Below the pieces are notes generated by a model. The model saw nothing but the letters and a program-made list of their open reading frames with translations. It was not told the DNA's origin and ran no database searches. The position numbers were made by a program, and so were the translations under genes. DNA of 25,473 nt from a virus. The DNA lies in IMG/VR virus record IMGVR_UViG_3300017763_000166, positions 1 to 25,473 of that record. The stretch is one strand, 5' to 3'. Of this stretch, positions 1 through 25,473 are shown one piece after another (positions within the stretch are counted from its first letter, which is position 1; each line of letters begins with the position of its first letter).

Positions 1-266
1 TCTGTGAGTGCATATCTAACAGACTCATTGATTTCCATAGGGTCTTGTTGTCCTCTGATTGGACTAAAGTTATGTAATCCCATAGCACAATCAACACCTG
101 TCTGTACTTTGATGCCTGATATTGGTCGTGATGCCATAGGAAAGCTCATGTTGTGTTCTTTTCTTAGGTAATGTTTCAACACCATTTCATCTTTAGTAAT
201 GGTTCCGTTACTTGCACTTTCGTGTTTCATACCAAAGTCTATTCTGTAATCAGGTATCTCTGCCAT
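1..266 (-). CDS. Leftward early protein, N-terminal part only (truncated by window edge)
   Basis: The reverse strand reads open from an ATG at 266 to the window edge, giving 88 codons that begin MAEIPDYRIDFGMK. A GGGAGAG Shine-Dalgarno sequence lies just upstream of the ATG. The visible part is soluble, with no signal peptide or membrane segment, and contains a TKDEMVLKHYL stretch and a SRPISGIKVQTG stretch. I do not recognise the family with confidence. The N-termini of phage RecB/Cas4-like PD-(D/E)XK nucleases can look like this, but no catalytic motif falls inside the window, so the idea stays a guess. Its start overlaps the end of the upstream leftward gene by 17 bases, so the two are probably co-transcribed from the divergent control region near 510. 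Confidence 0.75.
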   Translation of the reverse strand, partial: MAEIPDYRIDFGMKHESASNGTITKDEMVLKHYLRKEHNMSFPMASRPISGIKVQTGVDCAMGLHNFSPIRGQQDPMEINESVRYALT

Positions 267-453
267 TTTTTCTCTCCCAGCCTAATTGATATTCTAACCA
301 ATCCCACGAACTTTCATAAGCGTGATCCCAATTTAAACATTCTCCTGTTCTAACCATATCATCTGCCATTGCTTTAGCTTGATAATCCATGCAAGGTTCG
401 TAATCTAATGGTAATTCCATATTTTCTTTGCACATGAATATTAACTTGCTCAT
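250..453 (-). CDS. Small leftward early protein of unknown function
   Basis: This 67-residue protein begins MSKLIFMCKENMELP. I chose the ATG at 453 over an upstream in-frame GTG because AGGAAGTGAGGA sits at normal Shine-Dalgarno distance before it. The sequence is acidic and rich in Trp and Met, with two cysteines in the first half and a WDHAYESSWDWLEYQLGW stretch. No known domain is recognised. It is the first gene of the leftward transcript that starts in the operator region 486-547, and it overlaps the next gene by 17 bases. Position and size fit a small early phage protein, but nothing in the sequence shows its task. Confidence 0.7.
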   Translation of the reverse strand: MSKLIFMCKENMELPLDYEPCMDYQAKAMADDMVRTGECLNWDHAYESSWDWLEYQLGWERKNGRDT

Positions 454-485
454 AATAATCCTCACTTCCTTTGCTATTTAATACT

Positions 486-547
486 ATGTTATTCTTTATA
501 ATCTTTACTGTCAACATATTATTTAATTATAATTGACAGGTTGTCAA
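486..547 (-). promoter_or_regulatory. Candidate leftward early promoter(s)
   Basis: Two leftward arrangements are visible. TTGACA read from 514 to 509 is followed, after a 17-base spacer, by TAACAT (491 to 486). TTGACA read from 547 to 542 is followed, after 18 bases, by AATAAT (523 to 518). Either would feed the leftward gene starting at 453. Both -35 boxes coincide with half-sites of the operator-like repeats, so the repressor encoded at 568 probably controls them. Which one is used cannot be decided from sequence. Confidence 0.4.
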
Positions 548-552
548 CATAT
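509..552. repeat. Direct repeat TGTCAACATAT, two copies (operator-like)
   Basis: The 11-base sequence TGTCAACATAT occurs at 509-519 and again at 542-552. The copies are 33 bases apart, roughly three helical turns, so bound proteins would sit on the same face of the DNA. The right copy is also half of the palindrome at 533-547. The arrangement resembles multi-site phage operators in divergent control regions. Confidence 0.6.
533..547. promoter_or_regulatory. Palindromic operator overlapping the repressor promoter
   Basis: TTGACA-GGT-TGTCAA is a perfect 6+6 inverted repeat with a 3-base spacer. It overlaps the -35 box of the rightward promoter (533-538) and a leftward -35 box (547-542). A dimer of the HTH protein encoded immediately downstream is the obvious candidate ligand. 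Binding would shut off both directions or autoregulate the repressor. That assignment is inference; the symmetry itself is seen directly. Confidence 0.6.
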
Positions 553-561
553 AAATATTAT
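533..561 (+). promoter_or_regulatory. Sigma70-like promoter giving a leaderless repressor mRNA
   Basis: A consensus -35 TTGACA (533-538) is followed, after exactly 17 bases, by TATTAT (556-561), which matches five of six positions of the -10 consensus. The expected transcription start is about 567-569, which coincides with the A of the ATG at 568. No Shine-Dalgarno sequence precedes that ATG, so the message would be leaderless, as known for lambda cI transcribed from PRM. Confidence 0.65.
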
Positions 562-567
562 AACAGT

Positions 568-816
568 ATGAAATTAATCGACTACATAAAGAAGAATAAA
601 CTGACACAAAATAAGTTTGCCCTCAAATCAGGGTTGACTCGATCAGCTATATGTAGGCTCATAAAGTGTGAAAGATTTCCAACACCTGACACAATGAACA
701 AGATAGAGTTGGCTACGCTTGGTCAAGTAACTGCGAATGACTTTCTCAAACAGATGCAAGAAAAGATGACTCAGTATACCACTAATGAATGGAAGAAAAT
801 GTATAATGGCAGATAG
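568..816 (+). CDS. XRE/Cro-CI-family HTH repressor
   Basis: This 82-residue protein starts MKLIDYIKKNKLTQNKFA. A helix-turn-helix of the lambda-repressor type occupies about residues 11-45: LTQNKFALKSGLTRSAICRL, then a loop with ERFPTPDTMNKIE. The C-terminal 25 residues are polar and carry no peptidase or obvious dimerisation domain, so it is closer to a minimal Cro/CI-type regulator than to full-length lambda CI. An upstream in-frame TTG at 541 lies inside the operator and promoter, so I reject it. The ATG at 568 sits at the predicted transcription start with no ribosome site, implying a leaderless mRNA. It probably binds the TTGACA/TGTCAA sites at 509-547 to control both divergent early transcripts. 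The gene overlaps the following nuclease gene by 11 bases. Confidence 0.85.
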   Translation: MKLIDYIKKNKLTQNKFALKSGLTRSAICRLIKCERFPTPDTMNKIELATLGQVTANDFLKQMQEKMTQYTTNEWKKMYNGR

Positions 817-1189
817 TCGTAACAAAGGTGCATCTTTTGAAAGAAAGATATGCAAGTTAATCAAAGACAATCTAAACATAGATGCCAAGAGAAACCTAGA
901 CCAATACCAAGCTAAAGGACAAGCTGACATAATAATTCCCAGGTGGTCTATTGAATGTAAAGCCTATCAAAAAGGCACAACTTACAAACAATCTTGGCTA
1001 GAGCAAACAAGAGAAGCTGCAAAGCGTCTTAGCCTTACACCTGTTTTGATTTACAAGTTTAACAACTGTCCAATAAAGTGTGTTATTCCTATTGATGTTT
1101 TATCTAGGAACTTTAGTGCTGGGCATGACTTAGTTTGTGAGGTTGATATAGATACATGGTTTTACATAGTGAGGGAGAGAGAACAATGA
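806..1189 (+). CDS. PD-(D/E)XK endonuclease, Holliday-junction-resolvase type
   Basis: This 127-residue protein has the core of a small PD-(D/E)XK nuclease. A GASFERKI motif contributes E12, an ADIII stretch contributes D41, and I-E50-C-K52 forms the ExK, with strands and spacing as in Hjc-like resolvases. The basic KGTTYKQSWLEQTREAAKR region after the ExK is the usual helix of this fold. Members cleave branched DNA during recombination, replication or before packaging. An upstream ATG at 785 is in frame, but the one at 806 has GGAAG at a usable distance and gives the typical N-terminus 'MADSRNKG', so I use it. The gene overlaps the repressor end and is followed at once by the zinc-ribbon gene (ATGA overlap). 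The nuclease fold is well supported; the exact substrate is inferred. Confidence 0.82.
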   Translation: MADSRNKGASFERKICKLIKDNLNIDAKRNLDQYQAKGQADIIIPRWSIECKAYQKGTTYKQSWLEQTREAAKRLSLTPVLIYKFNNCPIKCVIPIDVLSRNFSAGHDLVCEVDIDTWFYIVREREQ

Positions 1190-1338
1190 AATGTTATTCA
1201 TGCAACACAGAATTAATTTGGGGTGGAGACCACGACACAGAAGAAGAAGATGAACATTTAATAGAAACAAATCTATCCTGTCCTAACAAAGATTGTGGTG
1301 CATTTGTTTTAGTTTTTCATGGAAAAAGAGATGGATAA
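1186..1338 (+). CDS. Small zinc-ribbon protein
   Basis: This 50-residue protein begins MKCYSCNTELIWGGDHD. C3 and C6 form a CxxC knuckle, and C32 and C37 (CPNKDC) form the second pair, giving a four-cysteine zinc ribbon. The linker is strongly acidic (EEEDE). The LIWGGDHD followed by TNLSCP pattern is one I associate with many marine phages, though no function is established. The second knuckle has four residues between its cysteines instead of the usual two. The start at 1186 follows GGGAGAGAGAACA and overlaps the nuclease stop in an ATGA arrangement. Longer starts from 1156 lie inside the nuclease gene and are not needed. Confidence 0.8.
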   Translation: MKCYSCNTELIWGGDHDTEEEDEHLIETNLSCPNKDCGAFVLVFHGKRDG

Positions 1339-1597
1339 GTTTGAATTACTACAAAAAACTGCTGACGTTATACAAGACAGAGGACAAGATTATGGTTCTA
1401 TTTTAGATAATCATACTCGTATTTCTCGTCTATGGTCTGTGTTGTTAGATACTGACGTTACACCTGAACAAGTAGCTCTTTGTATGATAGCCGTAAAACA
1501 AGCTAGACTTATGGAAACACCTGACCATACAGATAGTTGGCAAGATATTATTGGTTATGTAATGACAGGTTATGAGTGTGCCAATGCCAAAGAATAA
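1331..1597 (+). CDS. DUF6378-type protein (possible nucleotide pyrophosphohydrolase fold)
   Basis: This 88-residue, all-helical protein has the signature of DUF6378: R17-G-x-D-YG, then NHTRISRLWS, then EQVALCMIAVKQARL, then DSWQDIIGYV. The pattern RGxxYG...N, a helix with KxAR, and D...D..GY recalls MazG-like all-alpha NTP pyrophosphatases. A role in cleaning or tuning nucleotide pools is therefore plausible, but it is not established for this family. I take the ATG at 1331, which has a GGAAAAAGAG ribosome site, over the ATG at 1319, which has none. It overlaps the zinc-ribbon gene by eight bases and the following gene by 26, so the early genes are translationally coupled. Confidence 0.8.
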   Translation: MDKFELLQKTADVIQDRGQDYGSILDNHTRISRLWSVLLDTDVTPEQVALCMIAVKQARLMETPDHTDSWQDIIGYVMTGYECANAKE

Positions 1598-1832
1598 TTT
1601 TCATATATTCAAAAAGCAAGCTCGTCTGTCCAAAACAAAAGAAAAATATATAGATGTTTTGTTGGCTATGAATGTACTACCTCAATGCAATGAAACTATG
1701 GCAAGAATGACTTTAGAAGCGTATTGGGTGTACTATACAGAGCTATCAGATAGTGAAAGAAGAATGAGAGATGTAACTCGTTTTGTGCATGGTTATGTAA
1801 GCAAGAATATTCAGGATAAATTATTTTCTTGA
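1572..1832 (+). CDS. Unknown early protein, last gene of the rightward early operon
   Basis: This 86-residue, mostly helical, basic protein contains FHIFKKQARLSKTKEKYIDV and an aromatic EAYWVYYTELSDSERRM segment. I recognise no family. It starts inside the DUF6378-type gene. ATG 1572 has a weak AGG just upstream and ATG 1584 is an alternative without a ribosome site. Its stop codon lies within the -35 box of the promoter at 1829-1856. The compact overlap with its neighbours supports a real gene expressed with the nuclease and zinc-ribbon genes. Confidence 0.7.
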   Translation: MSVPMPKNNFHIFKKQARLSKTKEKYIDVLLAMNVLPQCNETMARMTLEAYWVYYTELSDSERRMRDVTRFVHGYVSKNIQDKLFS

Positions 1833-1856
1833 CAGGTTTTTTCTCGTTTGTATAAT
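1829..1856 (+). promoter_or_regulatory. Strong rightward sigma70-like promoter
   Basis: A perfect TTGACA (1829-1834) and a perfect TATAAT (1851-1856) are separated by 16 bases. The expected start is near 1863. The -35 box is embedded in TTGACAGG, the same eight bases as the left half of the operator at 533-540, so the phage repressor may touch it. No conventional gene follows in this orientation before the rightward terminator at 2241-2277. Confidence 0.65.
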
Positions 1857-1862
1857 CAGCTA

Positions 1863-2039
1863 TGCTGACTAAGCAAAGCCGTATGGCAACGATCAAAACA
1901 TAGTTTATGTATCTTAGCTTTGATGAATGTAAACTATAAAAATTAAAAAAAATATTAGAGTTTGTAATATAGTATAACTATTAACATATCTATGCACTGC
2001 TATAGCAGTGCATATATAGAGATTTCTCTTTTATTTTTC
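1863..2039 (+). ncRNA. Candidate short untranslated or leader RNA from the 1829 promoter
   Basis: The stretch downstream of the 1829-1856 promoter has no rightward gene above 13 codons. It holds an ATG at 1863 opening a 13-codon frame (MLTKQSRMATIKT) at the predicted transcript start. It also holds an 8-bp inverted repeat (ATAGTTTA at 1900-1907 with TAAACTAT at 1930-1937), an A-rich segment, and a perfect palindrome (1991-2014) followed by a T-rich run ending near 2038. This could be a small regulatory RNA of about 175 bases or the start of an antisense transcript running on to 2277. Expression is not shown by sequence alone. Confidence 0.3.
1991..2014. repeat. Perfect 24-bp palindrome
   Basis: TATGCACTGC (1991-2000), TATA (2001-2004) and GCAGTGCATA (2005-2014) form a gap-free palindrome. 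It lies 16 bases beyond the stop codon of the leftward Cro-like gene. As RNA it makes a stable hairpin in both directions. Rightward it is followed by AGAGATTTCTCT and a T-rich stretch, which makes it a possible rightward terminator. As DNA it could equally be an operator for one of the two HTH proteins. Confidence 0.6.
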
Positions 2040-2210
2040 GTCTTGATATATTCTGTTAGTTAAAATAGAAACTGTTTTACTTATTGGTCTCTGTCCTGAC
2101 TCGTAATAACTTATCATTCTTATTGTTATTCCAAGTAAATTTGCGAACTCGTTTTGCGTATACTGTAATTGAGTTCTAATAGTTTTAAATTGCTCTTTCG
2201 TCATTTGCAT
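2031..2210 (-). CDS. Small Cro-like XRE HTH regulator (59 aa)
   Basis: The reverse strand from the ATG at 2210 encodes 59 residues starting MQMTKEQFKTIRTQLQ. The segment YTQNEFANLLGITIRMISYY followed by ESGQRPIS is a textbook XRE helix-turn-helix: Q-x-EFA, LLGI, the recognition helix, and the ESG-RPIS turn. The ribosome site AAGGAG lies eight bases before the ATG. The whole protein is one DNA-binding domain, like Cro or antitoxin-type regulators. It is the last gene of the leftward small-gene cluster. Rightward transcription from the 1829 promoter would be antisense to it if it passes the palindrome at 1991-2014. A second HTH protein opposed to the repressor at 568 suggests a two-regulator switch, but its operators are not identified. 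Confidence 0.85.
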   Translation of the reverse strand: MQMTKEQFKTIRTQLQYTQNEFANLLGITIRMISYYESGQRPISKTVSILTNRIYQDEK

Positions 2211-2240
2211 GGTAATTTCTCCTTACCTTTGCTAGGTTAG

Positions 2241-2277
2241 GGCGTTGCATCTGTCATGTATGCAACGCCTTTTATTT
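2241..2277 (+). terminator. Rightward rho-independent terminator
   Basis: GGCGTTGCAT (2241-2250) and ATGCAACGCC (2260-2269) form a perfect 10-bp, GC-rich stem around a nine-base loop. The tail TTTTATTT follows directly on the plus strand. It would stop rightward early transcription before the leftward cluster. On the minus strand there is no U run, so there the same hairpin would sit in the leader of the Cro-like gene instead. Confidence 0.8.
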
Positions 2278-2461
2278 ATTGTTTGGCGTAAGCTATTACA
2301 AGAAAATCCATATCTTGCAAGTTCTCAGCTTCTTTATTTGGTACATACTTGGCTAACTCTTTGTGAGATTTACCACCAAACCATGCAGTACCATCTTTAG
2401 TTTCCATAGGTTGCCAACCCTCTTTTTTCAGCAGTTCTAATTGCTCTTTTGTTAAAAACAT
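2276..2461 (-). CDS. Small leftward protein of unknown function
   Basis: This 61-residue protein starts MFLTKEQLELLKKEGWQPME. A predicted helix is followed by WFGGKSHKELAKYV and a short C-terminal strand (DFLVIAYAKQ). I recognise no family. An AGGA ribosome site lies inside the end of the preceding gene, whose stop codon ends three bases before this ATG, so the two are coupled. The N-terminal TKEQLELL resembles stretches in its neighbours (TKEQF in the Cro-like protein and SKEQLEAI in the upstream gene). The stop codon lies just past the T tail of the oppositely oriented terminator. Confidence 0.75.
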   Translation of the reverse strand: MFLTKEQLELLKKEGWQPMETKDGTAWFGGKSHKELAKYVPNKEAENLQDMDFLVIAYAKQ

Positions 2462-2464
2462 TTG

Positions 2465-2695
2465 CTAATCCTGTTCGTTATCTAAATTAAACTCGTTCTT
2501 TAAAGAGTAATAAGCAGTATCAAGTTTTCTAACGTCACTTAAATACAAGTCTTGACAATCATAAAGCATCTGTAAGCAATCTCTTAATGTTTCATGTGCT
2601 TGGTCAATAGCTTCTAATTGCTCTTTTGATAAAGACTTTCTTGCTTTATTTGCTGTTTCTAAAACTTTCTTTCTCTTTTGTTCATAGCTTGCCAT
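2465..2695 (-). CDS. Small coiled, helical leftward protein of unknown function
   Basis: This 76-residue protein starts MASYEQKRKKVLETANKARK. Almost the whole chain is predicted helical, with heptad-like spacing from residue 8 to 65 and two cysteines (LRDCLQMLYDCQDLYL). It is basic at the N-terminus and acidic at the C-terminus (NLDNEQD). No family is recognised; a small oligomeric helical bundle is likely. Its ATG follows the previous gene's TAA after a single base (TAACATG), so translation should be coupled. Confidence 0.75.
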   Translation of the reverse strand: MASYEQKRKKVLETANKARKSLSKEQLEAIDQAHETLRDCLQMLYDCQDLYLSDVRKLDTAYYSLKNEFNLDNEQD

Positions 2696-2696
2696 G

Positions 2697-2894
2697 TTAT
2701 TGCTCCTCGTTGTTTGTTGATTGTAGTTTTTGTAACTCCTCGTTGGCGTAGTCTAACTTAGTGCCCATTTCTCTTATCATTTCAAAAGCGTTTTGCAATC
2801 CTTTTGCATCTAGCTTTTTGTTTTGCAAAACCATAATTACAATTTCGCTTGTTGTTTTCCAATTAGGTGCAATGTTTATTGTTTCTTTTGTCAT
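2697..2894 (-). CDS. Small helical leftward protein of unknown function
   Basis: This 65-residue protein starts MTKETINIAPNWKTTSEIVI and continues with a long amphipathic helix ending ANEELQKLQSTNNEEQ. No known domain is recognised. The start at 2894 follows a weak AAAGAGAAAG ribosome site within the recurring CTAGCAAAAG leader box, itself preceded by hairpins at 2923-2991. It is coupled to the following gene by a TAACATG junction. It lacks cysteines and membrane segments and may act as a small cytosolic partner protein, but this is unproven. Confidence 0.72.
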   Translation of the reverse strand: MTKETINIAPNWKTTSEIVIMVLQNKKLDAKGLQNAFEMIREMGTKLDYANEELQKLQSTNNEEQ

Positions 2895-2922
2895 GTTATT
2901 GTCTTTCTCTTTTGCTAGTTAT

Positions 2923-2956
2923 GGCATTAGTGCCTTTTTAAGCCTGTTACAGGCTT
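2923..2956. other. Two adjacent intercistronic hairpins
   Basis: GGCA-TTAG-TGCC (2923-2934) is followed by five T's on the plus strand. Immediately after comes AAGCCTG-TTA-CAGGCTT (2940-2956), a perfect 7-bp stem with a three-base loop. They lie in the 109-base gap between two leftward genes, directly before the CTAG leader box. They may stabilise or process the leftward mRNA. The first could also be a weak rightward terminator. Confidence 0.45.
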
Positions 2957-2962
2957 GTTAAT

Positions 2963-2991
2963 GTATAAGCTGGTACAAAACCAGCCTATAC
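2963..2991. other. Intercistronic hairpin
   Basis: GTATAAGCTGG (2963-2973) pairs with CCAGCCTATAC (2981-2991) around a seven-base loop, with a single A-C mismatch in an otherwise continuous stem. No T run follows on either side, so it is not a canonical terminator. It is the third hairpin in the same gap between leftward genes, which suggests an RNA-processing or stabilising role. Confidence 0.4.
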
Positions 2992-3003
2992 AATTCTTTG
3001 TAT

Positions 3004-3144
3004 TTATACGTTAAAGTTTTGTTGATAGCAGTATTCATTTAATAAGCATGAAAACCAAAGCAAGTAATATATAAAATACATTGCTGATATTGATGCAATT
3101 AATAAGCCTATTAATTTTAAATAACCTTTTATTATGCTTGTCAT
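3004..3144 (-). CDS. Very small single-pass membrane protein (46 aa)
   Basis: The reverse strand from the ATG at 3144 encodes 46 residues beginning MTSIIKGYLKLIGLLIASIS. Residues 8-35 are strongly hydrophobic (LKLIGLLIASISAMYFIYYL), enough for one transmembrane helix, followed by a short polar tail with two cysteines. A GGAG ribosome site lies eight bases upstream. The ATG follows the TAA of the preceding gene after a single C. A small early membrane protein could be a holin-like, superinfection-exclusion or host-interaction protein. None of these is shown by the sequence, and with only one membrane segment I would not call it a holin. Confidence 0.65.
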   Translation of the reverse strand: MTSIIKGYLKLIGLLIASISAMYFIYYLLWFSCLLNEYCYQQNFNV

Positions 3145-3145
3145 G

Positions 3146-3280
3146 TTATTTGCTCCAACTGTTTATCTGTTGCTTTGTAAGTTTATTAATGCCAACTAGA
3201 TTATGATCTAAGTTATATTTATATATTTGTTTTTTTGTCATATCTTTAAACAGTAAAAAAAGTATTTGTTTATTTGTCAT
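3146..3280 (-). CDS. Very small leftward protein (44 aa) with a repeated N-terminal motif
   Basis: From the ATG at 3280 the frame encodes 44 residues starting MTNKQILFLLFKDMTKKQIY and ending at a TAA one base before the next gene. The ribosome site AGAAAGG is good. MTNKQI at residues 1-6 is repeated as MTKKQI at residues 14-19, and the second copy is an in-frame ATG at 3241 that could serve as an alternative start. A further copy, LTKQQI, follows. The DNA around both starts is nearly identical, which points to local duplication. Function unknown. Confidence 0.6.
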   Translation of the reverse strand: MTNKQILFLLFKDMTKKQIYKYNLDHNLVGINKLTKQQINSWSK

Positions 3281-3326
3281 GTTATAGCCTTTCTTTGTTG
3301 CTAGGTTTGAGCCTTGTAGCTCTCGC

Positions 3327-3347
3327 TAGTCTGGATAAACCAGACTA
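3327..3347. other. Intercistronic hairpin
   Basis: TAGTCTGG and CCAGACTA form a perfect 8-bp stem around ATAAA. It lies in the 82-base gap between leftward genes ending at 3363 and starting at 3280, upstream of a CCTAGCAACAAAGAAAGG leader. No T run follows in either direction. Together with the hairpins at 2241, 2923, 2940 and 2963 it marks every gap longer than 50 bases inside the leftward cluster. Confidence 0.45.
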
Positions 3348-3362
3348 ACAAGAGTAACAAGA

Positions 3363-3713
3363 TTATTTTAAGTTTCTTTTGATTGTTGCGAAACCATCAC
3401 AATATCCAACAACCCACCCAAGCATCTCTTGCGTACTGTTAAACCTTTTCAAGTCTCTGTTATATTGTGAGTAACCAACATTTATTGAATATTTATTAAA
3501 AGATATACCATTTTTTTTGATTTCTTCTTTATCAATGTATGGATAACCACGCATTGTAACAAGCTCTGTAAATCTTCTGCATTGGTTCGCATAATAATAT
3601 TTGTTATTACCTCGTAAAGAAAAGTTTATATTCTTTTTGTTTTCTTTAAATTCTCTGTCATTTCTTTTTTGTGCTTCATTTGCAATGTTTTCTATTTTTA
3701 TCATGTTGTTCAT
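3363..3713 (-). CDS. Leftward early protein of unknown function (116 aa)
   Basis: This 116-residue basic protein starts MNNMIKIENIANEAQKRNDR, with an AAAGGA ribosome site at proper distance from the ATG at 3713. The N-terminal half is charged and helical. The middle carries a Tyr-rich stretch (NKYYYANQCRRFTELV), and the C-terminal end reads MLGWVVGYCDGFATIKR. It has no signal peptide or membrane helix. I recognise no family. It is the largest gene in the leftward cluster and is followed by a hairpin-containing gap, so it may close one translational unit. Confidence 0.75.
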   Translation of the reverse strand: MNNMIKIENIANEAQKRNDREFKENKKNINFSLRGNNKYYYANQCRRFTELVTMRGYPYIDKEEIKKNGISFNKYSINVGYSQYNRDLKRFNSTQEMLGWVVGYCDGFATIKRNLK

Positions 3714-3732
3714 TGTCTTTTCCTTTGTTAAG

Positions 3733-3936
3733 TTAATTAATGTAAAGATTTGTATTGCCTTGATTGTCTTGTCTTAAATCAAATTTATCTATGTCAAATT
3801 TATCTTTAGAATATTTGTTATTGTACATAAATAAAACATCTGTCTTTTGTAGTCTTATGTATAAGCCATCATCACTGCTTGTTGATACATAGCCGTAAAC
3901 ATATTTAGATTTGTTTATCATTTGTTTGATTGTCAT
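3733..3936 (-). CDS. Small leftward protein of unknown function
   Basis: This 67-residue protein starts MTIKQMINKSKYVYGYVSTS, with AAAGGG a short distance before the ATG inside the CTAGAAAGGG leader box. The composition suggests a small beta-rich fold: GLYIRLQKTDVLFMYNNKYS followed by a charged KDKFDIDKFD segment. The first codons match those of the gene at 3280 (MTNKQI against MTIKQM) at DNA level, hinting that the leader and 5' end were copied between genes. Function unknown. Confidence 0.72.
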   Translation of the reverse strand: MTIKQMINKSKYVYGYVSTSSDDGLYIRLQKTDVLFMYNNKYSKDKFDIDKFDLRQDNQGNTNLYIN

Positions 3937-3948
3937 GTCTTACCCTTT

Positions 3949-4122
3949 CTAGTCGTTAATGTTAATTAGTGGATAGTATAAAGCTATTACAGCAATTAAA
4001 CTGCTAATCATTAGTAATGTAAAATATAGACCAACATAGCCAATAGTCATTAGATAAAAGCTAATTGGTAATATTAGTATAAATTGAAACAATGCTATTA
4101 ATAAGAATGTTTGATATTTCAT
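3949..4122 (-). CDS. Small two-pass membrane protein (57 aa)
   Basis: From the ATG at 4122 the frame encodes 57 residues beginning MKYQTFLLIALFQFILILPI. Two hydrophobic helices are visible, about residues 5-28 and 31-52, with a short turn containing Tyr and Gly. The ribosome site AAAGGAAG is four bases before the ATG. An upstream extension in the same frame has no such site and I reject it. It is the first gene of the leftward cluster. Two membrane helices and small size would suit a holin-like or membrane-defence role, but there is no endolysin beside it and no decisive motif, so function is left open. Confidence 0.7.
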   Translation of the reverse strand: MKYQTFLLIALFQFILILPISFYLMTIGYVGLYFTLLMISSLIAVIALYYPLININD

Positions 4123-4509
4123 TGTACTTCCTTTACTAGTTATTAATATATACAATGATATAGAAATTATTTCTATATGCAACAAAAAAGAAACAAATAA
4201 AATCAATGACTTAGTAAATTAATTTTAACAGCAATTATTTATAACAGTAAAAATATTATTGATTGTAATAGTAATATGGTTTATTAATTGCATATAAAAG
4301 AGGGATAGTATTTACATTTCAATATACGCATAGCTGATACAATCTTACACGGCAAATAATGAAACACAAAAAACAATAATAAAAAGGAATAAACACACAC
4401 ACGCACACACGCAATAATTAAGGAACGCATGGGGGGGCTTTTCACAGGCGATGCACCCCACACGCACGTGCACCACTTTATATATGTTAATAGGTAGTTC
4501 TACGCACAC
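4123..4509. other. Non-coding junction between leftward cluster and late block
   Basis: This 387-base stretch separates the leftward small genes from the rightward late genes. The left part is very AT-rich with no convincing frame. An extended -10-like TGATACAAT (4335-4343) could start the late transcript, although no good -35 sits at the right spacing. From 4393 the composition changes to alternating CA/CG, then a G7 run at 4431-4437, then C-rich sequence up to 4475. The first start of the leftward cluster must also lie here, but I cannot point to a clear promoter. Confidence 0.6.
4393..4475. repeat. CACACGCA repeats and G7 tract next to terS (candidate packaging site)
   Basis: CACACGCA occurs exactly at 4398-4405, 4406-4413 and 4459-4466. 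A related ACGCACACA lies at 4401-4409 and 4502-4510, touching the start codon of the small terminase gene. The tract 4393-4413 alternates purine and pyrimidine throughout. A run of seven G's (4431-4437), TGCACC repeated at 4452 and 4469, and a GCACGTGC palindrome (4464-4471) follow. Iterated motifs beside terS are typical of terminase recognition sites; the assignment here is inference. Confidence 0.45.
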
Positions 4510-4899
4510 ATGATAAGCAAAGCAAAACAAGAGCACATCATATCATCCATTACAGACGGACACAGCTTGGTAAAGGCTTGTGCAGATGCAAAGGTCAGTC
4601 GTGCTACGTTATATCGCTATATGAGCAAGGATGCTGATTTAGACAGCAATGTAAAGACTGCACAAAGACAGGCTGCTGAGAAAGCACTTGAGGAGCTAGA
4701 GGATATGTATGGTGATGCGTTGCATGGGCGAAAGAACTATGACCCTAATTTATTGAGAGACTATGGGCATCATGTGAGATGGAAGGTGCAGAAGGTATTG
4801 CCAGACAGGTTTGGTGAAGCTAAGAATAGAACAGGCGTTGAGATTAGTGATGGTTCATTGAAGATAGTTTGGGAGACTGGTACAGAGGATGCAAGTTAA
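4510..4899 (+). CDS. terS: Terminase small subunit
   Basis: This 129-residue protein has an N-terminal helix-turn-helix (SLVKACADAKVSRATLYRYM, about residues 18-38) typical of small terminases. A long oligomerisation helix follows (about residues 45-68, VKTAQRQAAEKALEELEDMY). The C-terminal part has VRWKVQKVLPDRFG and a strand ending LKIVWETG. In the family, a ring of this subunit recognises the packaging site in concatemeric DNA and delivers it to the large subunit. The start at 4510 has no good ribosome site, and CACACGCA-type repeats reach right up to it. The gene overlaps the large terminase gene by 11 bases. Family resemblance is to the Sf6/P22-like small terminases with N-terminal HTH. 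Confidence 0.88.
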   Translation: MISKAKQEHIISSITDGHSLVKACADAKVSRATLYRYMSKDADLDSNVKTAQRQAAEKALEELEDMYGDALHGRKNYDPNLLRDYGHHVRWKVQKVLPDRFGEAKNRTGVEISDGSLKIVWETGTEDAS

Positions 4900-6175
4900 G
4901 ATACCCTATAAGCCTAGAGACTTACAGGCTGAGATGCACAATAAGTTGAAAAGATGGAATGTGCTTGTGATGCACAGACGATTTGGTAAGACTGTATTTG
5001 CTGTCAATCATATGATTAAACATGTGCTTACTTGTGAGTTACCAAGACCAAGAGTTGCGTTAGTGGCTCCTACGTTTACACAGGCTAAGAGGATTAGTTG
5101 GGATTATGTTAAGTATTATGCTGGAGTTATACCAGGTGTTACGTTTAACGAGACTGAGTTAAGGGCAGACTTTCCTAATAATGGTAGGATAATGTTATTG
5201 TCAGGTGAGAATCCAGATGCGTTGAGAGGTATATACTTGGATTTGTGTGTCTTTGATGAGTATGGGATGCAGAATCCTAGGGTATGGGGGGAGGTTGTAA
5301 GACCAGCCCTATCCGATAGAGAGGGTAGTGCCATCTTTTTGGGTACACCAGCAGGTCATAATCATTTTTTTGATATATTGCAACAGGCACGAGAGCAGGA
5401 TGAAGAAGGTTCTGACCAATGGTACTGGAAGATTGCCAAGGCTAGTGAGACTAAGCTCGTGAAAGATGCAGAGTTAGAAGCTGCACAGTTGCAGATGACA
5501 CCAGAGCAGTATGAGCAGGAGTATGAGTGTTCATTTACGGCTGCGATTATTGGTGCGTACTATGGTAAGTTACTTGCTGACTTAGATGACAATGGAAAGA
5601 TTACGAGAGTGCCATACGATCCTGCACTGCCAGTACATACGGCTTGGGATTTAGGTATTAATGATTCGACTGCTATTTGGTTTGCACAGGTATATAGAGG
5701 GGGTGCTGTTAATGTTATTGACTATTATGAGAATAGTGGCGTTGGCTTGGACCATTACGCTGAAGTATTGCGAAAGAAAGATTATCACTGGGGAGATCAT
5801 CTTGCTCCACATGATATTGAGGTTCGAGAACTGGGTAGTGGGAAATCGAGATTAGAGACTGCATTTAGTTTGGGTATACGTTTTAGGGTTATACCGAAGA
5901 TGAAAGTTGCTGATGGTATTAATGCTGCGAGGATGATGATACCTAAATGTTACTTTGATAGGGATAAATGTGCTGAGGGTCTTGAGATGTTAAGGCAATA
6001 TAGGCAGGAGTGGGATGAAAGAAAGAAGATATTTAGAGATCAGCCACGCCATGACTTTACGAGTCATAGTGCTGATGCGTTTAGGTATTTAGCTATTGGG
6101 TTGGAGAATCGTACTGTGATGACTAGACCACCACAATCTGTGGCAGTGAATGAGTACAATCCTTTTACGATATGA
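4889..6175 (+). CDS. terL: Terminase large subunit (packaging ATPase and nuclease)
   Basis: This 428-residue protein carries both motor and nuclease domains. Walker A is H29-RRFGKT-35, the adenine and P-loop-proximal APTFTQAKR follows at 60-68, Walker B with the catalytic Glu is VFDE (121-124), and the coupling motif is GTP (152-154). The RNase H-like nuclease begins with the strand HTAWDLG, giving the metal-binding D254, and ends near SHSADAFRYL about residue 400. It pumps DNA into the procapsid and cuts it at the end of packaging. The length is on the short side for the family, which is common in podophages. The start overlaps terS, and its stop overlaps the next start as ATGA, so the three genes are translationally linked. 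Confidence 0.95.
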   Translation: MQVKIPYKPRDLQAEMHNKLKRWNVLVMHRRFGKTVFAVNHMIKHVLTCELPRPRVALVAPTFTQAKRISWDYVKYYAGVIPGVTFNETELRADFPNNGRIMLLSGENPDALRGIYLDLCVFDEYGMQNPRVWGEVVRPALSDREGSAIFLGTPAGHNHFFDILQQAREQDEEGSDQWYWKIAKASETKLVKDAELEAAQLQMTPEQYEQEYECSFTAAIIGAYYGKLLADLDDNGKITRVPYDPALPVHTAWDLGINDSTAIWFAQVYRGGAVNVIDYYENSGVGLDHYAEVLRKKDYHWGDHLAPHDIEVRELGSGKSRLETAFSLGIRFRVIPKMKVADGINAARMMIPKCYFDRDKCAEGLEMLRQYRQEWDERKKIFRDQPRHDFTSHSADAFRYLAIGLENRTVMTRPPQSVAVNEYNPFTI

Positions 6176-6579
6176 TGTATTCTCAGGATTACCATGATGC
6201 TATGGATATGGTTGAGTATAGTGAGCATCATAGAGACTGGGATAAAGATATGTTGCAGAAATATATTGAAAAACCATTAGGGATTAGACAGTATAAGATT
6301 ATTAGGAATGATTATCAGGAGCCATTGATGTTTGCCACATGGGGTTTTCCAAGCGAGAAGCAGGTAGATGAATACGTTGCCACTAAGTATTTTCCTGCTG
6401 ATGGGTATAAGGGTGGTGGCAGTGATGTTTGGCTAGTAGACTTTATTGCAAAAAAAGGTTATACAAGAATAGGTTTTCTTGTTTTAAAGAAAATGTTTAT
6501 GCGTATTGGCTATAAGAAAGCCTTTTGGTTTAGACCAGAGACCAACAAACTAGGTTGGCATATATTGAAAGGAAAGTGA
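6172..6579 (+). CDS. HlyC-type protein lysine acyltransferase
   Basis: This 135-residue protein aligns by eye over its whole length with RTX toxin-activating acyltransferases of the HlyC family. The pattern SEH-H20-RDW corresponds to the HRNW of HlyC around catalytic His23. GIRQY corresponds to RANQY. PLMFATWGFPS corresponds to PVAYCSWANLS. W87-LVD90-FIA corresponds to WFIDWIAP with catalytic Asp92. In the known family the enzyme moves a fatty acyl group from acyl-ACP to the side chain of internal lysines on a protein target. No RTX toxin is present here. The gene overlaps terL (ATGA) and is followed after one base by a lysine-rich virion-type protein, a candidate substrate. The GNAT-like fold is well supported; the acyl group and target are unknown. 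Confidence 0.82.
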   Translation: MMYSQDYHDAMDMVEYSEHHRDWDKDMLQKYIEKPLGIRQYKIIRNDYQEPLMFATWGFPSEKQVDEYVATKYFPADGYKGGGSDVWLVDFIAKKGYTRIGFLVLKKMFMRIGYKKAFWFRPETNKLGWHILKGK

Positions 6580-6580
6580 C

Positions 6581-6970
6581 ATGGGTGGTGCTCCAAAAAA
6601 AATAGCAAGGGCAACAAAAAAAACATTACAAAAAGCTGAAAAGGCTTTAGTCGAACCTTTAGAAAAACCAGTAAAGAAAGCTATAAATGTAGTTGAAAAG
6701 GTTGGTGCAGAAATAGTAGAGCCTTTGGAAAGACCAGTAAAGAAACTTGTAAGAGAAGTCAAGGAGACTGTCACTGGCACTGATAAAAATGATTATAGAA
6801 AGCCTGAACAACCAGCAGAATCACCAGAGATAACACCTGAAGTTGTTGAAGATGAGTCAACAATAACAACTAGGTATGCCACTAGAGGTAAAAGGTCAGG
6901 TCAAGGGGGTACGATCATGGAAGGCTATGGCGTAGTTACACGACCAAAAAGCAAAAAAGCAATAACATAG
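6581..6970 (+). CDS. Lysine-rich protein, T7 gp7.3-like by position and architecture
   Basis: This 129-residue protein begins MGGAPKKIARATKKTLQKAE. It has an N-terminal Lys-rich amphipathic half with a 22-residue tandem repeat (VEPLEKPVKK at 24-33 and VEPLERPVKK at 46-55). A Pro/Glu-rich linker follows, then a Gly-rich tail GKRSGQGGTIMEGYG and a basic C-terminus. From memory, T7 gp7.3, a small virion protein encoded just before the connector, also has an N-terminal MGKKVKKAVKK-type stretch, an acidic linker and a Gly/Ser-rich tail. The tail motif recurs in the next gene. The Lys-rich repeats next to a HlyC-type enzyme make it a plausible acylation target, which is inference. A GGAAAG ribosome site precedes the ATG. 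Confidence 0.7.
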   Translation: MGGAPKKIARATKKTLQKAEKALVEPLEKPVKKAINVVEKVGAEIVEPLERPVKKLVREVKETVTGTDKNDYRKPEQPAESPEITPEVVEDESTITTRYATRGKRSGQGGTIMEGYGVVTRPKSKKAIT

Positions 6971-6979
6971 GAGATATAA

Positions 6980-7201
6980 ATGTCATTCCTTAAACCAAAA
7001 GTTTATGTTCCACCACCACCACCAGTTCCAGAAGAACCTGCACAAGCTGACTATGAAAAAGCTGCTGCTATGGCTGGTGAAGCAGAAACACAGGAAAGAA
7101 AAAAACGTAGAGGGCGTGGCAGTACGATTGTTGCTGGTCAGTTAGGAGAAACATCCACAAGTATGGGTGGCACAGGTGGTACACCAACTTTGTTAGGATA
7201 A
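6980..7201 (+). CDS. Small Pro-rich protein with RRGRGSTI tail motif, likely minor virion or assembly protein
   Basis: This 73-residue protein begins MSFLKPKVYVPPPPPVPEEP. It has a polyproline stretch, a short Ala/Glu helix (ADYEKAAAMAGEAETQE), a basic KKRRGRGSTIVAG motif and a Gly/Thr-rich tail ending in LLG. Proteins with a GRxSTIxxG tail between large terminase and connector are common in podophages, from my memory of these genomes. Their role is not settled, with head-tail assembly or an internal protein the usual suggestions. The tail motif matches that of the upstream protein (GQGGTIMEG). GGAG lies seven bases before the ATG. Confidence 0.72.
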   Translation: MSFLKPKVYVPPPPPVPEEPAQADYEKAAAMAGEAETQERKKRRGRGSTIVAGQLGETSTSMGGTGGTPTLLG

Positions 7202-7205
7202 ACCC

Positions 7206-8798
7206 ATGATGAATGTCAAAGATATAGTTGCTCGTTATCAACACGTTGAAGGTCAGAGAGATAACTGGAATAATCATTACCAGGAGTTAGCTGACTATAT
7301 GTTGCCAAGAAAGGCAGACATAGTTAAGAAAAGAAGTCGTGGTGAAAAGAGAATGGAGCTTATCTTTGATGGTACAGCTTTACAAGCAGTAGATTTATTA
7401 TCATCTAGTTTACATGGTATGCTGACATCTGGTGCAACGCCATGGTTTCATTTGACTATGAAAGATGAAGAATTGGGCAGGGATGAAGAAGTCCAAAGAT
7501 GGTTAGAAGATAGTTCGCAAAGAATGATGCGTGCCTTTACTATGTCTAACTTTGAAACAGAAGTGCATGAGATGTATGTTGACCTAGTTGTATTTGGTAC
7601 TGGGTGTATGTTTGTTGAGATGGATGACAAGACATTACGTTTTAGTACAAGGCATATATCAGAGTTTTATGTAACAGAAGATCAATATGGTATCGTTGAT
7701 ACTGTATTTAGAAAGTATGAGTTACCTGCAAGACAAGCTGTGCAAAGATTTGGCATTGATAATGTAGGTGCATTTATTGCAAGAACATTTGAGAAGAAGC
7801 CTGATGAGAATGTAGAGATACTTCATGTTGTGATGCCTAGAAAAGAAAGAGATCCAACGAAACGAGATAATAAGAATATGCCATTTGCATCTATGTATAT
7901 TTGCATGGAAACAAAAATGATATTGGCAGAGAGTGGTTTTCAGGAACTACCTTACGTTGTACCACGCTTCTTAAAGGCAACAGGAGAAGTGATGGGTAGA
8001 TCTCCAGCTATGGTTGCATTGCCAGATGTGAAGATGATTAACTTGATGTCTAAAACAATCATACAAGCAGCACAAAAAATGATAGATCCTCCACTATTAG
8101 TGCCTGATGATGGGTTCTTGCTCCCCATTCGAACCCAGCCTGGAGGTCTAAACTTTTACAGATCAGGCTCAAGAGATACAATAACACCACTACAAACTGG
8201 TGCTAATATACCTATTGGATTGAACATGGAAGAACAACGAAGGATGGCAATTCGTTCTGCTTTCTTCGTTGACCAATTACTAAGTGGTAGTACGCCTAAT
8301 ATGACAGCGACAGAAGTTATACAAAGACAAGAAGAAAGAATGAGAGTTATAGGTCCTGTGCTTGGTAGATTGATGAACGAAATGCTAAGACCTTTAATTG
8401 ATAGGGCGTTTGCTTTGATGTTGCGTGCAGATATGCTTGCCGTACCACCAGAGGTTTTACAAGGATTGGATATTGATATTGAGTATGTATCACCACTTGC
8501 GAGGGCACAAAAGTCTAGCTCTGTTAATGGTGTGATGAGAGCCTTAGAAATACTAATGCCATTGTCACAACAGCTACCAGTTGGAGATCACATTGACCCT
8601 GATGGACTGGTTAACTATCTAACTGATGCACTGGGTGTTCCAAAGAAAGTCTTGAAGCCACAGTCAGCCATTGATGAAGAAAGAGAACAGCGTGCAATGA
8701 TGCAGCAAGAGCAGATGGAAAGACAAATGGAGCAAGAGGATGTAGCTACAGTTGGTCAGGCAGCACAAGCAGTAAGAATGGTTGGTGCAAATGAATGA
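7206..8798 (+). CDS. Head-tail connector (portal) protein, T7 gp8-like
   Basis: At 530 residues, close to the 536 of T7 gp8, it has the family N-terminus: HVEGQRDNWNNHYQELADYM, then LPRK, then ELIFDGTALQAVDLLSSSLH and TPWFHL. The core contains the long crown and stem helices and a LPVGDHID segment. The C-terminal tail is Gln/Glu/Met-rich (REQRAMMQQEQMERQMEQED) as in other podophage connectors. Twelve copies form the DNA-entry ring of the capsid, bind the terminase during packaging and later the tail. The start is a double ATG with AGGA eight bases before. The last 8 bases overlap the following small gene. Confidence 0.93.
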   Translation: MMNVKDIVARYQHVEGQRDNWNNHYQELADYMLPRKADIVKKRSRGEKRMELIFDGTALQAVDLLSSSLHGMLTSGATPWFHLTMKDEELGRDEEVQRWLEDSSQRMMRAFTMSNFETEVHEMYVDLVVFGTGCMFVEMDDKTLRFSTRHISEFYVTEDQYGIVDTVFRKYELPARQAVQRFGIDNVGAFIARTFEKKPDENVEILHVVMPRKERDPTKRDNKNMPFASMYICMETKMILAESGFQELPYVVPRFLKATGEVMGRSPAMVALPDVKMINLMSKTIIQAAQKMIDPPLLVPDDGFLLPIRTQPGGLNFYRSGSRDTITPLQTGANIPIGLNMEEQRRMAIRSAFFVDQLLSGSTPNMTATEVIQRQEERMRVIGPVLGRLMNEMLRPLIDRAFALMLRADMLAVPPEVLQGLDIDIEYVSPLARAQKSSSVNGVMRALEILMPLSQQLPVGDHIDPDGLVNYLTDALGVPKKVLKPQSAIDEEREQRAMMQQEQMERQMEQEDVATVGQAAQAVRMVGANE

Positions 8799-8994
8799 CC
8801 AGATGGCACAACTCAGAGTTATGTATAAAGATACGTTTGGGGATAATGCTGGTAAAAAGGTGTTAAGTGATTTGGAGATACGCTGTAACTGGCGTGCTTC
8901 AAGTTATGTAGCTGGTGATGCCAATGCTACAGCCTTTGAAGAAGGTAAAAGGGCAGTAATACTACACATATATAACATGATGAAAGAGGAGTAG
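8791..8994 (+). CDS. Bbp19-like small phage protein
   Basis: This 67-residue protein starts MNDQMAQLRVMYKDTFGDNA. The core VLSDLEIRCNWRASSYVAGD followed by ANATAFEEGKRAVILHI matches the Bbp19-type domain: a helix starting VL.DL, an aromatic/Ser turn, a D-x-x-x-T-A-F-x-E-G-x-R motif, and a helix. Such proteins are usually encoded next to the connector or scaffold in podophages. Their role is not well defined. The ATG at 8791 overlaps the connector stop codon. An upstream TTG at 8784 region adds three residues without a ribosome site and is rejected. Confidence 0.75.
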   Translation: MNDQMAQLRVMYKDTFGDNAGKKVLSDLEIRCNWRASSYVAGDANATAFEEGKRAVILHIYNMMKEE

Positions 8995-8996
8995 AT

Positions 8997-9845
8997 ATGT
9001 CAGAACAAGTTGCTGAACAGGTAGCCGAACCAGTACAGCCTACAGCGTTGGAAACACCAGCCGAGGTTGCACAAGGTGGGTCTGGTAACAGTTTCATGGA
9101 AATGATACCAGAAGAATTAAGGGAGCACCCTAGTCTATCACCAATAAAAGATGTTGGTAATTTAGCTAGGAGTTATGTAAATGCACAGAGATTGATAGGT
9201 AGCGATAAGGTTCCGTTGCCAAAAAATCCTACAGAAGAAGATTTAGATAACATTTATAGTAAGTTGGGCAGACCAGAAACACCACAGGGATATGAGTTAC
9301 CTGTTGATGGGAATGTTATAACTGAAGAATTAGCTACACAATATGCAGACATTGCACATAATCTAAGACTTACACCACAGCAAGCACAAGGCGTATTGGA
9401 TTATTATAAGAGTACAGTTCAACAAACAAGTGAAGGATTGGTGCAACAAGCAGAAGAACAGGCAGAGCAAACAACAGCAGAACTACAAAGAGAGTGGGGT
9501 CAAGCCTTTGAGCAAAAGGTAACGGCTGCAAAAGAAATTGTAGATCAGTTTGCAGGTCCAGAATTATTACAGATGAAGCTAGAAGATGGAACATTAATTG
9601 GTAATCATCCAGCTTTTATCAAGGCTTTTGCTGCTATGGGAGATTTTAAATCTACCGTAACAAGCGAAGATACTGTATCTGATAATGCTATTAACAGAGC
9701 TTATACACCACAAATGGCACAACAAGAAGTTGATGGTATTATGAATGATAAGACACACGCCTATTGGAATAGAAAAGATCCTATAGGAAGGCAACGTGCA
9801 GTAGAACGTATGCAGGAATTGATGGGGTATATTCATGGAGCATGA
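8997..9845 (+). CDS. Capsid scaffold (assembly) protein, T7 gp9-like
   Basis: This acidic, Gln/Glu-rich 282-residue protein lies directly before the capsid genes. It opens with a low-complexity EQVAEQVAEPVQ region, then a conserved-looking LREHPSLSPIKDVGNLARSY and LIGSDKVPLP block. A glycine- and proline-poor helical centre follows (TPQQAQGVLDYYKSTVQQ through residue 180). The helical C-terminus ends with DPIGRQRAVERMQELMGYI, the part that in T7-type scaffolds contacts the shell. It guides procapsid assembly and leaves before or during packaging. The ribosome site GAGGAG lies five bases before the ATG. The YVNAQRLIG..KVPLP signature is frequent in scaffolds of marine podophages. Confidence 0.88.
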   Translation: MSEQVAEQVAEPVQPTALETPAEVAQGGSGNSFMEMIPEELREHPSLSPIKDVGNLARSYVNAQRLIGSDKVPLPKNPTEEDLDNIYSKLGRPETPQGYELPVDGNVITEELATQYADIAHNLRLTPQQAQGVLDYYKSTVQQTSEGLVQQAEEQAEQTTAELQREWGQAFEQKVTAAKEIVDQFAGPELLQMKLEDGTLIGNHPAFIKAFAAMGDFKSTVTSEDTVSDNAINRAYTPQMAQQEVDGIMNDKTHAYWNRKDPIGRQRAVERMQELMGYIHGA

Positions 9846-10053
9846 ATTGACACCTGACCAAGAGATTCGTTTGGAATGTTTACGGCTTGCAGTTGAATTT
9901 GGTACACAAAGAGATTTGTTGCATCCAGAGAAACTTGCTGATATATATTACGAATGGGTTATGAAGGGTAGCTCGGCAACGAGTCCTCAAGACAATCGGA
10001 TAGACGATAGCCTAAAGTCGGCTAAAAATTCTAGGAGTGTCCGTAAAGGGTAG
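9835..10053 (+). CDS. Small conserved protein between scaffold and capsid genes
   Basis: This 72-residue protein starts MEHELTPDQEIRLECLRLAV. The helix EIRLECLRLAVEFGTQRDLL followed by PEKLADIYYEWV is a pattern often met in small phage proteins, where it reads 'IR-ECLRLA ... A..Y..WV'. The C-terminal 30 residues are Ser/Arg/Lys-rich and probably disordered. The function is unknown. The location, starting 11 bases inside the scaffold gene and just before the capsid gene, suggests a part in capsid assembly. It has no own ribosome site of note, so translation is likely coupled to the scaffold. Confidence 0.75.
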   Translation: MEHELTPDQEIRLECLRLAVEFGTQRDLLHPEKLADIYYEWVMKGSSATSPQDNRIDDSLKSAKNSRSVRKG

Positions 10054-10098
10054 CACACTGTAAATAAATCAAATGTAACTTTTACGAAGGAGACTTAA

Positions 10099-10962
10099 AT
10101 GTCAGCCACAGTAACTACAGCATTTGTCCAACAGTATTCTGCTAACGTGCAGATGTTATCTCAACAGATGGGAAGCCGTCTTAGAGACACAGTTCGTGTA
10201 GAGAATATTACAGGGAAAAATGCTTTTTTCGATCAGGTAGGCGTTGCTACTGCACAGTTGCGTACCAGCCGTCATGCCGACACTCCACAGATAGACACAC
10301 CACACGCAAGGCGTAGAGTGAGTTTAGCTGATTATGAGTATGCCGATTTAATTGATGACCAAGATAAAGTCAGAATGTTAATCGATCCAACATCTTCTTA
10401 TGCAATGGCTGCTGCTGCTGCAATGGGTAGAGCAATGGATGATGTTATCATTTCTGCTGCACTTGGAACAGCTTTTACAGGCGAAACAGGTTCAACCTCT
10501 ACATCTTTTGCTGCTGCTAATCAGATTGCAAATGGTAGTGCAGATATGTCTGTTGCTAAGTTAATTCAAGCTAAAAAGATTTTAGATTTAGCTGACGTTG
10601 ACCCATCAATACCAAGATATATTGCAGTTGGTCCTAATCAGATTGAAGCTCTGTTAAATACTACATCAGTGACAAGTTCTGACTTTAATACAGTCAAGGC
10701 TCTTGTTCAGGGTGAAGTAGATACATTCATGGGTTTCAAATTTATTGTAACAAACAGACTATCGCTTGCATCAAACATCCGTTCATGTTTCGCATGGGCA
10801 GAGGATGGGATTGCTCTAGGCATAGGTAAAGACGTATCAGCAAGAATAGACGAGAGAGCAGACAAAGGTTATGCTACTCAGGTTTATTATTGCATGAGTG
10901 TTGGAGCCACACGCATGGAAGAATCCAAGATTGTGCAAATCGATTGTGATGAATCAGCTTAA
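10099..10962 (+). CDS. Major capsid protein
   Basis: This 287-residue protein is preceded by the best ribosome site of the window, AAGGAGACTTAA before the ATG, as expected for an abundant protein. It shows the features of the podophage capsid family that begins FVQQYSANVQMLSQQMGSRL, followed by FFDQVG, the HARRRVSLADYEYADLID stretch and an Ala-rich long helix (SSYAMAAAAAMGRAMDDVII). A long C-terminal beta domain ends in CMSVGATRMEESKIVQIDC. An HK97-type fold is expected from the family but not visible directly. It differs from T7 gp10. Neighbours (scaffold before, likely decoration protein after) support the call. Confidence 0.9.
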   Translation: MSATVTTAFVQQYSANVQMLSQQMGSRLRDTVRVENITGKNAFFDQVGVATAQLRTSRHADTPQIDTPHARRRVSLADYEYADLIDDQDKVRMLIDPTSSYAMAAAAAMGRAMDDVIISAALGTAFTGETGSTSTSFAAANQIANGSADMSVAKLIQAKKILDLADVDPSIPRYIAVGPNQIEALLNTTSVTSSDFNTVKALVQGEVDTFMGFKFIVTNRLSLASNIRSCFAWAEDGIALGIGKDVSARIDERADKGYATQVYYCMSVGATRMEESKIVQIDCDESA

Positions 10963-10975
10963 GGGAGAGTGAACA

Positions 10976-11458
10976 ATGACTACTAAAAACACAACTCTTG
11001 TAGCAAACTTTGAAGCTACTCCTCAAGTTGCAAGTAATGCTCACGAGCTACATGGCGTTTTGCGTGTTGCTCAGGGTACAGTCGCACTAGCTGCTGGTGA
11101 TAGTACAGACAATGATATTGTTATGCTTGCACCAATTCCTAGTAACGCATCAATCACAGCTTTAAGTGTTGCAGCAGATGCCCTTGGTGGTTCTTGCACA
11201 TTTAATGTGGGTCTATATCAGACAAATGGAACAGTTGTAGACGAAGATCTATATGCTAGTGCAGTTGCTGATGGAACTACAGCAGTTGCAGATCTCAGAA
11301 CAGAAGCAGCCAATATAAATACTATTGGTACTCAGTTATGGGAAAATGCTGGTGCTTCAGTTGATCCAGGTGGTTACTACTACGTTGCAGCGACTTTTAA
11401 TGCAACAGGTGGTACAGCAGGTGATATGTCATTTATCATACACTATGTTGTTAACTAA
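10976..11458 (+). CDS. Probable capsid decoration or head-fibre-like protein
   Basis: This 160-residue protein lies 13 bases after the capsid gene with its own GGGAGAG ribosome site. It is small, acidic, rich in Ala, Thr, Val and Gly, without Lys beyond the N-terminus, and predicted all-beta. Examples are VAQGTVALAAGDSTDNDIVM and GGYYYVAATFNATGGTAG, ending in a FIIHYVVN strand. Such proteins following the major capsid gene usually bind the outside of the shell and stabilise it. I do not recognise a named family, so this call rests on position, composition and the hairpin that ends this unit. Confidence 0.6.
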   Translation: MTTKNTTLVANFEATPQVASNAHELHGVLRVAQGTVALAAGDSTDNDIVMLAPIPSNASITALSVAADALGGSCTFNVGLYQTNGTVVDEDLYASAVADGTTAVADLRTEAANINTIGTQLWENAGASVDPGGYYYVAATFNATGGTAGDMSFIIHYVVN

Positions 11459-11467
11459 AAAAAATGT

Positions 11468-11490
11468 AGGGAGCAGTTAATCTGCTCCTT
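11468..11490 (+). terminator. Hairpin after capsid and decoration genes (weak terminator or mRNA stabiliser)
   Basis: AGGGAGCAG (11468-11476) pairs with CTGCTCCTT (11482-11490) around TTAAT: nine pairs including one G-U. The following tail TACCTTT is only partly U-rich, so termination would be incomplete. It lies between the decoration gene and tail tube A, so it would favour high capsid mRNA levels with read-through into the tail genes. Confidence 0.5.
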
Positions 11491-11507
11491 ACCTTTAGGA
11501 GTTTAAT

Positions 11508-12104
11508 ATGCCGTCAGTAGTAGACATTTGTAATGAAGCTATGGATTTACTTGGTGCAGCAACTATTACTGCATTGACAGAAAACTCTAAAGAAGCACGA
11601 CTTTGTAACAGAAGATTTGAAACAGTAAGAGATGCTGTTCTAAGAGCACATACTTGGAATGTAGCTATAACAAGAGCAGAGTTAGCGAAAGACAGTGACG
11701 CACCTGCATTTGGATTCTCCAGTCAATTTACATTACCAACAGATCCTTATTGTTTAAGGGTTGTATCATTTTGGAACTCTAACGTAAATAATGACATTGC
11801 AGCTTATGATAGTAATGTGATGTTTAAGATAGAGGGTAGAAAGGTATTATCGAATGAGGGTAGTTGTTCTATTATTTATATAAGTAGAGTTACAGACACA
11901 GAACAGTTTGATCCTTTGCTTAGTAGTACGATTGCACACAGACTTGCATCAGAAACGGCTTATGCAATCACTGGTAGTAATGCTTTAGCTCAATCTATGT
12001 ATTCTTTATATCAAGCAAGGCTAAGTGAAGCTAGAAGTATGGATGCACTAGAGGGTTATCCAGAGCAATTACAGGCAGATACTTACACTAACGCAAGGTT
12101 CTAA
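11508..12104 (+). CDS. Tail tubular protein A, T7 gp11-like adaptor
   Basis: The length of 198 residues is nearly that of T7 gp11 (196). It has the family layout: N-terminal helices VVDICNEAMDLLGAATITAL, then EARLCNRRFETVRDAVLRAH and TWNVAITRAEL, an F-LP-DPYCLRVVSF strand pair, and a C-terminal helix with HRLASETAYAITGS. In the virion it forms a twelve-membered ring joining the connector to the tail nozzle. The ribosome site AGGAG lies six bases upstream. It precedes tail tube B directly, with one base between stop and start, in the same order as T7 genes 11 and 12. Confidence 0.9.
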   Translation: MPSVVDICNEAMDLLGAATITALTENSKEARLCNRRFETVRDAVLRAHTWNVAITRAELAKDSDAPAFGFSSQFTLPTDPYCLRVVSFWNSNVNNDIAAYDSNVMFKIEGRKVLSNEGSCSIIYISRVTDTEQFDPLLSSTIAHRLASETAYAITGSNALAQSMYSLYQARLSEARSMDALEGYPEQLQADTYTNARF

Positions 12105-12105
12105 T

Positions 12106-14514
12106 ATGGCTAGAGTATCGTCTATTATCACCAATTTCAGAGCAGGTGAGATATCTCCACGATTAGAAGGTAGGATTGATTTACAGAAATATAATGAAGC
12201 TGTAAAAGATTTAAATAATATGATTGTATTTCCACAGGGAGGTACAACACGCAGACCTGGAACATTTTACGCAGGAACCACAAAAGATGGTGGTCAGGTA
12301 AGATTAATTAACTTTGAGTTTAGCGATACACAAGCCTATGTATTAGAGTTTGGTAATAACTACATACGAGTATTTAAAGATGGTGGCTTAGTTACAGAAG
12401 CTACTACAGCAATATCTGCAATAACAAAAGCAAACCCAGCAGTGGTGACATCTAATTCACATGGTTTGAATAATGGTGACAGAGTGTTTATTACTGGTGT
12501 TGTTGGTATGACAGAGGTAAACAACAGGGAGTTTACAGTTGCAGGAAAAACAACTAATACATTTCAGTTAAGTGGTGTTAATAGCACAGGGTTTACAACT
12601 TACGGAAGTGCAGGAACAGTTGGTAAAATAGTAGAGATAACAAGCACTTACACAACAAGCCAGTTATCCAGCATTAACTTTGCACAATCAGCAGATGTTT
12701 TGTTTCTTGCACATAATAGTCATCAACCTGCAAAGTTAACAAGAACAAGTCATACATCATGGACATTGACAGATATTGATTTTACTGATGGTCCTTACCT
12801 TGATGAAAACATAACGACAACTACTTTGTATGCTTCGGCAGACAATGGTTCTGTAACGATTACAGCAAGTGCTGATTTATTTGCAAGCACAGATGTTGGT
12901 AGATTAATAAGGTTTCGTGAAGTATTAGAGATAACCTATGATGAATGGGCAGCTAGTACAAGTTATGCCAATGATGTTTTTGTTAGGTTTAATGGTCATG
13001 TCTACAAACATACAACTGGGTCTACGCAGACATCAGGTAACACGCCACCAGTACACACATCAGGTACAGAAACATATGGCAGTTTGAATTGGGAATACAG
13101 GCATGATGATACAGGGTATGTAAAGGTTACTGCATTTACTAATGCAACAACAGTTACAGCATCAGTTCAAACAGATGATGGTGGTATATCGGTTTTACCA
13201 GCACAAGTTGTTGGTTCAAGTAATGCGACTACAAAATGGTCACTAGGTAGTTTTAGTGCGACTACTGGGTTCCCAAGAGCAATAGGTTTCTATGAAGAAC
13301 GATTATACTTTGCTGGAACTACAAGTCAGCCACAGACTATCTTTGGTAGTGTTTCTGCTGATTTTGAAAACCACACACCTGGAACAGAAGATGATGCAGC
13401 CATAAATGTAACGATAGCATCAGACCAAGTAAACGTGATAAAGCACTTATTACCAGCTAGATTCTTGCAATTATTAACTACAAGTGCTGAGTTTACACTG
13501 TCAGGTGGTGCAGGATCAGAGCCAGTTACACCTACAAATGTAAATGTTCTTAGAGAAACTACGTTTGGCACAGGTACAGTAAAGCCATTGAGAGCAGGTA
13601 ACAGTACAATACTAATACAAAAGGGTGCAGAAAAAGTAAAAGAAATAACTTTTGATTTAGATACAGATGGATTGTTAGGTGTTGATTTAACTGTATTGGC
13701 AGATCATTTGGCTAGAGGTGGCTTAACTGACATGGTTTGGCAACAAGAGCCTGAGTTATTATTATGGTTTGTTCACAGTGATGGCAGACTTATTGGATTA
13801 ACTTATGACAGAGCTAACGCTACAGTGGGTTGGCATGAGCACAGTTTAGGTGGCAGTGGCATAGTAGAAAGTATTACAGCTATACCTAGTGGTGCAGAAG
13901 ATCAGGTTTATCTAAGTGTAAAAAGAACAATTAACAGTGCGACTGTAAGACATATAGTTTTTCTCAAGTCATTATATTTCAATGATGATGTAGAAGATGC
14001 TTTCTTTGTAGATAGTGGATTAACATACAGTGGAAGTGCCACAACGTCTATTACAGGCTTAAATCATCTTGAGGGTGTGACAGTGACCATTTTAGCTGAT
14101 GGGTCTGCACACGCAGATAAAACAGTCAGTGGTGGTGCAGTCACATTAGATAGAAGTGCGTCAAAGGTTCACATTGGTTATGGGTATACATCATCACTAG
14201 AAACCTTGCGTATGGAAGCAGGTGCAGAAGATGGTATTTCACAAGGCAAGATAAAGAGAATACATGGTGTTACGGCTAGGTTCTTTCAGACAGTTGGTGC
14301 AGAGTTAGGTCCTGATACAAGTAATCTTGACAGATTGCCATTTAGAGATAGTAGTATGAATATGGATGAAGCTGTACCATTGTTTACTGGGGATAAAGAA
14401 ATATCTTTCCCATCAGGGTATGATAATGATGCAAAGATTGTTATAAGGCAGACACAGCCATTGCCTATGACAATATTAGCTATTATGAGAAGGTCTAATA
14501 CATTTGATGCTTAG
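12106..14514 (+). CDS. Tail tubular protein B (nozzle), T7 gp12-like, with extra FCCH- and carbohydrate-binding-like domains
   Basis: At 802 residues (T7 gp12 has 794), it begins with the family signature ITNFRAGEISPRLEGRIDLQ, then DLNNMIVFPQGGTTRRPGT. Residues about 102-170 look like an FCCH domain (AVVTSNSHGLNNGDRVFITG, then NREFTVAGK and TFQLSG). Residues about 278-330 resemble a small carbohydrate-binding module (EWAASTSYANDVFVRFNGHV, then TPPVHTSGT and LNWEY). The C-terminal beta-propeller-like part carries AIGFYEERLYFAGT and SQPQTIFGS, typical of the nozzle. Six copies close the tail and hold the DNA. The extra modules suggest surface-exposed loops that may touch the host envelope. Its stop overlaps the acetyltransferase start. 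Confidence 0.9.
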   Translation: MARVSSIITNFRAGEISPRLEGRIDLQKYNEAVKDLNNMIVFPQGGTTRRPGTFYAGTTKDGGQVRLINFEFSDTQAYVLEFGNNYIRVFKDGGLVTEATTAISAITKANPAVVTSNSHGLNNGDRVFITGVVGMTEVNNREFTVAGKTTNTFQLSGVNSTGFTTYGSAGTVGKIVEITSTYTTSQLSSINFAQSADVLFLAHNSHQPAKLTRTSHTSWTLTDIDFTDGPYLDENITTTTLYASADNGSVTITASADLFASTDVGRLIRFREVLEITYDEWAASTSYANDVFVRFNGHVYKHTTGSTQTSGNTPPVHTSGTETYGSLNWEYRHDDTGYVKVTAFTNATTVTASVQTDDGGISVLPAQVVGSSNATTKWSLGSFSATTGFPRAIGFYEERLYFAGTTSQPQTIFGSVSADFENHTPGTEDDAAINVTIASDQVNVIKHLLPARFLQLLTTSAEFTLSGGAGSEPVTPTNVNVLRETTFGTGTVKPLRAGNSTILIQKGAEKVKEITFDLDTDGLLGVDLTVLADHLARGGLTDMVWQQEPELLLWFVHSDGRLIGLTYDRANATVGWHEHSLGGSGIVESITAIPSGAEDQVYLSVKRTINSATVRHIVFLKSLYFNDDVEDAFFVDSGLTYSGSATTSITGLNHLEGVTVTILADGSAHADKTVSGGAVTLDRSASKVHIGYGYTSSLETLRMEAGAEDGISQGKIKRIHGVTARFFQTVGAELGPDTSNLDRLPFRDSSMNMDEAVPLFTGDKEISFPSGYDNDAKIVIRQTQPLPMTILAIMRRSNTFDA

Positions 14515-14929
14515 TATTAAAAGATTTGAAAAAGAAGATTTGGAAATGATAGAAACTAATTTTCATTTTCCAGAAAGCTCAAAAGCAGCTATGATGAAAG
14601 AAAGTTGCATAAGTGCATACACAGCATTGCTAGAAAGTAAGGTATTTATGATTGGTGGTGTATATGGATTGTGGAAAGATGTAGGCGAAGCATGGTTTAT
14701 TATGTCAAGTATTGCCTATAACAAACCTTTTGCAGCAGCTAAATACTCCAGTATATTGTTAGATCATGTTCAAGATAACGCTAAGTTAAAACGCATACAA
14801 GCAAGTGTTCATACTAAAGATAAGCAAGCTATAAGATATGTAGAGTGGCTAGGGTTTGAAAATGAAGGTTTAATGAAGAAGTATGGTCCTGATGGTTCGG
14901 ACTATTATCGTTTTGCAAGGGTAGTATAA
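14507..14929 (+). CDS. GNAT-fold protein in the T7 gene 13 position
   Basis: This 140-residue protein is recognisable as a GNAT acyltransferase-like fold. It has MLSIKRFEKEDLEMIETNF, a strand with VFMIGGVYGLW, the second strand AWFIMSSIAY, and the C-terminal block LKRIQASVHTKDKQAIRYVE followed by WLGFENEGLMKKYG. The usual acetyl-CoA binding QxxGxG/A loop is not evident (KPFAAAKYSS stands there), so catalysis is uncertain. Between tail tube B and the gp14-like gene, T7 has gp13, an internal-virion assembly protein that belongs to a GNAT-like family. The ATG at 14507 lies inside the tail B gene; a TTG one codon upstream is not needed. Its stop overlaps the next start (TAATG). Confidence 0.8.
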   Translation: MLSIKRFEKEDLEMIETNFHFPESSKAAMMKESCISAYTALLESKVFMIGGVYGLWKDVGEAWFIMSSIAYNKPFAAAKYSSILLDHVQDNAKLKRIQASVHTKDKQAIRYVEWLGFENEGLMKKYGPDGSDYYRFARVV

Positions 14930-15408
14930 TGGCAATATTAAAAGCAGTTCTCGGTTATAAAGGAAACATGGCTTCTGCTAAAGCTGCTAGGCAGATGGGC
15001 GAGTACAATGCTAAAGTAGCTGAAAATGAACAGGTATTAATACAGCGTGCAACTAGGCAAAAAGAAAAAAATTTAAGAAAACAGTCAGGCAGATTAGTTG
15101 GGATGCAAAGAGTTGCAGTAGCCAAGTCAGGTGTGCAAATGTCAGGCAGTGCTTTACAATCTTTGGCAGACACATTTTTTAACACAGAGATGGATGCTAT
15201 AAATATACGTTATGCTGGGTCTATAGAAGAAGCATCTAAGATTAATGAAGCTGCTATGGCGAGAGCAAGTGCTAGTGCTAGGTCACAACAATACAAAACT
15301 GCTGCATATATGACTTTACTAGAAGCAGGAGAAGATGCAGCAAAAATGTCTGCTGGTGGTGGTGGCTCTAGTGGAACAGGACTTGGTAAAAAAAGTTATA
15401 TAACGTAA
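14929..15408 (+). CDS. Internal virion protein, T7 gp14-like
   Basis: This 159-residue, almost entirely helical protein is rich in Ala, Ser, Arg and Gln. It contains a YNAKVAENEQVLIQRATRQK stretch, KQSGRLVGMQRVAVAKSGVQ and MSGSALQSLADTFFNTEMDA, then a long Ala helix and a Gly-rich C-terminus. The layout, Ala-rich N-terminus, 'GxQRVAxAxSGVxMSGSAL' centre and D-x-x-N-IRY helix, is that of the podophage core protein family including T7 gp14. In T7 this protein inserts in the outer membrane during DNA ejection. Neighbours on both sides keep the T7 gene order 13-14-15-16. Confidence 0.87.
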   Translation: MAILKAVLGYKGNMASAKAARQMGEYNAKVAENEQVLIQRATRQKEKNLRKQSGRLVGMQRVAVAKSGVQMSGSALQSLADTFFNTEMDAINIRYAGSIEEASKINEAAMARASASARSQQYKTAAYMTLLEAGEDAAKMSAGGGGSSGTGLGKKSYIT

Positions 15409-15428
15409 GAATAAATGTAGGTGATTAA

Positions 15429-17573
15429 ATGAAGATACCATTATATAACAAAGGAGTTGGTGCAACAGGAATTACAACTGGTGCTTCTTTAGGTCCAAGA
15501 GCTACATCAGGTGCGTTTACTGGTGTTGGTCAACAGCTTGCAGCATTTGGTAAAGAAGCAGATAGAATAGCTACAGATTTTTTTGATGCAGAAGCACAGT
15601 CAGTTGCAGATGATGCAAACGTAAAAGCTGGGTTAGAATATAAATCAAAGATTGCAGAATTTAATAGAACTAATGGCAGCTTAAGTGTTGCTGAGTATGA
15701 CAAAAAATTTGAACAATTTAAAAATACTGAATTAAATATTGCAAGAGGTAAATACAAATTACGAAAAGATTTTCAGCAAAAGTTTGACAATAACCTAGAG
15801 ATAATTGCAGCTAATGGTAAGCAATTAGGTAGACAGGAAACACATACAAAAGGTACAAAAATTAAAGCACAAAACTCTCAAGATTACATGAACTCTAAAA
15901 TAGATGACCTTGTTGCTACCAAAGATCCTATTTTGCGTGAAAGGATATTAGCTGATATAAACGAAAGAACTAGGCTAGATTTAGCTAATGGTTACACTCC
16001 ATATGTAAAATACAAAACAGCAGATGCAGCAAGGAAAGAAGCTGATAAGCGTGGATTATTTATTGATATAAATGATGAAGACAAATCATTAGATGATTTG
16101 CAAAAGATGAAATCAGAAATACTTGATCCTAAAAATGAAAAGTATGCAGGTTACAGTGCAGGTGAGAGAGAAACATTTAACGCAAAAATACAAGATAGAA
16201 TAAACTTTTTGAGAACTGGTGTTACAGCTAATTTAGAACAATCATATTTAGATACCGAGTCTTCTATTATGAAAGACCCTGACAAAGCAGATGATTTTAT
16301 TAAAACTTTAGAAGAAGGATATGATAAATTAGGGATTGATGGTAAAAGGTTATTTGCACCCAAAAAATTTAAATTAGAAGTCACAAAAGGAATAGTGCAA
16401 AGAACAAAGCCTTACGAGTTGGAATCACCTGCAAGTATGCAAGCTGCTATTTTAGAACAAGAAAAAAAATGGAGATCGTCTAAAACAGAAGATGCAGCAG
16501 AAGAACTTGCTATTTTACAGGGTATGAAAAAAAGTTTTGCAGAAAATATTGAAGCAAGAAAAGGTGACGTTGTAAGTTACATAAAGGCTAAGCAGGGTGC
16601 AGATTTAAGTGCAAGCGATTTACTTGCTACTCAAAGAAGAATGGGGATAGCAGAAAAAGATTTAAAAGTTAAATCAACTCAAGAAATACAAAATATATTT
16701 AATGAATATGACTCCAGTGAAGCAACGCAGGCATCTGCATTTTTAAAAAATGTAGTAGAGAATGATCCAAATAAAAAAATATTAGTTGCACAAATGATGA
16801 AAAGTGGTTTGTTTGGAGCACATGAAAATTTAACAATGATTAATCCTTTGTCTAGCTTAAACAATACTTTTATAGCTGCAAAAAAAGGTGATAAGTTAAT
16901 TAAATCTAACACAACTCAAACTGACAGATCGGAGATTAATCAGTTAGTTGCTTCTGAATTTGCCAATTTTAGAAGCAGTCACATAGGTAAGGAAATTACA
17001 GGCAGTGTTTTAGCAAGAGGTGGTAGAAGTGGATCGATTGATAAAGTGCAATTAGCCATAGCCAAGACAGCACATTATTTAAAAGCATCTGATCCAAGCT
17101 TATCAAATAATGATGCAGCAGATGCAGCAATGGAGATTATTAATCAAAGCTATGATATAAGAACTATTAATGGTGGCACATATAGGATGAAAAATGACAT
17201 AGTTTCATCAAGCGATCAAGCGACTGTTCACGCTTCCTTAAATAGAATTATAGATAATAGAGAAACTTTTAAGGGTAAAATAATTTTACCAAAAGGTGCA
17301 ACATTTGATACTTATATGACACAAGCTCGTGGTGGATTGCAATGGGTTACTAATGAAGAAGAAGATGGCGTATATCTTGTTAATGCTAAAGCTGGTGGAT
17401 CTAGGATTCTTAAAACGGATGGCAGTAGAGTTGAATATAAATTTGCAGATTTAATTACAGAAACAGAAAAAACAGAAGCTGAAAAAGAGGAAGAAATAAT
17501 CACAAGAAGTAGAGAGAGATTAGAAAAAAGAAGTAAGCAATTAAAACTAAGAAACAAAGAAGGGGTTGAATAG
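15429..17573 (+). CDS. Internal virion protein, T7 gp15-like
   Basis: This 714-residue protein (T7 gp15 has 747) begins MKIPLYNKGVGATGITTGAS. An N-terminal disordered segment is followed by very long helical regions with many Lys, Glu and Asp (for example YDKKFEQFKNTELNIARGKY and DDLQKMKSEILDP). There are no cysteines and no enzymatic motif. The C-terminal 60 residues are a charged helix ending in RERLEKRSKQLKLRNKEG. In T7-type virions eight copies stack in the core above the connector and are ejected into the periplasm, forming part of the DNA channel. The ribosome site AGGTGA lies six bases before the ATG, and three bases separate the stop from the next gene. Confidence 0.82.
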   Translation: MKIPLYNKGVGATGITTGASLGPRATSGAFTGVGQQLAAFGKEADRIATDFFDAEAQSVADDANVKAGLEYKSKIAEFNRTNGSLSVAEYDKKFEQFKNTELNIARGKYKLRKDFQQKFDNNLEIIAANGKQLGRQETHTKGTKIKAQNSQDYMNSKIDDLVATKDPILRERILADINERTRLDLANGYTPYVKYKTADAARKEADKRGLFIDINDEDKSLDDLQKMKSEILDPKNEKYAGYSAGERETFNAKIQDRINFLRTGVTANLEQSYLDTESSIMKDPDKADDFIKTLEEGYDKLGIDGKRLFAPKKFKLEVTKGIVQRTKPYELESPASMQAAILEQEKKWRSSKTEDAAEELAILQGMKKSFAENIEARKGDVVSYIKAKQGADLSASDLLATQRRMGIAEKDLKVKSTQEIQNIFNEYDSSEATQASAFLKNVVENDPNKKILVAQMMKSGLFGAHENLTMINPLSSLNNTFIAAKKGDKLIKSNTTQTDRSEINQLVASEFANFRSSHIGKEITGSVLARGGRSGSIDKVQLAIAKTAHYLKASDPSLSNNDAADAAMEIINQSYDIRTINGGTYRMKNDIVSSSDQATVHASLNRIIDNRETFKGKIILPKGATFDTYMTQARGGLQWVTNEEEDGVYLVNAKAGGSRILKTDGSRVEYKFADLITETEKTEAEKEEEIITRSRERLEKRSKQLKLRNKEGVE

Positions 17574-17576
17574 GTA

Positions 17577-19304
17577 ATGACAGGTATCTATTTACCAGAA
17601 GCACAAGATGATAAGTTAGCAAGAGACCAGTTCTTAAACTACAGTGTTTCAGACAACTTAGATGTTCTAGGTGCTACTTTAGAAGAAACATTTTACTATA
17701 ATCCTTTTGTTTCTTTGAGTAGGCAAATGGTCTTAAAACATCAGCAAAAGATAGGAAACAAATTAGGCAAGGATGAATGGTCTGCTAGTGATCATTATAG
17801 AGATGGCTTGTCTTATCCAGAGCAAGGTTTGACTGAAGGTGCTGCCAAAGCAATAGCAGAAAGTTACGATCAGAGACAAGAAAGAAAACAAATATTCTCT
17901 CGTGCTCAAGGTGGTGTCGGAATGGGTATTGCTAAATTCGGAGTTTCTTTAGTTGGAAGTATGTTAGATCCATTAAATATAGCATCTGCTTTTGTACCAG
18001 GTGCTGCCATAAGAACATTTGTTAATGCAAGGCGTGCTATAAAAGCTGGTGAGTCTATAAAAAAAAATAGGCTCTTACAAGAAAGTTTATTTAAATCAGG
18101 TCAAACTGGTAAAAGAGTGGCTTTTGGGGCAGGTGAAGGTATGGCTGGTGCTGCCCTAGTAGAGCCTATTATACTTAGCACAGCAGAAGCAGAGCAAGAT
18201 AAAGATTACACAATATTAGATAGCTTTCTAAATGTAACTATTGGTGGTGTATTAGGTGGTGGATTGCACGCTGTTGGTGGTAAAATATCTGACAGGATGC
18301 TTAAAGCTAAACAAGAAACAGTTGAGTTGGCAGCTAGGACAGCAATATCACAAAAAGTTAGAGGTCAATCTGTCGAGGTGAATCCTATATTAGATGCTGA
18401 TGGTAATATTGTTCAAAGAAAATTTGACCCAAACAATGATGAGCCACAGATTGTAAATTTTGCAGATGAAAAATCTGTTACAAGAACATTAGATGATATA
18501 GATAACGAATTTAAATTAGATATAAAAGCTAAAGGAGTAAAGTTTCCTGACATTATTAGTCCAAAAATAAAAGAACCTAAAAGGTTTAGCACTTGGGTAA
18601 AAGAAAAAGGAATAAATTCTCAAGATAGGATGATAAAAGATTTAGACCAAGAATTAGACAAATATTCTTTTAATTTTAAAAAAGATAACGCAGAAAGTAT
18701 TGATGTTTTAGCTAGAGATGCTACTGAAGCTGGATATTTTGTTGATGAGCCTACAGAAAGTGATTTTATTTCAGCTTTAAGAGATGATATATCAGGAAAC
18801 AAAAGATACAGTGAATATGACACAAATGCCATAGATACATTTATGCAAGCAAAGGAATTAAGAAGATATGCTGATGAGAATGGTATTAACTACAAAGGTG
18901 TTAGTGATGAAGATTTTATGGCTTCTATAAGACAGGATGATGAATTTAATGCTTACTATGAGGAAATGAAAGGCAGGACAGATTTAGAAGATGGATTGAG
19001 CACAGAAGATTTTAATCTAGCAATGCAAGAACAGTATTCAGCTAAAAATGAATATGATGAAGCTATAGATCCTGAAGCATTTGTTTTATTTGATGGTCCT
19101 GAAAAAACATCTCGTGATTTAGATTTGAAAGAATTAGATATTGAGGAGCAACAATTATTGAATGAAGTAAGTCATTTGCAAAAGTCTGATTTGATAACAG
19201 AAGCAGATGCAGAAGAAATTAAAATAGCAAATCAAGATGTGGAACGTGCAGAAACATCATTTGGCAGTGCTGCTGAAGCTGCTGCTAGATGTTTAGTAAG
19301 GTAA
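17577..19304 (+). CDS. Internal virion protein, N-terminal part of a T7 gp16-like pair
   Basis: This 575-residue protein starts MTGIYLPEAQDDKLARDQFL. Residues about 110-150 (GVGMGIAKFGVSLVGSMLDP and FVPGAAIRTFVNA) and 215-235 (FLNVTIGGVLGGGLHAVGG) are hydrophobic segments typical of the membrane-penetrating ejection proteins. The C-terminal half is very acidic and carries two or three copies of a short helical repeat (ESDFISALRDD, DEDFMASIRQDD, TEDFNLAMQEQ). No lytic transglycosylase motif is seen, although T7 gp16 has one at its N-terminus. With the next gene (844 residues) it adds up to 1419 residues, close to the 1318 of T7 gp16. It may thus be one half of a divided protein. Confidence 0.75.
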   Translation: MTGIYLPEAQDDKLARDQFLNYSVSDNLDVLGATLEETFYYNPFVSLSRQMVLKHQQKIGNKLGKDEWSASDHYRDGLSYPEQGLTEGAAKAIAESYDQRQERKQIFSRAQGGVGMGIAKFGVSLVGSMLDPLNIASAFVPGAAIRTFVNARRAIKAGESIKKNRLLQESLFKSGQTGKRVAFGAGEGMAGAALVEPIILSTAEAEQDKDYTILDSFLNVTIGGVLGGGLHAVGGKISDRMLKAKQETVELAARTAISQKVRGQSVEVNPILDADGNIVQRKFDPNNDEPQIVNFADEKSVTRTLDDIDNEFKLDIKAKGVKFPDIISPKIKEPKRFSTWVKEKGINSQDRMIKDLDQELDKYSFNFKKDNAESIDVLARDATEAGYFVDEPTESDFISALRDDISGNKRYSEYDTNAIDTFMQAKELRRYADENGINYKGVSDEDFMASIRQDDEFNAYYEEMKGRTDLEDGLSTEDFNLAMQEQYSAKNEYDEAIDPEAFVLFDGPEKTSRDLDLKELDIEEQQLLNEVSHLQKSDLITEADAEEIKIANQDVERAETSFGSAAEAAARCLVR

Positions 19305-19308
19305 AGTA

Positions 19309-21843
19309 ATGGCAAGAAAATGTTTAAATGAAGTATTAGAAGCTGCGAAAGCAGAAGGCATAGATGTCACTTCTAAAGAAGCTAATACTATATTAGATAA
19401 TTTAGAAAGCATTGCTAAAAGAAAAAACAAAAATATTAAAAGTCAGTCTGATTTAGATATGTTGCTTAAAGAAGCAATAGAAATGACTAAAAATGCTAAA
19501 ATAATTGCAGCAAGAAGAAGAAACAATGCTTTAAGAAACGCAACAATTCACGCTAAATTAATTAATAAAATTAGAACTTCTGAAAACCCATATGAAATAC
19601 TAAGAGGTATATTAGTTGGCAGTGCTAAAAGACACGATATGTTGAGTGTAGATGCACAAAGCAGGACTGTTATTGCTGATTTGCAACAACATTTGTTAGC
19701 TGGTTTGGAAAAAGAAGGGTTGACTGAATCTGCAATAAAAGGGGTGCATGATAGAGATGTGCATATAGCTTTGCATCCAAGAGAAGGGCAAGAGCCTAAT
19801 GTAAATCAGGATGCTTTAAAGATAGCAAAGGTAATAAGAAGGGTTCAAGATTATTCATTGGGAAGGAAAAACAGAGCAGGTGCTTATATAGGAAGATTAG
19901 AAAACTATATAACTAGACAAGCACATGATGGAAAATTGATGAGTGATGCAGGTTTTGAAAAATGGTTAAATGATATTAGACCTTTGCTAGATGACAGCAC
20001 TTTTAAGGATGTGCCATTACGCAAAGATGGTAAAAATGCAGAAGAAGAATTTTTAAGAGATGTTTACGAAAGTTTAGTTTCTGGAATACACAAAAAAAAT
20101 GATGGTGAATATACTATTGATGGGAAAAAAGATCCTATAACAGCTTTTAAAGGTCAATCAAACTTAGCAAAAAGCCTTAGTCAGTCTAGGGTTTTGCATT
20201 TCAAAGATGGTGAAGCAGCATTTAAATATTCACAAAATTATAACAGGCGTAATCTTTTTGAGACTATTATTGACGGCTTAACACATGATGGCAGATCTAT
20301 AGCTCTAATGGAAAATCTAGGCACAAATCCTAGAATGATGATAGACAGAATCTTAGAGGATATTTCCTTACAGGCAAAGAAAAATCCTAAATTGGCTCGT
20401 AAAGCAAAAGGACAAAGTAAGGCTGTAATAAGGGAGTTTTCGCAGTTAGACAATAGTTTAAATGCAGTTGGTATTAGTGAAGGCAAGTTTTTTGGAGCAG
20501 ACTTTGCTAGTGTGGCTTCTGGTTACAGAATGATACAAGAGATGGCGTTATTAGGATCAGCTACTGTTTCGTCTATAACTGATGTTGCATCCAAAGCAGC
20601 CTTCTTAGCATCTAATACTGAAAGAGGTTTTTTTAACAATTTAGGCAGAGGTATGGCAGATGTGTTTGAAGGTTTTAAAGGACCTGAACGCAAAGAATTA
20701 GCTATAAGATTATTAGTTGGTGCAGAGGGCATGACAGGTAACGTATTATCTAGGCATGGTCCTGAAGATTTTGGTCCAGGTTTTATATCTAAAATGCACG
20801 CCTTGTTTTTTAAATTAAATGGTATGAGGTATTGGAATCATGCACAGAAAGTTGGCGTTGCAAGAATATTAGCATTTGATGGTGCAGCTTCTGTAAAAAA
20901 ATCATGGAATAATGTAGATGGTCAATTTAAAGCACTTTTAAAAAGATACGATATTGATGAGCAAGAGATAAAATTATTTAAAGATGTAGATATGAAAGCT
21001 AAAGATGGCAGAGAATATTTATTTCCTGATTTAGCTGATGATATACCAGTAAAAACATTAGATCCCTATATACGTCAAAAAACAGGCAGCTTAGAAATTT
21101 CTGATGCAATGAGAGCAAGAGCTAGAGACGAATTAAGAACAAAAATTGGTTCAGTTTATACAGATGGTGCAGATACAGCCATCCCTACTCCTGGTGCTAA
21201 AGAAAGAGCTATAATGAATTTAGGTTTGCCAAAAGGCACTGTAGCTGGAGAAGCTATAAGAATGGTTATGATGTTAAAAGGATTTCCAATAACCATGATT
21301 ACCAAAGGATTAAATAGGCAATATCATACAAGTGGATTTACAGGCACTATGAAGATGATAACAGGTATGAGTGCTATGGGATATGTGGCAATGTCAGCAA
21401 AAGACATATTAAAGGGCAAGGAGCCAAAAACAATATTTACAGATGACTATATGAAATCAGCAAAAGTTATTACAGCATCTATGATACAGGGTGGTGGTAT
21501 GGGTATATTTGGTGATTTTATGTTTGGTGAATTTAATAGATATGGTCAATCATTTACAAAGACTGTAGCTGGTCCTGCTTTTGGTTCTGCTGATGATGTT
21601 GCTACAATGTTTGCAAAATTAGTTAGAGGTGATGTTCCCACAAAAGATGCAGTAAAATTTGCAATTAGAAACACACCTTATGCTAACTTGTTTTATACAA
21701 GGGCAGCAGCAGATTATATGGTTCTTCATGGCTTGATGGAATCTATGGACCCTGGTTATCTTAGAAGGACAGAAAAAAGATTAAAAAAAGATTACGACCA
21801 AGAATATTATTTTCCACCATCACAATATGCACAAAGGTTTTAA
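19309..21843 (+). CDS. Internal virion protein, C-terminal part of a T7 gp16-like pair
   Basis: This 844-residue protein begins MARKCLNEVLEAAKAEGIDV. It is mostly helical and basic. The N-terminal 150 residues hold charged helices with an RRRNNALRNATIHAKLI stretch. The C-terminal 200 residues have the conserved end of gp16-like ejection proteins: GMSAMGYVAMSAKDILKGKE, MIQGGGMGIFGDFMFG, FAIRNTPYANLFYTRAAADY, then MDPGYLRRTEKRLKKD and a YFPPS finish. These proteins form the inner part of the ejected DNA channel across the cytoplasmic membrane. The start follows the previous stop by four bases with only a weak ribosome site (GGTAAAG). The junction shows no frameshift signature, so separate genes are the simplest reading. 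Confidence 0.82.
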   Translation: MARKCLNEVLEAAKAEGIDVTSKEANTILDNLESIAKRKNKNIKSQSDLDMLLKEAIEMTKNAKIIAARRRNNALRNATIHAKLINKIRTSENPYEILRGILVGSAKRHDMLSVDAQSRTVIADLQQHLLAGLEKEGLTESAIKGVHDRDVHIALHPREGQEPNVNQDALKIAKVIRRVQDYSLGRKNRAGAYIGRLENYITRQAHDGKLMSDAGFEKWLNDIRPLLDDSTFKDVPLRKDGKNAEEEFLRDVYESLVSGIHKKNDGEYTIDGKKDPITAFKGQSNLAKSLSQSRVLHFKDGEAAFKYSQNYNRRNLFETIIDGLTHDGRSIALMENLGTNPRMMIDRILEDISLQAKKNPKLARKAKGQSKAVIREFSQLDNSLNAVGISEGKFFGADFASVASGYRMIQEMALLGSATVSSITDVASKAAFLASNTERGFFNNLGRGMADVFEGFKGPERKELAIRLLVGAEGMTGNVLSRHGPEDFGPGFISKMHALFFKLNGMRYWNHAQKVGVARILAFDGAASVKKSWNNVDGQFKALLKRYDIDEQEIKLFKDVDMKAKDGREYLFPDLADDIPVKTLDPYIRQKTGSLEISDAMRARARDELRTKIGSVYTDGADTAIPTPGAKERAIMNLGLPKGTVAGEAIRMVMMLKGFPITMITKGLNRQYHTSGFTGTMKMITGMSAMGYVAMSAKDILKGKEPKTIFTDDYMKSAKVITASMIQGGGMGIFGDFMFGEFNRYGQSFTKTVAGPAFGSADDVATMFAKLVRGDVPTKDAVKFAIRNTPYANLFYTRAAADYMVLHGLMESMDPGYLRRTEKRLKKDYDQEYYFPPSQYAQRF

Positions 21844-21921
21844 TTTGATTAATTTACAAAAAAAGATATTATTAACTAGAAAGTGGACTTGTAACCCATT
21901 TTCTGCTATTGGAGAGTTATT

Positions 21922-24900
21922 ATGACAGTTAGTAGCACCACAACAAGAAATAGCTATAGTGGCAACGGCAGTACCACAACATTTGCCTATGGCTTTAAGA
22001 TATTTGCAGATGCTGACTTAACTGTAATACTGAGAGCATCTACTGGTGCAGAAACAGTACAATCACTTACAACAAACTATACAGTTACAAATGCAGGTAA
22101 TGCAAGTGGTGGTAATGTTGTGTTTGGTACGGCTCCTGCTAGTGGTGTTACTGTTGTTATTAGACGTAACATGGCACAAACACAGTCTACAGACTACACA
22201 GCCAACGATCCATTTCCAGCAGAAAGCCATGAAGATGCACTAGATAGGCTTACATTTATTGCACAGCAGCAACAAGAAGAAGTAGATAGAAGTTTAAAAC
22301 TATCACGAACTAATACTATGACATCTACTGAATTTACAGTAGGTGCAACAGATAGAGCTAGTAAGGTCCTTGCATTTGATAGTTCAGGAGAGTTATCTGT
22401 TACACAAGAGCTAGGTACTTTTAAGGGCACAGATGCAACAGTTACAACAGCAGCATATGTAGAAAGAGATATAATTAAATCAACCACTACTGCTGAACTT
22501 AACAATGTTTATATATGTGTAGCAGCTTCTGTTGTTGGAGATGCACTAACAGATACAGACCATTTTTCATTATTAGTGGATGCAGTGTCAGCAGCATCAT
22601 CTGCAACGACTGCAACAACAAAAGCCACTGCTGCTGCATCTTCAGCAACGGCAGCAGCTAGTAGTGCAAGTACGGCATCTACTCAGGCATCAAATGCAAG
22701 CACAAGTGCAAGTACAGCATCTACTCAAGCAACAAATGCAGCAAGTTCTGCAACAGCAGCACAAACAGCACAAGCAGCAGCAGAAGCTGCCCTAGATACT
22801 TTTGATGATAGATTTTTAGGTGCTAAATCTAGTGATCCGTCAGTAGACAATGATGGTAATGCACTTATAGATGGTGCATTATATTTTGATACCACAAACG
22901 ATATTATGAAAGTGTATGATTTAACCAATACTCAATGGAGACAATTAACACTTACATCAACAAATCAAACAAACGTAAACACTGTTGCTGGTGCTATCAG
23001 TAATGTAAATACAGTAGCTGGATCAATAAGCAACATAAATACAGCAAATTCAAATATAACAAATATAGATACAGTAGCTGGTATTTCATCCAATGTAACA
23101 ACTGTTGCTGGAATATCCTCGAATGTGACTACAGTAGCTGGAATAAGTAGTAATGTAACTTCAGTAGCTGGTAATTCTTCTAATATAAATTCAGCAGTAA
23201 GCAATGCTACTAATATAAACACAGTGGCTGGTGCTGTTACAAACGTAAATACAGTAGCTTCAAATATATCAGGTGTTAATAGTTTTGCAGACAGATACAG
23301 AGTAGCAAGTTCTGCTCCGTCTAGTTCTTTAGATGTTGGTGATCTATACTTTGATACAACAGCAAACGAACTAAAAGTTTATAAGTCAAGTGGTTGGGCA
23401 GCAGCTGGTTCTACTGTCAATGGTACTTCAGCCAGGTTTCACTATAATATATCAGGCACACCAACAAGTGTAACTGGTAGTGATGCTGCTGGTAATACAC
23501 TAGCCTATGATGCTGGGTTTATTGACGTATATGTCAATGGTGTTCGTATGTCTACAGCAGACGTTACTGTTACAAGTGGAGATACAGTTACTTTTGAAAG
23601 TGGTGCTTTGGCTGATGGTGACGAAGTAGACATAGTGGCATTTGGTACGTTTGCAGTGGCAAACATTGTATCTACTGGTGCATTAAACTCTGGATCAATC
23701 ACCAGTGGATTTGGTAACATTGATACTGGCTCATCTACGATTACAACTACTGGTGTAGGTACATTTGGATCATTAGATATATCTGGTGACATTGATGTAG
23801 ACGGAACAACTAATCTTGATGCTGTGGATATAGATGGTGCTGTGGATATGGCATCTACTCTACAAGTTGATGGTGCGATAACATCAAGTACTGGTATGAC
23901 AATTACTACTGCTGATAACAACCCTCAACTTACTATAATATCTACAGATGCAGATGCAAGTAGAGGAGCAATGCTTGATTTAGTAAGAAACTCTGCAAGT
24001 CCGAGTGATAATGATTTGTGTGGAACTATTAGAGGTTTAGCAAAAAATAGTGTTGGAGAAGATGTTACACTAGGTGAAATTATTTTTAGAAATGAAGATG
24101 TTACAGATGGTACAGAAGATGGTCAAATAATTTTAAATATGATGAGAAATGGTGCTTCAGCACAAGTAATGAAACTAAGTTCAACAGAAACTGTTCTCAA
24201 TGGAGATAGTTTGGACTTAGATTTTCGTATTGAATCAGATAACAATGCTAATGCGTTTTTTGTTGAAGGTAGCACAGGCAATGTTGGTATTGGAAATAGT
24301 AACCCTTCTGATTTTGGCTCTCTTACTGACAATTTAGTAATTGGCACAACGTCAGGTGAAAATGGTATGACCATTGTTTCTGGTACTGGTAATAGTGGAA
24401 GAATACAATTTTCTGATAATACATCTTCTCCATTTAGAGGTGCTATTGAATATTCTCATGGTAGTAATGATTCTCTGATTTTTTATACTGCTGGTTCATC
24501 ACGCATGACAATAACAAGTAGTGGTCAATTAGTGTTTCCGATTGCTGACACAACTTCTGATGGTGCAAATCTTAATATAAGGACTAGTGATGGATTATTC
24601 AGACGTTCAACCTCATCTAGACGTTTTAAAAATACTATTAATGATGCCACACATGGATTGACAGAATTATTACAATTAAGGTCAGTTACATTTAAAGGTA
24701 ATAATGATGGTGACAAAATATTTGGTGGTCTAATAGCAGAAGAAGTACATGATGCAGGTTTAACAGAGTTTGTGCAATACAACACAGATAATGAACCTGA
24801 TGCTCTTGCTTATGGAAATATGGTTTCACTTTGTATTAAAGCAATCCAAGAATTATCAGCACAAGTAACAGCATTAGAAACAGAAAACAAAACACAAGCA

Positions 24901-24951
24901 ACACAGATTGCTGATTTGATTAGCAGAGTTACAGCATTGGAGAGTGCATAA
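21922..24951 (+). CDS. Tail fibre with T7 gp17-like N-terminus and C-terminal S74 auto-cleaving chaperone
   Basis: This 1009-residue adhesin has several domains. Residues about 1-135 form the virion-attachment domain (NSYSGNGSTTTFAYGFKIFA, then DPFPAESHEDALDRLTFIAQ) as in T7 gp17. Residues about 225-300 are an Ala/Ser/Thr coiled-coil rod. Two modules with LYFDTTNDIMKVY and LYFDTTANELKVY flank ten perfect-length decapeptide repeats (351-450, consensus NVNTVAGISS). A beta-rich shaft follows. The end is an intramolecular chaperone of the S74 family: S898 and K903 in SSRRFK form the presumed cleavage dyad, then GGLIAEEVHDAG and a trimeric coiled coil. The chaperone drives trimer folding and cuts itself off. 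The ribosome site GGAGAG is five bases before the ATG. Confidence 0.92.
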   Translation: MTVSSTTTRNSYSGNGSTTTFAYGFKIFADADLTVILRASTGAETVQSLTTNYTVTNAGNASGGNVVFGTAPASGVTVVIRRNMAQTQSTDYTANDPFPAESHEDALDRLTFIAQQQQEEVDRSLKLSRTNTMTSTEFTVGATDRASKVLAFDSSGELSVTQELGTFKGTDATVTTAAYVERDIIKSTTTAELNNVYICVAASVVGDALTDTDHFSLLVDAVSAASSATTATTKATAAASSATAAASSASTASTQASNASTSASTASTQATNAASSATAAQTAQAAAEAALDTFDDRFLGAKSSDPSVDNDGNALIDGALYFDTTNDIMKVYDLTNTQWRQLTLTSTNQTNVNTVAGAISNVNTVAGSISNINTANSNITNIDTVAGISSNVTTVAGISSNVTTVAGISSNVTSVAGNSSNINSAVSNATNINTVAGAVTNVNTVASNISGVNSFADRYRVASSAPSSSLDVGDLYFDTTANELKVYKSSGWAAAGSTVNGTSARFHYNISGTPTSVTGSDAAGNTLAYDAGFIDVYVNGVRMSTADVTVTSGDTVTFESGALADGDEVDIVAFGTFAVANIVSTGALNSGSITSGFGNIDTGSSTITTTGVGTFGSLDISGDIDVDGTTNLDAVDIDGAVDMASTLQVDGAITSSTGMTITTADNNPQLTIISTDADASRGAMLDLVRNSASPSDNDLCGTIRGLAKNSVGEDVTLGEIIFRNEDVTDGTEDGQIILNMMRNGASAQVMKLSSTETVLNGDSLDLDFRIESDNNANAFFVEGSTGNVGIGNSNPSDFGSLTDNLVIGTTSGENGMTIVSGTGNSGRIQFSDNTSSPFRGAIEYSHGSNDSLIFYTAGSSRMTITSSGQLVFPIADTTSDGANLNIRTSDGLFRRSTSSRRFKNTINDATHGLTELLQLRSVTFKGNNDGDKIFGGLIAEEVHDAGLTEFVQYNTDNEPDALAYGNMVSLCIKAIQELSAQVTALETENKTQATQIADLISRVTALESA
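22972..23271. repeat. Ten 30-bp units encoding decapeptide repeats in the fibre shaft
   Basis: Ten units of exactly 30 bases encode ten-residue repeats such as NVNTVAGAIS, NVNTVAGSIS, NIDTVAGISS and NVTTVAGISS (twice identical). A degenerate eleventh unit (GVNSFADRYR) follows. The DNA is more diverged than the protein except for neighbouring units, which suggests old duplication with selection on the coded shape. It is a fibre shaft element, and copy-number changes here would lengthen or shorten the fibre. Confidence 0.8.
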
Positions 24952-25473
24952 TGACTAGAGCAAAAGACATATCCAAGATACTTACTGATGCTGATATCAG
25001 TGGCACATTAGATGTTACTGGCAATCTAACTGTTACTGGTAGCTCTACTTTTGATGATATTAAATTAACAACAGTTGCTTTACCATCTGCAGGAAATCCA
25101 AGTATTGCATTAAGAGATACAAACAATATCGTTTATCATCAATCAGGTAGTGGGAACAGTATTGTACTTTTAGATTCTTCTCAGAACACAATGTACAATG
25201 TAAGTTCAAATACTCATATATTTAACACAGGCAACTCAGAACGTATGAGACTTGATGATGCAGGGTTAATGATTAATACGTCTACAGCATTTAATCACCT
25301 AAATGGTAGAGGTGACATAGTTGTAGGTGATGGCAGTAGTAATGGTGGAATGACTATTTTTACTGGCTCTAGTAATCAAGGTTCAATAGTTTTTGCTGAT
25401 GGTACAAGTGGAGATCAAGCCTATAGAGGCATGATTGAATATGACCATAGTAATGACAGTATGGCTTTTAAAA
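24951..25473 (+). CDS. Second tail-fibre or adhesin gene (5' part; runs off the window)
   Basis: The frame opens with ATG at 24951, overlapping the fibre stop as TAATG, and stays open for 174 codons to the window end. It begins MTRAKDISKILTDADISGTL, followed by a beta-helix-like LDVTGNLTVTGSSTFDDI. Residues about 125-174 copy the first fibre: VVGDGSSNGGMTIFTGSS against VIGTTSGENGMTIVSGTG, and AYRGMIEYDHSNDSMAF against PFRGAIEYSHGSNDSLIF. It lacks the gp17-type attachment domain, so it probably joins onto the first fibre or another tail part. If the similarity continues, it too should end in an S74 chaperone beyond the window. Confidence 0.88.
   Translation, partial: MTRAKDISKILTDADISGTLDVTGNLTVTGSSTFDDIKLTTVALPSAGNPSIALRDTNNIVYHQSGSGNSIVLLDSSQNTMYNVSSNTHIFNTGNSERMRLDDAGLMINTSTAFNHLNGRGDIVVGDGSSNGGMTIFTGSSNQGSIVFADGTSGDQAYRGMIEYDHSNDSMAFK

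What the first reader, a model, noticed from the sequence alone, without database searches (positions are those of the whole stretch)
6172..6579. A HlyC-type lysine acyltransferase inside a phage morphogenesis block
Residues H20 (in HHRDW) and D90 (in WLVDF) fall at the places of HlyC His23 and Asp92, and the intervening QY, W-x-x-x-S and W-(L/F)-x-D blocks line up in order. HlyC enzymes activate RTX toxins by fatty-acylating lysines. Here there is no toxin: the gene is locked by start/stop overlaps between large terminase and virion genes, so its substrate is probably a phage structural or ejected protein. That would be a phage-encoded protein lipidation step in virion assembly or DNA ejection. 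Homologues may already be annotated in marine phages, but I know of no described function.
Basis: partly seen in the sequence, partly recalled or inferred. Interest (0 to 1): 0.8.

Follow-up and report, generated by a model that had tools for sequence, protein, structure and literature searches.

The report
Phage HlyC-type acyltransferase in virion cassette
A marine virus of bacteria carries, as a fixed part of its particle-building genes, a relative of the enzymes that attach fatty acids to bacterial toxins; it has no toxin to act on, so it probably attaches fatty acids to one of the virus's own particle proteins, most likely the one encoded by the very next gene.

Summary
The ORF at 6172-6579 is a real HlyC-family gene: Pfam HlyC E=1.6e-7, above the curated cut-off, and the AlphaFold model's best PDB match is ApxC, well ahead of ordinary GNATs. 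The ApxC/HlyC Ser and His (S17, H20) are present in 114 of 114 distinct complete homologues and the Asp (D90) in 122 of 122. The gene sits between terL and the portal cassette in 74 of 74 testable terL relatives (85-100% identity), so it is core, not cargo. No RTX repeats were found in the window or six ~33-35 kb relatives. It is absent from cultured HTVC010P-type relatives (~50% terL identity) examined.

New here: the next gene almost always encodes a basic, apparently unfolded protein starting Met-Gly-[Gly/Ser/Ala] (112 of 114 distinct proteins; the other two Met-Ala), although the rest of its N-terminus is swapped among unrelated modules. Two other pelagiphage lineages show the same pair beside tail genes. 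No lysine is common to all these products, so the N-terminal amine is a better candidate target than a lysine. Main counter-evidence: relatives without HlyC also have MG-starting proteins in this slot. Substrate and chemistry are inferred. HlyC-like genes were already annotated in other pelagiphages.

The parts
6172..6579 (+). HlyC-family acyltransferase gene, 135 aa; Ser17, His20, Asp90 at the ApxC/HlyC active-site positions; conserved C-terminal WxR (W119, R121)
   Evidence: Pfam HlyC E=1.6e-7; ApxC best structural match; residues invariant in 114-122 distinct homologues
6172..6175 (+). ATGA overlap of the acyltransferase start with the terL stop
   Evidence: sequence
6581..6970 (+). Proposed substrate: 129-aa Lys-rich protein MGGAPKKIARATKK..., with VEPLEKPVKK repeats, predicted unfolded or helical; starts one base after the acyltransferase stop
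   Evidence: MG[GSA] start in 112/114 distinct orthologous products; AlphaFold pLDDT 54, pTM 0.17
6980..7201 (+). 73-aa small protein MSFLKPKVYVPPPPP..., phrog_831 type, between the proposed substrate and the portal gene
   Evidence: phrog_831 E=3.2e-9
4889..6175 (+). Terminase large subunit, upstream neighbour
   Evidence: Terminase_6N and PHROG terminase hits
4510..4899 (+). Terminase small subunit
   Evidence: Sf6_terminase E=1.2e-8
7206..8798 (+). Portal / head-tail connector
   Evidence: Head-tail_con E=7e-153

Best explanation
The gene encodes a HlyC-family (GNAT-superfamily) acyltransferase that is a core component of the virion-building operon of this clade of marine podoviruses. Most likely it takes a fatty acyl group from host acyl-ACP and puts it on the protein made by the next gene, a small basic, apparently unfolded protein beginning Met-Gly-[Gly/Ser/Ala], presumably a minor virion or DNA-ejection protein, so that the lipid plus the polybasic stretch lets it sit in or cross the host membrane. 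SHOWN: family membership, fold, catalytic residues, purifying selection, fixed position, absence of RTX repeats, the conserved next gene with its MG[GSA] start. INFERRED: that it is active, that acyl-ACP is the donor, that the next gene product is the substrate (by analogy with hlyC-hlyA gene order and by adjacency), which amine is used, that the substrate is in the virion, and the membrane role.
For: Profile, fold and active-site evidence. dN/dS 0.1-0.3 against the more diverged relatives. Present in 74 of 74 testable terL relatives at 85-100% identity. Every one of 118 distinct loci has at least one MG[GSA] (rarely MA) gene between the acyltransferase and the portal. In the surveyed regions of HlyC-bearing phages, MG[GAS] starts occur in 7 of 188 CDS, and all seven are the gene right after HlyC or its orthologue in HTVC103P/104P; 0 of the other 181. 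Two other lineages repeat the pair: HlyC-like then MGG tail protein (HTVC112P/026P/111P and 24 IMG/VR loci) and HlyC-like then MG[AS] polybasic protein (HTVC115P and 8 loci). Tail-tip homologues from three sampled phages whose slot holds DUF6950 instead do not start with MG. Precedent: CdiC, an RTX-type acyltransferase that lipidates a non-RTX protein to help it bind the outer membrane of target bacteria (PMC8510554).
Against: Cultured HTVC010P-type relatives without any HlyC match (three whole records searched) also have MG-starting proteins in the terL-portal slot, so the MG start does not depend on the enzyme. Two downstream products start MA rather than MG. In the tail lineages the active-site His is lost, so those may not be active acyltransferases and may not be good analogues. 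Adjacency was noticed after the fact. There is no experimental evidence of acylation.
Confidence: 0.45

Rival explanations
1. Canonical lysine chemistry: the enzyme fatty-acylates a lysine epsilon-amine, either in the E[KR]PxKK repeats of the downstream protein or on another virion or ejection protein (portal, gp14/15/16-like proteins).
For: Every characterised HlyC/CdiC relative known to me modifies lysine (PMC8510554, for HlyA, CyaA and CdiA). 101 of 118 loci have an E[KR]PxKK protein in the slot, and K54/K55 are invariant in the ten aligned members of that module.
Against: 17 of 118 loci lack the E[KR]PxKK motif in the slot; the L261-263 type has no lysine in its first 40 residues or its last 45. 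Other virion proteins were not examined for conserved lysines.
Confidence: 0.25
2. The target is a host protein (host takeover), and the gene merely rides in the virion operon.
For: No substrate has been demonstrated; phages do encode acetyltransferases that act on host proteins (general knowledge).
Against: The position next to the same kind of gene is conserved across the clade and the pairing recurs in two other lineages beside tail genes, as expected for a virion-linked rather than an early host-directed function. HTVC103P/104P, however, carry their copy near replication genes.
Confidence: 0.12
3. It is not a fatty-acyl transferase: either it transfers a short acyl group as ordinary GNATs do, or it has become a non-catalytic assembly chaperone or structural protein.
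For: HlyC is a GNAT-fold family; the tail-lineage homologues have lost the His, so non-catalytic members may exist. The window protein (135 aa) is shorter than ApxC (about 170 residues resolved).
Against: In the window's clade Ser, His and Asp are kept in every complete sequence despite identities down to about 40%, which argues for retained HlyC-type chemistry; the fold match prefers ApxC to acetyltransferases by three orders of magnitude in E-value.
Confidence: 0.15

Closest known systems
RTX toxin-activating acyltransferases (HlyC, ApxC, CyaC; Pfam PF02794; PDB 4whn)
   Same: Profile match over the cut-off, same predicted fold, Ser/His/Asp positions kept, gene directly upstream of the presumed substrate as in hlyC-hlyA
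   Different: No RTX repeats found in the genome; within terminase-portal genes of a phage; 135 aa; presumed substrate is a small unfolded MG[GSA] protein
CdiC of class IV CDI systems (PMC8510554)
   Same: RTX-type acyltransferase co-opted to lipidate a non-RTX protein that must engage another cell's envelope
   Different: CdiC modifies a lysine of a large CdiA effector; here a phage operon and an unproven, possibly N-terminal, target
HlyC-like genes of pelagiphages HTVC026P, 111P, 112P, 115P, 103P, 104P (annotated toxin-activating lysine-acyltransferase or RTX toxin acyltransferase)
   Same: Homologous (Pfam HlyC 46-62 bits; hhalign 97.8%); in 026P, 111P, 112P and 115P also directly upstream of an MG[GA] protein
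   Different: Different phage types and gene slots (tail tip, near replication genes); active-site His not kept in 026P, 111P, 112P, 115P
Eukaryotic N-myristoyltransferase (analogy only)
   Same: GNAT superfamily; substrates begin Met-Gly, often followed by a polybasic stretch (general knowledge)
   Different: No sequence relationship tested; prokaryotic viruses are not known to me to have such a system

Membership tests
HlyC / toxin-activating acyltransferase family (PF02794) | Profile match above the curated cut-off | tested here: met
   31.7 bits vs 25, E=1.6e-7; divergent relatives tested 39-44 bits, one (L258) 22 bits, below the cut-off
HlyC / toxin-activating acyltransferase family (PF02794) | ApxC-type GNAT fold | tested here: met
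   Foldseek best PDB match 4whn, E=4.3e-6, TM 0.65
HlyC / toxin-activating acyltransferase family (PF02794) | Catalytic His/Asp dyad plus the Ser three residues before the His | tested here: met
   S17 and H20 in 114/114 complete distinct homologues, D90 in 122/122; aligned to ApxC
HlyC / toxin-activating acyltransferase family (PF02794) | Neighbouring or cognate RTX protoxin | tested here: not met
   No RTX repeat match at E<=1 in the window, six relatives of 33-35 kb and three other pelagiphages; this defines the toxin operon, not the enzyme fold, and CdiC also lacks an RTX partner
HlyC / toxin-activating acyltransferase family (PF02794) | Acyl-ACP-dependent fatty acylation of a lysine | not testable with these tools
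   needs biochemistry
N-terminal glycine acyltransferase (NMT-like) function | Substrates with invariant Gly2 | tested here: inconclusive
   Gly2 in 112/114 distinct downstream proteins, Ala2 in 2; but HlyC-less relatives also have MG-starting slot proteins

The most novel reading that the evidence does not exclude
These phages encode a HlyC-derived enzyme that acylates the N-terminal glycine (alpha-amine) of a virion protein, the first N-myristoyltransferase-like system of a bacterial virus, yielding a lipid-plus-polybasic membrane anchor carried in the particle for DNA delivery.
Probability: 0.2. Interest if true: 0.9.

Novelty: new variant of a known kind. Interest (0 to 1): 0.6.

Why it matters
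Fatty acylation of a bacteriophage virion protein by a phage enzyme is, as far as I could find, undescribed. If right, some abundant marine podoviruses (cultured relatives infect SAR11) carry lipid-tagged proteins into their particles, which would bear on how short-tailed phages get proteins and DNA across the envelope, and would extend the RTX-acyltransferase family beyond toxins and CdiA. The pairing with MG[GSA] proteins gives a single, cheap test of both substrate and site.

Tried and rejected
tblastn of the protein against 50,697 phage records: no hit at 1e-2, only the HTVC115P homologue at 0.03 plus chance-level hits. phmmer of the single sequence against the PDB: nothing; the profile found ApxC. 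GTDB genome scan: no relative, so no evidence of a prophage or host copy. NCBIfam: no match. Hypothesis that a conserved lysine of the neighbour is the universal target: rejected as universal, since 17/118 loci lack the motif and one type has almost no lysines. Hypothesis that the MG start is produced by the presence of HlyC: not supported in the sister group, which has MG starts without HlyC. The fold of the neighbour is uninformative. Apparent non-MG starts in L251/L255 and L006 were my script choosing an internal start.

Full report
WHAT IS THERE. The ORF at 6172-6579 is exactly as described. It matches Pfam HlyC at E=1.6e-7, above the curated cut-off, and its best PHROG is an unnamed family, phrog_20210, which the annotated pelagiphage homologues also match. 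A profile of 32 relatives finds ApxC in the PDB at E=0.009 with the Ser-x-x-His and Trp-x-x-Asp blocks aligned. The AlphaFold model (pLDDT 81, pTM 0.75) is closest to ApxC (E=4.3e-6, TM 0.65), then to general GNAT acetyltransferases (E>=6e-3). In the viral structure library its second match is named a hemolysin acyltransferase from an uncultured Caudovirales phage. So the family assignment is sound.

CONSERVATION. IMG/VR scans returned large sets of relatives (197 confirmed in the last). In 122 distinct sequences the Asp (D90), Trp119 and Arg121 are invariant; Ser17 and His20 are present in all 114 of the window's clade long enough to show them, although identities fall to about 40%. dN/dS against the more diverged relatives is 0.1-0.3. 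Of 74 loci found through the terminase (85-100% identity) with enough downstream sequence, all 74 have the gene in the same slot. Cultured HTVC010P-type pelagiphages, about 50% identical in terminase, have other small genes there, and three searched whole have no HlyC match. The gene is therefore a core gene of one uncultured clade.

SURROUNDINGS. Its start overlaps the terL stop (ATGA); the next gene starts one base after its stop. The next gene encodes a small basic protein which AlphaFold does not fold with confidence (pLDDT 54; helices only). Its N-terminal part is exchanged between unrelated modules: Lys-rich VEPLEKPVKK repeats in one to several copies, MGGGPSGGG types, MGSGGSGTSGG types and others. 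What stays is the start: of 114 distinct products 110 were called as MG[GSA] directly and two more are MG when the evident upstream ATG is used; the remaining two are MA. All 118 distinct loci that reach the portal have at least one such gene in the slot; 101 also carry an E[KR]PxKK motif, 17 do not. One type has no lysine in its first 40 residues or its last 45.

THE SAME PAIR ELSEWHERE. Six cultured pelagiphages carry HlyC-like genes already annotated as such, confirmed by Pfam at 46-62 bits; the two groups are homologous by profile comparison (hhalign probability 97.8%). In HTVC112P/026P/111P the gene lies directly before a tail-tip protein starting MGG; in HTVC115P directly before a polybasic protein starting MGA; 24 and 8 further IMG/VR loci show the same. 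In HTVC103P/104P the HlyC-like gene has moved near replication genes, but the orthologue of the HTVC115P neighbour still starts MGS. In the surveyed parts of these genomes no other gene starts MG[GAS] (0 of 181). Three sampled tail-tip homologues from phages with a DUF6950 protein in the same slot do not start MG. The tail-lineage enzymes have lost the His, so their activity is doubtful, although H-to-A mutants of CdiC and ApxC keep some activity (PMC8510554).

HOW IT MOST LIKELY WORKS. By the established chemistry of the family (acyl-ACP donor, His/Asp dyad; PMC8510554) and the gene order of RTX operons, the simplest reading is that it acylates the product of the next gene. The only amine common to all those products is the one at the N-terminus after Met removal (Gly, rarely Ala), so N-terminal acylation is a real possibility; lysine acylation remains the conservative one. 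A lipid next to a polybasic stretch would be a membrane anchor, useful at DNA ejection. All of this paragraph is inference.

WHAT SPEAKS AGAINST IT. HTVC010P-type phages without HlyC also have MG-starting proteins in this slot, so the MG start has some reason independent of the enzyme. The adjacency pattern was noticed after the fact, and the lineages may not be fully independent. No biochemical data exist.

KNOWN OR NEW. HlyC-like genes in pelagiphages are already annotated, without function. I found no paper on phage virion acylation in the library searched, which is open-access only. The invariant active site in a phage core gene, the fixed terL-portal location, and the recurrent pairing with MG[GSA] proteins are, as far as I can tell, not described.

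Noticed in passing
14504-14929 and 14929-15408: A second GNAT-like protein (phrog_308 internal virion protein, weak Acetyltransf hits) sits directly before a T7 gp14-like internal virion protein gene, a parallel enzyme-then-virion-protein pair in the same window.
   Followed up: partly
L269:4839-5231 (Rhodoferax phage P26218_40): By eye a GNAT-like ORF occupies the same terL-portal slot in this more distant podovirus; Pfam gave no match, PHROGs only an unnamed family.
   Followed up: partly
6581-6970 and orthologues in L001-L342: The downstream gene shows rapid N-terminal module swapping and expansion or contraction of VEPLEKPVKK repeats, and sometimes two such genes in tandem.
   Followed up: partly
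6980-7201 versus L035, L036, L037, L265: The phrog_831-type protein starts MSFLKPK in the HlyC-bearing clade but mostly MGSIF-type in HTVC010P-type phages without HlyC.
   Followed up: no
L112, L114, L116 tail-tip region versus L208, L209, L210: The HlyC-like gene occupies the slot that in other phages with a homologous tail-tip protein holds a DUF6950 protein.
   Followed up: partly
whole window: The record is 25.5 kb while related records run about 33-35 kb, so it is probably incomplete.
   Followed up: no

Follow-up and report, generated by a model that had tools for sequence, protein, structure and literature searches.

A putative HlyC-type acyltransferase beside a lysine-rich, gp7.3-like protein in a T7-like phage: the neighbor's N-terminal end as a candidate site of modification

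What might a toxin-activating acyltransferase modify in a phage structural operon? The question is raised by a stretch of 25,473 bases from a virus record, referred to here as the window, which belongs to a T7-like phage and in which the genes follow the order terS, terL, an HlyC-like gene, a lysine-rich gene, the gene for a phrog_831 protein and the portal gene (Table 1). Lysine acylation is the known chemistry of the HlyC family, and a sequence-only reading of this DNA had proposed that lysines within two repeats of the lysine-rich protein are the acyl acceptors. The enzyme family, the kind of neighbor and the plausibility of the two proteins as an enzyme-substrate pair were supported by the analyses described below, but the choice of acyl sites was contradicted by comparative evidence. 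The explanation favored here, to which a probability of roughly 40% is attached, is that the lysine-rich protein is a gp7.3-like minor virion or ejection protein whose N-terminal MG[GSA] end, and not the repeat lysines, would be modified by the HlyC-type enzyme.

Table 1. Coordinates of features in and around the HlyC-like and lysine-rich genes of the window.
Feature	Position	Strand	Basis or remark
Terminase large subunit	4889..6175	+	PF03237, phrog_2; last codon overlaps HlyC start
HlyC / toxin-activating acyltransferase family protein, 135 aa	6172..6579	+	PF02794, model, fold match
Catalytic-type His20 codon; Asp90 codon	6229-6231; 6439-6441	+	HMMER alignment with ApxC
Lys-rich gp7.3-like protein, 129 aa, ATG start	6581..6970	+	ORF, repeats, composition
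N-terminal MGG, feature accompanying HlyC	6581..6589	+	Gly2 and G/A/S3 counts in relatives
22-residue repeat 1, QKAEKALVEPLEKPVKKAINVV	6629..6694	+	Internal self-match
22-residue repeat 2, EKVGAEIVEPLERPVKKLVREV	6695..6760	+	Internal self-match
Acidic, Pro-rich linker, ESPEITPEVVEDE	6776..6859	+	TPE..E-D-E constant among relatives
Constant C-terminal motif, TITTRYATRGKRSGQGGTIMEGYGV	6860..6934	+	Common to N-module types
phrog_831 small protein, 73 aa, in gap between Lys gene and portal	6980..7201	+	phrog_831 E 3e-9; position conserved
Portal (head-tail connector)	7206..8798	+	Nearest cultured relatives HTVC010P-type pelagiphages, 57%

The assignment of 6172-6579 to the HlyC family, which the sequence-only reading had made, is firm. 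The ORF matched Pfam PF02794 with 31.7 bits against a cut-off of 25 (E 1.6e-7). The AlphaFold (AF2) model of the protein was confident (pLDDT 86.7), and its top PDB match in Foldseek was the toxin-activating acyltransferase ApxC (4whn; E 3.8e-7, TM 0.71/0.58). Residues His20 and Asp90 lined up with their ApxC counterparts in the HMMER alignment and were invariant in 14 aligned homologues of the window type. The protein is shorter than ApxC chains, with 135 compared to about 170 residues. The enzyme resembles characterized members of the family, such as ApxC and CdiC, in the Pfam match, the 4whn fold and the positions of the His and Asp residues, as well as in the location of its gene next to that of a putatively membrane-directed protein. 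The HlyC homologue CdiC acylates CdiA, the product of the adjacent gene (PMC8510554). The window protein differs from these enzymes in being encoded in a phage structural operon without an RTX toxin, and in having a suggested target that is N-terminal instead of a lysine: the characterized HlyC-family enzymes acylate internal lysines and not N-termini (PMC8510554).

The lysine-rich ORF begins one base past the stop codon of the HlyC-like ORF, and lysine accounts for 19 of the 129 residues of its product (14.7%). The two 22-residue repeats that had been described were recovered as the best internal match, abutting at residues 17-38 and 39-60 with 11/22 identities, a level that was matched by 2 of 1000 composition-preserving shuffles of the N-module. 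The copies are identical at 44/66 positions at the DNA level, which indicates an older repeat that has been kept at the protein level. The amphipathic character of the protein also was borne out, with a mean helical hydrophobic moment of 0.605 compared to 0.235 in shuffled sequences, none of which (0/1000) was as high. Searches of Pfam, PHROG and phage records with the protein gave no significant match, and the weak matches that the repeats gave to tape-measure proteins were attributed to composition. The structural model was of low confidence (pLDDT 57) and comprised one helix at residues 4-65.

The order terL-HlyC-Lys-orf73-portal was found again in HlyC-bearing relatives with contigs that are long enough, and in some HlyC-bearing relatives a few additional genes separate HlyC from the lysine-rich gene. 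As the order recurs and the repeat number differs widely among relatives, the repeat is an evolving feature and not a fluke. The relatives' proteins are modular, and consist of a changeable N-module and a C-terminal part that is constant (TPE, followed by E-DE and TTRYATRGKRSGQxGTIMEGYGV). Type A N-modules range from one EKPxKK to many VEPLE[KR]PVKK copies, whereas the type B module (MGGGPSGG...SGVQDP...ELRRGGEM) is unrelated to type A. In type C proteins (L102-L109) the layout is retained and lysines are almost absent. Type B and type A genes stand in tandem between HlyC and the phrog_831 gene in L006, L085/L086 and L092; the N-modules are swapped in these four loci and the C-terminal motif is constant. 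In L124-L128, which are without HlyC, the N-module is much longer and an extra ORF of ~300 aa precedes the phrog_831 gene.

The position and composition of the lysine-rich protein had been likened to those of T7 gp7.3 (PF11653 VirionAssem_T7, phrog_1320), a comparison that holds for the plan of the protein but not for its sequence. The two proteins share an MG start, a gene upstream of the portal, and a three-part organization that consists of a Lys-rich N-terminal segment with [KR]PV.K, an acidic, proline-containing linker and a basic, Gly-rich constant C-terminus. However, the window protein matched neither PF11653 nor phrog_1320 in Pfam and PHROG searches, and homology to gp7.3 was not supported by profile comparison (hhalign probability of only 13%). 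Moreover, the gene upstream of gp7.3 in T7 is gp7, which is not a recognizable HlyC, whereas HlyC occupies this position in the window. In T7, gp7.3 is held by its C-terminus at the nozzle/adaptor junction, and density that surrounds the DNA in the tail channel has been attributed to its N-terminus (PMC11784390). In T7-like phages (L207:331-732, which is T7 gene 7; L211; L299) gp7 ('host range') is located directly before a Lys-rich gp7.3. A gp7-family protein from phage P694 was among the GNAT-fold matches that Foldseek returned with the window HlyC model (TM 0.56/0.58). Profile comparison did not support T7 gp7 as an HlyC homologue (probability under 6%). The gp7 and gp7.3 proteins are a possible functional parallel to HlyC and the lysine-rich protein, although sequence profiles show no homology.

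Acylation of the lysines in the VEPLE[KR]PVKK repeats by HlyC is improbable, because repeats and enzyme are decoupled in both directions. The recurrence of HlyC beside a gp7.3-like gene agrees with the proposed pairing, but repeats are kept without HlyC and HlyC is kept without repeats. Thus, the HlyC-less sisters L110-L123 retain VEPLERPVKK repeats, with terL abutting the lysine-rich gene; HlyC was absent from 13/13 HlyC-less sister records, four of which are 31.7-33.1 kb, bearing in mind that records may be incomplete. These HlyC-less relatives form their own well-supported group in the portal tree. Within the HlyC-bearing clade of the same tree, type B arose at least twice (L070 was not placed). 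The HlyC gene is intact in these lineages and the type B gene is followed directly by the phrog_831 gene; the type A repeat was not found elsewhere in the type B contigs searched, which may be incomplete records. Furthermore, no lysine was found that type A and type B N-modules share. A target module that always accompanies the enzyme therefore was not seen in the type B lineages, and target lysines that are lost or free without the enzyme, as reported for Lys1467 of CdiA, were not seen in L110-L123, which keep PVKK. Co-loss of repeats and HlyC was rejected on the basis of this two-way decoupling.

Certain observations nevertheless favor the repeat lysines. Their acylation would correspond to the established chemistry of the family, and the PxKK lysines in HlyC-bearing phages are K at 216/218 positions, whereas the basic residue immediately before the proline is K in 47 and R in 62 instances. 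The lysines are not free to vary, as had been anticipated, but are nearly as conserved when HlyC is lacking: HlyC-less relatives keep the first lysine in 28/28 and the second in 23/28 cases. The second position is slightly looser than in HlyC-bearing phages (23/28 vs. 107/109; Fisher p 0.004, with rows that are not independent). In the HlyC-less clade L102-L109, EKPGKK is replaced by EKPVQQ, with repeats nearly devoid of lysine in L102-L104 and L106-L109, and the lysine contents of TerL and portal are normal. This clade was rejected as a clean case of co-loss (KK to QQ), since HlyC-less sisters keep KK. The retention of lysines almost as well without HlyC indicates another role, such as contact with DNA or membrane, and such a role requires no acylation. 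Similar KPV[KE]KAVK stretches in gp7.3 of T7-like phages, which have no recognizable HlyC, argue in the same direction.

The N-terminus covaries with HlyC. In the window family, HlyC-bearing phages have Gly2 in 63/63 proteins and G, A or S at position 3 in 63/63, compared to Gly2 in 10/17 HlyC-less relatives. In the J-like tail-protein family of siphoviruses, for which the choice of start codons favored ATGs with a Gly codon next to them close to the end of HlyC, MG[GSA] was present in 78/78 proteins with HlyC and 0/35 without, and the tail-protein tree contains only 2-3 switches by HlyC gain or loss, all of which are concordant but too few for significance. The HlyC-less tail proteins start with MGF, MGL, MGI, MGW or MYN, and the 60 HlyC-less loci listed agree. 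In a close pair, L373 with HlyC (MGSIVKAVTKVTGFF) and L318 without HlyC (MGWGSIVKAVTKITGFF), the N-terminal lysines are unchanged; similarly, in the segments MGSIVKAVTKVTGFFKNMNPLV of L373 and MGWGSIVKAVTKITGFFKDMNPLV of L318 the first lysines are the same and the N-terminus is changed. HlyC and the next gene overlap by about 10 nt in half of the siphovirus loci. Overlap was rejected as the cause of MG[GSA], as the +3/+4 nt class without overlap still showed the motif in 39/39 cases. HlyC may travel together with the 5′ end of its neighbor as one cassette. An MGG start was also seen in the absence of HlyC, in 10/17 HlyC-less sisters and in HTVC010P gp03/gp04, and T7 gp7.3 starts with MG without HlyC. 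Type B proteins keep MGGG and have no lysine before residue 16, and their HlyC is intact. Together with the MG[GSA] covariation, this suggests that the N-terminal end fits a site read by HlyC better than the repeat lysines do.

In a survey of other phages, HlyC was again linked to virion-type proteins whose N-terminus is basic and amphipathic. HlyC is present in cultured SAR11 phages of other types, namely HTVC026P, 111P, 112P (inside the tail module), HTVC115P, and HTVC103P/104P (early region). Directly behind HlyC, 84/87 siphovirus and HTVC115P-type loci encode a protein that starts with MG[GSA], the genes overlapping or lying within 4 nt; the exceptions are L250 (MGR), L286 (MGK) and L294 (MSN). 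These neighbors usually possess a basic amphipathic segment and, with the window's family included, HlyC neighbors constitute three unrelated families. Among a sample of 99 CDS, 11 start with MG, and the combination of MG and a basic amphipathic N-terminus was confined to three (3/99), all of which are HlyC neighbors. Within the examined surroundings of HlyC in HTVC026P, 112P, 115P and the window, no gene other than the one after HlyC starts with MG. HlyC is elsewhere in HTVC103P/104P, yet an MGSVFKR homologue of the HTVC115P neighbor is present. The Pelagibacter phages HTVC026P, 111P, 112P and 115P resemble the window in that an MG[GSA] protein is encoded immediately after HlyC, which is annotated in these phages as toxin-activating lysine-acyltransferase or RTX toxin acyltransferase family. 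They differ in the absence of the catalytic His and in the neighbor, which is either a J-like tail protein or a protein of 417 aa, neither of them related to the neighbor in the window. HTVC010P-type pelagiphages have the closest portal (57%) and a similar gene order, but are without HlyC, and short MGS/MGG proteins replace the Lys-repeat protein.

With the architecture of the protein and T7 as guides, we infer the virion location, ejection, acylation and acyl acceptor of the lysine-rich protein as follows. The constant C-terminal motif probably would anchor the protein at the portal/tail junction, with the basic amphipathic repeats of the N-terminal part placed in the tail channel and touching DNA. 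The protein would leave first during infection, whereupon the repeats would touch the host envelope. The HlyC-type enzyme most likely would modify the N-terminal end of its neighbor by recognizing the MG[GSA] start, and an acyl chain at this end would act as a membrane anchor for the ejected protein. A more specific proposal is that phage HlyCs are N-terminal glycine acyltransferases that, after Met removal, fatty-acylate the MG[GSA] end of the adjacent virion protein, which would be the gp7.3-like protein in the window and the J-like tail protein in siphoviruses, so that a protein acting early in infection could be anchored in the host envelope by its lipid. This version is doubtful, and N-terminal Gly acylation would be new for the HlyC family.

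Alternatively, HlyC may act on another virion protein or on a host protein, with the terL-portal and hub-tail-fiber intervals serving as insertion spots for accessory genes. The intervals of relatives hold GNAT (Baldr, DSL-LC06) or DUF6950 (CRP-821) genes, the interval in HTVC202P holds nothing, HTVC010P has no HlyC, and HlyC is in the early region of HTVC103P/104P. However, neither the MG[GSA] rule nor the placement of HlyC before such a protein in three unrelated groups is explained by a different target, which is considered rather unlikely. It is very unlikely that phage HlyC is devoid of fatty-acyl activity and helps its neighbor to assemble, either as a chaperone with a GNAT fold or as a weak acetyltransferase. 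The short chain is consistent with such a function, as are the loss of the catalytic His from siphovirus and HTVC115P-type HlyCs and the Glu that replaces Asp in HTVC112P and L373 (neither of which is in alignment A3); HlyCs with these changes may be inactive in some cases. Nevertheless, His and Asp are kept in all of the aligned window-type proteins (14/14), and Asp is kept in 25/25 sequences of alignment A3. CdiC no longer modifies its target once Asp is lost, whereas residual activity remains in CdiC and ApxC after loss of His (PMC8510554). An essential Asp and a partly dispensable His fit the retention of Asp in alignment A3 and the loss of His among phage HlyCs. The 'W' counts in the catalytic-residue tally were an artefact of an earlier QY in the sequence, and the alignments were used instead.

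Modification of the neighbor's N-terminal end, as favored here, bears on how phage hlyC genes are viewed. The hlyC genes of marine phages have been listed among bacterial virulence genes (PMC7003362). Gene order and N-terminal covariation suggest instead that HlyC serves the phage's own virion, a role that would extend from HTVC026P-type and HTVC115P-type phages to relatives of the HTVC010P type. In the open-access literature searched, with subscription journals mostly outside, no paper was found that describes an action of HlyC on phage virion proteins, and we know of no earlier case of a phage that fatty-acylates its own infection apparatus. Lipidation of the neighbor would provide such a case, and would add to the HlyC family a target that is neither a toxin nor CdiA. 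If the acyl group is placed on the N-terminal glycine, bacterial viruses would possess a counterpart of N-myristoylation that is based on the fold of toxin-activating acyltransferases. The idea is directly testable with the predicted motif and with the natural pair of phages with and without HlyC.

A second acetyltransferase-like protein is encoded in the window genome at 14504-14929, a gp13-like internal virion protein that resembles GNAT (phrog_308, phrog_4177). In Baldr and DSL-LC06 (L192:3181-3618; L217:887-1372) a different acetyltransferase-type protein occupies the interval of HlyC. The lysine-rich protein (6860-6934) and the phrog_831 ORF (7085-7140) have in common a short C-terminal pattern, RxGxGxTIxxG, which is present too in HTVC010P gp03/gp04, with weak profile scores, and which possibly is a common portal/tail docking motif.
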